A stretch of 64,000 nt of DNA from Thalassotalea hakodatensis (GTDB lineage Bacteria > Pseudomonadota > Gammaproteobacteria > Enterobacterales > Alteromonadaceae). Below the pieces are notes generated by a model. It worked only from the letters and a program-made list of their open reading frames with translations. It made no database searches and was not told the origin of the DNA. The DNA is taken from the NCBI RefSeq assembly GCF_030295995.1, contig NZ_AP027365.1, forward strand, positions 2,450,066 through 2,514,065, written 5' to 3'. Shown here in pieces: positions 1 through 64,000 of the stretch. Each line of letters starts with the position of its first letter. Positions within the stretch are counted from its first letter, which is position 1. Both the position numbers and the translations under genes were made by a program.

Positions 1-25
1 TCCTAGGCCTCTAGACGATAGGGAC
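1..25 (-). tRNA. tRNA-Glu, 5' part only (cut by window edge)
   Basis: These 25 bases equal the 5' end (acceptor strand, D arm start) of the complete tRNA-Glu at 244-319, read on the minus strand. The rest of the gene lies outside the window. It shows that the tRNA operon carries at least two Glu genes in tandem. The 218-base spacer up to the complete gene holds a perfect 9-bp stem-loop (37-45 with 50-58) and nothing else I recognise. Confidence 0.85.
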
Positions 26-243
26 ACAAAATTTGTTTATTGAAATTACTTTCAATAACCTTGTGTTTACATTAAACAGTGTTTCGTTTAATACAATGCA
101 CAAACAAATCTTTTTGAGGTTACCCTCAACTGATTATCTTACAACAACCAGTGTCAATCAGTTTCAGTCTTTCGACCAAGGTATAAAGTAAGACCTAGAT
201 TACTTTACCCTTCACTATGCCCTGTTACAGTCATAGTTAAATG

Positions 244-319
244 TGGCATCCCTAAGGGGATTCGAACCCCTGTTACCGCCGTGAAAGGGCGGTGTCCTAG
301 GCCTCTAGACGATAGGGAC
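244..319 (-). tRNA. tRNA-Glu (anticodon TTC)
   Basis: Read on the minus strand this is a 76-base cloverleaf with the Glu identity features: acceptor GTCCCTA paired with TAGGGAT (G1-U72 wobble), D arm TCTAGAGGCC, anticodon loop CTTTCAC with anticodon TTC, T arm with GGTTCGAATCC, discriminator G and encoded CCA. It closely matches E. coli tRNA-Glu. It is the second gene of the operon that starts with tRNA-Ala at 388-463. Confidence 0.97.
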
Positions 320-387
320 GCTGATTTTCGAAAAGCTATACTTTTCTTTTTCAGCGCCAGGTAACAAGTTACCTAACACTTAAATTT

Positions 388-463
388 TGGTGGAGCTATG
401 CGGGATCGAACCGCAGACCTCTTCGCTGCCAGCGAAGCGCTCTCCCAGCTGAGCTATAGCCCC
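388..463 (-). tRNA. tRNA-Ala (anticodon GGC)
   Basis: The minus-strand 76-mer begins GGGGCTATAGCTCAGC and ends AGCTCCACCA, with anticodon stem CTTCG/CGAAG, loop CTGGCAG (anticodon GGC), G3:U70 pair typical of alanine tRNAs and an encoded CCA. It is the first gene of a minus-strand Ala-Glu-Glu operon, about 70 bases downstream of the predicted start from the promoter at 543-571. Confidence 0.97.
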
Positions 464-542
464 GCTAGCTAGAATATAAACGGCCTAGTGCTTATATTAT
501 AGACATCAACGTGTAGAGTTCTACTCGTTGAAAGCGAGGCGC

Positions 543-571
543 ATTTTAGGCACCCCCCTATTAACTGTCAA
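543..571 (-). promoter_or_regulatory. Sigma-70 promoter of the tRNA operon
   Basis: On the minus strand a perfect -35 TTGACA (566-571) is followed by exactly 17 bases and a -10 TAAAAT (543-548). Just downstream is a GC-rich discriminator (GCGCC), which in known stable-RNA promoters goes with stringent and growth-rate control. The first tRNA begins about 75 bases further on. The boxes are seen; the type of control is inferred. Confidence 0.8.
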
Positions 572-609
572 CCTTTAATTTAGTGTTTACGCTATTTTTT
601 TGCTGATTT

Positions 610-714
610 ATGTTTAAGTGGCTAGATAAGCATCAACTTGACTATTTTTTATATATTCAACAGGTTAATGATGATATTTCCGTTAATACCCTATTGAATG
701 AGCTTCGAAGCTAA
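610..714 (+). CDS. Possible 34-residue small protein
   Basis: An ATG at 610 opens 34 sense codons ending at TAA 712-714. The product begins MFKWLDKHQLDYF and ends NTLLNELRS: it looks protein-like, with aromatic residues early and an amphipathic, acidic middle. No Shine-Dalgarno sequence precedes the ATG. It lies between the tRNA promoter and yvcK on the yvcK strand. I do not recognise it; it could be a genuine small protein, a gene remnant or chance. Confidence 0.25.
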   Translation: MFKWLDKHQLDYFLYIQQVNDDISVNTLLNELRS

Positions 715-802
715 AATAAATGTCGAGGTACTTAACTGGTGACTTTATTTTTCTCTGAAAAATAGCTATGGTAGGGGCTCAGGTAAAATATTAGAATCTT
801 TC

Positions 803-1717
803 ATGCTACTAAAAAATGCTAAAGTTGTTGCGATTGGAGGTGGGCACGGTCTTGGTCGTGTGCTTTCTTGTTTATCTTTTCTAGAAAAAAATCTTACAGG
901 TATTGTAACAACAACAGATAATGGCGGTTCTACTGGTAGATTACGTAAACGCAGTAGTTCGATAGCATGGGGAGATTTACGCAATTGCTTAACTCAGTTA
1001 GTCGATGAGGATTCTATTGGCAGTCAACTGTTTAATTTTCGCTTCGATGGGCAAGACGAACTTGGCGGTCATAACTTAGGTAACTTAATCTTATTTGGTC
1101 TGGGTCAAATTCAATCTAGACCCTTAGACTCAATCAAACTAGTAAGACGCTTATTAAGGGTAAAAACACCTGTTTTACCCATGTCTGAAACCCCTACCGA
1201 TTTAATGGCCTTTTATCCTGAAGGTCGATGTCGTGTCGGCGAACTTTCAGTTGATGACATGCCAGTGATGCCAAAAAGCCTAATGTTGGCTCCTCTGGTT
1301 AAAACATTAAGCAGCGGTAGAAAAGCGCTTGAAGAAGCTGATTTAATTATTCTTGGTCCTGGCAGCTTTTTAACCAGTGTAGTGCCACCACTTTTAGTGC
1401 GTGATATTGTGAATGCTATTAACAAAAGCAAAGCACATTGTGTATTTGTTGAAAATATTGTTGCAGAAGCTAGCCCAGCGGGAAAGGCAACACTTGATGA
1501 AAAATTAACGTGGTTAACAGATAATATCGGTTGCATGCCGATTGATAGCGTAATTGCGCCAGAAGGTGTTACTTCATCAATTCTACCTACTATTAACTGT
1601 CAATTAGCTTCAACAACTGTTGCTCATTATCATGATAAAGAAAAGCTACTTAACGCATTACAACAATGTATTGATATATCAGCCGAAACAACGCTGACAC
1701 AAGTGGTAAACTCTTAA
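803..1717 (+). CDS. yvcK: YvcK/YbhK family gluconeogenesis factor (CofD-like fold)
   Basis: The 304-residue cytosolic protein belongs to the CofD/UPF0052 family, which includes B. subtilis YvcK and E. coli YbhK. YvcK binds UDP-sugars and is needed for growth on gluconeogenic carbon and for normal cell shape; no catalytic reaction is firmly assigned. Visible motifs are the Rossmann-type IGGGHGLGRVL near residues 11-21, TTDNGGSTGRLR at about 37-48, GDLRNCL at about 57-63, and the phosphate-loop-like LGPGSFLTSVVPPLL near residue 190. Length matches YbhK (about 300 residues). It is monocistronic and convergent with dcd, with only 8 bases between the two stop codons. Confidence 0.9.
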   Translation: MLLKNAKVVAIGGGHGLGRVLSCLSFLEKNLTGIVTTTDNGGSTGRLRKRSSSIAWGDLRNCLTQLVDEDSIGSQLFNFRFDGQDELGGHNLGNLILFGLGQIQSRPLDSIKLVRRLLRVKTPVLPMSETPTDLMAFYPEGRCRVGELSVDDMPVMPKSLMLAPLVKTLSSGRKALEEADLIILGPGSFLTSVVPPLLVRDIVNAINKSKAHCVFVENIVAEASPAGKATLDEKLTWLTDNIGCMPIDSVIAPEGVTSSILPTINCQLASTTVAHYHDKEKLLNALQQCIDISAETTLTQVVNS

Positions 1718-1741
1718 CTCAGCGATTATTTAGCTGAGTTA
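1715..1741. other. Stem-loop covering both stop codons of yvcK and dcd
   Basis: TAACTCAGC at 1715-1723 pairs perfectly with GCTGAGTTA at 1733-1741 across a 9-base loop. The stem starts with the yvcK stop codon and the loop holds the dcd stop codon. Neither strand shows a T-run after the stem, so it is not a canonical terminator. It may still limit read-through or protect the 3' ends of both messages. Confidence 0.4.
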
Positions 1742-2322
1742 TCGTCTTCACTGATCCTACTGGCTACCGCTCCCATTTGCCCCTTATATTTGGCATCATT
1801 GCGTTTATTGTATGGGCGAAGCGCAGCACCAGACATAGTTTCAAAATTAAGCGCGGCTATTTTCATTTTAGGCCGCAACGCAAGCGGTAACTTACCACTG
1901 TTGTAAAATTCTAAAACAATTTGCCCTGACCAACCTGGATCAATGCGATGTGCCGTAACATGCACCATTAAACCTAAGCGCGCTAACGAAGAACGCCCAT
2001 CAAGCCAGCCGACTATATTATCAGGTAATGTTACCGACTCGTGGGTAACCGCAAGCGCCAACTCACCTGGATGTAAAAAGAAAGCTTCGCCGTCAGGAAT
2101 GACAATTTCATCACTCATTACCGAATTCATGGCTTTTTGTACCGATTCTTTCTGCCCACTCAAATCTATATAAGGTGCAGTGTGATCTTGAAAAACACGA
2201 AATTCATTACCTAAACGAATATCGACACTTACCCCTGATATCATACTTTCATCTGGCATTGGAGAAATTATAATGCTTTCTTGTTTTAGTAATTCTTGAA
2301 TATCTTTATCGCACAATCTCAT
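1726..2322 (-). CDS. dcd: dCTP deaminase
   Basis: The enzyme converts dCTP to dUTP and ammonia, supplying dUMP for thymidylate synthesis; it is a cytosolic homotrimer of the dUTPase fold. At 198 residues it matches the family (E. coli Dcd 193). Recognisable stretches are MRLCDKDI at the start, the [10 protein letters not shown] motif carrying catalytic Ser and Arg, [15 protein letters not shown] with the catalytic Glu, and the C-terminal [12 protein letters not shown] that closes over the nucleotide. The gene follows apbC on the same strand after a 123-base gap, so co-transcription is possible. It is the first of several pyrimidine genes in the window. Confidence 0.97.
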
Positions 2323-2445
2323 AGGGCTATCTTTCTTATTTTTTCAATAATTGCAATGATGTTATTTCTAACGACTTTTTGATGATTTACCGTTAAAAAG
2401 GCAAACAGTCTGAACCATGACGTATTAAACAAAACGAGGTAAAAA

Positions 2446-3543
2446 CTATTCTACTTGTTTAACAAATAACTCGGTGCTGTCAGGACTTTGTTCTGATTTT
2501 TGTTTATAAAGCTCAGCAGCAATGTTGCCCGCTATTCTACGGTATTGTTGCGCAATATCACTAGTGCTATTTTCAATTAATGGTGATTTGCCATTATCTG
2601 CATATTGGCAAATATCGATATTTAACGGTAACTGTCCCAATAAGGGTGTGGAAAATTCATCGCTAAGTATTGTACCGCCACCATGGCCAAATAGTTGTGA
2701 TTTTTCACCGCAGTGTTGGCAAATGTGGTAACTCATATTCTCAATAATACCAAGCACAGGTACATCCACTTTTTTGAACATTTCAATCCCCTTCACAGCG
2801 TCTGCTAAGGCAATATCTTGTGGTGTTGTAATAATAATTGATGCGGCTACAGGTACTTGTTGGGCAAGGGTTAATTGAATATCCCCCGTACCCGGTGGCA
2901 TATCAATCAATAAATAGTCAATATCTTGCCAAGCAGTTTCATTCAACAACTGATTAAACGCCCTGCTTGCCATTGGGCCTCGCCATACGGTGGCATCTTT
3001 TTCTTCAACCAGAAAACCTATCGACATTGCGGCAATATCATTTGTTTCTAGTGGTAACATTTTTTTACCATCTGGAGAAGTGACAGGTTGTCCTTCTAAA
3101 CCCAACATTTTCGGTATCGACGGGCCATATATGTCCGCATCGAGTATGCCAACCGAAGCACCTTCTGCAGCCAATGCGTAGGCTAGATTTACCGTTGTGG
3201 TTGACTTACCTACGCCTCCTTTACCAGACGCAATAGCGATAATATTTTTTATCCCTTGAATATTGTGTCGCTTTATCATTTGCACCTGTAATTGGCTATT
3301 CACCAAAATGGAAATATCAGTATACGCCAATAAACTTGATGCGAATCGATCTAACGCACTATCACAAGCGAAAGGCACTTCTATGGCAACAACTACATCT
3401 TTTTTAACCTTGACTATTTCTGTGATTTTACAACATTTAGCAATGCCGTCGGGGAATATACCTTCTTGGTATTGATTGAAAAACTCAGTGATTTTATCGC
3501 GTGTTTCAGTAGGTACAGACGAACCAAATAAAGATGAAAACAT
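2446..3543 (-). CDS. apbC: Mrp/ApbC iron-sulfur cluster carrier P-loop ATPase
   Basis: This 365-residue cytosolic protein is a P-loop NTPase that binds and delivers Fe-S clusters to apoproteins. Residues 1 to about 85 form the MIP18-like N-terminal domain; the deviant Walker A GKGGVGKST lies at about 107-115; LLIDMPPGTGD is the switch/Walker B segment; and the ICQHCG CxxC near residue 275 is the bridging cluster site of the Mrp dimer. The gene is divergent from metG, an arrangement conserved in many gammaproteobacteria. The short extra C-terminal tail after the ATPase core is rich in polar residues. Confidence 0.95.
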   Translation of the reverse strand: MFSSLFGSSVPTETRDKITEFFNQYQEGIFPDGIAKCCKITEIVKVKKDVVVAIEVPFACDSALDRFASSLLAYTDISILVNSQLQVQMIKRHNIQGIKNIIAIASGKGGVGKSTTTVNLAYALAAEGASVGILDADIYGPSIPKMLGLEGQPVTSPDGKKMLPLETNDIAAMSIGFLVEEKDATVWRGPMASRAFNQLLNETAWQDIDYLLIDMPPGTGDIQLTLAQQVPVAASIIITTPQDIALADAVKGIEMFKKVDVPVLGIIENMSYHICQHCGEKSQLFGHGGGTILSDEFSTPLLGQLPLNIDICQYADNGKSPLIENSTSDIAQQYRRIAGNIAAELYKQKSEQSPDSTELFVKQVE

Positions 3544-3699
3544 GATCAGACTATCGTTTTGTTATGTTTTAAGAAAGAAAATCTCACAAATACAAGATTT
3601 GTCGATATTAGTTAATGATAAATTCAATTAAATTCTGTACCATTCCTTCCTTAATTACCACCTAATTTTAGTCACAATTAAATTCAGTTAGAAATCTAT

Positions 3700-5736
3700 A
3701 TGCAATCACCAAATAAACGCAAAATTCTTGTTACTTGTGCTTTACCGTACGCGAATGGTTCAATCCATTTAGGACACTTATTAGAACATATTCAAACCGA
3801 TATCTGGGTTCGTTTCCAACGAATGCGTGGTCACGAAACATATTTCGTATGTGCTGATGATGCTCACGGTACGCCAATAATGTTAAAATCACAGGAACTT
3901 GGCGTTAGCCCTGAAGAAATGATCGCGGGTGTGCGTGAAGAGCATATGGCTGATTTTAGTGATTTCATGATCAGTTTTGATAACTACCACTCAACGCATA
4001 GCGACGAAAATCGAGCGTTTGCCAGTGAGATTTATAATAAGCTAAATGAAAGCGGTTATATTAAATCACGCACGATTTCACAGTTGTATGATCCTGAAAA
4101 AGGCATGTTTTTACCTGATCGTTTCGTTAAAGGCACCTGCCCTACCTGTAAAAGTGAAGATGAAAATGGCGATAGTTGTGATAGTTGCGGCGCTACTTAC
4201 TCACCTACTGAGGTAATTAACCCTCGTTCTGTTGTGTCGGGTGCAACACCCATTTTAAAAGACTCAGAACACTTTTTCTTTGATTTACCAGCCTTTGAGA
4301 AAATGCTAAAAGATTGGACCACTGGTGGCTCTTTACAAGAAGAAATGGCGAACAAACTTAACGAATGGTTTGAGCAAGGATTACAGCAATGGGATATAAG
4401 CCGTGATTCGCCCTATTTTGGTTTTGAAATTCCAAATGCCCCAGGAAAGTTCTTTTATGTTTGGTTAGACGCACCTATCGGTTATATGGGTAGCTTTAAG
4501 AATTTATGTGATAAAGAAAACATCGATTTTAACGCATACTGGCGAGAAGATTCTGAAGCTGAGCTTTATCACTTTATTGGTAAAGACATTATCTATTTCC
4601 ACAGTTTATTTTGGCCAGCAATGCTTGAAGGTTCTGGCTACCGTAAACCCACTTCTGTTTTTGCTCATGGTTTTGTCACGGTTAATGGCGCAAAAATGTC
4701 TAAATCAAAGGGTACGTTTATTAAAGGCCGTACGTTTTTAGAACATTTAAATCCAGAGTATTTACGCTATTACTATGCCGCTAAATTAACCAACCGTATT
4801 GACGATTTAGATCTTAATTTAGAAGACTTTGCACAACGGGTAAATTCAGATCTTGTTGGTAAAGTTGTCAACATTGCATCACGCTGTGCAAGTTTTATCA
4901 CCAAACGTTTTGATGGTATGTTATCAGCAAATGTTGACGATCAAGCGTTAGCAGATGAAGTAACCTCAGCAGGTGATAGACTGGCAGAGCTTTACGAAAA
5001 CAGAGAGTTTGCTAAAGCAATGCGTGAAATCATGGCATTGGCTGATAAAGTTAACGAATATATCGCGGTAAAAGAACCGTGGGTGTTGATAAAAGATGAA
5101 AGCAAACAACAAGCAGTACACGATGTTTGTTCTCTAGGCATCAACCTATTCCGAACACTGATGATTTATTTAAAACCAGTGTTACCAAAGCTTGCAGAAA
5201 GCACTGAAGCATTTTTAAATGATGAACTCTTATGGCATGGTCATCAGACATTGTTAACCAACCATAAGATCAATAAATTTAAAGCCTTATTACAAAGGGT
5301 TGATATGGATAAAGTAGAAGCAATGGTAGCCGCATCAAAAGAAAACCTAACTGAAACAAAACCTGTTGTTACTGGCCCAATAGCTGATGATCCTATTTCA
5401 CCCGAGATACAGTTTGATGACTTTGCAAAAATTGACTTACGTATTGCAAGAATAGTGAAAGCTGAGCACGTTGAAAAAGCCGATAAACTCTTACGTTTAG
5501 AATTAGCGCTCGATAATGATGGCAACGAAACCCGCCAAGTTTTTGCTGGTATAAAATCAGCATATCAACCTGAAGATTTAGAGGGTAAGCTTACCGTTAT
5601 GGTCGCTAATTTAGCGCCGCGTAAAATGCGTTTTGGCATGTCAGAAGGCATGGTCTTAGCTGCTGGCCCAGGGGGTAAAGACCTGTGGATATTAAACCCA
5701 GAAGATGGTGCTCAACCTGGCATGCGTGTTAAGTAA
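3700..5736 (+). CDS. metG: Methionyl-tRNA synthetase
   Basis: The enzyme charges tRNA-Met and initiator tRNA with methionine. At 678 residues it is the long, dimeric bacterial form (E. coli 677). The class I signature HLGH lies at 23-26 and KMSKS near 333. A zinc-knuckle insertion with CPTC and CDSC pairs is present near residues 145-165. The last 110 residues form the EMAPII/Trbp111 tRNA-binding and dimerisation domain ([16 protein letters not shown] onward). It is divergent from apbC and followed by its own terminator. Confidence 0.98.
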
Positions 5737-5775
5737 GCTTACCTTCGTTGAGCTAACATACATGAAGAAACACTA

Positions 5776-5797
5776 GGCGCTCATCGAGCGCCTTTTT
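5776..5797 (+). terminator. Intrinsic terminator of metG
   Basis: GGCGCTC (5776-5782) and GAGCGCC (5786-5792) form a perfect 7-bp GC-rich stem with a 3-base loop, followed directly by five T residues. It lies 40 bases after the metG stop codon. Confidence 0.9.
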
Positions 5798-5834
5798 CGT
5801 TAATATCGTTTACAAGTAAACAATTTAACCCTAT

Positions 5835-6296
5835 ATGAAAACAACTGCTAATTTAGCAACTAACAGCATGATCCACAAACTAGATAAAACCGATAAAAAA
5901 ATGCTATATAGGTTTTATAAAGCCCAAGGTTATTCGGCGAGTTTAATGGGATATGATACGTGTTATACCATTAATAATAAGCACAGTGAGATTATTGCTG
6001 CGGTTATTGTTTCTCAACTCGTTCAACAGAATCAGCAAGCTTTGCTGCATGGATTGGTTGTTTCAACTGAGCACAGAAACAAAGGTCTAGCAAAGAACCT
6101 TATTAAACATTGTGTACATAATCACGACACTGTCGTGTGTTTTGCAAGTAGGTCCTTAAAGGATCTATATCGAAGGGCCGGGTTTTCGATGCTGCTAAAT
6201 CAACAAATCGAGCAACATCTTAATCAACTGTTGATAACACGCTTTCGTATTTACCAACAAAAACAACCATTATTACAGGTGTTTATTCAGCGTTAA
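5835..6296 (+). CDS. GNAT-family N-acetyltransferase
   Basis: The 153-residue protein has a GNAT fold. The acetyl-CoA binding motif A is clear: HGLVVSTEHRNKGLAKNLI, with the R/Q-x-x-G-x-G/A pattern as R-N-K-G-L-A, followed by a helix and the RSLKDLYRRAGF motif B near residues 110-122. The substrate cannot be told from sequence. The 3' end overlaps the convergent glutaredoxin gene by 14 bases, so the two messages have complementary 3' ends. Confidence 0.8.
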   Translation: MKTTANLATNSMIHKLDKTDKKMLYRFYKAQGYSASLMGYDTCYTINNKHSEIIAAVIVSQLVQQNQQALLHGLVVSTEHRNKGLAKNLIKHCVHNHDTVVCFASRSLKDLYRRAGFSMLLNQQIEQHLNQLLITRFRIYQQKQPLLQVFIQR

Positions 6297-6666
6297 CAAC
6301 TGAGCTATTTACACGGTTAGTTAAGTAATTAATGATATCATTTGATTCATACAACCATTCAACCGAATTATTGTCATGCTCAATCCGTAAACAAGGTACT
6401 TTACGCTTACCGCCTTGTTCAATTAATGCTTGATTTGCTTCGTCTGATTTATTTATATTCTGTAGCGGTAAGGCAATGCCGTTACGTTTCATCGCACGGC
6501 GAACTTTAACGCAAAATGGGCAAGCAGGTAATTGATAAAGGCTCATATTTTCAGTTGCCTGTGCAATATCAGCCTTTTGTGCCGAAGTAAGCTTTGGCGA
6601 ACGCGGAGAAAAAACAAAGTCAAAAAATAAAATAATACGGCCAATAACCCATCGTAAAATAAACAT
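6283..6666 (-). CDS. Membrane-anchored glutaredoxin-like protein
   Basis: A 127-residue protein. Residues 1-20 are hydrophobic (ILRWVIGRIILFFDFVF), giving a probable membrane anchor, followed by a glutaredoxin fold starting near residue 40. The redox site is ACPFC, the cis-proline is in KVPCL, and SNDIINYL is the helix that caps the glutathione site. It probably reduces glutathione-mixed disulfides at the membrane. Which face it works on is not clear, since the positive Arg before the hydrophobic segment is single. It overlaps the 3' end of the acetyltransferase gene. Confidence 0.85.
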   Translation of the reverse strand: MFILRWVIGRIILFFDFVFSPRSPKLTSAQKADIAQATENMSLYQLPACPFCVKVRRAMKRNGIALPLQNINKSDEANQALIEQGGKRKVPCLRIEHDNNSVEWLYESNDIINYLTNRVNSSVVNAE

Positions 6667-6758
6667 CTATAGCAAAACCTTTGGTTTGATTTTAAAGGCG
6701 CGCATTCTATCAGCTACGCCCATAAACAACAAACTTGAGCCGATTAGCTCCCTTTTTG

Positions 6759-7460
6759 TTATTGCAATATGGTCGCTAATAATGTTGGTAAACCTACGGC
6801 CGCTGTTTGCTCAATAACGGTAAGATTTTCTCGCGCTTTTAAAGCATTATTAAATTGTGGTTTAGGATCAAGGTAGAAAATCTCAGCTTTCTCGGGGGCA
6901 AAGCTCACTAAATTTGCTGCTGGGTATACTTGCATCGAAGTACCCACAACAATCACGATATCAGCAGCAGCAACCTGAGAAATCGCTTGATTCAACATCG
7001 GAACATCTTCGCCAAACCATACAATAAAAGGCCGTAATTGAGCACCTTGAGGACAAGCATCGCCAAGTTTAATATCGTCCACCCATGAGCATATATACTC
7101 AGGATACAAAGTACTTTGGGCTTTTTTTAACTCACCATGCAAATGTATAACATGCTCACTGCCAGCTCTCTCGTGAAGGTCATCTACATTTTGCGTAATA
7201 ATGGAAATATCAGCCGCCTGCTGTGCTTTAGCAAGTGCTATATGCCCATCATTAGGCAATACTTCTTTTAGTTGCTTACGCCTTTGGTTATAGAAATCAA
7301 GCACTAATGATTGGTTTTGATTCCAGCCTTCAATACTGGCAACAGACATAACATCGTGGCCTTCCCATAAACCATCCGCATCACGAAAGGTATTAATGCC
7401 ACTTTCTGCACTCATACCGGCACCACTAAGCAGTACAACCTTTTTACGACTCTGTTTCAT
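6759..7460 (-). CDS. cobB: Sir2-family NAD-dependent deacylase (class III type), zinc cysteines missing
   Basis: Sirtuins remove acyl groups from lysines using NAD. The 233-residue product starts at ATG 7460; a longer reading frame to 7541 would run into arsR and adds nothing conserved. NAD motifs are LSGAGMSAESGI (about 10-21), TQNVDDLHERAG and the catalytic His in HLHGEL. FYNQRR gives the Tyr and Arg that in E. coli CobB and SIRT5 favour succinyl or malonyl lysine. Odd point: the usual four zinc cysteines are gone; only two isolated Cys remain (YICSW, DACPQG). From memory, Bacteroidetes deacylases have a similar zinc-less insert. It is the last gene of the SRPBCC-ArsR operon. Confidence 0.88.
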   Translation of the reverse strand: MKQSRKKVVLLSGAGMSAESGINTFRDADGLWEGHDVMSVASIEGWNQNQSLVLDFYNQRRKQLKEVLPNDGHIALAKAQQAADISIITQNVDDLHERAGSEHVIHLHGELKKAQSTLYPEYICSWVDDIKLGDACPQGAQLRPFIVWFGEDVPMLNQAISQVAAADIVIVVGTSMQVYPAANLVSFAPEKAEIFYLDPKPQFNNALKARENLTVIEQTAAVGLPTLLATILQ

Positions 7461-7521
7461 TATAGCGTTACGACCAAACTCAAGTTTAAAACATAAATTG
7501 TATTGCCAAACACAGCTAATG

Positions 7522-7836
7522 TTAAGATTTACTCTCTGCAAAGTTTTTTAATGCAGCTAAGCGTTGATCCCACTGCTGCTCTATTGTTGCAATAAACTGC
7601 TTAGCGGTTGTTAAAGTTGACAATTCTAAGTTCACTTGTGTTTCACGTCCTTGCGGTGTAAGCCTAACAAGGTGGGCTGATACCAGCACTTGAAGTTGTT
7701 TTCTAGCCCCTTGCCGTGTAATACCAAGATCTGTTGAAAGTTCACCTATTGTGTAGTTTTCACCATTGGCAAGACGCTTGATCATCTCTAGCCGTGTTGA
7801 GTCACCCAACGCTTTATAAATATTTGCTTCATTCAT
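7522..7836 (-). CDS. ArsR-family winged-helix transcription regulator
   Basis: The 104-residue DNA-binding protein has a winged helix: ALGDSTRLEMIKRL, then IGELSTDLGITRQGARKQLQVL as the recognition helix pair, then LVRLTPQGRETQVNL as wing. No cysteine metal site is present, so it is of the non-metal ArsR group often paired with SRPBCC proteins. Its ATG lies immediately before the stop codon of the upstream SRPBCC gene, so the two are translationally coupled. It probably regulates its own operon, with the palindrome at 8328-8367 as candidate operator. Confidence 0.88.
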   Translation of the reverse strand: MNEANIYKALGDSTRLEMIKRLANGENYTIGELSTDLGITRQGARKQLQVLVSAHLVRLTPQGRETQVNLELSTLTTAKQFIATIEQQWDQRLAALKNFAESKS

Positions 7837-8277
7837 TTAAGCAGTTTCTACGTAGCTTACTAATCTGTCAATCATATGCTCCCATCCTTTTGTGTTTTGT
7901 TTAACAAATTTTTCAATAAGTTCCACAGGTAACTCGTCAAAGCCAGATTCAGTGAGTATCACTTTGCATACACCATCTTCTTGCTCTTGAATATGAAATT
8001 CCACCAAGGTATTAGGTACACTTAATACATCACCGACAAAATTACTCTCTCCTGGTACCCACCGAAAAGCAAAATAAGAACAAGGATCAGCCTGCGTAAT
8101 ATAGAGAGCACTTTGACCGCATTCAGAGAAATCAAAAATAGCTTGTTCTCCAGCGCGGTAATTACCGGTTAATTTATCCGGAAACCAGGCTATTACTTGT
8201 TCTGGCTCTGCAATGGCGTGATAAATTTTCTCTTGAGTCGCATTAACAATAATTTCACGTTTAATTGTATTTTTCAT
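7837..8277 (-). CDS. SRPBCC/AHSA1-domain protein
   Basis: A 146-residue protein of the START/Bet v 1 fold (AHSA1 family), which forms a hydrophobic ligand cavity. The opening INATQEKIYHAIAEPEQVIAWFPD and the C-terminal helix with GWEHMIDRLVSYVE are typical. Such proteins are commonly encoded with an ArsR regulator, as here. The ligand is unknown. First gene of the SRPBCC-arsR-sirtuin operon; the sirtuin partner suggests a link to acyl-group metabolism, which is only a guess. Confidence 0.85.
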   Translation of the reverse strand: MKNTIKREIIVNATQEKIYHAIAEPEQVIAWFPDKLTGNYRAGEQAIFDFSECGQSALYITQADPCSYFAFRWVPGESNFVGDVLSVPNTLVEFHIQEQEDGVCKVILTESGFDELPVELIEKFVKQNTKGWEHMIDRLVSYVETA

Positions 8278-8327
8278 TATTTTTTCCTTAGCACTTGTAC
8301 AATGATTCGTCTTAAGTAAAACAGATC

Positions 8328-8367
8328 AAACACAAATAAGCAACCAAATGGTTGCTTATTTGTGTTT
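8328..8367. promoter_or_regulatory. 18-bp perfect inverted repeat upstream of the SRPBCC-arsR operon
   Basis: AAACACAAATAAGCAACC (8328-8345) is repeated exactly as its reverse complement at 8350-8367 with a 4-base centre AAAT. The core CAACCAAATGGTTG is itself symmetric. It lies 50-90 bases before the SRPBCC start in the region shared with the divergent P-loop gene, where no transcript should end. I take it as a candidate ArsR operator. The other 300 bases of the gap 8278-8616 hold nothing else I recognise. Confidence 0.55.
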
Positions 8368-8616
8368 TAGAATCAATTTGAAAAACACAAGATATATACA
8401 AACGTTAAATAGCCTATTGTTTTCGTTTAACTTTAGGCTCGAAGGGGGAAAACAGCCGATTATTACTATGAACTTTCAGTCAACCCAAGCTTCGATACAA
8501 GGCAAAACTATTTGAAGTAACCACTTTAATAACATATTGTTTATCAGATTGTTAGAAGCGGACAACCTTGCAAATATTAACAATAGATTTAAAGCAATCA
8601 TTAAGGAACCAAGCCA

Positions 8617-9198
8617 ATGAAAAAACGGATAGTCTTAACAGGGGGGCCTGGCGGAGGAAAAACCACGGCTCTCGACCTTATTCGTAGAGAATTCAACGGT
8701 AAAATTGCTGCAGTACCTGAAGCCGCAACCATGATGTTTAGCGGCGGTATTGAACGCGCTTTAAATGACAACGTTTTACGCAATCAACAAACGGCGATTT
8801 TTACCTTACAAAAACAGCTGGAAGATATACAAAGAGCAACTTTCCCAGAATGTGTTATTTTATGTGATAGGGGCAGCCTTGACGGACTCGCATATTGGCC
8901 AGATGGCGAACAAGATTTTTTCGCCCAAATGAACACTACATTAGACCAAGAGTTTTCTCGTTATGATGCGGTAATATTTTTTGAAACAGCAGCAAAGTCA
9001 GGGGAAAGTATTCGAAGCAATAACCCAGTAAGAAATGAATCTGAACAAGCTGCTATCGATCTTGACAGCAAATTACAAGCTATTTGGTCACAGCATCCTA
9101 ACTTTAACTTAGTGGGTAGCTCCGAATCGTTTATTCGAAAAGTGATGTTCGGCATTATGACCATTGAAAATGTAATCGGCCAGTATAAGCATTATTAA
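8617..9198 (+). CDS. AAA_28-family P-loop ATPase/kinase-like protein
   Basis: The 193-residue protein starts with a strong Walker A, LTGGPGGGKTT at residues 7-17, followed by VPEAATMMFSGG and a Walker-B-like segment VILCDRGSLDGLAYW near residue 83. This layout is that of the AAA_28 family (NadR kinase-like and Ttd14-like proteins), thought to be small-molecule or GTP/ATP binding proteins. The substrate is not known. It stands alone, with SD AAGGA before the ATG, divergent from the SRPBCC operon. Confidence 0.8.
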   Translation: MKKRIVLTGGPGGGKTTALDLIRREFNGKIAAVPEAATMMFSGGIERALNDNVLRNQQTAIFTLQKQLEDIQRATFPECVILCDRGSLDGLAYWPDGEQDFFAQMNTTLDQEFSRYDAVIFFETAAKSGESIRSNNPVRNESEQAAIDLDSKLQAIWSQHPNFNLVGSSESFIRKVMFGIMTIENVIGQYKHY

Positions 9199-9337
9199 GT
9201 TAACAGATGATCTTAATGAAAATGATGTACAGAATTTCGTGCAAATTAGACAAAAGTTAAAAATAAATTATTAAAAAGTTATTTTACCATCTTGAGATAT
9301 TTCCTTAGAATCCCAACTATAAAGCAATTCGCATTAA

Positions 9338-10303
<966 letters not shown>

Positions 10304-10322
10304 CCAACGGTTATTTGATTTT

Positions 10323-11039
10323 ATGTCAGAGGCTATTCCATGGCTTGAGTTAGGAAGCCTCTCATTCCCTCCCCCAGAAAACGCTTTGCATGATCCTAAC
10401 GGTTTGCTAGCAATAGGGGGAGATTTAAGCCCACAAAGGCTGTTAAGTGCATACAGTGCTGGTATATTTCCTTGGTTCAGTGAAGCTGATCCTATTTTAT
10501 GGTGGTCACCTAACCCGAGAGCCATCATTCCAATTGCTCACCTAAATATTAATCGCACATTAAGAAAGTTTATCAAAAAATGTCCTTACACCGTGACCGT
10601 TAACCGCGCGTTTGAAGAAGTCATTAATTTTTGTGCCGATGCGCCATTTCGTGATGATGAAACCTGGATTGTCGAGGAAATGAAGCAAGGATATATCAAC
10701 TTACATCAACAAGGTGACTCTCATTCAATAGAAGTTTGGCAAGAAGATGAACTGGTAGGCGGTTTATATGGTGTTGCCATAGGTGGATACTTTTCTGGTG
10801 AATCGATGTTTTATACCAAGAGCAATGCATCTAAGGTCGCACTTGTGGCGTTAGCTCAACTGCTAAATGCTCAAAACGTTGCTTTTATCGACTGCCAATT
10901 ATTGAATCCCTTTTTAGCCGACATGGGCTGTATAGAAGTATCACGCGCTGCTTTTTTACAACAACAATCAATTGAAAAACAACGCAAAGTAACGAAAGAT
11001 TTTTGGCAACCAAGAACAATTTCCTTGTCTATACTGTAA
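10323..11039 (+). CDS. aat: Leucyl/phenylalanyl-tRNA-protein transferase
   Basis: The enzyme adds Leu or Phe from charged tRNA to proteins with N-terminal Arg or Lys, making them N-end-rule substrates of ClpS/ClpAP. At 238 residues it matches E. coli Aat (234). Conserved stretches are FPPPENAL, GLLAIGGDLSPQRLLSAY, GIFPWF, LWWSPNPRAI, WIVEEM, SIEVW and GGLYGVAIGGYFSGESMF. It lies 3 bases upstream of bpt, whose product has a related function, so both classes of destabilising residue addition are in one operon. Confidence 0.97.
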   Translation: MSEAIPWLELGSLSFPPPENALHDPNGLLAIGGDLSPQRLLSAYSAGIFPWFSEADPILWWSPNPRAIIPIAHLNINRTLRKFIKKCPYTVTVNRAFEEVINFCADAPFRDDETWIVEEMKQGYINLHQQGDSHSIEVWQEDELVGGLYGVAIGGYFSGESMFYTKSNASKVALVALAQLLNAQNVAFIDCQLLNPFLADMGCIEVSRAAFLQQQSIEKQRKVTKDFWQPRTISLSIL

Positions 11040-11042
11040 TTT

Positions 11043-11747
11043 ATGAATACTAGTTACCAACTTGGGGTAAGCCAAGCATTTCCTTGTAATTACTTACCTG
11101 AACAAGAAGAACGATTGCTGATTGCTGTTGACGAACGATTGCAAACCAGTGATAAATACACTTGGCTTATGCATCAAGGTTTTCGCCGTAGTGGCGATCA
11201 AATTTACCGACCCTATTGTGAACATTGCAATGCCTGTCAATCGCTACGTGTGGTTACCGCAGAATTCACACCAACAAAAAGCCAAAAGCGACTGCTGAAA
11301 AAAAATAAACATCTCGAAGTGGTTATTAATCATAAGTTACAAGACTTTTACTACCCACTCTATGAAAAATACATTAACGAAATTCATTATGACGGTGCGA
11401 TGTTCCCGCCAAGTAAATCACAGTTTGAATCGTTTCTATCATCACAGTTATGTCAGCAATTATTCATTGAGCTTTGGCATGACGATACGCTGGTAAGCGT
11501 TGCCGTTACTGATGTATTAGTTGATGGGTTATCAGCAGTTTATACATTCTATCACCCAAAATACCGCGCATCGGGCATTGGTAATTTTTCCATATTAAAC
11601 CAAGTGCAAGTTGCAAAGACATATAAGAAGCCTTATTTGTATCTCGGCTATCAAATTGATGACTGTCAAAAAATGAATTACAAAAATCGCTACTTTCCAC
11701 ACCAGATATTACGAAATAATCGTTGGCAAACGATAAATAAATCATAG
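11043..11747 (+). CDS. bpt: Aspartate/glutamate leucyltransferase (bacterial ATE1 homologue)
   Basis: This 234-residue N-end-rule transferase adds Leu to N-terminal Asp or Glu. It has the family's N-terminal C-x-Y start ([12 protein letters not shown]), the [23 protein letters not shown] cysteine motif (pattern RP-x-C-x-x-C-x-x-C), and the GNAT-like C-terminal part with [16 protein letters not shown] and [15 protein letters not shown]. It follows aat by 3 bases and precedes infA by 81 bases. Confidence 0.95.
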
Positions 11748-11822
11748 TATAGCTTTACTTTAGCGGAACATTTGTGCATGATCTGCGCAGCTTTTTTATC
11801 AATGCACAAATTAGAGGTTTAA

Positions 11823-12047
<225 letters not shown>

Positions 12048-12070
12048 ATTTACCACAAAAGAATGTTTAT

Positions 12071-12097
12071 AAAGCTCCTTCATGGGGCTTTATTTTT
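12071..12097 (+). terminator. Intrinsic terminator after infA
   Basis: AAAGCTCC (12071-12078) pairs with GGGGCTTT (12084-12091), one G-U pair, 5-base loop, followed by A and five T residues. It lies 24 bases after the infA stop and also separates it from the convergent transglutaminase gene. Confidence 0.8.
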
Positions 12098-12102
12098 ATC
12101 TA

Positions 12103-14136
12103 TCAAACTCTCGCTTTCTTACACTTTTTCAATTTTGTTAAACGTTTCTTTAACGCATTGATGATACTACTGTGTCTTTTATTAGCGTAAACATATTGGT
12201 TATATAAAGTGAGAATAGCAGCTAGTTCAACTGAAGCAACGACGCTTACCTTTTTAACACGTGAAATATATTGCTGATCAGTTTCTTGAAGGTTGCGCGT
12301 TACCCCCATTTTTTCAATATGTTGACAGGCAGCTTTATAAACTCTTAAAGCTGGTGAATTCACATTCCCGGTTAACCTTCTTAACCAACGCGTAAGAAAA
12401 AACAAGGCGACAATCAATGATAAGGCTGCCAACAACACAACAACTACTTTGAGGGTGACGTGTTGACCAAACCATGATTTTAAAAGCTTAAATTGCTGCT
12501 CAGTTGAATAATTAATGACAAACTTTGTCCATTGATAGTCAATGGTGTCTAAATATAACTGTACCGTTTGCAAGAGACCTGCTTGTAACCATGTCGACAT
12601 ATCAAAACCAGCTAATTGGTCACGTTCTTTTAATAACTGTGACGAAAAACCTTGCTCTACTCTGCTAGGATCTACTGCCGCGGTTGGGTCAACTCTAACC
12701 CAACCTTTACCGTCTAACCAAACCTCACTCCATGCATGGGCATCACGTTGATACACACTAAAATATCCGCCTTGTTTATTTAACTCCCCTCCTAAATACC
12801 CTAAAACCACCCTAGCCGGTATACCTGCCGCACGCATCAAATAGGTAAAGCTACTCGCATAATGCTCACAAAAGCCCGCTTGGGTGTTAAAAAAGAATTC
12901 ATCTAATGAATTATTGGTTAATAAAGGCGGCTCTAATGTGTATCTAAAAGGGTTATTTCGATAGTGTTTAAGTGTCGAATCAATAATGTTTTGCGCATTT
13001 AATGCATTTTCTTTTAACGTTTGCCCGAACTTAAAGAGCTTAGGGTTACTATTGCTATCAATGCGTAAATTACCCTGAAGCACCGATGCATTTTGGTACA
13101 GTGTTAAAGGTTGAGTTAAGTTACTCGTTACTTGGTATGATATTGGCCGCGTTATTTTGCGCGGTGAATACACGGAATAATCACGTAAGGTAGCAAGGTG
13201 TTCTGTGTCGCGGTTGCGATTCAACTGTCCCACATCTAATAAAAATAACCAGGGCTGAAAACTTGGCGTTAATATCACTTGATACGTGACTAGTTGATCT
13301 TCACCTGAGTATTTCAAACGCTTTCTAGGCACTTGTTGATATTGCTTAATATTCGCTACTTGTTGGTATTTTCTATTCCATTGTTGATCATCGAAGGTAT
13401 CTAACACTATAGCGCGCCAATACAGCTGTTGATAATCTGGCACATCAGTTGAAAACTCAACCCTGAACGCTAAATCATTAGATAATGCTAGCTTCGCGAT
13501 ATCCCCTATTTTCAATGAATCATTCAAGCCAGTTTCAACGCCTTTTGATTGTGGTACTTGCCAAAAAGGAGGAATTTTAGGAAATATTACAAATAACAAC
13601 ACCGCTAATGGCAAGCTTTGCGCCACTAACTTTAGTGAAAACTTCAACTGCTTATTAACCGGCGATAACGGGCTAAATAAACTATTTAAAAACATAAGGT
13701 TGGCTATAAAAACAACCAGCACCAGTAAGGAAAAGTAAATGGATTGCTGAAAAATTAATGAGCAACACATCAATAACAAGCCAATTAAAAACCATTGGTA
13801 TATGTCATAGCGTTTCTTTAATTCTAAAGGTTTTAATAAGTAGGAAAGGCACAATAGATGCAACATAGCAGAAAGTAAGCCAATGGCTTTACCTGTCATT
13901 ACTAATAATACACAACCAGCAATAGCAATAATAACTTTGATCCAACCTTTGCCAATAGCCATAATGTTGCGATGAATGGCCCACTGCCACAACAACGTTA
14001 TTAACGCCATCGCAATGAACCATTGTGATAATTCAGTCAGTAACAACGATAAATTCAATACAGGTAACAAAAGTAACCAATTCGATGCAAACACCGGCAT
14101 CTGTTTTTTGTTATCTTTCGAAAACATGTTTAGCAA
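12103..14136 (-). CDS. TgpA-type membrane transglutaminase-like protein (DUF3488/DUF4129)
   Basis: The 677-residue inner-membrane protein starts with about six membrane segments (residues 15-185, DUF3488), followed by an outward-facing transglutaminase-like domain. The catalytic triad is visible as Cys in QAGFCEHYASSF (about 420), His in RDAHAWSEVWL (about 467) and Asp in WVRVDPTAAV (about 484). A further membrane helix near 560-585 leads to a cytosolic DUF4129-like tail. In Pseudomonas the homologue TgpA is essential and acts at the envelope. It is the last gene of a moxR-DUF58-tgpA operon and overlaps the DUF58 gene by 7 bases. Confidence 0.9.
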   Translation of the reverse strand: MLNMFSKDNKKQMPVFASNWLLLLPVLNLSLLLTELSQWFIAMALITLLWQWAIHRNIMAIGKGWIKVIIAIAGCVLLVMTGKAIGLLSAMLHLLCLSYLLKPLELKKRYDIYQWFLIGLLLMCCSLIFQQSIYFSLLVLVVFIANLMFLNSLFSPLSPVNKQLKFSLKLVAQSLPLAVLLFVIFPKIPPFWQVPQSKGVETGLNDSLKIGDIAKLALSNDLAFRVEFSTDVPDYQQLYWRAIVLDTFDDQQWNRKYQQVANIKQYQQVPRKRLKYSGEDQLVTYQVILTPSFQPWLFLLDVGQLNRNRDTEHLATLRDYSVYSPRKITRPISYQVTSNLTQPLTLYQNASVLQGNLRIDSNSNPKLFKFGQTLKENALNAQNIIDSTLKHYRNNPFRYTLEPPLLTNNSLDEFFFNTQAGFCEHYASSFTYLMRAAGIPARVVLGYLGGELNKQGGYFSVYQRDAHAWSEVWLDGKGWVRVDPTAAVDPSRVEQGFSSQLLKERDQLAGFDMSTWLQAGLLQTVQLYLDTIDYQWTKFVINYSTEQQFKLLKSWFGQHVTLKVVVVLLAALSLIVALFFLTRWLRRLTGNVNSPALRVYKAACQHIEKMGVTRNLQETDQQYISRVKKVSVVASVELAAILTLYNQYVYANKRHSSIINALKKRLTKLKKCKKARV

Positions 14137-15158
14137 CCTATCGTGTGACGATGTAACTCTTTATCGTCAATAGAGGAATGCGTTTTACTATCTTGATCAG
14201 TGCCATATTGAGCAATTAAACGTAAACATTGTTGGCTATGTTTCTCGCCTTGCGATTCAGCGATCATTTGATGGTCTAACGCCAATGAGAAGGGTTGCTG
14301 CCCATAGCTTAAATCAAGCACCAAATAGCATAGTTGCTTTAATTGTGTTTCAAGATCACGACCTGGCATGTCGGCCAAACGCAATACATGACGATCATAA
14401 CGTACATAGTGAGCTGTTTGCTTAATTTGCCATGCTTGCCCTTTCGCTACGTTTTTCCATGCCACTCGCGTTAATGGCCAACCTTGTTGATACGGCGCAA
14501 GCGCATAAAAGTCATCACCTTCGAATAATGGTTGGGCGGTAAGGCCTAGATCATCTTGAACCGTAACATTAGTTAATTCAACAAGTTGACAAGCTATAGG
14601 GTGCGGATACACCACAACAGATAGAGGAAACCTCACGTATGTCCATGTTTTAAATAGGCCTAACGGAAATTCACTTAATAGGGTAAAACGACCGACTTTT
14701 TTCACACCTCGATGATTAAATAACAATATTGCTTTTAATGAATTTTTGCTTCCAGCAACGTGAGTAAACTGTCGATTTTGTTGTTCAAATCCATAAAAAA
14801 CATGATAAATTTCACGAGAACTTTTTATATCAATTTCAAGTTTAAGTTCTTGTTCAGTCTGAACAAAGTATTCCCCCTGACATGATACTTCGATGCCTAA
14901 CAGGTTATGAAAACTGTAAAGCATGGCAACAATAAATGCACTTGATAACAAATAGCTAACAAACAAAATAAGGTTATTCTGATAGTTTGTACCTAAAACA
15001 AACAGTAATAAAATAAAGCCTAAAAAACAGCAACCAAAACCGGTTGGTAAAATATAAATTGTTCTATGTGTTAGTACATGTCGAGCATGTTCAGGTAGCC
15101 TTTTATCAACAAACGCAGTGAAACGTTTCATTATTGATATTTTTATCGAACTAAACAT
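14130..15158 (-). CDS. DUF58 (von Willebrand A-like) membrane protein
   Basis: The 342-residue protein has two membrane helices near residues 30-75 and the DUF58 core in the C-terminal half: GDDFYALAPYQQGWPLTRVAWKN shows the family pattern G-D-D/E-F-x-x-L-x-x-Y-x-x-G-D/W-x-x-x-x-I/V-x-W-K. DUF58 proteins are thought to work with MoxR ATPases in assembly or metal loading of envelope proteins. An internal Met 10 codons in (MKRFTAF) is an alternative start. It lies between moxR (11-base gap) and tgpA (overlap). Confidence 0.88.
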   Translation of the reverse strand: MFSSIKISIMKRFTAFVDKRLPEHARHVLTHRTIYILPTGFGCCFLGFILLLFVLGTNYQNNLILFVSYLLSSAFIVAMLYSFHNLLGIEVSCQGEYFVQTEQELKLEIDIKSSREIYHVFYGFEQQNRQFTHVAGSKNSLKAILLFNHRGVKKVGRFTLLSEFPLGLFKTWTYVRFPLSVVVYPHPIACQLVELTNVTVQDDLGLTAQPLFEGDDFYALAPYQQGWPLTRVAWKNVAKGQAWQIKQTAHYVRYDRHVLRLADMPGRDLETQLKQLCYLVLDLSYGQQPFSLALDHQMIAESQGEKHSQQCLRLIAQYGTDQDSKTHSSIDDKELHRHTIGC

Positions 15159-15169
15159 TGTTCTTCTAG

Positions 15170-16117
15170 CTATGAGTATTCAAAAGGTTGATGACTATTA
15201 ACCGATGACAATAGCTGCTCAGCTAATGATGAATTGCCTTGGTATTGACTATCACCCTGAGGCTGTTGTCGACTGCCCACTAAACGATGCTCACAAACGG
15301 AATTAAACACTGCTTTTATATCGTCCGGTAAAACATGATCACGTTGATGAATATATGCCCACGCTTTAGCTGCAGCTATAAGCGATTTACCTGCGCGAGG
15401 CGATAATGGATTCACTGATAAGTTGGTATGTCGAGAACGTTCACATAATGCGACCACATAATCAATTAACTCATCAGCGACATAGACTATGTTTACCTCT
15501 TCTTGAATGGCCGCTAACTGGGTTAAATTAATACATGCAGGCAGTTGTTCAAACAAGCGCGCATTATCTCCTTTTAATATCGCCTTTTCTGATGCACGAT
15601 CTGGAAAGCCTAACGATATTTTCATCATAAAGCGATCAAGTTGAGATTCTGGTAGGGGGTATGTACCCGCATGAAAAAGTGGGTTTTGAGTAGCAATAAC
15701 AAAGAATGGTTCAGGTAACTCATAGGTGACACCATCAACACTAACGCGATTTTCTTCCATCGCTTCTAACAATGCACTCTGCGCTTTTGGGCTGGCGCGG
15801 TTTATTTCATCAGCAAGTACTACTTGATTAAATAAAGGCCCTTTGTGAAACGTAAACGCAAGTTGTTGTTGATCGAATATTGAAACACCAATGATATCTG
15901 CCGGTAACAAATCACTGGTAAATTGCACACGTTGATAGCTTAATCCTGAGGTACTTGCTAATACGTGCGCCAATGTAGTTTTACCCATTCCAGGTAGATC
16001 TTCAATCAGTAAATGCCCTTTTGCTAACAAACACGCTAACGAGAGTTTTACTTGTTCAGGCTTTCCAATCACAACACGTTCAATTTGCGCAATGATGTTT
16101 TCAATATAATCTGACAT
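15170..16117 (-). CDS. MoxR-family AAA+ ATPase
   Basis: This 315-residue AAA+ chaperone-like ATPase has Walker A PGMGKTTL at about 42-49, Walker B VLADEINRA near 105, the QNP sensor 1 (FFVIATQNP), and the lid segment with SPRAGKSLIAAAKAWA. MoxR proteins couple ATP hydrolysis to maturation of partner proteins; here the partners should be the DUF58 and transglutaminase proteins encoded next in the operon. The C-terminal 25 residues are polar and Gln/Ser-rich. Confidence 0.93.
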   Translation of the reverse strand: MSDYIENIIAQIERVVIGKPEQVKLSLACLLAKGHLLIEDLPGMGKTTLAHVLASTSGLSYQRVQFTSDLLPADIIGVSIFDQQQLAFTFHKGPLFNQVVLADEINRASPKAQSALLEAMEENRVSVDGVTYELPEPFFVIATQNPLFHAGTYPLPESQLDRFMMKISLGFPDRASEKAILKGDNARLFEQLPACINLTQLAAIQEEVNIVYVADELIDYVVALCERSRHTNLSVNPLSPRAGKSLIAAAKAWAYIHQRDHVLPDDIKAVFNSVCEHRLVGSRQQPQGDSQYQGNSSLAEQLLSSVNSHQPFEYS

Positions 16118-16420
16118 ATCAACTCACTCATTTACAGACGAACAGCCATTAAAACATATATTTCAACTTGCAAACAAACCTAGCGGAATAAATCTTTATG
16201 AATACAAAATTATCGTGACTTCTCCATGTAATAAACCAAGACAAATAGTTCAAAATTTGATTTTCATCAACATTTAAGACTTAAAAGGCCTTTAATATGC
16301 TTACTTCTGAATAGGTGTCTGTCTCTTTGGCATTAAACTGCTAGTACTGGTTACTGATAATAAACGACTTATACCTTTCGACTTTTAAACCGTGACGTAA
16401 TCAACGAAGGTTAACACAGC
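16118..16420. other. Intergenic region between divergent moxR and aspartoacylase-like genes
   Basis: About 300 AT-rich bases between two divergent starts must contain promoters for both. I see no convincing -35/-10 pair, no strong inverted repeat, no RNA gene and no small reading frame with a ribosome binding site. Confidence 0.5.
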
Positions 16421-17458
16421 ATGGAACTAGATTTTCAAGCCATTGAGTACTTAAAAAACCCAGATCAAATGCTACTAAAAGGTGACTTTCAGCAGTTTTT
16501 ATTATCCCTAGATGTGCCGACCATCATTGATATTTCGGGAAAAAATGTTGATAGAACACGCGTTATCACGACATTATTACATGGTAATGGACCGTCAGGA
16601 TTTATTGCCATGCACCGTTGGCTTACGGGTGATTCACATGACAATAAACCTGAAACCAACTTACGTTTTATTATTGTGTCAGTTGAAGCAGCAACAAGCA
16701 CTCCCTTATTAACAACCTGTTATTTAGCAAATGGTATTGATATTAATCGTTGTTTTGGCAGTAATTTAAATCATGGATATTACCAACGCGCAAATCTTAT
16801 CGCTCAGGCGATCAAGGAAGTATCACCTGAAGTTGTTATTGATATTCATAACACGCCGAGTGATGGCCCTTCATTTGGGGTTACTCCTTTAGTTTCAAAC
16901 GATGGTTTAACTGCTAGCTCATTTTTTTGTGACACTTTGGTTTTATCTGGTCTATCCCGAGGTGCGTTAATGGAGCAAAACTTTGGCTGTCCGGTGATCA
17001 CCATTGAATGTGGTGGTTCAAAAGATGAACAAGCCCATGCAGTTGCTTTGCAGGGTATAACAGAGCTTGCCCACTGCCCTAACTTATCAAATTATCATCA
17101 AAAAAATAATGTCAAGATCATCTATAAACCTTTATGTTTAATGGTTAATGCTGATGTTGATTTACATTTTTCACAACACGACGAAGGTTATTCAGGTGTT
17201 ACATTTATCAATAAAATAGAACAACTTAATTATGGCGGGGTAAAAGAAGGACAAATGCTTGGTTGGCTTGATGAACATGGTCTAAATAACTTAATGTTAA
17301 TCAATGATGTTGGAGACAATGTTATTGATAAATATTTTGCTGTTAGAGACAATCAATTAATTAGCCTAACGTGCCTAAAAGTGTTTATGGCAACAAATAA
17401 TGTTGACGTTGCAAAAAATGACTGCTTGTTTTATATCGTCAACATGTCAAATAGCTAA
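16421..17458 (+). CDS. Succinylglutamate desuccinylase/aspartoacylase-like protein with altered zinc site
   Basis: The 345-residue protein belongs to the AstE/aspartoacylase branch of M14 zinc carboxypeptidases. The core motifs are in order: HGNGPSG (His54), GIDINRCFG (about 106-114), DIHNTPSDGP (His143), and TIECGG with the catalytic-type Glu near 196; the last 100 residues are a beta-rich C-terminal domain. In the family the first motif reads HGNE or HGxE and the Glu binds zinc; here it is Gly57 (codon GGA). It may therefore be inactive, use another ligand, or have a changed role. Substrate unknown. It is convergent with the GNAT gene, 5 bases apart. Confidence 0.8.
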   Translation: MELDFQAIEYLKNPDQMLLKGDFQQFLLSLDVPTIIDISGKNVDRTRVITTLLHGNGPSGFIAMHRWLTGDSHDNKPETNLRFIIVSVEAATSTPLLTTCYLANGIDINRCFGSNLNHGYYQRANLIAQAIKEVSPEVVIDIHNTPSDGPSFGVTPLVSNDGLTASSFFCDTLVLSGLSRGALMEQNFGCPVITIECGGSKDEQAHAVALQGITELAHCPNLSNYHQKNNVKIIYKPLCLMVNADVDLHFSQHDEGYSGVTFINKIEQLNYGGVKEGQMLGWLDEHGLNNLMLINDVGDNVIDKYFAVRDNQLISLTCLKVFMATNNVDVAKNDCLFYIVNMSNS

Positions 17459-17463
17459 TTTTG

Positions 17464-17940
17464 CTAATGTGAGCGTTTATGTGTCATGAAAATGCTGTTT
17501 GGATCACTCTGATAACCAGCAAATGGCCCGCATTCGGTAAAGCCGTGACGTAGATATAAATCACGGGCAGGTTTAAAAAAAACCATTGATCCTGTTTCTA
17601 AGTGAAGGGATGTATAACCCTTTATTGTGGCTTGATTCATCACGTAGTTTAGTAAACGAGTTGCCACCCCTTGACCTCTCGCTTCGTTTATTGTGCGCAT
17701 AGACTTTATTTCTGCGACCGTTTCACTATGCGTTTTAATGGCGACACAACCTAGGGTTTTACCTGAATACTTAAAGGAGTAAAAAGTAATATTAGGTTGT
17801 TTAAGTGCTTGGGTATCAAGTGCATGTACACTTTCTGCGGGAGAATTCGCAAACATATCTTTGAGGTGTTCTTCGAGTATGCTAACGATTTGACCGTCAG
17901 TTAAATCATCTTCTTCAATCAATATATCAGATTTTTTCAA
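17464..17940 (-). CDS. GNAT-family N-acetyltransferase
   Basis: A 158-residue single-domain acetyltransferase with motif A as EIKSMRTINEARGQGVATRLL (R-G-Q-G-V-A acetyl-CoA loop) and motif B as LHLETG...ARDLYLRHGF. It looks most like the YsnE-type group of small acetyltransferases, whose substrates are poorly known. It sits alone between the aspartoacylase-like gene and the large inverted repeat at 18031-18076. Confidence 0.8.
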   Translation of the reverse strand: MKKSDILIEEDDLTDGQIVSILEEHLKDMFANSPAESVHALDTQALKQPNITFYSFKYSGKTLGCVAIKTHSETVAEIKSMRTINEARGQGVATRLLNYVMNQATIKGYTSLHLETGSMVFFKPARDLYLRHGFTECGPFAGYQSDPNSIFMTHKRSH

Positions 17941-18030
17941 GATATTTTGTTTATATTAGGCGGAAACTATTGAACATGTTAACAAAAAATTCATCACTGA
18001 AAAGTGAAATAAATTCATCTATAAGACAAC

Positions 18031-18076
18031 GTTAGCTTGATGAAAAGGGACTAACGCCCCTTTTCATCAAGCTAAC
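18031..18076. repeat. 19-bp perfect inverted repeat
   Basis: GTTAGCTTGATGAAAAGGG (18031-18049) is exactly complementary to 18058-18076, loop of 8 bases. It lies between the end of the discoidin-like gene and the start of the GNAT gene, both on the minus strand. Neither side has a T-run, so it is not a standard terminator, yet its position fits 3'-end formation or protection for the discoidin-like message. Copies elsewhere in the genome would instead mark it as a dispersed element. Confidence 0.6.
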
Positions 18077-18090
18077 AAAAATAGAAATAT

Positions 18091-18963
18091 TTAATTTGAA
18101 TAAACTTCAAGTTCATCTATTTCAATAAAAGCGTCGCCTTGATTAGAATTCACCTGAATTCTAAATATTTTAGCTTCGACCTTTGTCGGCAAATTTGCTC
18201 TTTGGTCAATCGACTTGCCTAAATTGTATTGGCCTTGTTCTTCAAATTGATCGCCCTCAAGCGAGGTTAATATTGTTACATGTCGTGGCCCACGACCAAG
18301 CTCTGTTGCTTTTGTATTAAGCATCACTCTAAAACCGGATATGGTGACAGGTTCTTCATACTCAACTTGCAGCCAATATGTAGTTTCTTTATTTTCGGTA
18401 TCTTTTTTGACTAACCAAATTCCCCGATTAATCAGGCTACCTTCACCGTCAACAATTTGCTCATTAAAAATATGACCATCAAATGCTGCAGCTGGCACGT
18501 CTGCGCCGTAATTATCACTTGCATGATAGCTCGACTCAGTCAATCCGTTAGTGTAGATTTGTGCAATATTACCGTATTGTCCAGTACGCTCTAGCGAATC
18601 ACCCACTTGGCCATCATCAACTATTCCGTCACCTTTTAATAGCGCAATATATTCAATCGCGCATTCACTATCTTCATTTTCTGCGTAGCCAATTCGTATC
18701 GTTTCTTGTGTTCTACGCACTAAGTTCAAAACATCAAACCAATCATTTGAATAATCATAACCACGTTCAAAAGTAAATAACCACGGCTGATCTGACTCTT
18801 GCTTCCAACAAGTAATTGATTGTTCATCAGATTCTTCTACACCCACCTTAATCAGTTGCGACTTACCGATTAAAATATCAGTTACCTTGCCTTTGTACTC
18901 CACAACATCCGCTTGTGTGAATAGTGGTAAACAAAAGAGTGATAGCAGTGCGATCTTTTTCAT
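18091..18963 (-). CDS. Secreted discoidin-like (F5/8 type C) protein
   Basis: A 290-residue exported protein. The signal peptide KKIALLSLFCLPLFTQA ends near residue 18. Residues 19-120 form an unknown region with two cysteines; residues about 130-290 resemble a galactose-binding/F5-8 type C domain (ASDNYGADVPAAAFDG, then WLQVEYEEPVTISGFRVML, and the closing IFRIQVNSNQGDAFIEIDELEVY). Such domains bind carbohydrates or other surfaces. No catalytic domain is visible, so it may be a periplasmic or outer binding protein. It is monocistronic. Confidence 0.7.
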   Translation of the reverse strand: MKKIALLSLFCLPLFTQADVVEYKGKVTDILIGKSQLIKVGVEESDEQSITCWKQESDQPWLFTFERGYDYSNDWFDVLNLVRRTQETIRIGYAENEDSECAIEYIALLKGDGIVDDGQVGDSLERTGQYGNIAQIYTNGLTESSYHASDNYGADVPAAAFDGHIFNEQIVDGEGSLINRGIWLVKKDTENKETTYWLQVEYEEPVTISGFRVMLNTKATELGRGPRHVTILTSLEGDQFEEQGQYNLGKSIDQRANLPTKVEAKIFRIQVNSNQGDAFIEIDELEVYSN

Positions 18964-19129
18964 ACATTAATCCCTAATAAAAGTTGTCATACTGCTTTTC
19001 AAGATTAATGCCAATGTAACTGACAAGTTTTTGACTTTACTGGTTAAAGTTGAGCTCAAACAATCCAAGCGCTACGTGCTCCTCACATTTTAAATACAAT
19101 AAATAAGGAGCAATAATTTGGAGTAATCA

Positions 19130-20749
19130 TTAAATCGTAAAATAGTCGAGCTGCGATAATACATGACTGCTAGCATTTTTCATTTCGTTACTTTTCTCAT
19201 TTGAGGTATTCACGAATACTGCATTTTGATCAACTAATGCTTTTATATCATGCATATTTTTACTTATTTCAACAACAACTGTACTTTGTTCTTCAGCTGA
19301 GGTTGCAATTTCATGCGCCTGGCTATTCACATCATTTACTTTATGGCGAATATCTTCCATTAACTCGTTACTATGAGATACGCGTTCATTGAGTGAGTGC
19401 GCTAAATCACTACTTTGATTCATTTGTACCTGTGCTTGATCGCCGGCAGTCGTTAAACTACCGAGTAAGGTTTCGATCTCGTTTACTGAAGTTTGCGATC
19501 GCTGAGCTAAGCCTCTTACTTCATCTGCTACAACCGCAAACCCGCGGCCTTGTTCTCCCGCTCTTGCAGCTTCTATCGCAGCATTTAACGCCAGTAAGTT
19601 TGTTTGTTCAGAGATCGCTTTAATGACATCAAGGATTTTTTCAATATTAACGGTTTCAGACTTTAAATTATCAACCGTATTACCCGTTTCTTTCAAAGCA
19701 TTTACCAGTATTTCGATTTCCTTAACAGATTCTTGTGAGGCAGATAAACTGACACCCGCCAAGTCATTAATTTCACCGGCTGCTGCAGCTGTTTGCGTAA
19801 TATTTTGCGCAATGTTCTGACTGGTTTGCGCCATTTCTTCTATCGCAGTAACCACGAGATCAATGTTATCAGTAATAGCATGTGCGCCATCTTGCAACTG
19901 ATTATTATAACTCAGCACTTCATCGCTATTACTCGCCACAATATCGCCAGAAGATTTAATATCTGCCATTGTGTTACGCAATCTCTCTACCGTTGTATTT
20001 ATCGACTTTGCTAACTCTGACATTTCATCACGCGTTGATACTGCGCAAGAAACATTCAGTAAACCTTTCGACAGTTTAAACGCAACGTCTTTAACTTGGG
20101 TGACTGCATTACTAATACCACGTGCAATCAGTTGACTTAGTATGATAGATACAACAAGGGAAAGTAGTAAACCAATATAGAAAACATAGGAAGCAATGGA
20201 AATGGCTTGTTCAATCTCTTGCTTAGTGTCTAATGCTGAACGGTCTACATGCTGTTTAAAATCATCGAAGAAATCCACTAAGACATAATAACTATCAACA
20301 AACGATTTAAATATTGGATATGGTGCTTTATTATCAGGTGCACTTTCCATCGCTTTTACAAAGTCATCTGCTTTTGTCTGATAATCCTCAATTAAGCTTT
20401 TTAGCTGGGTTATTTTACTTTTATCACCTTGATATGACGCGACAATTTTATTCACTAAATTCGGGGTTTGTTGATGATTTTCAGCAATTGTTGATAAGTA
20501 CCCTTCGGTTTGTTCTTCTAACGTTAGTAAGTAACTTATCTGTAGACCTCTTATATTTAACATAGTATCAACTTGGACTTCTTTGATACGTTCAAACTGC
20601 ATGGATGTGGTAAAGTTATTTTGATAAAACTGATTAAATTTATCTCCAATTTCATTGCTATAAAATTTAATCACCAACAGCGCTAACGTAAACACAACGA
20701 CTATTGCCAATGATAAGGCTTGCAGTTTTCTTAATATTGTCCAGCTCAT
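19130..20749 (-). CDS. Methyl-accepting chemotaxis protein
   Basis: The 539-residue chemoreceptor has TM1 at about 10-30, a periplasmic helical sensor of about 155 residues (four-helix-bundle type), TM2 near 185-210, a HAMP domain at about 212-265, and a long cytoplasmic coiled coil. The signalling tip is classic: [20 protein letters not shown] followed by [18 protein letters not shown] near 380-420. It relays a ligand signal to CheA/CheW. No CheR-binding pentapeptide is seen at the C-terminus. The ligand is unknown. Confidence 0.95.
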
Positions 20750-20920
20750 TGTTATTCTTCAATAATTAGTTAACTTTCTTAAATACTAGTATAGATTTAT
20801 AAAAAACAAAGCTATATATTCACAACAAGCAACGAAAGAAACCTCGCGTTAACAGAACCATGGAATAAGGTGCATTAAAAGGCTTTGAAGTATGCCAGCA
20901 AATATTAATCACGAAATGGG

Positions 20921-20950
20921 TTGATAAGTGAATGATGTCATTCCTATAAT
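20921..20950 (+). promoter_or_regulatory. Sigma-70 promoter of sbcB
   Basis: TTGATA (20921-20926), 18 bases, then a perfect TATAAT (20945-20950), about 85 bases upstream of the sbcB start. The palindrome at 20953-20967 lies exactly at the expected transcription start. Confidence 0.55.
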
Positions 20951-20952
20951 TG

Positions 20953-20967
20953 CTGTATTCAATACAG
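20953..20967. promoter_or_regulatory. Palindrome CTGTATTCAATACAG at the sbcB start site
   Basis: Seven bases each side are perfectly complementary around one central base, directly after the -10 box, the position of a repressor site. It resembles a LexA box (CTGT-N8-ACAG) but has N7, one base short, so binding by LexA is doubtful. Confidence 0.4.
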
Positions 20968-21034
20968 TACTTATCATCAATCTACATGAATGTGATAACC
21001 AGTTTCCAATAATGTCTAAGGTAATATTCTTTCT

Positions 21035-22495
21035 ATGGTTAGTCAGCAACAACCCACCATTTTGTGGCACGATTACGAAACATGGGGCATCAACCCTAAA
21101 TATGACAAACCATCACAATTTGCAGGTATTCGAACAGATCTTGATTTGAACATTATTGGTGAGCCTGAAATGTTCTATTGTCAGCCGCCTAGTGATTACC
21201 TCCCGCACCCTGAAGCAGCATTAGTAACAGGCATTACCCCTCAAAAAGCATTACGAGATGGCATGTCAGAAGCCGATTTTGCTCATCGCATTCATCAGCT
21301 TTTTTCTCAAGCGAATACTTGTGTAGCAGGCTATAACAACATTCGCTTTGATGATGAAGTAACCCGTTATTTGTTTTATCGAAACTTTTATGACCCCTAC
21401 GCGCGTGAATGGCAAAATGGTAATAGCCGCTGGGATATTATCGATATGGTTAGGGCTTGTTACGCTTTAAGACCAGAAGGTATTGAGTGGCCAAAGGTTG
21501 TAGATAAACTAACAGGTGAAGAGCGCGTTAGCTTTCGGCTGGAATTGCTGACTCAAGCGAATGGCATAAACCATGAAGCCGCGCATGATGCAATGAGTGA
21601 TGTTTATGCAACGATTGCTATGGCAAAGCTCATTAAAGAAAAACAACCCAAACTTTACGAGTTTTTATTTGATTTACGTAGTAAAAAGCACGTGAGTGAA
21701 TTATTAGATGTTTACAACATGACCCCTGTTGTTCATACATCGAGTAAAATTTCATCTATCCATGGCTGCACTAGTTGGTTTGCGCCGGTTGCGTATCATC
21801 CACAAAATAAAAACGCCGTAATCGCCATTGATTTAGCACAAGATCCCACTCCCTTGTTTGAATTGAGTAGCGAGGAAATCAAAGCACGATTATATACAAG
21901 ACATGATGAGTTGGCGGAAGACGAGTTACCCATTCCCGTTAAACTTATTCATGTTAATAAATGCCCTGTTGTTGCGCCTGCTAAAACGTTATTACCCGAA
22001 AATGCAGAACGATTAGCGATCCCGCGCGAGACTTGTTTAGAGAACCTAGCAAAACTAAAAATGCACGTTGAAATACGGGACAAGTTAAGTGATGTATTTG
22101 CACCAGAATCTTTTGATGATGACGAACAGCCTGATGCTGAAGAAGCATTATATGGCGGTGCTTTTTTCAGCTCAAGCGATAAAGCGCAAATGGACATATT
22201 GCACCAATTGCCAATAGAACAATTGGCAACACACCCGTTTCAGTTTCAAGATGAGCGTTTATCAACCTTGTTATTCAGGTTTAGAGCTAGAAACTATCCT
22301 CAAACGCTTAATAACGAAGAACAATTAAAATGGCAGAGCTATTGCCAAAGTAAATTGCAGTATGGTGGTAAAGGTATCCTTTCTGCTGATGAATTTATGC
22401 TAAAAATTGAAAATCTTGTGCATGAACATGAGAGTGATCAGAGCAAAGTGGCAGTGTTAAAAGCCTTGTATGAGTATTTACAAGGAAGTGTTTAG
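21035..22495 (+). CDS. sbcB: Exodeoxyribonuclease I
   Basis: The 3'-5' single-strand DNA exonuclease acts in recombination and mismatch repair and interacts with SSB. At 486 residues it is close to E. coli ExoI (475). The DEDDh motifs are present: HDYETWGINP (residues about 12-21, Asp and Glu), GYNNIRFDDEVTRY, and HDAMSDVYATI near residue 190. The SH3-like and C-terminal helical domains follow (ISSIHGCTSWFAP, and LLFRFRARNYPQTL near residue 412). It has its own promoter and terminator. Confidence 0.97.
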   Translation: MVSQQQPTILWHDYETWGINPKYDKPSQFAGIRTDLDLNIIGEPEMFYCQPPSDYLPHPEAALVTGITPQKALRDGMSEADFAHRIHQLFSQANTCVAGYNNIRFDDEVTRYLFYRNFYDPYAREWQNGNSRWDIIDMVRACYALRPEGIEWPKVVDKLTGEERVSFRLELLTQANGINHEAAHDAMSDVYATIAMAKLIKEKQPKLYEFLFDLRSKKHVSELLDVYNMTPVVHTSSKISSIHGCTSWFAPVAYHPQNKNAVIAIDLAQDPTPLFELSSEEIKARLYTRHDELAEDELPIPVKLIHVNKCPVVAPAKTLLPENAERLAIPRETCLENLAKLKMHVEIRDKLSDVFAPESFDDDEQPDAEEALYGGAFFSSSDKAQMDILHQLPIEQLATHPFQFQDERLSTLLFRFRARNYPQTLNNEEQLKWQSYCQSKLQYGGKGILSADEFMLKIENLVHEHESDQSKVAVLKALYEYLQGSV

Positions 22496-22509
22496 TTAAA
22501 TCAATTCAA

Positions 22510-22544
22510 AAAAAGGCGTCACTTAGAGTAAGTGACGCCTTTTT
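22510..22544. terminator. Bidirectional intrinsic terminator between sbcB and the LRR gene
   Basis: AAAAAGGCGTCACTT (22510-22524) pairs perfectly with AAGTGACGCCTTTTT (22530-22544) around a 5-base loop. T-runs are present on both strands, so it ends sbcB on the plus strand and the LRR lipoprotein gene on the minus strand. Confidence 0.92.
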
Positions 22545-22567
22545 AAAGCTAAACATATCGTAACGAA

Positions 22568-25318
22568 TTATTGGCAATGCCTTGGTACATTGACACTCAA
22601 ATTACTGATGCTTTGTTCTAAATCTTCAATTTGAGCACAATCTATATTTTCATTTCCATAGAGGTTTAAGTAATTTAACTTCAACAAATTACTTAGTAGC
22701 GTTACATCATTTATATCATTATATGATAAATATAGTTCTGTTAGTTCACCTAACGACTGTAACTTACTGATATTTAAAACCTTATTGTTTTTTAGGTTTA
22801 AGTAAACCAATGACGGCATATTATCAATGTAAGTTATTTCATCAATAATGTTAGACTCTAGAGTTAGGTACTTAAGTGCTGGTAAGGTATTTTCAATATT
22901 AACAGAAGCAATTCGATTGCCACGCAAATTTAAATTAGAGAGTTTAGGGAGCTCTGAAAAGTCAGGTATAAAAGTTAATTGCCCATATATAACCTCAAGC
23001 GTAGTTAGATTTTTCAGTTCATTTAAAGGTGCGTAGTCAATATCATCCCCCAGATAATACAAGCTTAATTGACTAATATTATTCATCTGCTCTATACCAT
23101 TAAGTGACTTAATACCACTCGAATAGCAGCTAATATACGTAATATCAGCGATATCATTACCTCTGTTTCGTATGCATGCTGCAAGTGTTTCATCATCAAA
23201 CAGTTCAAAGTTTATTGGACGTTCAACACAATTAGAAGAATATTTTAAAGTAGATTCAGGTCTCGCTTGCAAATAGCTATTAATGTCTTCACACAATAAT
23301 GAAGAATTATTCGTTAAATCAATAGTCGTTAGTTTTATTAAATCAGTTAATGTACTAATATCAACTAACTGACTCATGCTTGTCATTTTAAGCGACTGTA
23401 ATGAAGAAAGGTTAGCTAGCATATCTAATGAAGTTACATGATTATTAACGTAAACTTCCAATTGTTTTAGGTTGACTAACGATGATAGAAAATCCATCGA
23501 TTCAACGTTGTTAATATTCATCACTGTTAACGTCTCTAATTTTGTCAAAGCACTAACAGGTGTCATATCATTTAAAGAATACATTCTGGTTAATGAAAGT
23601 GATTCCACATTAACAGCCCCCTCAAGGCCATCTAAAGAGGTTAAGCTCGTTAGGTCCTCTAACACAACTGATTTCAACGACAGTAGATTTGTCATATCAA
23701 ACAATGTCGTTATATTAGCCGAGCTAATAGAAAGTTCTTCAAGCGCAGTTAAATTAACTAGCTCTTCAAGATTTTCATAGCTATTTTGAGCAAGTATTAA
23801 TGCTGAAAGCTTTGTTAAGCCAGCAAGAGGAGAAACATCAATTGCAGCGTTATAATAAAGTCGCCCAATGTTTAGGTATTCAAGGTTGGTAAGGTTTTCT
23901 AGTGAGCTTATATCATCTAAATTACGGTTATTTGAAATATCCAAATAAGTCAGTTGAGTTGCAGTAGACAGTCCACTAATGTCAGATAAACGACTATTTT
24001 CTTGGATATTTAGTTTTTCTAAATTGGGTAATGATTCAACGAAAGAAACACTGGTCAAGTCTGCACGCTGCAATGAAAGTTCTTTTAATTTAGTGAGTTG
24101 CTTTAAACTATCTAAATTACTAATAGCGCTAACATTATTCATATTTAGCGCTTCTAGGTCTATCAATCCTTGAAGTTCGCTCAAGTCTATTTCTGCGTAA
24201 TTATCAGAAATATCGAGCGATACTAATGAGGTCATATCACTGATAGGTGTGAAGTCAGTTGTGCCAATGCCATTTAACTTAAGATGTGTTATCGAATCTT
24301 TTAAAGCTAAGGCGCTTAAATCGGTAACATAATTATTATGACTAATGTCTAAATGCGTAAGGCTTTCTAGCTTTGCTAAAAAGCTCAATGCGTTAAAACG
24401 AGAACCAACATTTGATAACTTCAAATCAGTTAAGTTCACCAAGTTTTCTATCCCTTGTGGGTTTACAAGGTAAACATTACTTAAATCAAGCACAGTTAAT
24501 TGTGTTAACTCAGAAAAGCTATTAGCATCTAAAGAATAATGGTATGTGCCGCTACTAAACAAAAAGGTTTGTAACTTTGCTAGACGTTCAAACGCTAAAT
24601 TATTTGAGTAAACACTATTATTGCTCAAATCTAAATGTATAAGGTTAGCTAAACCAAATACCGTATCTATGTTTTGAATACCATTATCCGATAAATCTAA
24701 ATATGTCAGCAGCTCTAATTCTGGTAGCGTTGATATATCATTAAGCTTAGCGTTGGAGATAGATACTTTGGTAAGGTTGGGGAATAACGCTAAATCAGCT
24801 AACGACGTAAATTCTATGCCATCACAGTGAATTTCAGCAAGCCCAAGATCATTTTCCGCTGAACTTGGTAAACACTGTTTAAAGCCATTATCTTCAAAAA
24901 CTGCATTATCAATTGCGTCATAAGCACTGATGCTAATATCGACAGATTTACTCACAGATGCGCCGTTATTATCTGTTGCTTGCAACGTAAACGATAGTGT
25001 TTCATCTGCTGACACCGAGGGAGCAATAAAAGACAATTCCTTTTGATCGTCAACTAGTGAAGAAACCGTGGTACCCGCTGTTTGTTGCCACACATAACTT
25101 GTAATAGTACCATCACTATCTGAAGCATTCCCTGTAATAATAATGGCGTCACGTTCGTAAGCCGTAACTTCACCAAAATCCGAAATCACGGGAGATTGAT
25201 TAGCTTGTTGCTTCGGGATGTTTGCTGAGGCAGAGCTAGAGCCTCCACCACCACAACCTATAGATAAGAGTGTTAACATCGATAATAACACTACATTTTT
25301 ATTTTTAATCACAGTCAA
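22568..25318 (-). CDS. Leucine-rich-repeat lipoprotein (internalin-like) with PKD/Ig-like domain
   Basis: About 916 residues. I prefer TTG 25318, which has AAAGGA 6 bases upstream and leaves a proper lipoprotein signal (IKNKNVVLLSMLTLLSIGC); ATG 25351 and GTG 25312 are alternatives. After the lipidated Cys comes GGGGSSSAS, an Ig/PKD-like domain (VISDFGEVTAYERDAI to the SVDISI strand), then about 25 leucine-rich repeats of 21-23 residues (pattern L-x-x-L-x-x-L-x-L-x-x-N-x-I), split by two inserts with paired Cys, and a closing C-terminal Cys. It is probably an outer-membrane binding or adhesion protein. Partner unknown. Confidence 0.85.
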   Translation of the reverse strand: MTVIKNKNVVLLSMLTLLSIGCGGGGSSSASANIPKQQANQSPVISDFGEVTAYERDAIIITGNASDSDGTITSYVWQQTAGTTVSSLVDDQKELSFIAPSVSADETLSFTLQATDNNGASVSKSVDISISAYDAIDNAVFEDNGFKQCLPSSAENDLGLAEIHCDGIEFTSLADLALFPNLTKVSISNAKLNDISTLPELELLTYLDLSDNGIQNIDTVFGLANLIHLDLSNNSVYSNNLAFERLAKLQTFLFSSGTYHYSLDANSFSELTQLTVLDLSNVYLVNPQGIENLVNLTDLKLSNVGSRFNALSFLAKLESLTHLDISHNNYVTDLSALALKDSITHLKLNGIGTTDFTPISDMTSLVSLDISDNYAEIDLSELQGLIDLEALNMNNVSAISNLDSLKQLTKLKELSLQRADLTSVSFVESLPNLEKLNIQENSRLSDISGLSTATQLTYLDISNNRNLDDISSLENLTNLEYLNIGRLYYNAAIDVSPLAGLTKLSALILAQNSYENLEELVNLTALEELSISSANITTLFDMTNLLSLKSVVLEDLTSLTSLDGLEGAVNVESLSLTRMYSLNDMTPVSALTKLETLTVMNINNVESMDFLSSLVNLKQLEVYVNNHVTSLDMLANLSSLQSLKMTSMSQLVDISTLTDLIKLTTIDLTNNSSLLCEDINSYLQARPESTLKYSSNCVERPINFELFDDETLAACIRNRGNDIADITYISCYSSGIKSLNGIEQMNNISQLSLYYLGDDIDYAPLNELKNLTTLEVIYGQLTFIPDFSELPKLSNLNLRGNRIASVNIENTLPALKYLTLESNIIDEITYIDNMPSLVYLNLKNNKVLNISKLQSLGELTELYLSYNDINDVTLLSNLLKLNYLNLYGNENIDCAQIEDLEQSISNLSVNVPRHCQ

Positions 25319-25466
25319 GTACCATCCTTTAGATAAAATTTGGACGGCCACAACCAGTTAGCAGTCCATTGCTATTTGTACAATTGTTACATAAATGTTA
25401 ACTACGAGACAAGAAGATATTGTCTTTAATGTTACAATAACTTTCCAATCTATAGCTGTAGATAAT

Positions 25467-25488
25467 AAAAAAGGCACTTTACGTGCCT
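25467..25488 (-). terminator. Intrinsic terminator, minus strand
   Basis: On the minus strand AGGCAC (25488-25483 complement) pairs with GTGCCT across a 5-base loop and is followed at once by six T residues. It lies 8 bases after the last stop codon of the PEP-CTERM remnant, so it was probably that gene's terminator; today it can also end the transcript of the gene at 25652-26143. Confidence 0.75.
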
Positions 25489-25495
25489 CTTCGTT

Positions 25496-25602
25496 TTACG
25501 ATGCTTTTCTTCTTACATTATCAAACCAAGTGTAGCTTAACCCAAAAGAACGATTGTCGAAGGTTCAGGAACACGAGCAAGGTACTCATCCACACATATG
25601 AG
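25496..25602 (-). pseudogene. Decayed C-terminal end of a PEP-CTERM sorted protein
   Basis: On the minus strand one frame reads VDEYLARVPEPSTIVLLG then stop; the next frame continues LSYTWFDNVRRKAS then stop at 25496. Joined by a one-base shift this is a PEP-CTERM tail: the VPEPST motif, a short hydrophobic stretch (partly lost) and a basic RRK end, immediately followed by a terminator. Upstream an in-frame stop (TAG) ends the similarity, so the body of the gene is gone. Known PEP-CTERM proteins are cleaved by an exosortase during export. The motif is seen; the gene-remnant reading is inferred. Confidence 0.5.
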
Positions 25603-25651
25603 CTATAACTCGCAATCTTCCTAAAATATAAAGCTCTATTAACGTATAAAG

Positions 25652-26143
25652 CTAATTAATACTATCCCAAACCTGCTGTTCTACTTGTTTAATATGACGT
25701 TCCATCATAATCTGCCACTTGCCATTTTGTTTCACCAATAACGCTTCAAAATGAGCGATAAACGGTGATTTTTTACCTTGGCTACCTATACTGTAATAAT
25801 AGAAATAACCGGTTTGATGTGCCGTTGTGTTACTCAATAACGATGATGTAAACTTAAACGTTACCCCTGCTTTCATATTACCTGCTTTGGTGTCATCAAA
25901 GCCTTGTTTCCAGCGTGTTAGCGCATTAGCAATCGGGTAGCTTGTTTTTGCAATATCCGATACTAAAATAGCGTCTGAATGAAAAGTTGCTGAATAACCG
26001 TCAAAATCACCTGTTGCAACCGTTTTTTCTGCTTCTTGCCAAAAGGCAGCTAACTCTTTTTCTACCTCAGTATTTGCTTGAGCCTGAAAGTGAGTAAAGA
26101 CACTGATCAACAGTAATAATGTTATATAATGTATTGTTGGCAT
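25652..26143 (-). CDS. Exported SnoaL/DUF4440-like (NTF2-fold) protein
   Basis: The 163-residue protein has a signal peptide (THYITLLLLISVFT-like hydrophobic start, cleavage after QAQA near residue 23) and then an NTF2-like domain: EKELAAFWQEAEKTVATGDF, GYSATFHSDAILV, and the closing LVKQNGKWQIMMERH. Such alpha+beta cones bind small ligands, sometimes as hydrolases or isomerases; the substrate is unknown. It follows the dehydrogenase gene at 26187-27056 with a 43-base gap and may be co-transcribed with it. Confidence 0.75.
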   Translation of the reverse strand: MPTIHYITLLLLISVFTHFQAQANTEVEKELAAFWQEAEKTVATGDFDGYSATFHSDAILVSDIAKTSYPIANALTRWKQGFDDTKAGNMKAGVTFKFTSSLLSNTTAHQTGYFYYYSIGSQGKKSPFIAHFEALLVKQNGKWQIMMERHIKQVEQQVWDSIN

Positions 26144-26186
26144 GCGGTAATCCTTTTATTTGTTATTGTATGTTGTTTATAAACTA

Positions 26187-27056
26187 TTACTCAGGTTTTT
26201 TATAGCGAGCAATTAAGCTTGAAGTATCCCAACGATTGCCGCCTAATGCCTGTACCTCTTCATAATAATTATCAAGTTGTTTGGTGATAGTAAGATCTAC
26301 ACCGAGATTTTCAGCTTCATCAAACGCCATACCAAGATCTTTGCGTACCCAGTCAACAGCAAAACCAAAATCAAATTCACGGTCACACATGGTTTTACCA
26401 CGATTATCCATTTGCCAAGAGCCAGCTGCACCTTTAGAAATTGTTGCCAATAATTTATCGGTATCAAGCCCTGCGTGTTGGGCAAAGTTTAGACCTTCTG
26501 CTAACCCCTGTACGGCATTGACAAAGCAAATTTGATTCACCATTTTCGCGAGTTGCCCTGAACCGATGTCGCCCATTAGCTGGCTAAATCGTGCGTATGC
26601 GTCCATCACGGGTTGTACTTTGTCAAAAGTTACTTGCTCGCCTCCACACATAATGGTTAGTACACCATTTTCAGCACCTGCTTGACCCCCTGAAACCGGG
26701 GCATCAATAAAGCCAATACCATATTCATTTGCAACATCATGCATTTCTTTAGCAAGAGACGCAGAGGCGGTAGTATGATCAACAACCGTACTTCTTTTAG
26801 TTAAGCCTGAGAAAACACCATTTTCGCCCGTTAATACTTGCCTAACGTCATCGTCGTTACCTACACAAACAAACACTATTTCGCAGCCTTGCGCCGCTTG
26901 TTTTGGCGTATCGGCATATTGTCCATTAAACGCTTCACTCCAGCTAACTGCTTTTGCTGTCGTGCGATTATAAACCGTAACCTCATGCCCTGCTTTGACT
27001 AAATGCCCTGCCATTGGGTAACCCATTACGCCCAATCCGATAAATGCAACTTTCAT
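26187..27056 (-). CDS. 3-hydroxyisobutyrate dehydrogenase/GarR-type NAD(P)-dependent oxidoreductase
   Basis: The 289-residue beta-hydroxyacid dehydrogenase starts at ATG 27056 (MKVAFIGLGVMG), the usual family start; upstream residues are not conserved. The Rossmann motif GLGVMGYPMA lies at residues 7-16, the substrate-binding DAPVSGGQAGAENG near 120, and the catalytic Lys in LAKMVNQ near 168. These enzymes oxidise 3-hydroxyisobutyrate, tartronate semialdehyde or glyoxylate-type substrates; which one cannot be told. No valine-degradation genes are nearby. Confidence 0.85.
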   Translation of the reverse strand: MKVAFIGLGVMGYPMAGHLVKAGHEVTVYNRTTAKAVSWSEAFNGQYADTPKQAAQGCEIVFVCVGNDDDVRQVLTGENGVFSGLTKRSTVVDHTTASASLAKEMHDVANEYGIGFIDAPVSGGQAGAENGVLTIMCGGEQVTFDKVQPVMDAYARFSQLMGDIGSGQLAKMVNQICFVNAVQGLAEGLNFAQHAGLDTDKLLATISKGAAGSWQMDNRGKTMCDREFDFGFAVDWVRKDLGMAFDEAENLGVDLTITKQLDNYYEEVQALGGNRWDTSSLIARYKKPE

Positions 27057-27176
27057 AATGATCTCTATACAACATACTGAAAACATAGTTTATAACATGA
27101 TTCAGCACATCAGATAGTTGTTAAATTAACTTTTATCTATTATCGTTACCAAGACATCCGACCACAGGAACCAAAG

Positions 27177-27665
27177 ATGAGCAACAACTTCTACCAATAC
27201 CAAGTTGTCACCAATAGAAAACAAGCGTTTGAGTTAAACAGTTTAAAGAATAAAGTTGTACTGATTATCAACACAGCAAGTGCATGTGGCTTTACACCTC
27301 AATATGCTGGATTAGAAGAACTTTATCAAAAGTATAAGGATAAGGGATTCGAAATCCTAGCCTTTCCGTGTAACCAGTTTGGTAAACAAGAAAAAGGTGA
27401 TAATGAAGCCATTCAACAATTTTGTGATCTAAATTTTAAGATAAACTTTCCGTTAATGGATAAAGTGGAAGTAAACGGTGACAATGCAGCACCATTATTT
27501 ACCTTTCTAAAAAAAGAAGCGCCAGGTATTCTCGGCTCTAAATCAATTAAATGGAACTTTACCAAGTTTCTTGTCGACGGTAACGGAAACGTTGTTAAGC
27601 GCTACTCCCCTACAACCAAACCAGAAGAACTTAGTCATGATATTGAACGTTTATTAGCCGTATAG
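27177..27665 (+). CDS. Glutathione peroxidase family protein (Cys type)
   Basis: A 162-residue thiol peroxidase of the thioredoxin fold. The peroxidatic residue is Cys37 in TASACGFTPQY, followed by the family FPCNQFGKQE motif (Gln) and KWNFTKFLVDGNG (Trp, Asn) completing the catalytic tetrad. E. coli BtuE is the closest named relative; such enzymes often use thioredoxin in place of glutathione. It is divergent from the dehydrogenase at 26187-27056. Confidence 0.93.
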   Translation: MSNNFYQYQVVTNRKQAFELNSLKNKVVLIINTASACGFTPQYAGLEELYQKYKDKGFEILAFPCNQFGKQEKGDNEAIQQFCDLNFKINFPLMDKVEVNGDNAAPLFTFLKKEAPGILGSKSIKWNFTKFLVDGNGNVVKRYSPTTKPEELSHDIERLLAV

Positions 27666-27683
27666 TACTCCATAGATAGTCAC

Positions 27684-27711
27684 AAAAAAGCCACCTAAAT
27701 TTTAAGGTGGC
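27684..27711 (-). terminator. Terminator of the small secreted protein gene
   Basis: Read on the minus strand GCCACCT pairs with AGGTGGC around an 8-base AT loop and is followed by six T residues (27684-27689 complement). It lies 28 bases after the stop codon of the gene at 27739-28314. It also separates that gene from the convergent peroxidase gene. Confidence 0.8.
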
Positions 27712-27738
27712 AAAAAGCGTTTGAATATGAATTAAAAA

Positions 27739-28314
27739 TTAACGCTTTGCATCTAGTGCCTGTTGAATGTTATCTAAGTCATCAACGGTAAACTCGCCTT
27801 TTTCAAGCAACTTCATGATAAGATCAGGTCCAACGTGACCAGCTTTTTTAATCTGAATGACCTTATGTTCTCCATCATGCTTAATTTCCTTGACGATTTT
27901 CTTAGCGATATTGCTACCAGAACTCTCTTCTTCGATTTCGAAAACAAAAACTTGTTCTGCGTTACCATCTGTCCAAGTAGAGATTGATTCTGAATTAGAA
28001 TGTATTTTTATCATATCTGCATCGACATGAATGTTACCTAATTGTTCTGCTACCTTGTCGCGCAAATCTTCTGGCAAAACACTTAACGCACCTTTCAATG
28101 CAGTTAGATCATTAAGTGTCGCTTCTGATAACACTAAATCAGCAACCTCACCATTTGATTTTACGAAAACTTGAACGTCTTTATCACCATCAGCGATAAC
28201 TTCAATTTGATGTTCTTTACTATCCGATGTAGACATGGCTATTGCAGACATGCTACTCAGAGCCCCTAATACAGAAAACGCAATGGCTAATGTCGTTTTA
28301 TTTATAGTTTTCAT
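27739..28314 (-). CDS. Unknown secreted protein, probable output of the adjacent two-component system
   Basis: A 191-residue exported protein with a clean signal peptide (MKTINKTTLAIAFSVLGALS, cleavage near AIA residue 26). The mature part is acidic, without cysteines, with alternating beta-like stretches (HQIEVIADGDKDVQVFVK, EQVFVFEIEEE, HKVIQIKKAG) and helical segments. I recognise no domain. It is divergent from the histidine kinase gene and has a candidate sigma-54 promoter at 28367-28381 with enhancer-like sites further upstream. By position it corresponds to zraP in zraP-zraSR, but the sequence is not ZraP-like. Confidence 0.75.
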   Translation of the reverse strand: MKTINKTTLAIAFSVLGALSSMSAIAMSTSDSKEHQIEVIADGDKDVQVFVKSNGEVADLVLSEATLNDLTALKGALSVLPEDLRDKVAEQLGNIHVDADMIKIHSNSESISTWTDGNAEQVFVFEIEEESSGSNIAKKIVKEIKHDGEHKVIQIKKAGHVGPDLIMKLLEKGEFTVDDLDNIQQALDAKR

Positions 28315-28366
28315 GTTAATTTTCCTTTCAATATTAAATGCGATAATCGTTTACGAAAGGATAATA

Positions 28367-28381
28367 GCGAATACTATGCCA
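28367..28381 (-). promoter_or_regulatory. Candidate sigma-54 promoter of the secreted protein gene
   Basis: On the minus strand the 15 bases read TGGCATAGTATTCGC. The consensus is TGGCACGNNNNTTGC: the invariant GG and GC are present with exact spacing, and only three positions differ. The predicted start is near 28355, about 40 bases before the ATG. An enhancer-binding regulator gene is next door. Confidence 0.55.
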
Positions 28382-28447
28382 ATGAATAATTTTCTTTATT
28401 TTACATGGGATTAATGAAAATAAGTTACTAATTAATCATTGAAAATT

Positions 28448-28479
28448 TCCTGATATCGGGAACCGTTATTCCTGATATC
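28448..28479. promoter_or_regulatory. Tandem enhancer-like sites TCCTGATATC
   Basis: TCCTGATATC occurs at 28448-28457 and again at 28470-28479, 22 bases apart, i.e. about two helical turns on the same face. Each is the core of a near-palindrome (the second contains the perfect CTGATATCAG). The pair lies about 95-125 bases upstream of the predicted sigma-54 start on the left and about 110-145 from the kinase start on the right. This fits an upstream activating sequence for the NtrC-family regulator encoded at 30104-31471. Confidence 0.5.
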
Positions 28480-28565
28480 AGTCAACCCAGCAGGTAAGCA
28501 AGGCCAAATAAAAAGCATGCTTTATTAATACGTTGTTTTTATTATAATAATTTTTACGACTATCT

Positions 28566-28580
28566 TGGCATTATACTTGT
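28566..28580 (+). promoter_or_regulatory. Weak sigma-54-like promoter of the kinase-regulator operon
   Basis: TGGCATTATACTTGT fits TGGCACGNNNNTTGC in spacing and in the GG element, but the -12 dinucleotide is GT in place of GC. It lies about 50 bases before the kinase ATG. Autoregulation by the response regulator would be expected if it is real. Confidence 0.3.
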
Positions 28581-28628
28581 TACTGTTACAACATAGTGGA
28601 ATTTACATTTTTAATACGTTGGTATCTT

Positions 28629-30101
28629 ATGTCATTGCGTGGCTATCTATTTTTACTTATTGGTGGGTTGATCACATTATTAACCTTGATTCAATTAGTG
28701 TTGGTGTATTGGATCGAAAAGAATATCGCGAAAGAAGTTGACTTAAAAGCACGCCAATACTCCGAACAAGTCATAGAGCTCGCGGTAGAGCAAATTAATG
28801 ACCAACCAACAAACTTTATTGTTGAAACGCCCAAAGACAGCACTCATACATGGCAAGTTGAACAAAAAGTAATAACTACCGACGCTGAAAATACTAATGT
28901 AAAAGTGTATCGTTTTGAAGATAAAAAAGTTATCGATATAACAACGGAGCCTACTTCTAAGCCAAAAAGCCCAAATAATTCAAAGAAAACTCATCAAGAA
29001 AACGAGACGCAAGTACACATCAACAAAAAAATCCTCAAGAAAGAGTTCAAAACAATCATTGATAATATTCATCAACAGAATATCGACAGGCAAAGTAAGT
29101 CTCCCGATAACTTAAAAACGTTTATTGTAAAGTCGCCTAATGTTCATCAACAAACGTGGGTGTCTACAAGTCGAATTAGTGACAGCAGTAAAGCATTATT
29201 TGAAAAAATTCAACTTATGTTGATTGTTGTTGCCATAATTGGCCTGTTATTCGCGTTTTGGTTAAGCTCACAATTTAATAAGCCATTGAGGTTACTGACC
29301 AAAGGGTTTAAGCACTTATCACAAGGTGACTATAAACATCATGTTCCACAAGTAGGTATTAAGGAAATACGCACCACCATTGCTCATTTTAATAAACTTG
29401 TGCAACGTTTAGAACAACTTTCAAAAGCAGAACAACAGAACAAAGAACTTACTCACCTCGCTGAACTTGGAGAAGTGAGTCGAGGTTTAGCACATGCGTT
29501 ACGTAACCCAATACACACAATTGGCTTATCGATTGAGCAACTTGAAGAGGATTCGCTTGATGTTGATCATAAACATAAACTACTCGCCACAATTCAACAC
29601 AAGATACAGCATTTAGACAAAAGCATTAAGGCACTGCTAACGCTCACTGCCAATGGCATTTCACGTGATGAACATGTGCCGATATTAGCCGTCATACAAG
29701 ATATTATTCTGGAATATAAATCGACCATACAAAAAACAATTAATTTTACCTTGAATGTGCAAGAAAACCTTACCATTAAAGGCGCTGAGTCGGAAATTAG
29801 AAGTATCTTACATACGTTGATAAATAACGCATGTGAAGCATCCAAGAGTGGTGATAACGTCACAATAAACGCTCAGAATGGTGAGCAAGGAATCGAAATT
29901 ACCGTTAAAGATTGTGGTGTAGGCTTAGCTTCGCATATCAAACAGCAATTATTTCAACCGCATATCTCAACAAAACCAGAAGGTGCAGGTATGGGGTTAT
30001 ATATTGCCAATCGCTTAATAACATTACACTATCAAGGTAATCTTACGTTAACTAACAATCAAAAAATAGGTTGTACTGCATGCGCAGTCTTTGGAGTTTA
30101 A
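28629..30101 (+). CDS. Sensor histidine kinase
   Basis: A 490-residue inner-membrane kinase, started at ATG 28629 (MSLRGYLFLLIGG); a GTG at 28596 would add 11 residues. TM1 is at about 5-27, a periplasmic sensor of about 170 residues rich in Lys and Gln follows, TM2 is LMLIVVAIIGLLFAFWL, then HAMP, a HisKA helix with LAHALRNPIHTIGL (phospho-His), and a HATPase domain with NNACEAS (N box), DCGVGL (G1) and GAGMGLYIAN (G2). It probably phosphorylates the regulator encoded 2 bases downstream. The periplasmic region matches no sensor I know. Confidence 0.92.
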   Translation: MSLRGYLFLLIGGLITLLTLIQLVLVYWIEKNIAKEVDLKARQYSEQVIELAVEQINDQPTNFIVETPKDSTHTWQVEQKVITTDAENTNVKVYRFEDKKVIDITTEPTSKPKSPNNSKKTHQENETQVHINKKILKKEFKTIIDNIHQQNIDRQSKSPDNLKTFIVKSPNVHQQTWVSTSRISDSSKALFEKIQLMLIVVAIIGLLFAFWLSSQFNKPLRLLTKGFKHLSQGDYKHHVPQVGIKEIRTTIAHFNKLVQRLEQLSKAEQQNKELTHLAELGEVSRGLAHALRNPIHTIGLSIEQLEEDSLDVDHKHKLLATIQHKIQHLDKSIKALLTLTANGISRDEHVPILAVIQDIILEYKSTIQKTINFTLNVQENLTIKGAESEIRSILHTLINNACEASKSGDNVTINAQNGEQGIEITVKDCGVGLASHIKQQLFQPHISTKPEGAGMGLYIANRLITLHYQGNLTLTNNQKIGCTACAVFGV

Positions 30102-30103
30102 GC

Positions 30104-31471
30104 ATGAATGAATTACCTTTTCAATTTCATATTTTAGTAGTCGAAGATGAGCCCGACCAGCGACAGCTTATCTGCGATATTTTGGTCGCCAGTAACTTTA
30201 AAGTCACAAGCGCCGACTGTGTAGAATCGGCAATTTTACTCACTAAAAAACAGCCATTTGATGTTATTTTTTCTGACTGGAAATTAGGTGAATTAACAGG
30301 CATTGATTTGCTCAATTATATAAGACATCAAGAAAACGACGTAGGGTTCGTGATAGCCACCGCTTACGGCACAATAAATCATGCTGTAGAAGCACTGCAA
30401 AAAGGAGCTGATGACTACCTTCCTAAACCTTTTAAACGACAAGAACTTTTGTTGACCATTGACAAAGCATTAAAAGCCAAACTTTTGCGTGGTGAAAACA
30501 AGTCATTAAATGCACAACTCAGTGAACAAAAACAACTAGTCGGTTTAGTGGGAAAAACCCCCGCAATGCAAGCTGTTTATCAACGAATAGAGAAAATTTC
30601 TGGTACTAATGCCACGGTATTGATTTTAGGAGAAAGTGGTACCGGTAAAGAGCTTGCTGCAAGAGCATTACATGACAAAAGTTCGCGTAAAAACGAAAAG
30701 TTTGTCGCCATTAATTGCGGAGCCATTGCAGAATCTATAGCAGAAGCTGAATTATTTGGCGCAGAAAAAGGTGCATACACAGGCGCAAACACCACAAAAA
30801 TAGGTCGCTTTGAAGCAGCTAATAACGGCACAATTTTTCTCGACGAAATTGGTGAACTATCACCAAATTTGCAAGCTCACCTACTTCGTTTTCTACAAGA
30901 AGGAACCATAACTAAGCTCGGGAGTAACGACGAGATAAATCTTAATGTTAGGGTTATTGCCGCAACACACCGCAACTTAGAGCATGAGGTAAAAATAGGT
31001 AACTTTAGAGAAGATCTGTTTTATCGGTTAAATGTCGTGCCAATTAACATGCCGCCATTACGCGAGCGACAACAAGATATTCCATTATTAGCAGATCATT
31101 TTATCCAAGTACATGCCAAACAACACCACTGCCAAGCAACAGCCTTAACTGATGCAATGTACCGTAAACTTTTAGAATATCACTGGCCAGGAAATGTTAG
31201 AGAGCTATCAAACCGCATTGAACGATTTGTCTTGCTCAATGATGATACCGAGTTAACAGGTTCAAGCGACATCAAAAGCAATTTAGCAAACGATATACCC
31301 ACTTTTTCATTACCGCCTGATGGGTTTAACTGGGAACAATTTGAATGTCATTGCTTAGCTGAAACGTTAAAAATGCATCAAGGAAATCGAACCAAAGCAG
31401 CTAAATACCTGCAAATGTCATATAAAGCGTTTTTGTATCGTCTCGAAAAGTACCAAATAACAAGCGATTAG
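30104..31471 (+). CDS. NtrC-family sigma-54-dependent response regulator
   Basis: A 455-residue activator starting at ATG 30104, with SD TTGGAG at 30091-30096. The receiver domain comes first (VVEDEPDQRQ; phospho-Asp in IFSDWKLGELTG; Lys in DYLPKPFKR). The AAA+ domain follows: Walker A GESGTGKELAARA, the sigma-54 loop as GAYTGA (usual GAFTGA, the Tyr variant is common), GTIFLDEIGELS, and the R-finger region LPPLRERQQDIPLL. A Fis-type HTH is at the end (GNRTKAAKYLQMSYKAFLYRLEKY). It should bind the tandem sites at 28448-28479 and activate the divergent secreted protein gene. Confidence 0.94.
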   Translation: MNELPFQFHILVVEDEPDQRQLICDILVASNFKVTSADCVESAILLTKKQPFDVIFSDWKLGELTGIDLLNYIRHQENDVGFVIATAYGTINHAVEALQKGADDYLPKPFKRQELLLTIDKALKAKLLRGENKSLNAQLSEQKQLVGLVGKTPAMQAVYQRIEKISGTNATVLILGESGTGKELAARALHDKSSRKNEKFVAINCGAIAESIAEAELFGAEKGAYTGANTTKIGRFEAANNGTIFLDEIGELSPNLQAHLLRFLQEGTITKLGSNDEINLNVRVIAATHRNLEHEVKIGNFREDLFYRLNVVPINMPPLRERQQDIPLLADHFIQVHAKQHHCQATALTDAMYRKLLEYHWPGNVRELSNRIERFVLLNDDTELTGSSDIKSNLANDIPTFSLPPDGFNWEQFECHCLAETLKMHQGNRTKAAKYLQMSYKAFLYRLEKYQITSD

Positions 31472-31632
31472 ATTGTTATTATAGTAGAGCATCTATAATG
31501 CGTTTTTTTTAATAACAAACTTGTATAAAAAACAACCAATAGTTGGCTAAACTTAATAGAATGGTTCAACAGACCGTGTAGAGTTTATAAGCAAGGAAAA
31601 CGTACACCTTGTTTTTTCATGAGGTAAAGTTT

Positions 31633-31845
31633 ATGAGCGCATTATGGAGAAGTCATGCCAGTCGATTAGCAACGTTAATTGCAGATAATAATGAAACGCA
31701 AGCACATTTATATTTAGAGCAGTTAATGCTTTTTCCGGTTGATATCCAAGATAAAATCATCGAAGACATTAGTCACCTCAGCAATTGTAATAGTGAAGCA
31801 ATTTCCAATGTCATTTCAAACTATACGATGTTTGAACTCAAGTAA
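31633..31845 (+). CDS. Small conserved-looking protein of unknown function
   Basis: A 70-residue acidic, mostly helical protein (SALWRSHASRLATLIADNN start, QLMLFPVDIQDKIIEDISHL middle). ATG 31633 has SD GAGG at 31621-31624 with 8-base spacing, so translation is likely. It lies 160 bases after the response regulator on the same strand; a weak AT-rich stem with an 8-T run at about 31478-31510 may separate them. I recognise no family. Confidence 0.6.
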   Translation: MSALWRSHASRLATLIADNNETQAHLYLEQLMLFPVDIQDKIIEDISHLSNCNSEAISNVISNYTMFELK

Positions 31846-31882
31846 AAGTAATACGCCAGCAACCACTTAAACAGCTTGTTTA

Positions 31883-33889
31883 TTATACTTTTAACTGTTG
31901 TTGGCGTAGCTTAGCAATTTCATCGCGCACACTTGCTGCTTGTTCAAATTCTAAATTTTGTGCGTGATCAATCATTTGTTTTTCAAGTTGTTTCACTTTG
32001 TCATCAATCTCGCTAACTGACATAACATGGTATTGTGCGTCTGATTCAGCAGCTTTAGCTTTTTGGTTAATAATTGCTTGTTCTGGTCTATCACCAACAT
32101 CCATTACATCGGTAATTCTGCGTTTTACCCCTTGCGGAGTTATACCGTGTTCAACATTGTAAGCTTGTTGCTTCTCTCTTCGTCTATCTGTTTCATCAAT
32201 GGCTCTTCGCATAGAGCCAGTAATGCGATCAGCATATAATATTGCTCGACCGTTCACGTTACGCGCTGCCCGACCTATTGTTTGAATAAGCGATCGCTCT
32301 GAGCGTAAAAAACCTTCTTTATCAGCATCTAAAATCGCAACTAGTGATACCTCTGGCATGTCTAACCCTTCCCTAAGCAAGTTAATACCAACTAATACAT
32401 CAAAGTGGCCAAGGCGAAAATCACGAATAATTTCAACACGTTCTACGGTATCAATATCAGAATGTAAATAGCGTGTTTTAACCCCGTGTTCATCTAAATA
32501 TTCAGTTAAATCTTCTGCCATACGTTTGGTTAACGTGGTTGCTAATACCCGCTCGCCTATTTCAACACGAATACGGATTTCTGATAGTAGGTCATCTACT
32601 TGTGTTTCTACAGGTCGAACTTCAATTTGAGGATCTAACAAGCCTGTAGGTCTAACGACTTGTTCTGCTACTTCACCAGAAGATTTCTCCAGCTCATAAT
32701 TGCTCGGCGTCGCTGAAACATAAATCGTTTGTGGTGCTAGACTTTCAAACTCGTCAAATTTCATCGGTCGATTATCAAGCGCTGATGGTAAACGAAAACC
32801 ATATTCAACAAGGTTTTCTTTTCTTGAACGATCACCTTTATACATCGCGCCAATTTGCGGTACGGTAACGTGTGACTCATCAATAATTAGTAGACCATCA
32901 TCAGGCAAATAGTCGAACAGCGTTGGAGGCGCTTCGCCTGGCGAGCGTCCAGACAAGTAACGTGAATAGTTTTCTATGCCAGAGCAATAACCAAGCTCTG
33001 TCATCATTTCAATATCAAATTGTGTTCGTTGAACAATTCTCTGCTCTTCAATTAACTTATTATTGTCTTTAAGCTGTTTCGCGCGTTCGCCTAATTCTAT
33101 TTTAATATTTTCAACAGCAGCTAGAATTTTTTCTCTTGGTGTCGCGTAATGTGTTTTCGGGTAAACCGTTACACGTGCTAGCGTGCGTTCAACTTGACCC
33201 GTTAATGGATCAAACTGACTAATTCGCTCTATTTCTTCATCAAATAATTCAACACGCAAAGCTAATCGATCTGATTCAGCAGGAAAAATATCAATCACAT
33301 CACCGCGTACGCGATAGGTTGCACGCTGAAAGGCAACGTCATTACGCGTATATTGTAATTCAGCGAGTCGACGTAAAATATCACGCTGATTAATAATATC
33401 GCCCTGACGTAAATGTAACATCATCGTCAGGTATGAATCAGGATCACCTAACCCGTAAATCGCCGAGACTGAAGCAACGATTATAACATCTCGTCGCTCT
33501 AATAAAGCCTTTGTTGCCGACAAACGCATTTGCTCAATGTGATCATTAATTGAAGCATCTTTTTCAATGAAAGTATCGGTCGTTGGTACATAGGCTTCAG
33601 GTTGATAATAATCGTAATAAGACACAAAGTATTCAACAGCATTATTAGGAAAGAACTCTTTCATTTCACCGTAAAGCTGTGCTGCTAACGTTTTATTAGG
33701 TGCTAACATCATGGTTGGACGATTGACCGTTTGTATCACGTTTGCAACGGTAAATGTTTTACCTGAACCTGTTACCCCTAATAAAGTTTGGTGTGCCAAG
33801 CCATCTTCAAGGCCTTCAACTAACTTGGCGATCGCAGTAGGTTGATCACCATTTGGCGTATATTCGGAATTAATTTGCAATGACTTCAT
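31883..33889 (-). CDS. uvrB: Excinuclease ABC subunit B
   Basis: The 668-residue helicase-like damage-verification subunit of nucleotide excision repair (E. coli 673). Walker A is [10 protein letters not shown] near 39-48; the beta-hairpin that probes DNA is [12 protein letters not shown] near 92-103; helicase motifs DESH, SATPS and QTIGRAARN follow; and the C-terminal UvrC-binding UVR motif is [18 protein letters not shown]. Odd point: it starts inside the stop codon of the MATE gene (ATGA overlap), so it is translationally coupled to a transporter, whereas uvrB is usually a separate SOS gene. No LexA box is visible at the operon head. Confidence 0.98.
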
Positions 33890-35262
33890 GATGAAACAGC
33901 CTTTGGTGCTAAAGAAGTGTCGTCGAATTGTTTAGAAAAGGCTTTATAAGAAATTGCTGCCATTATCACGTTTCCAAGTAATCCCCCAATAAAAAAACCT
34001 TCAATGCCGTACCATAAACTGCCTAAATAAGATAATGGCACATAGCAAACAAACAATCGTAATATGCTCAAAAATAACGCGACCATGGGCTTATGTAAGG
34101 CATTAAATGAGGAGTTCGTTAGAATGACAATCCCTTGAAATCCATATCCAAGTGGTAACACCCAAATAAACAATTTGATAATCTTAGCAACGTGTTCTTC
34201 ATCGGTAAAAGTGGTCGCAATAAGTGGTGCTGACAACACTAAAGTAACATAAATAACTATTTGCCAAATCATGACAAATTTTATCGACGTTTTATATCCT
34301 TGCTGTACACGATGCATGTGCCCAGCACCGAAATTTTGGCTAATAAACGGTGGTAATGTCATAGATAATGCTAAGATCACTAAACAGGCAATTGACTCAA
34401 TGCGTGTTCCTACACCGAATGCCGCGACTACAGGCTCTCCGTAGGTTGCAGCAATTGCCGTTAAAATAGCAGCGGCAATTGGCGTTAACATATTCGCCCC
34501 TGCTGCTGGCAAGCCAATATGTAAAATAGTTTTAGACGCTTTAAAAAAAGTACTGAATAAATCAAGCGTCGTGTGTATTAACTTGCGTTGATAACCAACA
34601 ATATACAAGACATATGCAAGCCCAAATACCCATGAAATTAACGTTGCTAAAGCAGCACCTTGTATGCCCATCGCCTCAATAGGCCCAAAGCCAAAAATAA
34701 AAATAGGATCTAAAATCGCATTAATAATACCGCCAAGCCCCATAATAATACTGGGCGTTTTGGTATCGCCACTGGCACGTAAAATAGCGTTACCAATCAT
34801 AGGGCCAATTAAAAACACACTACCTAAAAACCATAAATCCATGTATTGATGAATTTCTGGTAATAGATCTTCATTGGCACCTAATAATGTGAAAATTTCA
34901 TCAGTAAACACATAGCCCGTATACGAAAGTATACCAACCACTATTGCCGCTAATATCAACGCTGAAGTAGCTGAGCACTTAGCAAAGCTATCATCCCCTG
35001 TTCCTAATGATTTAGCGATAACCGCTGATGTACCAATACCAAGCCCAATGGTTAAGCTAATAACGGTAAATGTAATAGGAAAAGTAAAACTTATCGCAGC
35101 GAGCGGCTGAGTTCCCAATAAGCTAACAAAAAACGTATCAACCAAGTTAAATGTCATCAGCAAAATCATGCCGTAAATCATTGGAATGGTCATTTGTTTT
35201 AAGGTTGGCCCAACAGGATCTGCCAAAAGATTTATTTGTCGACTATTTTTTTCCGCTACCAT
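33886..35262 (-). CDS. MATE-family efflux transporter
   Basis: A 458-residue inner-membrane protein with twelve predicted helices and the two pseudo-repeat halves of the MATE fold (PIMSWGL-type start seen as [22 protein letters not shown]; second half starting [18 protein letters not shown]). These antiporters export cationic or amphipathic compounds using Na+ or H+. Substrate is not predictable. It heads the MATE-uvrB operon and overlaps uvrB by 4 bases. Confidence 0.92.
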
Positions 35263-35410
35263 GACTTATTACTTTGTTACCACCACAAAATGTGAGCGTG
35301 TATTGTAAAAGATACTAAGAAGAGTCGCTATGTAAATATTAACTTTCATTGTTTTAGTTATATTTAATCAAACTGGATGAACATTTAAAAAATTTAAAAA
35401 TAAACAGGAC

Positions 35411-35636
35411 TGTGTATAACCCAACTTAACACACACATTTTGACTTAAAACACTGGTTGAACAAAAATAGCACAACAAGGCTAACGAACAACAAGAAAAA
35501 CATATAACATATTGTTTAATAATGATTATTAAAAAAATAACAATTATTTACCACCGACAAAAAACTAAGTATACGTCAATGAAAACGTTTTATTACACTT
35601 TCATCCACGTAGTTATCCACAGTTTTGGTGGATAAC
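35411..35636. promoter_or_regulatory. DnaA-box cluster in a gene-free AT-rich region
   Basis: Between the MATE gene and tRNA-Asn (35263-35826) there are two perfect DnaA boxes: TGTGTATAA at 35411-35419 (minus strand TTATACACA) and TTATCCACA at 35613-35621. A third, TTATCCACC, lies inverted at 35627-35635, and TCATCCACG at 35601-35609 is a poorer match. Boxes two and three form a perfect 9-bp inverted repeat GTTATCCAC-N7-GTGGATAAC. The surroundings are very AT-rich. No dnaA, dnaN or gidA is near, so a titration or reactivation locus (datA/DARS type) is likelier than an origin. The rest of the gap shows nothing else. Confidence 0.45.
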
Positions 35637-35759
35637 TTCAATTTAATAAACACTTACAATTGATTGCAGAAAGCTTCACCGATCGTTGATGTCAAATCAG
35701 CCAGACTGAGCGGAAAACGAGCAAACGATCCATGAAATCAAATTTTTCTTCATTTTGGG

Positions 35760-35788
35760 TTGACACACCGACTAGCTGCCATTAATAT
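35760..35788 (+). promoter_or_regulatory. Sigma-70 promoter of the tRNA-Asn genes
   Basis: Perfect -35 TTGACA (35760-35765), 17-base spacer, -10 TAATAT (35783-35788), then a GC-rich discriminator (CCGCCCC). The first tRNA-Asn begins 38 bases after the -10 box. Confidence 0.8.
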
Positions 35789-35826
35789 TCCGCCCCGTTG
35801 ACGAGATACAATCTCTTAAACATGAT

Positions 35827-35903
35827 TCCCCTGTAGCTCAGCTGGTTAGAGCGGTGGACTGTTAATCCATGTGTCGTCTGTTCAAATCAGACCAGGGGAG
35901 CCA
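35827..35903 (+). tRNA. tRNA-Asn (anticodon GTT), copy 1
   Basis: A 77-base cloverleaf: acceptor TCCCCTG with CAGGGGA, D arm TAGCTCAGCTGGTTAGAGC, anticodon stem GTGGA/TCCAT with loop CTGTTAA (anticodon GTT), T arm GTCTGTTCAAATCAGAC, discriminator G, encoded CCA. It is identical to copy 2 located 63 bases downstream and shares its promoter. Confidence 0.97.
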
Positions 35904-35966
35904 CTTATTTATATGTAATGGCACTTATTTATAAATGCGGTTACTGGCGAAAGCCAAAAGAATTAT

Positions 35967-36043
35967 TCCCCTGTAGCTCAGCTGGTTAGAGCGGTGGACT
36001 GTTAATCCATGTGTCGTCTGTTCAAATCAGACCAGGGGAGCCA
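35967..36043 (+). tRNA. tRNA-Asn (anticodon GTT), copy 2
   Basis: It is base-for-base identical to the tRNA-Asn at 35827-35903. It is followed by a terminator and is the source of the decayed tandem copies at 36117-36418. Confidence 0.97.
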
Positions 36044-36050
36044 CACAAAG

Positions 36051-36079
36051 AAAAGCTGCAATTTATTGCGGCTTTTTTT
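36051..36079 (+). terminator. Terminator of the tRNA-Asn operon
   Basis: AAAAGCTGCAA (36051-36061) pairs with TTGCGGCTTTT (36066-36076, one G-U pair) around a 4-base loop, followed by T residues to 36079. The same element is repeated at 36192-36220 and 36333-36361 within the tandem array. Confidence 0.9.
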
Positions 36080-36116
36080 ATGTCTATTTTTAGAGTTTAA
36101 GGTTATCAACTACCGC

Positions 36117-36184
36117 TAGAGCGGTGGACTGTGCTCTTGTTAAGCTCGCATGTGCCCTCTGTTTCAATCAGACCAGGGGAGCCA
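36117..36184 (+). pseudogene. Decayed tRNA-Asn fragment 1
   Basis: From TAGAGCGGTGGACTGT to AGACCAGGGGAGCCA this follows tRNA-Asn, but the acceptor 5' strand and D arm are absent, and the anticodon region is expanded by GCTCTT and changed to GCTCG. The T stem-loop and the 3' acceptor strand with CCA survive. It is preceded by ACCGCTAGAGCGGT, a small hairpin made from the surviving D-arm end. It cannot fold as a working tRNA. Confidence 0.85.
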
Positions 36185-36191
36185 CACAAAG

Positions 36192-36220
36192 AAAAGCTGC
36201 AATTTATTGCGGCTTTTTTT
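36192..36220 (+). terminator. Repeat copy of the tRNA-Asn terminator (2nd)
   Basis: It is identical in stem and loop to the terminator at 36051-36079, with seven T residues. It lies within the second unit of the tandem array. Confidence 0.8.
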
Positions 36221-36257
36221 ATGTCTATTTTTAGAGTTTAAGATTATCAACTACCGC

Positions 36258-36325
36258 TAGAGCGGTGGACTGTGCTCTTGTTAAGCTCGCATGTGCCCTC
36301 TGTTTCAATCAGACCAGGGGAGCCA
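36258..36325 (+). pseudogene. Decayed tRNA-Asn fragment 2
   Basis: It is identical to fragment 1 at 36117-36184 including the inserted bases in the anticodon region. A recent tandem duplication of the already decayed unit explains this best. Like fragment 1 it lacks the 5' half. Confidence 0.85.
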
Positions 36326-36332
36326 CACAAAG

Positions 36333-36361
36333 AAAAGCTGCAATTTATTGCGGCTTTTTTT
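36333..36361 (+). terminator. Repeat copy of the tRNA-Asn terminator (3rd)
   Basis: It has the same stem-loop as at 36051-36079 followed by seven T residues. It lies 70 bases past the stop codon of the convergent gene at 36431-37747. Confidence 0.8.
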
Positions 36362-36430
36362 ATGCCTATTTTTAGTGTAAAGGTTATCAACTACCGCTAG
36401 AGCGGTGGACTGTGCTACTTTAAAAACATG

Positions 36431-37747
36431 TTACCAACCTAACTGATACAAAGGTAACGTTTCTAATCGTGCATCTATCTCTTTTAACATCTGCTGATAA
36501 TCTTGATTATTGATATCACGATACGTTTGTTCAAATTCAGCGTGGGATATCCCTTCGTCTAAACCTTCTATACTAGGGAGTAGCGTTTCATCGGTTATAT
36601 TTAATAATAAAGATTGCGCGCGCTTAGCTTTATTTTCACTTGCAACTACTATCTGGGCAAAACGAGTACCAGCCCTATCCGCCATTAAATCGGCAAAACT
36701 AAAGCCTGAACCACCTCGATTACTGTCTAAAAATTCTTTGTATTCACCAATAGCATCACTAGCTCCCAAAGTACTGAACATTTGAATAGCCATAGAATAG
36801 ACGAAATGTTTTTGTAAATCATTTCGTCCCCGCAATGTTGCGTTACTTCTCAATTTATTACGAACAACAAGCTGATCAAAATCATCATCGATGATATTTC
36901 CCACGAGTAATTCAAAACGATCAGCACCAAAATAAATAATAAGTGCCATCGCTGCAGACTGGTTTTGTACAGTGGTATTGGTATTAGCTATTGAGTTAGA
37001 TCGCTGACTGGCAAGCGAAAATACTTCTCTAACATACCCAGCCAATGAAGCATTTGATTGTTGTTTTGCTGCATATTGAGCAATCGATTGATAATAAATA
37101 GCAATTTCCTTGGCGTTACCAAATAGCGATAAGTCATCTCTTAAGCGCATTAACAATGATTTATCATTATTTCGTGCCAGTAAACGCGTATCAAAGTACA
37201 TATCAAACTCAACAAATGATTCACTGATAGACACACGTTTAATAATCGCCAACATATCATCAACTAGATTCGGCTGAATGAAAAAATCAGACATCAAACG
37301 CACCAAGGTAATAAAATGATGCCCGGCTAATGAAAGATGACCTATATTAACTTGTTCAATCATTAGCCCACGTTCAGAAGGCAACACCTTTATAGATACA
37401 TTAAGGTATTTAATTAATTCAGGTAATGGCAAGGTCACTGACAATGAAGCATTTAATGCTTTGGGGGTTAGCGTTACATTGGCTGCAGATTGTGGCACAG
37501 CACGATGTAACAGTGCTGCTAAACCGTCTAGTTCATCTTTAGTTATTCGAACTTGTTGTTGTCCCTGCTGTTTAGCGCTAGTAATTAATTTTTTAACTAA
37601 TTGTTGACTTTGCTTAGCTTTTTGCGCGGAAATTTGATGAAGCTGAACAGTTTTAGGCTGGGTTTGCAAAGACAACAATACAAGTGCACAAAAGGCAAAA
37701 ATAAAAATAAACGTAAAAATAACAAAACAACGAAAGAGAGTTTTCAA
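36431..37747 (-). CDS. Membrane-anchored protein of unknown function
   Basis: A 438-residue protein with one N-terminal membrane helix (about 8-28, IFTFIFIFAFCALVLLSL) and a large probably periplasmic part. Residues 40-160 look beta-rich (NVTLTPKALNASLSVTLPLPE), the rest helical. A GSGFSFADLMADRAGTRFA stretch near residue 350 is reminiscent of peptidase-like or TPR proteins but I cannot name a family. The 3' end abuts the decayed tRNA array, whose last unit is cut 13 bases before this stop codon. Confidence 0.75.
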   Translation of the reverse strand: MKTLFRCFVIFTFIFIFAFCALVLLSLQTQPKTVQLHQISAQKAKQSQQLVKKLITSAKQQGQQQVRITKDELDGLAALLHRAVPQSAANVTLTPKALNASLSVTLPLPELIKYLNVSIKVLPSERGLMIEQVNIGHLSLAGHHFITLVRLMSDFFIQPNLVDDMLAIIKRVSISESFVEFDMYFDTRLLARNNDKSLLMRLRDDLSLFGNAKEIAIYYQSIAQYAAKQQSNASLAGYVREVFSLASQRSNSIANTNTTVQNQSAAMALIIYFGADRFELLVGNIIDDDFDQLVVRNKLRSNATLRGRNDLQKHFVYSMAIQMFSTLGASDAIGEYKEFLDSNRGGSGFSFADLMADRAGTRFAQIVVASENKAKRAQSLLLNITDETLLPSIEGLDEGISHAEFEQTYRDINNQDYQQMLKEIDARLETLPLYQLGW

Positions 37748-37810
37748 AATACGATAACAGCTTGTTAAAAGTTAAGTGCTAGTGTACTAAAAACACAGCA
37801 ACATTAAAGG

Positions 37811-38401
37811 TTAAACATCCAGTAAATCCCAATAAATAACGCGATCAAATTTAAAGGCAAGTTGCCGGTTTAATGATTTAAACGTTGAAACTTTACCTGC
37901 GTTTGGTGCGAAACATTGCCAAATAAATTGATGACAATTATTTTCAATCAAATGATAATTTCGATACTGATAGATTTGCTCAATTGCTCTTAGCGCGGCT
38001 TGTTCACTTGCTATAGGTTTAGCAGTAGAGTCGCATGCTATAAATACATTTTTTCCCGAACGCTCTTTAGTAAATCGAGCCAATGAAACAGGCTTTATCA
38101 GCCCTTCTCCGCCAAGTTCAATAATGGTATCGTCGTCTACCCAAATACCGGTATGATCAAGTACCCCACCAATTCCACAACATATTAGCGCACCAACAAC
38201 GGGTTTCACTCGCTGCTCTGTTGCCATCAACTCAGATGGATATATAGCCACAGGCGATTCATGCCGATTTAAATCCCTAATACGTTGTGGCAATAAATAT
38301 TTTAGCCGGCGCTGTTGTTGCTTTTTTCGATCAGTTGACAGCTCATTTAATGTTAACGCAGAAATTGCTGCCGCACCTAACCAAACTAAGGGTAATGGCA
38401 T
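37811..38401 (-). CDS. LRAT/NlpC-P60-like (permuted papain fold) protein
   Basis: A 196-residue protein started at ATG 38401, which has a strong SD GGAGG just upstream; a TTG 33 bases earlier is unlikely. A short hydrophobic N-terminus is followed by the probable catalytic parts of a permuted papain fold: DHTGIWVDDDTIIELGGEG (His, then the glycine turn of LRAT-type H-box) and the NNCHQFIWQCF box with the candidate nucleophile Cys. Such proteins act as acyltransferases or lipid/peptide hydrolases. The assignment rests on motif pattern only. It is divergent from alaA. Confidence 0.6.
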   Translation of the reverse strand: MPLPLVWLGAAAISALTLNELSTDRKKQQQRRLKYLLPQRIRDLNRHESPVAIYPSELMATEQRVKPVVGALICCGIGGVLDHTGIWVDDDTIIELGGEGLIKPVSLARFTKERSGKNVFIACDSTAKPIASEQAALRAIEQIYQYRNYHLIENNCHQFIWQCFAPNAGKVSTFKSLNRQLAFKFDRVIYWDLLDV

Positions 38402-38554
38402 ACTCCCTCCAAAATACGCAGTGTTTAATAACAAGATGACGACCTTTTAATGAAAAGGCTATAAAAAAAATGCAAGTAACTGTTTCATTGCTGGAAATAG
38501 TTGGCACAATAGAGTGTAAATTCACACTAAATCATTTAATAAAAGTAGTAAATA

Positions 38555-39772
38555 ATGCAGAGCGTCAAAAAATCTTCCAAACTTAATAATGTCTGTTATG
38601 AAATTAGAGGGCAAATAGCGGCTGAAGCTCGTCGTTTGGAAGATGAAGGCCATAAAATTTTAAAACTCAATATTGGTAACCCTGCACCGTTTGGTTTTGA
38701 AGCGCCTGATGATATTTTAAAAGACGTTATACATAACTTACCTACCGCACAAGGCTACTGCGACTCAAAAGGCATATACTCTGCGCGTGTGGCTGTCATG
38801 CAGTATTTTCAACAAAATGGCATATTAGGCCTTAATGTCGATGATATCTTTATTGGCAACGGCGTTAGCGAATTGATTGTCATGTCAATGCAAGGTTTAC
38901 TGAATGATGGTGATGAAGTCTTAATTCCTGCACCTGACTATCCATTATGGACAGCGGCAGTATCATTATCAGGCGGCACACCTGTACATTACCAATGTGA
39001 CGAAGAAAACAACTGGTTTCCAAACTTGGATGACATTGAAAATAAGATAACTGAAAACACGAAAGCTTTGGTGTTAATTAACCCAAATAATCCTACAGGT
39101 TCAGTGTATTCAGAAGAAGTTTTACAAGGCCTTTTAGCGCTCGCAAGGAAACATCAATTAATTGTTTTTAGTGATGAAATCTACGATAAAATTTTATATA
39201 ACGGTGCTAAGCATATTCCAACAGCCAGTTTAGCCAATGACGTATTAATTATTACTATGGGTGGCTTATCAAAAAACTATCGTATCGCAGGGTTTAGAGC
39301 TGGATGGATGGTGATAACTGGTCCTAAATTACATGCAGAAGACTTTTTAGAAGGGTTGAATATACTTGCCTCTATGCGACTATGTGCAAATGTTCCTTGT
39401 CAGCACGCTATTCAAACGGCATTGGGTGGTTATCAAAGCATCAATGAATTAATCAGCGATAATGGCCGCTTAATTAAGCAGCGTAATATTGCCCATAAGA
39501 TGATAAACGATATTGATGGACTTTCATGCAATAGCGCCATGGGCGCACTGTACTTGTTTGTTAAAGTTGATGCTGAAAAGTTCAACATTACCAATGATGA
39601 GAAAATGGTACTTGATCTACTAAAACAAGAAAAAATATTGGTGGTCCATGGCAGTGCTTTCAATATCCCGCAAAAAAATTATTTTCGTTTAGTTTTCTTA
39701 CCGCATAAAGATGAATTAATCCCGGCTTTAGAGCGAATAAAAGACTTTTTTTCTACCTATAAACAAGCATAA
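38555..39772 (+). CDS. alaA: Alanine-synthesising aminotransferase AlaA
   Basis: This 405-residue PLP-dependent class I aminotransferase transfers the amino group of glutamate to pyruvate. It is collinear with E. coli AlaA (YfbQ, 405 residues): SSKLNNVCYEIRG start, LNIGNPAPFGF, LPTAQGYCDSKG, PAPDYPLWTAAVSLSGG, INPNNPTGSVY and the PLP lysine in GLSKNYRIAGFRAGW. Its neighbour yfbR, 12 bases downstream, is the same as in E. coli, which supports the call. Confidence 0.97.
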   Translation: MQSVKKSSKLNNVCYEIRGQIAAEARRLEDEGHKILKLNIGNPAPFGFEAPDDILKDVIHNLPTAQGYCDSKGIYSARVAVMQYFQQNGILGLNVDDIFIGNGVSELIVMSMQGLLNDGDEVLIPAPDYPLWTAAVSLSGGTPVHYQCDEENNWFPNLDDIENKITENTKALVLINPNNPTGSVYSEEVLQGLLALARKHQLIVFSDEIYDKILYNGAKHIPTASLANDVLIITMGGLSKNYRIAGFRAGWMVITGPKLHAEDFLEGLNILASMRLCANVPCQHAIQTALGGYQSINELISDNGRLIKQRNIAHKMINDIDGLSCNSAMGALYLFVKVDAEKFNITNDEKMVLDLLKQEKILVVHGSAFNIPQKNYFRLVFLPHKDELIPALERIKDFFSTYKQA

Positions 39773-39784
39773 ATTGGAGTCAAT

Positions 39785-40402
39785 ATGGCGACGCTAAAAC
39801 CGAAAAAACAAAGTACGTTTTTAGCATGGATGTTCCGCATGCCGTTGATCAAACGATGGGCATTAATGTTTTGTGTGAAACCTGAAAACGTTGCTGAACA
39901 TTCACACCAAGTAGCCATAGTGGCACACTTGCTAGCGGTGATAAAAAATAAAAAATTCGGTGGTAATATCAATCCTGACAGAGCCGCAACGATTGCGCTT
40001 TATCACGAGGCAAGTGAAACCCGTTATGGGGATATAGTGTCCCCTACTAAGTATGCAAACCCTGAAATTGCCCGAGAGTTTAAAAAGATTGAATCGCATG
40101 CTGAACGAGAATGTTTGCAATCATTGCCCGAAGAATTTCAATCGGTATTTTACGACATTATTGTTCAAGATCATGTTGAACCTGCTTACAAGGCACTTGT
40201 AAAAGCTGCTGACATACTTGTCGCTTACATTAAAGCGGTTGATGAGCTTAATCATAACAACCATGAATTTGATCATGTAGAAGAACGTCTTGGTCGTAAG
40301 CTAGATGATTTGAAAAAAGACTTGCCCGAGGTTGAGTATTTCTTGGCAACCTTTTTACCCGCATGTTCTGCTACGGTTGATAAGCTGGCAAAAGACGGCT
40401 AA
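39785..40402 (+). CDS. yfbR: 5'-deoxynucleotidase YfbR
   Basis: The HD-domain enzyme removes phosphate from deoxyribonucleoside 5'-monophosphates. At 205 residues it matches E. coli YfbR (199). Metal and substrate residues are in AEHSHQVAIVAHLL (His near 41) and the later LVKAADILVAY (Asp). Odd point: the metal-binding HD pair is HE here (YHEASETRYGD, residues 74-75), a D-to-E change that may keep metal binding. SD GGAG precedes the ATG. Its dNMP-to-nucleoside reaction feeds directly into cdd and deoA encoded 1-2 kb downstream. Confidence 0.93.
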   Translation: MATLKPKKQSTFLAWMFRMPLIKRWALMFCVKPENVAEHSHQVAIVAHLLAVIKNKKFGGNINPDRAATIALYHEASETRYGDIVSPTKYANPEIAREFKKIESHAERECLQSLPEEFQSVFYDIIVQDHVEPAYKALVKAADILVAYIKAVDELNHNNHEFDHVEERLGRKLDDLKKDLPEVEYFLATFLPACSATVDKLAKDG

Positions 40403-40437
40403 TGATTAATACAGTCGTACTTGAAAGTTTGGCTAAT

Positions 40438-41010
40438 TTAAATGACTTGAGGCTGCAAAGGTGAATTAACGACAGTATTTTGCAAAGTCTGTAGCCATGA
40501 TTTAGCGTCAAATTCTTTACGTTTTGTCGGTAATACGTCTGATTTTTGATGCTTTAGCTGACAATATAAGCTTGTATTTTCTAATACATTACTAGGAATA
40601 TGACATTTATCATTTCTAAAAGCGATTGGTTTTTCCTTCAACATATTAGTCAAATGTATACTAGAAAATAAGCCTTTCTCAGCTAATTCTGCTTGGCCAT
40701 ATTGGCCAATTTGCGTAATCTGCGATAGCGCAAGAGGTGCTTTATCGGGCAATGAAAAATGACGCCTTAAGCTATCATCACTTACTTCTGGCTCGGTAAT
40801 TTCATCATGGGGTAGATGAAATTGACTATGCATTCGAACATCATCAACCAGCATCGCTAACATTAATGAGAAGTCACTGTGCATAGGTTTGCGTACTGAT
40901 TCATTCAGTCGTTGACCTAGTTGTGCTTCTTCTAATAACGGTTTAGTTGTGGTTTCAGTAATAGCCAAAGTAAGTTCACTACAATAATGCTGACAACTTA
41001 CTATCGGCAA
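40438..41010 (-). CDS. Conserved hypothetical protein
   Basis: A 190-residue soluble protein without signal or membrane segment. The middle (LGQRLNESVRKPMHSDFSLMLAMLVDDVRMHSQF) is helical; the rest is polar. It may belong to the VC2046/SO_2500 family of gammaproteobacterial proteins, recalled by general appearance only and not checked. It is convergent with yfbR and downstream of the deoA terminator, so it has its own transcript. Confidence 0.6.
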   Translation of the reverse strand: MPIVSCQHYCSELTLAITETTTKPLLEEAQLGQRLNESVRKPMHSDFSLMLAMLVDDVRMHSQFHLPHDEITEPEVSDDSLRRHFSLPDKAPLALSQITQIGQYGQAELAEKGLFSSIHLTNMLKEKPIAFRNDKCHIPSNVLENTSLYCQLKHQKSDVLPTKRKEFDAKSWLQTLQNTVVNSPLQPQVI

Positions 41011-41051
41011 AAAGATGAGTTACTTTAGCGATATTTCAGATATTTAATAAT

Positions 41052-41081
41052 AAAAAAGCATGCGCTAAAAAACACATGCTT
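41052..41081 (-). terminator. Terminator of the cdd-deoA operon
   Basis: On the minus strand AAGCATG and CATGCTT form a 7-bp stem around a 12-base loop, followed by six T residues. It lies 16 bases after the deoA stop codon. Confidence 0.75.
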
Positions 41082-41096
41082 GCATTAAAAGCAGCA

Positions 41097-42404
41097 CTAA
41101 ACGATATGCTGATAGATTAGCGTTTGTTCTGGTGTGCTTTCTGAAATAGATACAGCATCAAGGTAACCTTGACTAGCTATCGCAAGCTCTTGTTTGTTAT
41201 TAGCATGACAACGAGCAATCACATCGCCTGCGCAAACTTTAGCACCTAAAGGTTTGATAGCATTAAAACCTACACTATGATCAATTTTCTGACCATTTGC
41301 AGTGCGCCCACCTTTCATTCCTACCACTTGCATACCTATTTTACGGGTATTCATTTCACTAATGTAGCCACTTTTATCTGCCACAATATCACCGACCTGT
41401 TCGGCCTTTTGCATTGTTTTCCATGGGTTTTCGATAAAGTCAGTGGGACCACCCAACTGTGAAATCATACGATCAAATCGTTCTGCAGCTTGTCCTGAAG
41501 ACAGCGCTTTATTGACTAAGACTTCAGCTGTACCTTTATCCTGTGTAACACCAGCGCTTATCAACATTGAACACGCAAGTTCGACAGTTACGCCATGTAA
41601 TCTGGGACAACGACTTTTACCGGTTAAATAATCCACAGTCTCAATCATCTCTAACGCATTACCTGCCGAAAAACCTAACACTTGGTTCATGTCAGTGATA
41701 ATAGCTTGTGTGCGCACACCTGCACCATTGGCAACACTAACAATAGACTTGGCGAGCGCTTGTGCTCCAGCTAAATCTGTCATCATGGCACCATTACCCA
41801 CTTTAATATCCATCACTAATGAATCTAAACCGGCAGCCAATTTTTTGGATAAAATAGAAGCAGTGATCAATGGAATGGACTCGACAGTAGAGGTAACATC
41901 ACGAATAGCATAGAGTCTTTTATCAGCTGGCGCTAAACGATCTGTTTGAGTAATAATCGCCATATTATTCTGTTTTACGAACTGCTTAAAATGTTCAACA
42001 CTAGGCTGTACATCAACACCTGAAATACTTTCAAGCTTATCAGAAGTACCGCCGGTATGGCCCAAGCCTCTCCCTGCAATCATAGGTACATAAACACCAC
42101 ATGAAGCTACAATGGCTGCCAACATAAAGCTCACTTTATCTCCGACGCCACCTGTTGAGTGTTTATCAACTATTGGACCATCTAGTTCTGGCCATGACAA
42201 AACATCACCTGAACGCATCATATTATCTGTTAATGCAATCACCTCTTCTGTGACCATACCTTGTTGAAAGATCGCCATCGCCATCGCACCAACCTGGGCA
42301 TCATTAAAAGTATTGTCGACTAAACCTGTCGCAAAAGCGTTTATTTGAGCATTATTAAGCGATTTTCCATCGCGTTTAAGACGTATTATTTCCTGTGGTA
42401 GCAT
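41097..42404 (-). CDS. deoA: Thymidine phosphorylase
   Basis: The enzyme splits thymidine or deoxyuridine with phosphate into the base and 2-deoxyribose-1-phosphate. At 435 residues it matches E. coli DeoA (440). Motifs: the helical N-terminal domain, the phosphate-binding VDKHSTGGVGDKVS near 83-96, the family signature MIAGRGLGHTGGTSDKLES, and TSTVESIPLI with SILSKKLAAGLDSLVMDIKVGNGA. It lies 11 bases after cdd, so the pair converts cytidine and deoxycytidine to uracil plus sugar phosphate in two steps. deoC, deoB and deoD are not in the window. Confidence 0.98.
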   Translation of the reverse strand: MLPQEIIRLKRDGKSLNNAQINAFATGLVDNTFNDAQVGAMAMAIFQQGMVTEEVIALTDNMMRSGDVLSWPELDGPIVDKHSTGGVGDKVSFMLAAIVASCGVYVPMIAGRGLGHTGGTSDKLESISGVDVQPSVEHFKQFVKQNNMAIITQTDRLAPADKRLYAIRDVTSTVESIPLITASILSKKLAAGLDSLVMDIKVGNGAMMTDLAGAQALAKSIVSVANGAGVRTQAIITDMNQVLGFSAGNALEMIETVDYLTGKSRCPRLHGVTVELACSMLISAGVTQDKGTAEVLVNKALSSGQAAERFDRMISQLGGPTDFIENPWKTMQKAEQVGDIVADKSGYISEMNTRKIGMQVVGMKGGRTANGQKIDHSVGFNAIKPLGAKVCAGDVIARCHANNKQELAIASQGYLDAVSISESTPEQTLIYQHIV

Positions 42405-42415
42405 GTTTAAAGTCC

Positions 42416-42832
42416 TTAGATTAAGTCTTTCGATAAAAAGGCATCGGGTAACAGATCCGCCACCGACCAGTGTTTTTGTTGATTCAAGTGGTTCACTGAG
42501 GTAACTTTTCCATCCTCAGGCATGAACTCTGCTATCACTTGTCTACACGCACCACAAGGAGGCGTGAGCTTCTCTTGCTCGGTATAAACAACAAGATGCT
42601 CAAACGTTTGATTACCCATTACTACCGCATTCGCGATGCAATTGCGTTCAGCACACACACCTAAACCATATGAAGCGTTCTCAACATTACAGCCATTGAA
42701 TATTTGCTGATCTTTGGTCATTAAGCTTGCTCCTACCTGAAATTGACTATAGGGCGCGTATGCATTCTTGTAGGCAACTTTTGCCGCACTCACTAACGCA
42801 TCAATGTTTTCAATTTTGTTGTTCTCTTGCAT
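42416..42832 (-). CDS. cdd: Cytidine deaminase
   Basis: The zinc enzyme deaminates cytidine and deoxycytidine to uridine and deoxyuridine. I start it at ATG 42832, which has SD AAGG with about 6-base spacing; the 138-residue product is of the short homotetrameric type (unlike the 294-residue E. coli form). The zinc ligands are in GVCAERNCIANAV (Cys, catalytic Glu) and PPCGACRQVIAEF (two Cys). FQVGASL and NVENASYG bind the substrate. First gene of cdd-deoA, with a RutR-like box on its predicted transcription start. Confidence 0.96.
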   Translation of the reverse strand: MQENNKIENIDALVSAAKVAYKNAYAPYSQFQVGASLMTKDQQIFNGCNVENASYGLGVCAERNCIANAVVMGNQTFEHLVVYTEQEKLTPPCGACRQVIAEFMPEDGKVTSVNHLNQQKHWSVADLLPDAFLSKDLI

Positions 42833-42851
42833 GTGCAACCTTAAAAATAAA

Positions 42852-42867
42852 TTAACCATTTGGTCAG
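42852..42867. promoter_or_regulatory. RutR-box-like operator at the cdd-deoA promoter
   Basis: The 16 bases TTAACCATTTGGTCAG match the E. coli RutR box TTGACCANNTGGTCAA at 12 of 14 fixed positions. It lies 20 bases before the cdd ATG and directly after the -10 box of the promoter at 42874-42902, where bound protein would block transcription. A RutR-like regulator is encoded at 46784-47413. Confidence 0.6.
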
Positions 42868-42873
42868 GTTTTT

Positions 42874-42902
42874 ATCTTAACGAATTCCATAAAAAAAGCC
42901 AA
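42874..42902 (-). promoter_or_regulatory. Candidate promoter of cdd-deoA
   Basis: On the minus strand TTGGCT (42897-42902), 17 bases, then TAAGAT (42874-42879). Each box matches the sigma-70 consensus at 4 of 6. The -35 box lies in the terminator stem of the preceding receptor gene. The expected start is near 42867, the first base of the RutR-like box. Confidence 0.45.
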
Positions 42903-42923
42903 CAGATTATCTGTTGGCTTTTT
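42891..42923 (-). terminator. Terminator of the TonB-dependent receptor gene
   Basis: AAAAAGCCAACAG (42893-42905) pairs perfectly with CTGTTGGCTTTTT (42911-42923), 5-base loop. On the minus strand it is followed by seven T residues and lies 19 bases after the receptor stop codon, so the receptor and cdd are separate transcripts. Confidence 0.9.
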
Positions 42924-42941
42924 AGAAAGAGTTAACTCATT

Positions 42942-45900
42942 TTAGAAGTCGTATTTAACCCCTAAGCGAATTTCCCATAAAGACTGCGTTAGGAATGTTG
43001 TCTGTTCTGCATTAGTCGGGAAGAACTCGTTAAACGAGTATGTTCCGTCATCATTAATTTCAGCTTGAACAACATTTTGCGCTGTAAAGTTACCTACCTT
43101 TTTCACACCCCAATCATCATTTAGCATATTACCTAAGTTTTTAACAACCATGAAAACTCTTGCTTTATGATCTTTCGAAAAACCTGGTAATTGTTGGTCA
43201 ATTCTGAAATCTAAACGTGTGTGCCATGAAGCATTGTGCGAATTACGAGAAACAATTTCGCCTCGTTCAAACCCTTTATCGTCAATAAATGCATTAAATG
43301 CATCTATGTCAAAGTCATCGCCATAAGTAACGTTTGGATCATTTTCAAGTGGAACATATAATAAATGACGTCTGCTCTCATATTCAGTCGCACCAACAGA
43401 TAGTTCATCAAAGCTATATGACATAGCACGACCTTGCGTACGAGAACCGAATAATGTAAACGCTGTTTTGTATCCATCAAAGATTTCAGTTGAATAACGT
43501 AAATTCAAGGTAAATCTATGTGGTGTTTCATAATTAGACGTCGCTAAAGCAGGATTTTGTGCATCCGATGTTGCAAAATTAGTGAAGTTAGAATAAGACA
43601 CTGCACTTGTCATCGGTGATACATCTTCTGCTTTGTTAAATGCATAACCAAATTGCATATCTAAGCCAAAATCGTATTCTTTCTTAACACCAAATGAAAC
43701 CGTAGTTGTTTTACCATCTTGATCAGCATTGGTTAACACTAAGTCACTTTTACGGAAGTTACGAGTAATATCACTGCCATTATCGCGTTGACCAACAACA
43801 AAGTAATCATAAACCGCACGCCCATCGAATAACTCTTCGCGATTTTCATTATCCCAGCTTGCCGCATGAATTAATGCGCCATCTTGCTGTTTTGTTAACA
43901 ATAAGTCTGCTTGGAAAACATATTCATTATCTGTGATGTATGTTAAGCCTACGTTATATTTCCATTCTGTAGGAATTTTGAAGTTAGGATCTACCGCATT
44001 CACTGAAGGTTCATTACCTAATGACGGATCATTTTCAGCAACTTCATCAACCATATCTTGTAACGGGTTATAGATAGGCTCGCCTGAACCACTAATACCT
44101 GCTATTGGCGTTCCATCAGGGTTAAGTAAGTTAACGTCACCACGATAGGTATCTATGTTGGTCACACCGTCATTTGAGTAAGAGTTAGATAACCAAACGT
44201 TGGGATTACCACCTGAATATAGACCTATACCACCACGTAATTCTAGGTTTTCATCAATTGCGTAGTTAAAACCAAAGCGCGGTTGGAAAATACTCTCACC
44301 ATCAAAGGTATGATCATTTCTATAACCATATCTGTCGTGAAAAACAGCATTGTAACGTGGCTTATCATCACTTGTGTACCAATCGTAACGCACACCGAAT
44401 ACTAAGGTTAAATCTATGTCATCAAAGATGTATTCATCTTGAATATATGCTGTATGTGTTTGATATTCAAAATTTGCAGCCGCATCATCTGGGTTATTAG
44501 TACCCGCAGAATTATTGTAATAAACATCATCGGCTAAACCCGCTTCAAAGTCGTCGATACCGGTAGCATCACCTAAAATGTTTCTACCATAATCACCACC
44601 AAAACGATATTCACCAATGGTATGTTGCATAAATACATTAAAGATTTCTAAGTTTTCATATTCGTAACCACCTGAAATTTTATGGTTACCAAAAAAATAC
44701 GTACCCGAGAACTTTAACGTTTGGCTTTCCCAGTTCATCTTGTTTGTTTGACGAGAATCATCAGGGCCTAAGAAAATCGTTGCACCATTATGTGAAATTT
44801 GAACTTCACCAAAACCGCTGTCTGCGTCAATTGAATTCTGGCGATTTAATAACTTAGAGTTGCCGATACGAAGTTCAGTCGAAAAGTCGTCATTCCAATC
44901 TGAATATAATGAAGCAACAAAAGAGTTTAACTTTGCGCCAACTTCATAGAAATGATTAGAGAATGTTACTGAATTATTACGTTCATCAGATTGGTCTAAT
45001 CTAAAGCCGTCATTGTAGTTATATACAAATGATGCACGGTGATCTTCATTAATATTCCAATCAAGTTTCAATAAGACCTTTTCATCTTCTACAGGCATCG
45101 AAGCAGGCATTCCACCTGGATCGTAGTTATATACATCTTTTGAAATTTGTACTACACGATCAATTTCAGCTTGAGAATAAATACCGTTAGTTAATGCATC
45201 ATATTGGAAGATTTGTGCACCTTCTAACTTGTCGTAGGCAGCATAGAAGAATAGTTTGTCTTGTAATAAAGGAAAGCCAACATCAAAACCATAGCGCTTC
45301 TCTGTATAGTCACCAGTGTCAATGTCATCCCCTTCAATTTTATCACCACGAAGAGAATCACTTGAGTAATCATAAAAAACACTTCCGTGTAATTCATTGG
45401 TGCCTGACTTAGTCACCCCATTGATGTTACAGCCTGTAAAACCACCAAAACGCACATCAAAAGGCGCAATTTCAACCGTTACTTGATCTAGAGAGCTAAA
45501 TGAAAATGGCATTCTAACCGTAGGATAACCATTAAAATTCAAACCGAAACTGTCGTTCATGCGAACGCCGTCAACAGTTAAACTACTATACCGTGGGTTA
45601 CTACCACCACAAATGATCGCTTCTTCACCGTCACTTTCTTCGATATTAATACGAGGATCAATACGCACTAAATCTTTAATATCACGATCCGCTGAGGCAG
45701 CAAACTCTAAATCTTCTAGATTAAAATTTGATGCTGGGCTCGTAGAGCCTAATTCAGCAGCAGTTAACTGACGACCTGTAACTTCGATTGTTTCAATTGC
45801 TTCTTTTTGCAATTGAAGATTCAAATCTAATGGTTCACCTAATTGTACATATACGTCAGTTATCACGCGATCCTGAAATTTATCAGAATCTAAAGTAAGA

Positions 45901-46145
45901 GTATAAGGTCCACCGACTCTTAAACCTTGTGCATTAAATAAACCAGAAGCATTAACTACGGCTGTTTTAACTGTTCCAGAAGGTGTATGTAAAATAGTGA
46001 TTGTTGTACCAGCAGCAGGGTTGCCTGCAGGACCGATAATTTGACCTTTAATTGTCGATGTTGTTGTATTAGCAAGAGCAGATGTTGACAGCCCGAGTGC
46101 TAATACTATCGCACTAGTGACACTTGAGAGGCATTGGGTTTTCAT
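42942..46145 (-). CDS. Large TonB-dependent outer-membrane receptor with N-terminal carboxypeptidase-regulatory-like domain
   Basis: About 1067 residues from ATG 46145; longer starts add non-conserved sequence before the signal peptide. The order is signal peptide (SSVTSAIVLALGLSTSALA), a CarboxypepD-reg-like beta-sandwich (STIKGQIIGPAGNPAAGTTI), a plug domain (DLVRIDPRINIEESDG to VTVEIAPFDVRFGGFTGCNI), and a long barrel ending in WEIRLGVKYDF with the terminal Phe used by the BAM complex. This is the Oar-like type. It imports some bulky substrate using TonB energy. The neighbours and the RutR-like box 50 bases upstream suggest nucleosides, nucleotides or nucleic-acid pieces; that is inference. 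Confidence 0.9.
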   Translation of the reverse strand: MKTQCLSSVTSAIVLALGLSTSALANTTTSTIKGQIIGPAGNPAAGTTITILHTPSGTVKTAVVNASGLFNAQGLRVGGPYTLTLDSDKFQDRVITDVYVQLGEPLDLNLQLQKEAIETIEVTGRQLTAAELGSTSPASNFNLEDLEFAASADRDIKDLVRIDPRINIEESDGEEAIICGGSNPRYSSLTVDGVRMNDSFGLNFNGYPTVRMPFSFSSLDQVTVEIAPFDVRFGGFTGCNINGVTKSGTNELHGSVFYDYSSDSLRGDKIEGDDIDTGDYTEKRYGFDVGFPLLQDKLFFYAAYDKLEGAQIFQYDALTNGIYSQAEIDRVVQISKDVYNYDPGGMPASMPVEDEKVLLKLDWNINEDHRASFVYNYNDGFRLDQSDERNNSVTFSNHFYEVGAKLNSFVASLYSDWNDDFSTELRIGNSKLLNRQNSIDADSGFGEVQISHNGATIFLGPDDSRQTNKMNWESQTLKFSGTYFFGNHKISGGYEYENLEIFNVFMQHTIGEYRFGGDYGRNILGDATGIDDFEAGLADDVYYNNSAGTNNPDDAAANFEYQTHTAYIQDEYIFDDIDLTLVFGVRYDWYTSDDKPRYNAVFHDRYGYRNDHTFDGESIFQPRFGFNYAIDENLELRGGIGLYSGGNPNVWLSNSYSNDGVTNIDTYRGDVNLLNPDGTPIAGISGSGEPIYNPLQDMVDEVAENDPSLGNEPSVNAVDPNFKIPTEWKYNVGLTYITDNEYVFQADLLLTKQQDGALIHAASWDNENREELFDGRAVYDYFVVGQRDNGSDITRNFRKSDLVLTNADQDGKTTTVSFGVKKEYDFGLDMQFGYAFNKAEDVSPMTSAVSYSNFTNFATSDAQNPALATSNYETPHRFTLNLRYSTEIFDGYKTAFTLFGSRTQGRAMSYSFDELSVGATEYESRRHLLYVPLENDPNVTYGDDFDIDAFNAFIDDKGFERGEIVSRNSHNASWHTRLDFRIDQQLPGFSKDHKARVFMVVKNLGNMLNDDWGVKKVGNFTAQNVVQAEINDDGTYSFNEFFPTNAEQTTFLTQSLWEIRLGVKYDF

Positions 46146-46195
46146 GTTGTTAATTTCCCTTGGTGTATGTTTTATTTTATTAGTCATACATTTTG

Positions 46196-46211
46196 TTGAC
46201 CAGTTGTTCAA
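46196..46211. promoter_or_regulatory. RutR-box-like operator upstream of the TonB receptor gene
   Basis: TTGACCAGTTGTTCAA matches TTGACCANNTGGTCAA at 13 of 14 positions. It lies 51-66 bases before the receptor ATG. A TATAAT on the minus strand at 46250-46255 (weak -35) would place the site about 30-45 bases into the transcript. Confidence 0.65.
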
Positions 46212-46472
46212 AAAGCACAACAAAGATGTACGGTTCAAAGTCTTTATTTATTATAAATTAGAGCAGACTTTTTTTACACTTTTATTACACTATTTCACAA
46301 ACATGATAAATACAAGTTAAAAAACAATTAAACATCAGCGTTAAAAAACCGACCACAAAAATAAAAACACATATAAAACAAATGGTTAAACATTCATTAC
46401 TCTAATGGCATTTATTTTGATTTTTTCTCTATTTTAATATGATTTTTTTCTAAAGAATCGACACCTTATAAT

Positions 46473-46488
46473 ATAACCATTTAGTCAA
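46473..46488. promoter_or_regulatory. Weaker RutR-box-like site in the receptor/regulator intergenic region
   Basis: ATAACCATTTAGTCAA matches the RutR box at 11 of 14 positions and shares the core AACCATTT and GTCA with the cdd site. It lies in the middle of the 638-base AT-rich gap between the divergent receptor and regulator genes. The rest of this gap holds the promoter at 46618-46647 and no reading frame with a ribosome binding site. Confidence 0.35.
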
Positions 46489-46617
46489 GATATTAATAAG
46501 TAGCAATATAAACAAATAAAAACAATGAGTTACATATTAAAACTTAAATAACCAAATAATCATATAATATTTCATTCACAATACTAATTATTCATTTCAT
46601 ATCGAATAACTTAGCTT

Positions 46618-46647
46618 TTGTAAAAGTCTCTTTATAAGCGTTATAAT
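46618..46647 (+). promoter_or_regulatory. Candidate promoter of the regulator-nuclease-phosphatase operon
   Basis: TTGTAA (46618-46623), 18 bases, then a perfect TATAAT (46642-46647). The expected start near 46654 gives a leader of about 130 bases before the regulator ATG. Confidence 0.45.
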
Positions 46648-46747
46648 CATCACTTTATTAACGCTATTTATTGCGCTAAAGGCGAACTACCGCATTGTGA
46701 TTGCATGCAGAATACAATCTCTGCTAGTGTAAGCAACATTAAAATAG

Positions 46748-46763
46748 TCGACCGATTAGACAA
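46748..46763. promoter_or_regulatory. Degenerate RutR-like site in the regulator leader
   Basis: TCGACCGATTAGACAA matches the RutR box at 10 of 14 positions, 20 bases before the regulator ATG. On its own this is too weak to call; it is listed because of its place and would mean autoregulation. Confidence 0.2.
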
Positions 46764-46783
46764 CCATAATAATAAGTAAACAT

Positions 46784-47413
46784 ATGACTGATACTTCAAA
46801 CAAAAAGCAAGGAAAGATCCGCATCAAAAGCGAGCAAAAAATATTAATTGCTGCGCAAGATGAATTCATAACCCATGGCTATAAAGGTGCTACCGTTCAA
46901 TCAATAGCAGACCAAGCCGGATTGCCAAAAGCAAACGTATTGTATTATTTTAAAAATAAAGAAAATATTTACCATGCGGTATTAGAACAAACATTAGACA
47001 TGTGGGATGAAGGAATTGGTGATATTATTTATGAAGATGGCCCAAAAGTCGCCATCGAAAAGTTTGTTGCTGCTAAAGTTAACATGTCATTTAAAGCGCC
47101 TAAAGCGTCTAAAATATATGCCATGGAGATTATTCAAGGCGCACAACATTTAAAAGAATTTGCTCGAACATATCTAAGAAAGTGGGTTAGAGAAAAATCA
47201 AAAGTGTTTCAACAGTGGATTAACGAAGGAAGGATGACAGAAGTAGACCCTGTCAACTTAATTTTCTTAATTTGGTCAACAACGCAACACTATGCTGATT
47301 TTGAAACACAAATTCTGACGATAATGAACCGTGCAGATTATGAGGAAGAGGATATAGAGCATGTTACGCAGTTTCTAACAGGCTTTATTTTAAAAGGACT
47401 AGGAATAAAATAA
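46784..47413 (+). CDS. RutR-like TetR-family transcription regulator
   Basis: A 209-residue repressor-type protein. The N-terminal HTH is TVQSIADQAGLPKANVLYYF with the TetR hallmark LYYFKNKE. The C-terminal ligand domain closely follows E. coli RutR, which binds uracil or thymine: RutR VSKTNLLYYFPSKEALY corresponds to LPKANVLYYFKNKENIY, and RutR LIFMIWASTQHYADF to LIFLIWSTTQHYADF (compared from memory). No rut operon is present. It is first in an operon with the secreted nuclease-family protein (2-base gap) and the phosphatase, and is divergent from the receptor. RutR-like boxes near the receptor and cdd genes suggest it controls both. Confidence 0.88.
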   Translation: MTDTSNKKQGKIRIKSEQKILIAAQDEFITHGYKGATVQSIADQAGLPKANVLYYFKNKENIYHAVLEQTLDMWDEGIGDIIYEDGPKVAIEKFVAAKVNMSFKAPKASKIYAMEIIQGAQHLKEFARTYLRKWVREKSKVFQQWINEGRMTEVDPVNLIFLIWSTTQHYADFETQILTIMNRADYEEEDIEHVTQFLTGFILKGLGIK

Positions 47414-47415
47414 AC

Positions 47416-48594
47416 ATGAAACTACTTATTACAATTACAGGCTTTTTACTGCTAATGTCTACTCACGTTCAAGCGAAAAAACCGATACGCGTTGCAACCT
47501 TTAATGTCAGTATGGAAGCGTTAAATTATATTCAACAAAACGATAACAGCAAGGTCACAGGTACAGAACTTCTTGATGCAATGAAAAATGAGCATCAACA
47601 AATCAAAAATATTGCCGAAATTATTCAACGTGTGAACCCTGATATATTATTAATCAATGAGATTGATAACCATAGAAATGTTGGCCGAGAAGCCATGCTA
47701 ACATTCATGGATAACTTTTTATCGGTTGGTCAAAATGGACAACAGCCGATCCATTATTCTTTTTCGTACCAATCGCCAGTAAACACAGGTGTTTTATTAC
47801 CAGCAGATGCTAATGGTGATGGAAAAATAACACACCCTAGCGACACTCACGGTTTTGGATATTTTCCAGGACAATATTCAATGGCGATAATGTCGCGCTA
47901 CCCCATTGATGCTCAATATATTAGAACCTTTCAGAAATTTAAATGGAGTGATATGCCTGGCGCATTAAAGCCAGTAGACCCTAAAACTGGAGAAGATTAC
48001 TACTCTAAAGAAGTATGGCAAGCATTAAGGTTATCTTCTAAAACCCATTGGGATATACCTATTCGAATATACGATACCACATTACACGTACTCGCCAGTC
48101 ACCCTACTCCACCAGTATTTGATGGACCAGAAGATAGAAATGGTAAACGTAATCACGATGAAATACGATTTTGGCATGATTATATAACACCAGGTAAAAG
48201 TGATTATATCTATGATGACAACAAAAAATCTGGTGGCTTAAATAAAGGCGATTTGTTCGTGATTGCTGGAGATTTAAATGCATCCCCAGTTGAAGGCGAT
48301 GCTATCAATAGCAGTATAAGTGCACTCATTGATCATCCTAATGTTCAAGATCCTAAACCAAGTAGTAATGCAGCGTCACAACACTCACCAGACAACAAAC
48401 ATGCCGCTAATCATACGGCCTATTGGCGTATGAGAGCAGACTATTTATTACCTTCTAAGCATGGCTTTAAAGTGGTTGATTCAGGTGTTTTTTGGCCAGA
48501 AAAAAATGATGACAATTACCGGTTAATAGAGTCTAGAAAGGCGTCTTCAGATCATCGTTTAGTCTGGATTGATATTTTATTAACCGATTATTAA
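47416..48594 (+). CDS. Secreted endonuclease/exonuclease/phosphatase (EEP) family protein
   Basis: A 392-residue exported hydrolase. Signal peptide KLLITITGFLLLMSTHVQA is cleaved near residue 20. EEP-fold motifs are in order: ATFNVSM (Asn, near 30), LLINEID (catalytic Glu), LASHPTPP (His), IAGDLNASP (Asp-x-Asn near 287), MRADYLLPS and the closing SSDHRLVWID (Asp-His). An EF-hand-like calcium loop, DANGDGKI, is inserted near residue 135. The fold covers DNases, phosphodiesterases and phosphatases, so the exact substrate is open. Its place between a RutR-like regulator and an alkaline phosphatase favours nucleic-acid or nucleotide breakdown outside the cell. Confidence 0.87.
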   Translation: MKLLITITGFLLLMSTHVQAKKPIRVATFNVSMEALNYIQQNDNSKVTGTELLDAMKNEHQQIKNIAEIIQRVNPDILLINEIDNHRNVGREAMLTFMDNFLSVGQNGQQPIHYSFSYQSPVNTGVLLPADANGDGKITHPSDTHGFGYFPGQYSMAIMSRYPIDAQYIRTFQKFKWSDMPGALKPVDPKTGEDYYSKEVWQALRLSSKTHWDIPIRIYDTTLHVLASHPTPPVFDGPEDRNGKRNHDEIRFWHDYITPGKSDYIYDDNKKSGGLNKGDLFVIAGDLNASPVEGDAINSSISALIDHPNVQDPKPSSNAASQHSPDNKHAANHTAYWRMRADYLLPSKHGFKVVDSGVFWPEKNDDNYRLIESRKASSDHRLVWIDILLTDY

Positions 48595-48610
48595 TTTTAT
48601 GGAAAAGCAA

Positions 48611-49993
48611 ATGAAAAAACTGTTAATCTCTCTTGCCGTTGCTTCAATCACTTTAGGTTGTAATACGACAAGTGAAGCCACCAAACAACCTGTAACAAAA
48701 ACCCCCACTACTAATGTGATTATGATTGTTGCAGATGGCATGGGCCCGGCCTTCCCTACAGCATACCGTTATTATGCCGACACCCCATCAACACCCAATA
48801 TAGAGCAAACTGTTTTTGACAAACACCTTGTTGGCATGAGCAGCACCTATCCAGCCCAGGAATCTGGCCGAGTTACTGACTCTGCAGCAAGTGCAACGGC
48901 CCTAGCAGCGGGTGTGAAAACATATAATTCAGCCATTAGTGTTGATGTCAACAAACAGCCCGTTGAAACGGTATTACAACGCGCCAAAGCATTAGGTAAA
49001 AAAACGGGTGTGGTCGTAACTTCACAAGTTAATCATGCTACACCAGCGGCATACATCACTCACAATGAAAGCCGAAAAAACTATAATGCCATTGCTGATA
49101 GCTATATTGATAATGGTATACAAGTCGATGTGTTACTCGGTGGTGGTTGGCAGTATTTCATTCGAGATGATAGAAATTTAGTGAATGAGTTCAAACAAGC
49201 AGGTTTTGATTATATCGACAACTTCGAACTACTTTCGCAAACAAATACAAACAATAAACTACTTGGTTTATTCGCAGATGTTGGTTTACCTCCAGCCTTA
49301 GATAATGGCGGAGGTAAATTATTAGAAATGACGAAAACCGCGTTGTCTCATTTAGAAAACCCTAATGGCTTTTTTATGCTAGTTGAAGCAAGCCAAGTTG
49401 ATTGGGCTGGGCACAGCAACGATATAAATAGTGCAATGGCTGAAATGCACGATTTAGCACAAACATTAGCGTATTTAGAAAGTTATGTTGATTCTAATCC
49501 AAATACACAAGTAATTTTAACTGCAGATCATAGCACTGGTGGCTTAACATTAGCGGCTAAAGGTGAATACCGATGGTCACCTGAAATGCTACGAGAGATG
49601 AAAACATCAACGTCTGCTGCCGCTCAAGTTCTGGCTGATAGTGAAATTTCAAAAACAAGCCTAAGTGCTGCACTAGCAAATATAACACTAGAAGACGAAG
49701 ATGTTACAAACGTTATTGAAGCGAAAGAAAAAGCGTTATCTAAGCTACAAGCATATTTACAGTTAACCCCTGAGCAACAAAAGAAGCAACGTAAACCAAG
49801 TGTTAAGTATGCGCTGTATCGCGCATTAAATAGCATTATTGATCGCAAAACGAATACAGGCTGGACAACCTCCGGTCATACAGCGGTAGATGTACCTGTT
49901 TACGCCATTGGTGCCCAAAGTGCTATTTTTGAAGGATTAATAGATAACACTGATATTGCGAAGGGTGTGTTTACCTTGATTGAAAATAACTAG
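48611..49993 (+). CDS. Exported alkaline phosphatase (PhoA family), probable lipoprotein
   Basis: A 460-residue phosphomonoesterase starting at ATG 48611 (GGA at 48601-48603); an ATG 12 bases earlier lacks an SD. The N-terminus KKLLISLAVASITLGC ends in a lipobox-like Cys. Metal and catalytic motifs: MIVADGMGP (Asp), VTDSAASATALAAGV with the nucleophile Ser, VNHATPAAYITH, VEASQVDWAGH, TADHSTGG and TSGHTAVDVP. It removes phosphate from nucleotides and other monoesters in the periplasm or at the surface. It is third in the regulator-EEP-phosphatase operon; that operon, and not a Pho box, suggests control by nucleobases. Confidence 0.93.
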   Translation: MKKLLISLAVASITLGCNTTSEATKQPVTKTPTTNVIMIVADGMGPAFPTAYRYYADTPSTPNIEQTVFDKHLVGMSSTYPAQESGRVTDSAASATALAAGVKTYNSAISVDVNKQPVETVLQRAKALGKKTGVVVTSQVNHATPAAYITHNESRKNYNAIADSYIDNGIQVDVLLGGGWQYFIRDDRNLVNEFKQAGFDYIDNFELLSQTNTNNKLLGLFADVGLPPALDNGGGKLLEMTKTALSHLENPNGFFMLVEASQVDWAGHSNDINSAMAEMHDLAQTLAYLESYVDSNPNTQVILTADHSTGGLTLAAKGEYRWSPEMLREMKTSTSAAAQVLADSEISKTSLSAALANITLEDEDVTNVIEAKEKALSKLQAYLQLTPEQQKKQRKPSVKYALYRALNSIIDRKTNTGWTTSGHTAVDVPVYAIGAQSAIFEGLIDNTDIAKGVFTLIENN

Positions 49994-50053
49994 GGTTAAT
50001 GAATTACTGTTAAACTAATCGCATTAAACACAAACGCGAAGTTCTTCACGAAT

Positions 50054-50085
50054 AAAAGCCAGCAAATTCAATTGCTGGCTTTTTT
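50054..50085 (+). terminator. Terminator after the alkaline phosphatase gene
   Basis: AAAAGCCAGCAA (50054-50065) pairs perfectly with TTGCTGGCTTTT (50072-50083), 6-base loop, T-run to 50085. It closes the regulator-nuclease-phosphatase operon. Confidence 0.9.
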
Positions 50086-50153
50086 ACGCAAGTTTTATCA
50101 AGCACACTTGAGTTCATCGGTTTAAAGTAGCTAAAAATCATTCAGGATTGTCA

Positions 50154-51011
50154 ATGTCGCAATATTCTATAAAGATACAAACGCTGATTAACTATATTGA
50201 AGAAAACCTCGCGGAGTCTCTTACCCTTTCAGAGTTAAGTAAGCAATCGGCTATTTCAAGTTTTCATCTTCATCGATTATTTAGCGCCCAAGTAAAACAA
50301 CCACTTCGTCAGTACGTGCAAACAAGACGATTGATTCGTGCTGCTCATCAAGTGTATTTACGCGATCAAGATATTACCGACATTGCTTTTGATGCCGGCT
50401 ATCAATCTTTAGAGGCGTTTAGTAGAGCATTTAAAAAGAAGTTTAAACAATCTCCTCGTGATTTTCGATTAACACCAAACAATAAACCATGGCTTATTAC
50501 GCCAGCATTAGCTAAAGAGGAAGCTAACATGATCCATTATAATAATAATGACGTATCAATTATTGATTTTCCACGTACCTGTGTTGCCACCTACCGACAT
50601 CAAGGCGATCCCGCAAACATAATGGCCAGTGTGCAACATTTTATTCAATGGCGAAGAGCACATCACACACCTCCTGATCAGTCTAAAACTTTTAATTTAC
50701 TTTACAGTGATCCAGAACAAGCTGAACCAAGTACATTCATTTTTGACATTTGCGCAGAAACTAAACATGAACTTTCAAATGAACAATATCAAATTTTCAG
50801 CCAAATAATTCCTAAAATGAAATGTGCAAAATTACCTTATCAAGGGCCCGACCAAGGGCTAGCAACCGCACTTAACTTTCTCTACAGTGATTGGTTAAAC
50901 CATAATGATGAAACTCTTGCTGACTTTCCCTGTATCATTGAACGATTAACCATGTACCCTGATGTCGCGCCACATCAAGCAACATTAAATATCTATTTGC
51001 CGCTACAATAA
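50154..51011 (+). CDS. AraC-family regulator with GyrI-like effector domain
   Basis: A 285-residue protein starting at ATG 50154, with SD AGGA at 50144-50147. The double HTH of AraC/XylS is at the N-terminus (SLTLSELSKQSAISSFHLHRLF and ITDIAFDAGYQSLEAFSRAFKKKF), and residues about 120-285 form a GyrI/SOUL-like small-molecule binding domain (VSIIDFPRTCVATYRHQG). The order HTH then GyrI resembles Rob and SbmC-fused regulators that sense drugs or other hydrophobic compounds. No obvious target is next to it. Confidence 0.88.
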   Translation: MSQYSIKIQTLINYIEENLAESLTLSELSKQSAISSFHLHRLFSAQVKQPLRQYVQTRRLIRAAHQVYLRDQDITDIAFDAGYQSLEAFSRAFKKKFKQSPRDFRLTPNNKPWLITPALAKEEANMIHYNNNDVSIIDFPRTCVATYRHQGDPANIMASVQHFIQWRRAHHTPPDQSKTFNLLYSDPEQAEPSTFIFDICAETKHELSNEQYQIFSQIIPKMKCAKLPYQGPDQGLATALNFLYSDWLNHNDETLADFPCIIERLTMYPDVAPHQATLNIYLPLQ

Positions 51012-51034
51012 CGAAATAACACCGTCAATATTGC

Positions 51035-51069
51035 AAAAAAAACCGATAAACAAGGTTTATCGGTTTTTT
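51035..51069. terminator. Bidirectional terminator between the AraC gene and greA
   Basis: AAAAAACCGATAAA (51037-51050) pairs perfectly with TTTATCGGTTTTTT (51056-51069) around CAAGG. Runs of T on both strands let it serve the AraC-family gene and the convergent greA. Confidence 0.9.
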
Positions 51070-51090
51070 AACAGCTGAACCTAGCAAATA

Positions 51091-51567
51091 TTACTTATGT
51101 TCTACCGCGATAATTTCATATTCAACCAAACCAGATGGCGTGGTAATTTCAACCTCAGAATCAACCGTTTTACCAATTAGCCCGCGAGCAATCGGTGAAT
51201 TTACTGAAATGCGATTATTTTTAATATCGGCTTCATCATCACCTACAATTTGGTAAGTCATTTCTTCTTCTGTATCTATGTTTAAAAGCGTTACTGTAAC
51301 ACCAAAAATCACTTTACCATTATTAGGAATTTTAGTTACGTCAATAACTTGTGCGTTACCAAGTTTACCTTCGATATCTTGAATGCGCCCTTCACAAAAG
51401 CCCTGCTGTTCACGGGCTGCATGATATTCTGCATTTTCCTTTAAATCACCGTGTTCACGAGCTTCAGCAATTGCCTCAATGATTTCAGGGCGCTTTTCTG
51501 ATTTCAAATAGTTCAATTCATCACGCAAGGCTTCAGCACCTTTAAGCGTCATAGGGTATTGATTCAT
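51091..51567 (-). CDS. greA: Transcription elongation factor GreA
   Basis: The 158-residue factor enters the secondary channel of RNA polymerase and stimulates cleavage of backtracked RNA. The N-terminal coiled coil carries the acidic tip pair in [18 protein letters not shown]; the C-terminal FKBP-like domain has [21 protein letters not shown] and [15 protein letters not shown]. Length equals E. coli GreA. It follows carB on the same strand, with a stem-loop in between. Confidence 0.98.
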
Positions 51568-51586
51568 TATTTCCTTTTCCTAAAAG

Positions 51587-51612
51587 ATAAAGGTGGTCAA
51601 AGCCACCTTTAT
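51587..51612 (-). terminator. Stem-loop between carB and greA
   Basis: ATAAAGGTGG (51587-51596) pairs perfectly with CCACCTTTAT (51603-51612), 6-base loop. On the minus strand the following bases are CTTTT, a short imperfect T tract. It may end most carB transcripts while letting some reach greA. Confidence 0.55.
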
Positions 51613-51680
51613 ATCAAACTTTATTACCAATAATGACTAGCTTAACAGAACTGTCATCATTCGACAAAGAATACTCTACG

Positions 51681-54600
51681 TTAGCCTTTAGCGCATAACG
51701 CATGTAATTCCTGAATAGAGTTAACCGTTTTAAGTGCATCTGCTGCATGTGCTTGGCATGATGCATAAGCGGCATTCAATGTCGTAGTATAAGGTACTTT
51801 ATAACGTAATGCCCCACCTCGCAATACTTTAGAGTCTTCAATGGCTTTACGCCCTTCTGTCGTATTAATGATGTAGTTATATTCGCTATTTTTAATTCTA
51901 TCAAGAATATGTGGGCGACCTTCATGTACCTTATTGACAAGACGACACGGTACATTGGCTTCACCTAACACAACAGCAGTGCCGTGCGTAGCATCTATTT
52001 CATAGCCAAGTTCCACCATTTTTCTACCCAGTTCAACAACACGTTCTTTGTCGCTGTTTCTGACAGAAATAAGCGCTCTACCTGATTTAGGCACCGATAC
52101 ACCAGCACCAAGGTTAGCTTTAGCGTATGCATCTTCAAACGTTTTACCTACGCCCATTACTTCACCTGTAGAACGCATTTCAGGACCTACAAGAGGGTCA
52201 CTACCATGGAACTTATTAAACGGGATAACCACTTCTTTTACAGAGAAATAAGGTGGAATGACTTCTTCGGTAATACCAAGCTCAGCCAGTTTTTTACCTG
52301 CCATTACTCGTGCACCAATTTTTGCTAAAGGAACTGACGTTGCTTTAGAAACAAACGGCACAGTACGTGCTGCACGCGGGTTAACTTCAATGAGGTAAAC
52401 CTGACCATCCTTCACTGCCATCTGAGTATTCATTAAGCCAACAACACCTAATTCAAAGGCAAGATCTGATACTTGCTTACGCATAACATCTTGTACTTCT
52501 TGGTTCAAGCTATACGCAGGTAATGAACATGCGGAATCACCAGAGTGAACACCTGCTTGTTCGATGTGTTGCATAATACCGCCAACAACAACACTTTCGC
52601 CATCACATAACACATCAATATCAACTTCAATCGCATCATCTAAAAAGTGATCAAGCAATACTGGCGCTTCATTGGAAACACTTACCGCTTCGTTCATATA
52701 ACGGCGTAAGTCTTCTAGGTCGTATACAATTTCCATTGCACGGCCACCTAAAACATATGATGGACGAACCACTAAAGGAAACCCGATCGCTTCTGCTTTT
52801 ACAAGCGCTTCTTCTACAGAAGTAACCGTTGCATTCTCAGGTTGTAATAACTCTAAACGCTCAACCGCTTGTTGAAAACGTTCTCTATCCTCTGCACGGT
52901 CAATAGCATCAGGGGAAGTACCAATAATCGGAACACCTGCAGCTTCTAACGCTCGTGCTAATTTCAACGGTGTTTGACCGCCATATTGCACAATAACGCC
53001 GACAGGCTTTTCAACACGTACAATTTCTAATACGTCTTCAAAAGTAATCGGTTCAAAGTACAAACGATCTGACGTATCATAATCGGTAGACACTGTTTCA
53101 GGGTTACAGTTAACCATTATTGTTTCATAACCGTCTTCACGCAATGCTAATGCAGCATGTACACAACAGTAGTCAAACTCTATACCTTGACCAATGCGGT
53201 TAGGACCACCACCTAAAATAATAATTTTCTTATTATCAGTAGGCGCAGATTCACACTCTTCATCATAGCTTGAATACATATAGGCAGTGTCTGATTTAAA
53301 CTCTGCTGCACAAGTATCAACACGCTTGTAAACAGGGAATATTTCAGCACTATGACGTTTTTTACGTATCTCAGTTTCACTAACACCAATTAATGATGCT
53401 AAGCGTAAGTCCGCAAACCCTTTACGTTTCAATTGACGTAAGTACTCAGGTGTTAGCCCCGCCATACCATTTTCTGCAACATTTTGTTCTTCAAGTACAA
53501 TATCTTCAATTTGCACAAGGAACCAACGATCAATTTTGGTCAACCGGAAGACATCATCAACCGAAAGACCTAAACGGAATGCATCAGCAACGTACCAAAT
53601 TCGATCAGCACCGGCTTCTTGAAGCTCATGCATAATCTTTGTTTTTGCACCCGGTTGAGTGACATCAACTTGTGGGTCAAAACCAGAAGCACCAACTTCT
53701 AAACCACGCAATGCTTTTTGCATCGATTCTTGTTGGTTACGGCCAATTGCCATGACTTCACCCACAGACTTCATTTGCGTGGTCAAGCGATCTTCAGAAC
53801 CAGCAAATTTTTCAAAGTTAAAACGTGGGATTTTAGTCACAACGTAATCAATGGTAGGTTCGAATGATGCTGGCGTTGCACCACCGGTAATATCATTTGA
53901 AAGTTCATCAAGGGTATAACCAACAGCCAGCTTGGCAGCAATTTTAGCAATTGGGAAACCTGTCGCTTTAGATGCTAGTGCCGACGAACGTGAAACACGC
54001 GGGTTCATCTCAATAATAACCATTCGGCCAGTATCTGGGCAAACGCCAAACTGTACGTTTGAACCACCCGTTTCAACACCAATTTCACGCAATACCGCCA
54101 AAGAAGCGTTACGCATTATTTGGTATTCTTTATCCGTTAGCGTTTGAGCAGGTGCAACCGTGATTGAATCACCCGTATGAATACCCATTGGGTCAAAGTT
54201 TTCAATAGAACAGATGATAATACAGTTATCATTTTTATCGCGAACCACTTCCATTTCATATTCTTTCCAACCAATTAATGATTCATCAATTAATAATTCG
54301 TTGGTAGGTGAAAGATCTAAGCCTCGTGTACAAATGGTTTCAAATTCTTCTTGGTTATAAGCAATACCACCGCCTGTACCACCCATAGTAAACGAAGGAC
54401 GAATGATACAAGGAAAACCGATGCGTTTAGCGGTTGCTTTAGCTTCTTCCATTGAGTGAACAATTTCAGCACGCGGCGTTTCAAGGCCGATACTTTTCAT
54501 TGCTTTGTCGAAACGACTACGATCTTCGGCTTTGTCTATCGCATCAGCTGTTGCACCAATCATTTCAACATCAAATTCTTTTAGAACACCATTCGCTTCT

Positions 54601-54905
54601 AATTCTAGCGCGCAGTTTAATGCCGTTTGGCCACCCATTGTTGGTAGCACAGCATCAGGGCGTTCTTTTTCAATGATATTACGTACAACTTCCCAATGAA
54701 TAGGCTCAATATACGTTGCATCGGCCATGTCAGGATCTGTCATGATCGTTGCAGGGTTAGAGTTCACTAAAATAACTCGAAAACCTTCTTCACGCAAAGC
54801 TTTACATGCTTGAGCGCCTGAATAGTCAAACTCACAGGCTTGACCGATTACAATAGGACCAGCACCTAAGATTAGGATACTTTTTATGTCATTACGTTTT
54901 GGCAT
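51681..54905 (-). CDS. carB: Carbamoyl-phosphate synthase large subunit
   Basis: The 1074-residue ATP-dependent subunit makes carbamoyl phosphate from bicarbonate, ammonia (from CarA) and two ATP, for pyrimidines and arginine. It has the two homologous ATP-grasp halves (first near 130-340, e.g. [16 protein letters not shown]; second near 675-870, e.g. [16 protein letters not shown]) and the C-terminal MGS-like allosteric domain that in E. coli binds UMP and ornithine. E. coli CarB is 1073 residues. It follows carA by 21 bases. Confidence 0.99.
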
Positions 54906-54926
54906 AGTGTTTAAATCTCCACAATC

Positions 54927-56057
54927 TTATGAGTTACGAGCGTTGATAAGTTCAATAAAGTGATCAAATAACGGTGCTGCATCGTGGGGGCCTGGGCTTG
55001 CTTCAGGGTGCCCTTGAAAACTAAATGCAGGCTTGTCAGTACGGTGTATACCTTGTAGAGAACCATCAAATAATGACTTGTGCGTTATTTTTAAATTTTC
55101 AGGTAAATTCTCTTCGTCGACAGCGAAACCATGATTTTGCGAAGTGATCATCACAACATTACGATCAAAATCTTTTACTGGATGGTTTGCACCATGATGA
55201 CCAAATTTCATTTTGGTTGTTTTTGCACCACTGGCTAAACCAAGTAGCTGATGACCTAAACAAATACCAAAAATTGGCATATCGGTTGTAAGAAAAGCGT
55301 TAATAGCCTTAATCGCATAATCACAGGGTTCAGGGTCGCCAGGGCCATTTGATAGAAATATTCCATCAGGTTTAAGGGCTAGTACTTCTTCGGCAGTTGT
55401 TTGCGCAGGCACTACTGTAAGTTTACAGCCTCTGTCCACTAACATACGTAAAATGTTACGTTTCGCACCAAAATCATAGGCAACTACGTGAAAGTCAAAC
55501 TTTTCAGGTGTTACATGACCTGTACCTAATTGCCAACTTCCTTCTGTCCATTGGTAAGATTCTTTAACAGAAACCACTTTCGCTAAATCCATTCCTTTTA
55601 AGCCAGGAAATGCTTTTGCTTTTGCTAAAGCAGTTGCTTCATCAATGTTTTCACCAGCAACGATGCAACCATTTTGAGCACCTTTTTCTCGTAATATACG
55701 TGTTAATTTACGTGTATCGATATCGGCAATACCAACGATATTATTACGAATAAGGTATTCAGTAAGCGTTTCTTCGTTTCTGAAGTTACTAGCAAGTAAT
55801 GGTAAATCCCGAATAACAAGGCCTTTAGCCCAAATAGTCTCAGACTCTTCGTCTTCTTTATTTGTGCCTGTGTTGCCAATATGGGGATAAGTGAGGGTAA
55901 TAATTTGTTCTGCGTACGAGGGATCAGTTAATATTTCTTGGTAACCAGTCATTGAAGTATTAAATACTACTTCACCAACGGCGGCCCCTTCTGCACCAAT
56001 AGCGGTGCCCTTAAATGTTGTGCCGTCTTCTAGCACTAAAATTGCAGATTTAGTCAA
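54927..56057 (-). CDS. carA: Carbamoyl-phosphate synthase small (glutaminase) subunit
   Basis: The 376-residue subunit hydrolyses glutamine and channels ammonia to CarB. The N-terminal half has the CarA-specific domain ([29 protein letters not shown]). The C-terminal half is a class I amidotransferase: nucleophile Cys in [13 protein letters not shown], then the triad His-Glu in [13 protein letters not shown]. It is first in carA-carB and lies downstream of dapB on the same strand after a 255-base promoter-bearing gap. Confidence 0.98.
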
Positions 56058-56188
56058 TTTAACCTCCGAAAAGAAGAAATAAATCTTAATATTTTACACC
56101 ATCAAAACATGGTGATATTAAGCGCGAAAGTTGCTTTATTAATCTGCCAATCAATTCACAAAAAACAAATTTTTGACAAATTCCGCGC

Positions 56189-56217
56189 ATTCTACGCTGA
56201 TTTAATAATAACGTCCA
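56189..56217 (-). promoter_or_regulatory. Candidate carAB promoter
   Basis: On the minus strand TGGACG (56212-56217), 17 bases, TAGAAT (56189-56194), followed by GCGCGG. The start would be about 125 bases before carA. I see no clear arginine box or RutR box in this gap, unlike the E. coli carAB promoter region, which RutR binds. Confidence 0.35.
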
Positions 56218-56312
56218 GTTAAAAATGTAAAAAGTAGCCTTTAGCCGCGAAATTGTATCTAAAGGGTTAAAAAGTACATTTTACTTAGTTAATACTTAAC
56301 AATAAACTAGGC

Positions 56313-57134
56313 CTAAACGTCTTTTAACCCTAGTACATCCTGCATGTCATAAAAACCGGGTTTTGCTGTGTTAAGCCATGTAGCTGCACGCATTGCACCT
56401 AAAGCAAAAGTCATGCGTGTGGTTGCTTTATGCGTAATTTCTAATCGTTCACCCAAATCAGCAAAAAAAGCAGTATGCTCACCAACAATGTCACCCGCTC
56501 TGACGGTAGCAAAGCCAATAGTATCTTGTTTCCGTTCGTCGCTTATACCTTCTCGGCCATAAACAGCAACTTTATTAAGATCACGCCCCAAGGTATCTGC
56601 AATGACTTGGCCCATTTTCATTGCCGTTCCTGACGGAGCATCTTTTTTAAACCGGTGGTGTGCCTCAAAAATTTCAATATCGGTAAAATCACCAACCGCT
56701 TTGGCCGCCATTTCTAATAGTTTGAATAGAACATTCACCCCTACACTGGTATTTGGCGCTAAAATTACCGGAATATCTCGGGCATATTCTTTTACTTTCT
56801 CTACTTGCTCATCACTAAATCCTGTAGTACCAATGACTATCGCTTTATTATGTTGTTGGCACCAAGCTAAATGCTCAAAGGTTGACTCAATAGAAGTAAA
56901 GTCGATAAACACATCAGCAGCAAGTAATGATGAAAGTTCAGTCGTTGCCTTTACGTCTATCTTACCTATGCCAGCTAATTCGCCTAAATCAACTTGAGAA
57001 AAAGAAGAGCTTGCTCTAACCGTGCCACCAACCAACAAGGTTTGTTGATGTTCTACTGCAGCCTGTATTAAGTTTCTACCCATTCGACCGCTGCTTCCCA
57101 AAACAGCTACGTTAACATTCATAGTATTGTTCAT
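56313..57134 (-). CDS. dapB: 4-hydroxy-tetrahydrodipicolinate reductase
   Basis: The NAD(P)H enzyme of the lysine and diaminopimelate pathway, about 273 residues (E. coli 273). The start is uncertain among TTG 57140, ATG 57134 and ATG 57122, because the only SD-like GGAA sits at 57135-57138; I give 57134. Motifs: nucleotide-binding [42 protein letters not shown], and the catalytic [15 protein letters not shown]. It is 9 bases downstream of the small NTF2-like gene at 57144-57575. Confidence 0.96.
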
Positions 57135-57143
57135 TTCCAAAGT

Positions 57144-57575
57144 CTAAATATTATCAAAATTAATAGTTGTGCTAAGATGCTTTAACTCACTAAGATCATG
57201 TGATATCACATGACGAATTGTTGCCTTCCCCTGAGCAGTCAATTCTATATGATAAAAAGCACAAAATTCTGCAAACGTTTGTTGGTTCTGGTCAATAAAT
57301 TGCCAATGCAAACAAACTAATGCAAGTTCAGTGTTTATGGTATCAAAACTGCCATACGGCACCTTTATTTCTGCCACATTAGCAACAGATAACTGAGAAA
57401 ATATTTCAAGCAGAGTGCATTCTAATTGTGCATCATCAACGATATATTGCATTTCTTCGGGTGTAGTTAACGTGCAAGGCGTTTGATAGCAACTTGCTAC
57501 CTCAGCAAGGTTTTGCTGAATAAAGCCGGCAAGATAACGTTTAAACAATGCGTTTATGTCTGCTGCAACTAACAT
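57144..57575 (-). CDS. Small NTF2-like hypothetical protein
   Basis: A 143-residue soluble protein without signal peptide. It reads like an NTF2/SnoaL cone: helices ADINALFKRYLAGFIQQNLAEVASCYQTPCTL, then strands ending LALVCLHWQFIDQN and TFAEFCAFYHIEL. No catalytic residues can be assigned. It precedes dapB by about 10 bases and follows the fklB terminator, so it is probably the first gene of an operon with dapB. Confidence 0.65.
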   Translation of the reverse strand: MLVAADINALFKRYLAGFIQQNLAEVASCYQTPCTLTTPEEMQYIVDDAQLECTLLEIFSQLSVANVAEIKVPYGSFDTINTELALVCLHWQFIDQNQQTFAEFCAFYHIELTAQGKATIRHVISHDLSELKHLSTTINFDNI

Positions 57576-57589
57576 TATATTGATCCCAT

Positions 57590-57613
57590 AAAAAAGCCGG
57601 GAACACCCGGCTT
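57590..57613 (-). terminator. Terminator of fklB
   Basis: AAGCCGGG (57594-57601) pairs perfectly with CCCGGCTT (57606-57613), 4-base loop; on the minus strand six T residues end the stem. It lies 15 bases after the fklB stop codon. Confidence 0.9.
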
Positions 57614-57627
57614 ATCGTTTTGTTTAA

Positions 57628-58251
57628 TTAGCTGATGATGTCTAATAACTCAACATCAAACACTAAAGCAGCGTATGGAGGTATTGCTCCTTGAGAGCCT
57701 CTTTCGCCATAAGCTAGGTTATAAGGTACATGTAAACGCCATTTAGAACCTACTGGCATTAATTGTAGTGCTTCAGTCCAACCTTGAATGACGCCACCAA
57801 CAGGAAACTCCGCAGGTTGACCTCTATCATAAGAGCTATCAAAAACATCACCGTTAATGAATGTACCGTGGTAATGCGTACGTACTGTACTTTGAGCTGT
57901 TGGTTTTTCCCCTTCACCTTCAGTGATCACTTCATATTGAAGACCAGACTCTAAAACAACAACGTCATCACGCTTAGCGTTTTCTACTAAATAAGCTTCG
58001 CCTTCAGCAGCTTTTACTTTTGCTTCTTCTTGTTCTTGTTCTTGTAGTTTTTTTGAAACAACGGAAAAGGCTTCATTTAAATCAGCTTCAGATACTTGGC
58101 TATCTGCAGCTGCCATTGCGTCAGCTAAACCCGCTTGAACGGCAGTAACATCAAAATCTTTAAAAGGGTTGTTGCGAAGTTGATCACCCAGTTGACGGCC
58201 TACACCGTAGCTTACGCGTTGTTCAATAGTTTCAAATAATTTATCAGACAT
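57628..58251 (-). CDS. fklB: FKBP-type peptidyl-prolyl isomerase FklB (FKBP22)
   Basis: A 207-residue prolyl isomerase starting at ATG 58251 (MSDKLFETIEQRVSYG); a GTG 9 bases earlier is an alternative. The N-terminal helical dimerisation domain (SYGVGRQLGDQL to about residue 90) is followed by the FKBP domain: VRTHYHGTFINGDVFDSSYDRG, PAEFPVGGVIQGW, LMPVGSKWRLHVP and LAYGERG. No signal peptide, so it is the cytosolic FklB type and not FkpA. It is monocistronic with its own terminator. Confidence 0.93.
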   Translation of the reverse strand: MSDKLFETIEQRVSYGVGRQLGDQLRNNPFKDFDVTAVQAGLADAMAAADSQVSEADLNEAFSVVSKKLQEQEQEEAKVKAAEGEAYLVENAKRDDVVVLESGLQYEVITEGEGEKPTAQSTVRTHYHGTFINGDVFDSSYDRGQPAEFPVGGVIQGWTEALQLMPVGSKWRLHVPYNLAYGERGSQGAIPPYAALVFDVELLDIIS

Positions 58252-58525
58252 AATATTCACTTTTTTAGCTACCTACCTTTTACAGTAGATATGGATAGAA
58301 AATTCGCGCTAGGATAGCACAAACCATTGTATGTCTGTAGTCACAATCGGGCTCATTTTGTTATTTATTATAATTAAACCAAGCACCACGCTTTATAGCA
58401 GGATTGACGCCATATTCGATTAATTATTTGCTCGGCCTAAAATATTTGCACAGAAAAGTCATAGACATTTAGAAAAAAAACTTTATTGTTGGCAATAATA
58501 AAAATTATTCTTTTGAAATATTCCA

Positions 58526-59848
58526 ATGACAGATCAATCCGCAACAACTGCGCCTACTAAGAACTTATTTAGCCTGTTTCCATTTGCTGTTTTTCTCAGT
58601 ATATTTTTAGGTACTGGTATCGTGTTAACCATGCAAGGAGTTGAATTTGCGTTTTATCAACTTCCTGCGAGCATCGCTATTATTCCAGCCATCATTATTG
58701 CAATTTTTATGGGTAGGCAACCTATCAGTGAACAGATAGGACAGTTTATTAATGGTGCAGGCCACCCGAACATTATTACCATGTGTTTCATTTATTTGTT
58801 AGCAGGGGCATTCGCCGTTGTTGCCAAAGCGACTGGAAGTGTTGACGCGAGTGTTCAACTTGGCCTTTCCTTATTTCCAGATTTTTTACTTTTACCGGGT
58901 TTATTTTTAGTTGCCGCTTTTATCTCTACTGCTATGGGCACATCAATGGGCACTATCGCTGCAATTGCCCCTATAGCACTAGGCTTGGTTGAAGCTTCTG
59001 ATGTCGATAGTAGTGTCATTGCAGGGGTGATTATATCGGGCGCTATCTTTGGTGATAACTTGTCTATTATCTCTGATACAACAATTGCATCGACCCGATC
59101 TCAGGGGGCGAAAATGAAAGACAAGTTTAAAGTGAACTTCACCTTTGCTGTACCCGCTGCCATATTATGTATTATTTTATTTGCCAGTATGGGCGTTACT
59201 ATGCCTACTATTGCCGCAAGTGAAACAAATATCATTGGTCTTCTTCCTTATATCGCCATCCTTATACTGGCGCTACTTGGCGTCAATGTATTTATCGTTT
59301 TAGTCATAGGTATTGTTTTAGCTGCTGGTGTCGGGATGTGGCAAACAGGTTACGCTTTATCAACCTGGATAAATGATATCAATCAAGGGTTCGCCAATAT
59401 GCAAGATTTATTCATATTAGCGCTATTCATTGGTGGTTTAAGTGAATTAATCAAACGACAAGGTGGCTTAGCGGCATTAACAGACCTTGTAGAACGTATT
59501 GCAAGACGTATTTATCGTAATAATAACAAACGGGCAGCTGGCTTTGGCATTGCTTGTTTAGCTTTCATTTGTAACTTTTTTACCGCAAACAATACCGTAT
59601 CTATAATTGTTACAGGCGAGACCGCTAAAGAGCTCGCAGAAGATGGCGCGTTGTCACCTGCACATTCTGCTAGTATTTTAGATATATTTGCTTGCATTAA
59701 CCAAGGCTTATTACCATATGGCGCTCAAGCATTACTGCTTGGAACAACATTGCAATTATCACCATTAGCAGTGGTGTCACATGCCTACTACCCAATGATT
59801 TTACTATTTGTAGCAAGCTTTGCATTTTGGCGAGTGACAAAGAAGTAA
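58526..59848 (+). CDS. nhaC: NhaC-family Na+/H+ antiporter
   Basis: A 440-residue inner-membrane protein with about eleven helices. Family motifs include AAFISTAMGTSMGTIAAIAPI near 130-155, GVIISGAIFGDNLSIISDTT near 170-190 and a mirrored second half with CNFFTANNTVSIIV. NhaC-type antiporters exchange internal Na+ for external H+; some relatives exchange amino acids or dicarboxylates (e.g. malate/lactate), so the ion specificity is not certain. Na+ extrusion suits a marine cell. Confidence 0.85.
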   Translation: MTDQSATTAPTKNLFSLFPFAVFLSIFLGTGIVLTMQGVEFAFYQLPASIAIIPAIIIAIFMGRQPISEQIGQFINGAGHPNIITMCFIYLLAGAFAVVAKATGSVDASVQLGLSLFPDFLLLPGLFLVAAFISTAMGTSMGTIAAIAPIALGLVEASDVDSSVIAGVIISGAIFGDNLSIISDTTIASTRSQGAKMKDKFKVNFTFAVPAAILCIILFASMGVTMPTIAASETNIIGLLPYIAILILALLGVNVFIVLVIGIVLAAGVGMWQTGYALSTWINDINQGFANMQDLFILALFIGGLSELIKRQGGLAALTDLVERIARRIYRNNNKRAAGFGIACLAFICNFFTANNTVSIIVTGETAKELAEDGALSPAHSASILDIFACINQGLLPYGAQALLLGTTLQLSPLAVVSHAYYPMILLFVASFAFWRVTKK

Positions 59849-59896
59849 CAGCGTAGCTTACAAAAAACAGTTATTTCTTTAATAAAGTTTTGACAT

Positions 59897-59923
59897 AAAA
59901 AAGGCCAGTTTTACTGGCCTTTT
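59897..59923. terminator. Bidirectional terminator between nhaC and bamC
   Basis: AAAAGGCCAGT (59899-59909) pairs perfectly with ACTGGCCTTTT (59913-59923), 3-base loop. T residues follow on both strands, so it closes the antiporter gene and the convergent bamC. Confidence 0.9.
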
Positions 59924-59943
59924 AACGTTAAGTTATCGTTCAA

Positions 59944-61035
59944 TTAATAAATGTCACGAAATGATAATGCCGCTTCCATCACGGGGAAAATACGCGTTAA
60001 GGTTTCTTGGTCTAACACGTTGCCTTGATCATCTATAATCGTCACTGTTGTTTTACTATCATCTTCTATCGATTCAAGTACAAACTGATATTGTTGGTCA
60101 GACAACTCAAGCACAGGCACGTCATCACCCCATAGTTTGTCCCATAAACCAACATCTGGCTTAACAAAGTCAACATAATATATTTTTTTAGACTCATTAA
60201 GATCAGTAACAGTAAAGCCATAATCTTCAAAGAAAATAGGCATATTCGGCCATAATGAGTCTAATGCCATCTCAACAATATATGCTGGCTGTCCCTGTGA
60301 ATTCTCACCCGTAGAGACCAACTTTTGATTAGCGCGCATCAAACGATTTTCTTGTTGTTGTTTACGATACTGAAAATCAACTTGCGCAACAATCTCATTT
60401 AACATTGCCATTTCAGCACGTTCTTGATCCAGTAATGCCATTTTTTTCGAGGTACCTGATTGATCAGTACGCATATAATCAACTAACTTAACAGATAAAG
60501 CGACACTTCTACCATGGGGCTTCGTTTCAAATTGATAGCGAAACCTAAAACTCTCTGTTAACTCGACTTCCTCAAATAACCAAACTCCTGATTCTTTCTC
60601 ACGGTTATACCACTGAGATTCGTAAATCAGGTTTTCTGCATCGATAACATCTAGGCCAACACCATCATCTTCAAGCTGAGTTTTTAACGCCTGATAGATA
60701 AAATCGAGCAACTCACGCTCTTCAAGCACTTGATCAAACCAAATTTTCGCATTATGCGTGGTTGATTCAACACGAGAAGAAGTGGCAACAGGCAATACCA
60801 AAGAAGGCGCTCTTACGTCAACTTCACGACCAATAGAACCCTGATGATTAATGTTATCTGGTACCTCAAAATTTTGCTTTTTTTTCGGTGCAGATAAATC
60901 TTTGGGAATTGATAATGTTTTTGCTTCCTTTATTTCGGCGTATTCAAAATCGCCGCTGGCTTGTTTTTTACTAACGTTACTACATCCTGCTACAGCTAAT
61001 GCTACTAGCGAGAAACCAAAAAGCTTACGATTCAT
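59944..61035 (-). CDS. bamC: Outer-membrane assembly lipoprotein BamC
   Basis: A 363-residue lipoprotein of the BAM complex, which inserts beta-barrels into the outer membrane. Signal NRKLFGFSLVALAVAGC ends with the lipidated Cys18. An unstructured linker follows, then two helix-grip domains (about 85-220 and 235-350, e.g. YEIQW-type AYIVEMALDSLWPNMPIFFEDYGF). Ends ...FRDIY. In many gammaproteobacteria bamC follows dapA; here dapA is not the upstream neighbour, so bamC has its own promoter in 61036-61387. Confidence 0.88.
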   Translation of the reverse strand: MNRKLFGFSLVALAVAGCSNVSKKQASGDFEYAEIKEAKTLSIPKDLSAPKKKQNFEVPDNINHQGSIGREVDVRAPSLVLPVATSSRVESTTHNAKIWFDQVLEERELLDFIYQALKTQLEDDGVGLDVIDAENLIYESQWYNREKESGVWLFEEVELTESFRFRYQFETKPHGRSVALSVKLVDYMRTDQSGTSKKMALLDQERAEMAMLNEIVAQVDFQYRKQQQENRLMRANQKLVSTGENSQGQPAYIVEMALDSLWPNMPIFFEDYGFTVTDLNESKKIYYVDFVKPDVGLWDKLWGDDVPVLELSDQQYQFVLESIEDDSKTTVTIIDDQGNVLDQETLTRIFPVMEAALSFRDIY

Positions 61036-61387
61036 TCATACTCCCAACGTATTCACTATACATGTTTATCAATCTTATTAATGTAAGTGACAAGATAGAC
61101 GCTTTGTTTAAGACAAAGTTCATTTATTATATGGATTAATTAAGGCTACATGGTACTTGTAGAGCTATGCAAACTCAAGAATTATTCTTGAGCATAACAC
61201 TAAATAACTTGGATCTGTTCAACTTTAATTCATTGTAAAACAGGTTATTAAACGCGTTGACTTGTAGACCTAGTAGTGGCATCCACGCAATTATAAGTCA
61301 TCGCATAAATCAGAAATATTGACGGGTGCACTATTGTTCAATTTTCGGTACAATGCTGCCCCCTTTTCAACTGACTATAGGTAAAAA
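61036..61387. other. Intergenic region between divergent bamC and gcvR
   Basis: About 350 AT-rich bases between divergent starts. The only clear structure is the inverted repeat CTCAAGAA-TTA-TTCTTGAG at 61174-61192, flanked by TATG and CATA that extend the stem with a bulge. A TACAAT at 61349-61354 could be the gcvR -10 box, but no good -35 pairs with it. dapA, usual at this place, is absent. Confidence 0.5.
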
Positions 61388-61918
61388 ATGTCATCACAGT
61401 ATTTGGTACTAACTGTTATGGGACCTGATCGAACAGGTAGCGTTAGTAATTTAACAAAACTTGCGAGTGAATGTAGCTGTAATATTGTTGACAGTAAAAT
61501 GGCAATTTTTGGCCTTGAATTTACCATGATCATGTTACTAAAAGGTAGTGCAAAAGCCATTAACCAACTTGAAAGCAAGTTGCCTGCTGTTGCTATCAAG
61601 CGTGATTTGATCACCATGATGAAACGCACCTCTGACTATAAACGGCAAGACTATACAGAACATTATCAAGTTGACTATGCTGGTATTGATCAGCCAGGTC
61701 TTTTAAAAGCTGTTACCGCTTTTTTTGCGACCCGAAGTATCGATATTTCTTCATTAAAATCAGAGATCGACCCTGAAACAAATCATATGAGTGCCATGGT
61801 GCACATCGCGCTTAATGAAAAAATGCCGATTGAAGAATTAGAGAAAGACTTTTTTGCATTATGTGAACAAATTGACGTTCAAGGCCGTATTAGAAAAGTC
61901 ACACAACACTCTTTATAA
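61388..61918 (+). CDS. gcvR: Glycine cleavage system transcriptional repressor GcvR (ACT domains)
   Basis: A 176-residue protein of two ACT domains (VLTVMGPDRTGSVSNLTKLASE at residues 6-27; YQVDYAGIDQPGLLKAVTAFF near 93-113). E. coli GcvR binds glycine and antagonises the activator GcvA rather than binding DNA. Start ATG 61388 has AGG 7 bases upstream. The order gcvR-bcp, 14 bases apart, is conserved in gammaproteobacteria. Confidence 0.93.
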   Translation: MSSQYLVLTVMGPDRTGSVSNLTKLASECSCNIVDSKMAIFGLEFTMIMLLKGSAKAINQLESKLPAVAIKRDLITMMKRTSDYKRQDYTEHYQVDYAGIDQPGLLKAVTAFFATRSIDISSLKSEIDPETNHMSAMVHIALNEKMPIEELEKDFFALCEQIDVQGRIRKVTQHSL

Positions 61919-61932
61919 ATAGGAACATAATT

Positions 61933-62400
61933 ATGAAAACATTAACCGTTGGTGAAACTGCTCCGCTGTTTTCTTTATTGAATGAAAATGAAGAAAGCAT
62001 CAACTTAGCCGATTATATTGGTAAAAAGCAGGTGTTAGTATATTTTTATCCTAAAGCCATGACACCTGGTTGTACGGTACAAGCACAAAACTTAAGAGAC
62101 AGTAAAGCAGCTCTTGAAGAACACAACACGGTTGTTTTTGGTATTAGCCCTGATGCCCCTAAAAAACTAAACAAGTTCTGCCAACGTGATGAATTAAATT
62201 TCACCTTACTTTCAGATGAAGATCATCAAGTTGCTGAAGAATTTGGTGTATGGGGATTAAAAAAATTCATGGGCCGTGAATATGATGGTATTCATCGTAT
62301 TAGTTTTCTTATCGGACTAGATGGCAAAATTAAACATGTTTTTGATAAATTCAAAACCAAAAACCACCATGAAGTCGTTTTAGACGTTCTTGCAAGCTAA
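61933..62400 (+). CDS. bcp: Thioredoxin-dependent peroxiredoxin Bcp
   Basis: A 155-residue thiol peroxidase reducing H2O2 and organic peroxides in the cytosol. The peroxidatic Cys47 is in FYPKAMTPGCTVQAQ. E. coli Bcp has a resolving Cys five residues later (CTVQAC); here that position is Gln, so this is a 1-Cys-type member of the family or uses the other cysteine in NKFCQRDEL near residue 84. The terminal part matches the family (HEVVLDVLAS). It is second in gcvR-bcp and followed by a terminator. Confidence 0.95.
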   Translation: MKTLTVGETAPLFSLLNENEESINLADYIGKKQVLVYFYPKAMTPGCTVQAQNLRDSKAALEEHNTVVFGISPDAPKKLNKFCQRDELNFTLLSDEDHQVAEEFGVWGLKKFMGREYDGIHRISFLIGLDGKIKHVFDKFKTKNHHEVVLDVLAS

Positions 62401-62429
62401 CTTGACAGCTTACTAAAGTCTTTCAAATG

Positions 62430-62454
62430 AGGGCAGATATCTACTGCCCTTTTT
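62430..62454 (+). terminator. Terminator of gcvR-bcp
   Basis: AGGGCAG (62430-62436) pairs perfectly with CTGCCCT (62444-62450), 7-base loop, T-run to 62454. Confidence 0.88.
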
Positions 62455-62469
62455 AATGTGCTTCACACC

Positions 62470-63534
62470 TTATTGAGGCGTAGCAAACTCAGCACTTGGC
62501 CATGCATTTAGCACTGCTTTTACCAATGTTGCTAACGGAATAGCGAAAAACACTCCCCAAAATCCCCACATACCACCAAAAATGATCACGGCAATAATAA
62601 TGGTAACAGGGTGCAAATTTACCGCTTCTGAAAACAATAACGGTACTAATAAATTACCATCTAATGCCTGTATGATGGCATAAGCAATCATGACATAGCC
62701 AAAGTCCGTCGTAACACCCCATTGAAAAAGTGCAACGACCATCACCGGAAAAGTCACTAACGTTGCGCCAACGTATGGCACTAATACTGACAGCCCCACT
62801 AACACACCCAACAATAATGAATAATTTAACCCTAAAATGGTGAATGTGATCGTTGATACTGCGCCAATAATGATTATTTCAATCACTTTACCGCGAATAT
62901 AATTCATAATTTGTAGGTTCATTTCATCACCCACCTGAGATGCCATTCGACGTTCCTTGGGGAAAAACGACATAAAACTAGCAAATAATTCTTGTTTATC
63001 TTTAAGAAAGAAAAACACCATAATGGGTACAAGTATTAGGTAAATCATTAAGGCAACAACGTCTGAAATAGAGTTCAATGATGCTTGTAAAATCAACTGT
63101 CCCCAATCTATAAACTTTTCTTTCGTAAGCGTTAATACTGATTCAATTTGATCCGCTTTAATAAACTCAGGATACCTTTCAGGTAAAGTTAATAAATATT
63201 CTTGACCATGCGCCAACATCGCTGGTACTTCTTGTAATAAATTACTACTTTGTCGCCAAATAATCGGCATTAAGCCTAGCATGGTGACAAGCGTTATCCC
63301 GACAAACAAGCAGACAACAATCACGGAAGACCATTTGCGCGAAAGTCCTAAATGCGATAAGCGATTAACCGGTAAGTCCAAGAGAAAGGCAATCGCTATT
63401 GCAACTAAAATCGGCATTAATAAACCTGATAGAAAGTAAACAGCGATAAACGCAATCAATAAAATAACCACAAGTGTGACTGCTTGAGGATCAGAGAATT
63501 TTTTTTTGTACCATTGAGAGAAGAAAGAAAACAT
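62470..63534 (-). CDS. perM: AI-2E/PerM-family membrane transporter
   Basis: A 354-residue inner-membrane protein of the AI-2E exporter/PerM family: membrane helices near 17-75, a long loop with amphipathic helices, then helices from about 150 to the C-terminus containing GAVSTITFTILGLNYSLLLGVLVGL and LVPYVGATLVTFPVM. Family members include AI-2 exporter TqsA, E. coli PerM and Na+/H+ antiporters, so the substrate is open. It lies 4 bases after the small TusA-like gene on the same strand. Confidence 0.88.
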   Translation of the reverse strand: MFSFFSQWYKKKFSDPQAVTLVVILLIAFIAVYFLSGLLMPILVAIAIAFLLDLPVNRLSHLGLSRKWSSVIVVCLFVGITLVTMLGLMPIIWRQSSNLLQEVPAMLAHGQEYLLTLPERYPEFIKADQIESVLTLTKEKFIDWGQLILQASLNSISDVVALMIYLILVPIMVFFFLKDKQELFASFMSFFPKERRMASQVGDEMNLQIMNYIRGKVIEIIIIGAVSTITFTILGLNYSLLLGVLVGLSVLVPYVGATLVTFPVMVVALFQWGVTTDFGYVMIAYAIIQALDGNLLVPLLFSEAVNLHPVTIIIAVIIFGGMWGFWGVFFAIPLATLVKAVLNAWPSAEFATPQ

Positions 63535-63538
63535 ATAC

Positions 63539-63766
63539 TCACTTACCTGTTGTTATACGAAGCTCCGTCACCTTAATGTTAAGCTGTGACTGCTGAAAAT
63601 GATAACCTTTTTGTTGAAGAAACTTTGGAATATCCGATAAAGAACTAGGATCAGATATTTGAATAACACAAACATCGTGTTTTGTTAATTTTTTTAACAA
63701 AACACGCATCTTCACTAAAGGCAATGGACACTTGTCATTTGTGCCATCGTATTGATAAATCGTCAA
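63539..63766 (-). CDS. TusA-like sulfur-carrier family protein
   Basis: A 75-residue protein of the TusA/SirA/YedF fold with the signature CPLPLVKMR near residues 13-21; the Cys is the persulfide-carrying residue. TusA proper is about 80 residues and acts in tRNA 2-thiouridine synthesis; other members serve different sulfur transfer routes, so I do not assign TusA itself. It is the upstream gene of a pair with the perM-like gene (4-base gap). Confidence 0.85.
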   Translation of the reverse strand: MTIYQYDGTNDKCPLPLVKMRVLLKKLTKHDVCVIQISDPSSLSDIPKFLQQKGYHFQQSQLNIKVTELRITTGK

Positions 63767-63869
63767 CGTTTAAACACCAAATCACACTTTCGTTTGATTA
63801 TCTTATTTGCGACAATTGATTACAATAACATATATAATATATATTTAATTAACGATATGGTTTTGATGA

Positions 63870-64000
63870 ATGAATGATGCGCCCTTTCCTTTCGACTTGA
63901 AAACAATCAATGCGAAGAAAAAGCAACTTGCTTGGGGAGATGTGCCGCCAATTTATCAGCTAACCAGTAATGCCTTAAGCGAATTAGAAAGTATACTAAC
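63870..64000 (+). CDS. Start of an unrecognised protein, cut by the window end
   Basis: From ATG 63870 an open frame runs to the window end, beginning MNDAPFPFDLKTINAKKKQ and continuing with WGDVPPIYQLT and LSELESI. An ATG four bases earlier gives only three codons. No good SD is seen. Divergent from the TusA-like gene. At 44 residues the fragment is too short to identify. Confidence 0.5.
   Translation, partial: MNDAPFPFDLKTINAKKKQLAWGDVPPIYQLTSNALSELESIL

What the first reader, a model, noticed from the sequence alone, without database searches (positions are those of the whole stretch)
35987..36418. Tandem decay array of tRNA-Asn 3' half plus terminator
Three further copies (two complete, one broken) of tRNA-Asn 3' half, CCA and terminator follow the intact gene. 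The copies lack the 5' half but share the same insertions, and each starts with a hairpin ACCGCT-AG-AGCGGT made from the D-arm end. The repeat is not simple slippage of the whole gene. It may be a scar of repeated integration or excision at the tRNA 3' end, or a source of tRNA-derived small RNAs with terminators.
Basis: partly seen in the sequence, partly recalled or inferred. Interest (0 to 1): 0.55.

Follow-up and report, generated by a model that had tools for sequence, protein, structure and literature searches.

The report
tRNA-linked repeat array after tRNA-Asn
Behind two normal tRNA-Asn genes this marine bacterium carries a short row of partial tRNA copies with transcription stop signals; nine of its other 26 tRNA loci carry similar partial copies, and they resemble the poorly understood tRNA-linked repeats of E. 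coli more than scars left by integrating elements.

Summary
After two intact tRNA-Asn genes (35827-35903, 35967-36043) come two complete 141-bp units and a broken one; each complete unit ends in a tRNA-Asn 3' part with CCA (last 19 nt identical) and carries a terminator hairpin. It is no isolated scar: by one fixed test 10 of 27 tRNA loci of this genome carry same-strand copies of an upstream tRNA's 3' end (19 copies), as do 7 of 20 stretches of a congener and 10 of 20 of another genus, against 0 of 18 of a third genus; opposite-strand hits 0. E. coli tRNA-linked repeats (TLRs) have this plan and no known function (PMC8144298). Pro, Lys and Tyr loci here carry TLR-like cores; the Asn array lacks the core and has a longer tRNA piece and a terminator per unit. 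Complete units number 0, 1, 2 and 5 in four genomes of the genus; units are 96-99% alike within the two arrays compared there and 72-79% between species. The nearest integrase match is 94 kb away. Most likely a core-less TLR array shaped by recombination among repeats; transcription and function are untested.

The parts
35827..35903 (+). intact tRNA-Asn(GTT), first copy
   Evidence: ARAGORN; Rfam tRNA 67.3 bits; promoter-like TTGACA-17-TAATAT at 35760-35788
35967..36043 (+). intact tRNA-Asn(GTT), second copy, next to the units
   Evidence: ARAGORN
36048..36079 (+). terminator-like hairpin T1
36044..36184 (+). unit 1, CCA to CCA, 141 bp: trailer, T1, spacer, small hairpin, tRNA-Asn 3' part with insertion in the anticodon region, CCA
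36112..36125 (+). hairpin ACCGCT-AG-AGCGGT of unit 1
   Evidence: sequence; a stem in the predicted fold of the unit (stretch 36080-36221)
36166..36184 (+). last 19 nt of unit 1, identical to the last 19 nt of tRNA-Asn
36189..36220 (+). terminator-like hairpin T2
36185..36325 (+). unit 2, CCA to CCA, 141 bp, 99% identical to unit 1
36253..36266 (+). hairpin of unit 2
   Evidence: sequence
36330..36361 (+). third copy of the terminator hairpin with T7
   Evidence: sequence; not listed by the rule-based scan
36326..36416 (+). broken third unit: trailer, terminator, hairpin 36393-36406, then the array stops before the convergent gene
36431..37747 (-). convergent gene (438 aa; weak DUF2279 match, 17.8 bits, below the cut-off of 28.6) whose stop codon lies about 15 bp from the array

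Best explanation
The array is a set of TLR-type repeats (tRNA-linked repeats) behind the tRNA-Asn operon. A tandem duplication with one end inside the tRNA and the other beyond the terminator made a unit that ends in the tRNA 3' end, CCA and trailer (inferred). Unequal recombination between the intact 3' half and the units changes copy number and keeps an array uniform (supported by comparison). RNA polymerase that reads through T1 would transcribe a unit lying between two terminators, and the copied tRNA 3' end would serve as its 3' processing signal, as reported for E. coli rrB; a small RNA coupled to tRNA output would be released (inferred by analogy, not shown). What such RNAs do is unknown in E. 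coli too.
For: Fixed test (last 15 nt of a tRNA, at most 1 mismatch, outside tRNA genes): 10 of 27 loci here (19 copies), 7 of 20 stretches of G003 (20), 10 of 20 of G104 (16), 0 of 18 of G006; in the stretches scanned every 3' copy lies downstream of a cognate gene on its strand, and opposite-strand hits are 0. Pro, Lys and Tyr units share a core; model R1, built from Pro and Lys, finds the Tyr unit (48 bits) that was not used to build it. E. coli repeats behind Tyr, Arg and Lys tRNAs carry a similar CGGCCCGAAGGG core and 18-19 nt of the local tRNA. R1 matches 88 of 138 family genomes; 13 of the 20 best loci hold a copy of a local tRNA 3' end. Asn units: 99% alike here and 96-99% in G003, against 72-79% between species of the genus; the unit-specific insertion is shared by two genera; the 25 nt after CCA match those of the intact gene at 25 and 25 positions here and at 24, 25, 25 and 20 in G003.
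Against: No transcript data. The Asn units lack the canonical TLR core: R1 has no match in the window, and R1 also misses the E. coli tyrTV repeats at E up to 1. Strong terminators should leave distal units nearly silent, and no promoter-like site lies in the units. The unit bodies of six genomes show no common predicted fold. The Asn unit pattern is in only 5 of 395 family genomes. The two G104 units are only 91% alike, and units of the other genus are 38-54% alike between its genomes, so uniformity is clear only in two arrays.
Confidence: 0.62

Rival explanations
1. Inert by-product: tRNA 3' ends and terminators are tandemly duplicated by recombination and persist neutrally; no RNA has a role.
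For: Complete units vary from 0 to 5 among congeners, last units are broken, units are alike within an array; no promoter-like site in the units; no shared fold of the unit body.
Against: The Asn unit type with its own insertion is shared by two genera, and His units by the same two, although loss of all units by recombination should be one-way (inference).
Confidence: 0.28
2. Terminator battery: extra terminators insulate the tRNA-Asn operon and the convergent gene from each other.
For: Three copies of one terminator hairpin between convergent genes, with the convergent stop codon about 15 bp from the array.
Against: Val, His, Pro and Leu arrays in the same genome show no such hairpin in their trailers (by eye); on the minus strand one stem pair becomes a C-A mismatch (by eye); it does not explain the copied tRNA part.
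Confidence: 0.07
3. Scar of repeated integration and excision at the tRNA 3' end.
For: tRNA 3' ends are common integrase targets (general knowledge); in G073 an integrase frame starts 0.5 kb upstream of the tRNA-Asn cluster.
Against: Nearest integrase-domain match here is about 94 kb away; the duplicated stretch extends past CCA into terminator and spacer; the same type of copy stands at many tRNAs; no integrase-like island was seen in the few kb read around the locus in G002, G003 and G004.
Confidence: 0.03

Closest known systems
tRNA-linked repeats (TLRs) of E. coli K-12, including RttR/rtT behind tyrTV (Egan and Landy 1978, Rudd 1999, as cited in PMC8144298)
   Same: units behind a tRNA gene on its strand, 1-5 per locus, last 18-19 nt identical to the upstream tRNA; tandem period 178 bp at tyrTV against 141 bp here
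   Different: Asn units lack the CGGCCCGAAGGG-like core, include more of the tRNA (from the D-stem end, with an insertion), and carry a terminator hairpin per unit
E. coli rrA, rrB, rrF (TLRs of rRNA operons, PMC8144298 abstract and passages)
   Same: unit lies between two terminators behind a stable-RNA gene, so expression would depend on read-through
   Different: those copy the 5S 3' end, one per operon, and are shown to be transcribed and to bind Hfq and CsrA; nothing of that is shown here
RtT-family RNAs Arrc20 and Arrc21 of Actinobacillus pleuropneumoniae (PMC4986893, passages)
   Same: RtT-family RNAs next to tRNA-Asn and tRNA-Lys genes, seen on Northern blots
   Different: reported upstream of the tRNA genes, with predicted promoters of their own; sequences not compared here
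3'ETS-leuZ (as described in the introduction of PMC8144298)
   Same: RNA cut from a tRNA transcript
   Different: pairs with the sRNAs RyhB and RybB; no tRNA copy is mentioned there

Membership tests
tRNA-linked repeats (TLR) | lies in a tRNA or rRNA operon, directly downstream of the gene | tested here: met
tRNA-linked repeats (TLR) | 18-19 nt at the unit's 3' end identical to the upstream tRNA | tested here: met
   19 nt in both complete units
tRNA-linked repeats (TLR) | one to five units per locus | tested here: met
   2 complete + 1 broken here; 5 in G003; 1 + broken in G004
tRNA-linked repeats (TLR) | canonical core before the tRNA tail (my own criterion; the paper's hallmark is the 18-19 bp tail) | tested here: not met
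   model R1 has no match in the window at E up to 1 while it hits the Pro, Lys and Tyr loci; R1 also misses E. coli L105, so it is not a full TLR test
tRNA-linked repeats (TLR) | transcribed and processed near the copied 3' end | not testable with these tools
   no RNA data held
Rfam RtT family | reaches the family model | tested here: not met
   no RtT match in 35500-37000 at E up to 10, nor in 12 other tRNA stretches, Pro, Lys and Tyr included, at E up to 0.05
integrative element scar at tRNA 3' end | integrase gene or remnant beside the att copies | tested here: not met
   nearest of 8 integrase-domain matches (PF00589, E up to 1e-5) is about 94 kb away
integrative element scar at tRNA 3' end | repeat limited to the tRNA att core, with element DNA between copies | tested here: not met
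   the repeat is a 141-bp tandem unit including terminator and spacer

The most novel reading that the evidence does not exclude
Core-less TLR-type arrays have arisen at many tRNA isotypes in one lineage (here Asn, Val, His, Leu-TAG, Leu-TAA, Arg and Met: 7 of the 10 positive loci) beside canonical TLRs. If these are independent births, the copied tRNA 3' end, not the core, is the feature that is selected: a portable processing end that turns the trailer of a tRNA operon into stable small RNAs tied to tRNA output.
Probability: 0.2. Interest if true: 0.62.

Novelty: new variant of a known kind. Interest (0 to 1): 0.4.

Why it matters
TLRs were first described in 1978 and the 2021 paper read here still gives them no known function. 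A genome with 19 such copies at 10 loci, core-bearing and core-less side by side and with copy number differing between congeners, makes the question testable: which part is conserved, which is expressed, and what removal does. It also warns against reading truncated tRNA copies as integration scars.

Tried and rejected
Integrase scar: rejected (surroundings). Rfam matches of the units other than tRNA: all below the curated scores, taken as chance. Conserved fold of the Asn unit body: not found among 7 units of six genomes. Plasmid search: 403 records, none with one place covering 80% of the query; best rows cover 16-33% of it; not followed up. Strict His pattern over 247 genomes of the order: only this genome, although a looser DNA search finds His units in G003, G004 and G073. 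R1 as proof of homology with E. coli: it does not match L105 at E up to 1, so that link rests on plan and a short core. Single-sequence folds of the Pro, Lys and Tyr cores show four hairpins, but their z-scores are modest (-1.3 to -3.3) and the E. coli unit shows only two of the hairpins (z -0.4).

Papers: 10 searches used (one search was an error). The TLR paper PMC8144298 turned up; of it I saw the abstract, the introduction and matching passages, not the whole text. Of PMC2965389, PMC4986893 and PMC11623569 I saw passages only. Rudd 1999, Egan and Landy 1978 and Bosl and Kersten 1991 were not read.

Limits of counts: the row list was cut, so the tRNA clusters of G003, G104 and G006 are those listed. 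From these I took 20 of 22, 20 of 27 and 19 of 22 clusters (the last as 18 stretches). G000 is complete for (27 loci, 70 genes over the cut-off). The test misses more degenerate copies. One search prints 60 rows because five Val copies appear twice; 55 are distinct, and 29 of these have a copied trailer (18 or more of 25).

Full report
What is there. The window lies in a 4.28-Mb genome that is not named to me; the two relatives of the neighbouring gene found in named contigs (98% and 93% identity) are Thalassotalea. Two intact tRNA-Asn(GTT) genes, 35827-35903 and 35967-36043, are followed by a terminator hairpin and then by two complete 141-bp units and a broken one. Read from CCA to CCA, each complete unit holds trailer, terminator hairpin, spacer, a small hairpin, and a tRNA-Asn 3' part that starts at the D-stem end, has an insertion of about 11 nt in the anticodon region and an altered T-loop, and ends in 19 nt identical to the tRNA. 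The array stops about 15 bp before the stop codon of a convergent gene. No promoter-like site was found inside the units on either strand.

Relatives. Of five genomes of the genus, this one has 2 complete units, G003 has 5, G004 has 1 plus a broken one, G002 has none but four intact tRNA-Asn genes, and the same-species genome G001 breaks at contig ends inside the array. Units are 99% identical within this array and 96-99% within that of G003, 91% between the two units of G104, 72-79% between species of the genus, 38-54% between genomes of the other genus, and 38-63% between the two genera. The unit-specific insertion (GGACTGT-ACTGTT-like) matches in 5 of 395 family genomes, in two genera, and aligns across them. 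The 25 nt after CCA agree with those after the intact gene at 25 and 25 positions here and at 24, 25, 25 and 20 in G003. In the genus this looks like concerted evolution by recombination among repeats. In G004 a 1.2-kb insert with 25-bp inverted ends and a probable 9-bp target duplication (by eye) sits inside the terminator of its unit; three of its short frames have no Pfam match.

Not an isolated case. All 27 tRNA loci of this genome (fetched, plus the window) were scanned for copies of the last 15 nt of a tRNA (at most 1 mismatch) outside tRNA genes. 10 of 27 loci have them, 19 copies. In G003 it is 7 of 20 stretches, 20 copies; in G104, of another genus, 10 of 20, 16 copies; in G006, of a third genus of the family, 0 of 18. 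Opposite-strand hits: 0 in all four. In the stretches scanned every 3' copy lies downstream of a cognate gene. Copies of tRNA 5' ends also occur (4, 3, 3 and 0 stretches; 7, 5, 8 and 0 copies), all but one upstream of a cognate gene; the exception is a Glu copy in G003. A tandem duplication with one end inside the gene would give this polarity (inference). His units also occur at the tRNA-His locus of G003, G004 and G073, with different copy numbers.

Known kind. At three of the ten loci (Pro, Lys, Tyr) the copies are preceded by a related core of about 73 nt, predicted to form four hairpins with modest z-scores. The E. coli K-12 tyrTV repeats, which include the annotated sRNA RttR, and repeats found by the same kind of scan behind E. 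coli Arg and Lys tRNAs have a similar CGGCCCGAAGGG core and 18-19 nt of the local tRNA. Of 10 E. coli regions fetched, 4 have such copies (13 copies); the region with four tRNA-Asn genes has none. Stenum et al. 2021 (PMC8144298; abstract, introduction and passages seen) call these tRNA-linked repeats: 22 at ten loci, 1-5 per locus, 18-19 bp at the 3' end identical to the upstream gene, no known function; [quoted passage not shown] A covariance model of the Pro and Lys cores (R1) finds the unused Tyr core (48 bits) and a weak match (20 bits) behind a second tRNA-Tyr, but nothing in the window, nothing at the other core-less loci and nothing in the E. coli tyrTV region at E up to 1. It matches 88 of 138 family genomes, up to 25 per genome; of the 20 best loci 16 hold a tRNA gene and 13 a copy of a tRNA 3' end (12 exact nt), at Lys, Pro-TGG, Pro-GGG and Arg-ACG.

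Reading. The Asn array meets the published TLR hallmarks that could be tested (place, 18-19 nt identity, number), lacks the core seen in the E. coli and Pro/Lys/Tyr repeats, and has a terminator hairpin in each unit. I therefore file it as a core-less variant built like a TLR, not as a canonical TLR. Shown: anatomy, distribution, uniformity within two arrays, no integrase nearby. Inferred: birth by tandem duplication, read-through transcription, tRNA-like 3' processing, any function. The predicted folds of the unit bodies do not agree among six genomes, which speaks against a conserved RNA structure; one hairpin pair changes on both sides between G000 and G073 by eye, too little to count.

Integration scar. 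Integrase-domain matches in this genome number 8 (PF00589, E up to 1e-5); the nearest to the array is about 94 kb away. An integrase remnant at 2099141-2099467 of the genome lies next to a tRNA-Met cluster, not here. In G073 a 492-aa integrase frame starts 0.5 kb upstream of the tRNA-Asn cluster, on the 5' side.

Novelty. The kind is known. A core-less, terminator-bearing type was not found described in the ten paper searches made (listed in Tried and rejected), which is weak evidence because most subscription papers are not held.

Noticed in passing
L086 2990-3242 (G000:C1 about 1346590): Three copies (period 116) of the first 21 nt of tRNA-Ser(GGA) upstream of the intact gene, each followed by sequence that by eye could close a new acceptor-like stem.
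   Followed up: partly
L100 1071-2249, between two tRNA-Arg 3' copies: A 392-aa frame that looks like an IS4-type transposase (by eye, no family search) sits in the terminator of a tRNA-Arg unit with a 9-bp duplication; with the G004 Asn unit a second insert in such a terminator.
   Followed up: partly
G104:C1:1868682-1869047: Five matches of the TLR core model at 72-nt steps near tRNA-Ser(GGA).
   Followed up: no
G104:C1:11927, 513037, 1776745: TLR core matches 3.6-3.8 kb from single tRNA genes at 15819, 516684 and 1772850 (probably Ala, not fetched), possibly behind rRNA operons as in E. coli.
   Followed up: no
L072 and L045 (G104, G030) between intact tRNA-Asn genes: Degenerate tRNA-Asn copies that keep the 5' half and lose the acceptor 3' strand alternate with intact genes.
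   Followed up: partly
G000:C1:2099141-2099467: Integrase-domain match with two stop codons inside, about 0.8 kb downstream of the tRNA-Met cluster.
   Followed up: no
window 35512-35536: Inverted repeat (12-nt arms, 92%) in an AT-rich stretch upstream of the tRNA-Asn operon.
   Followed up: no
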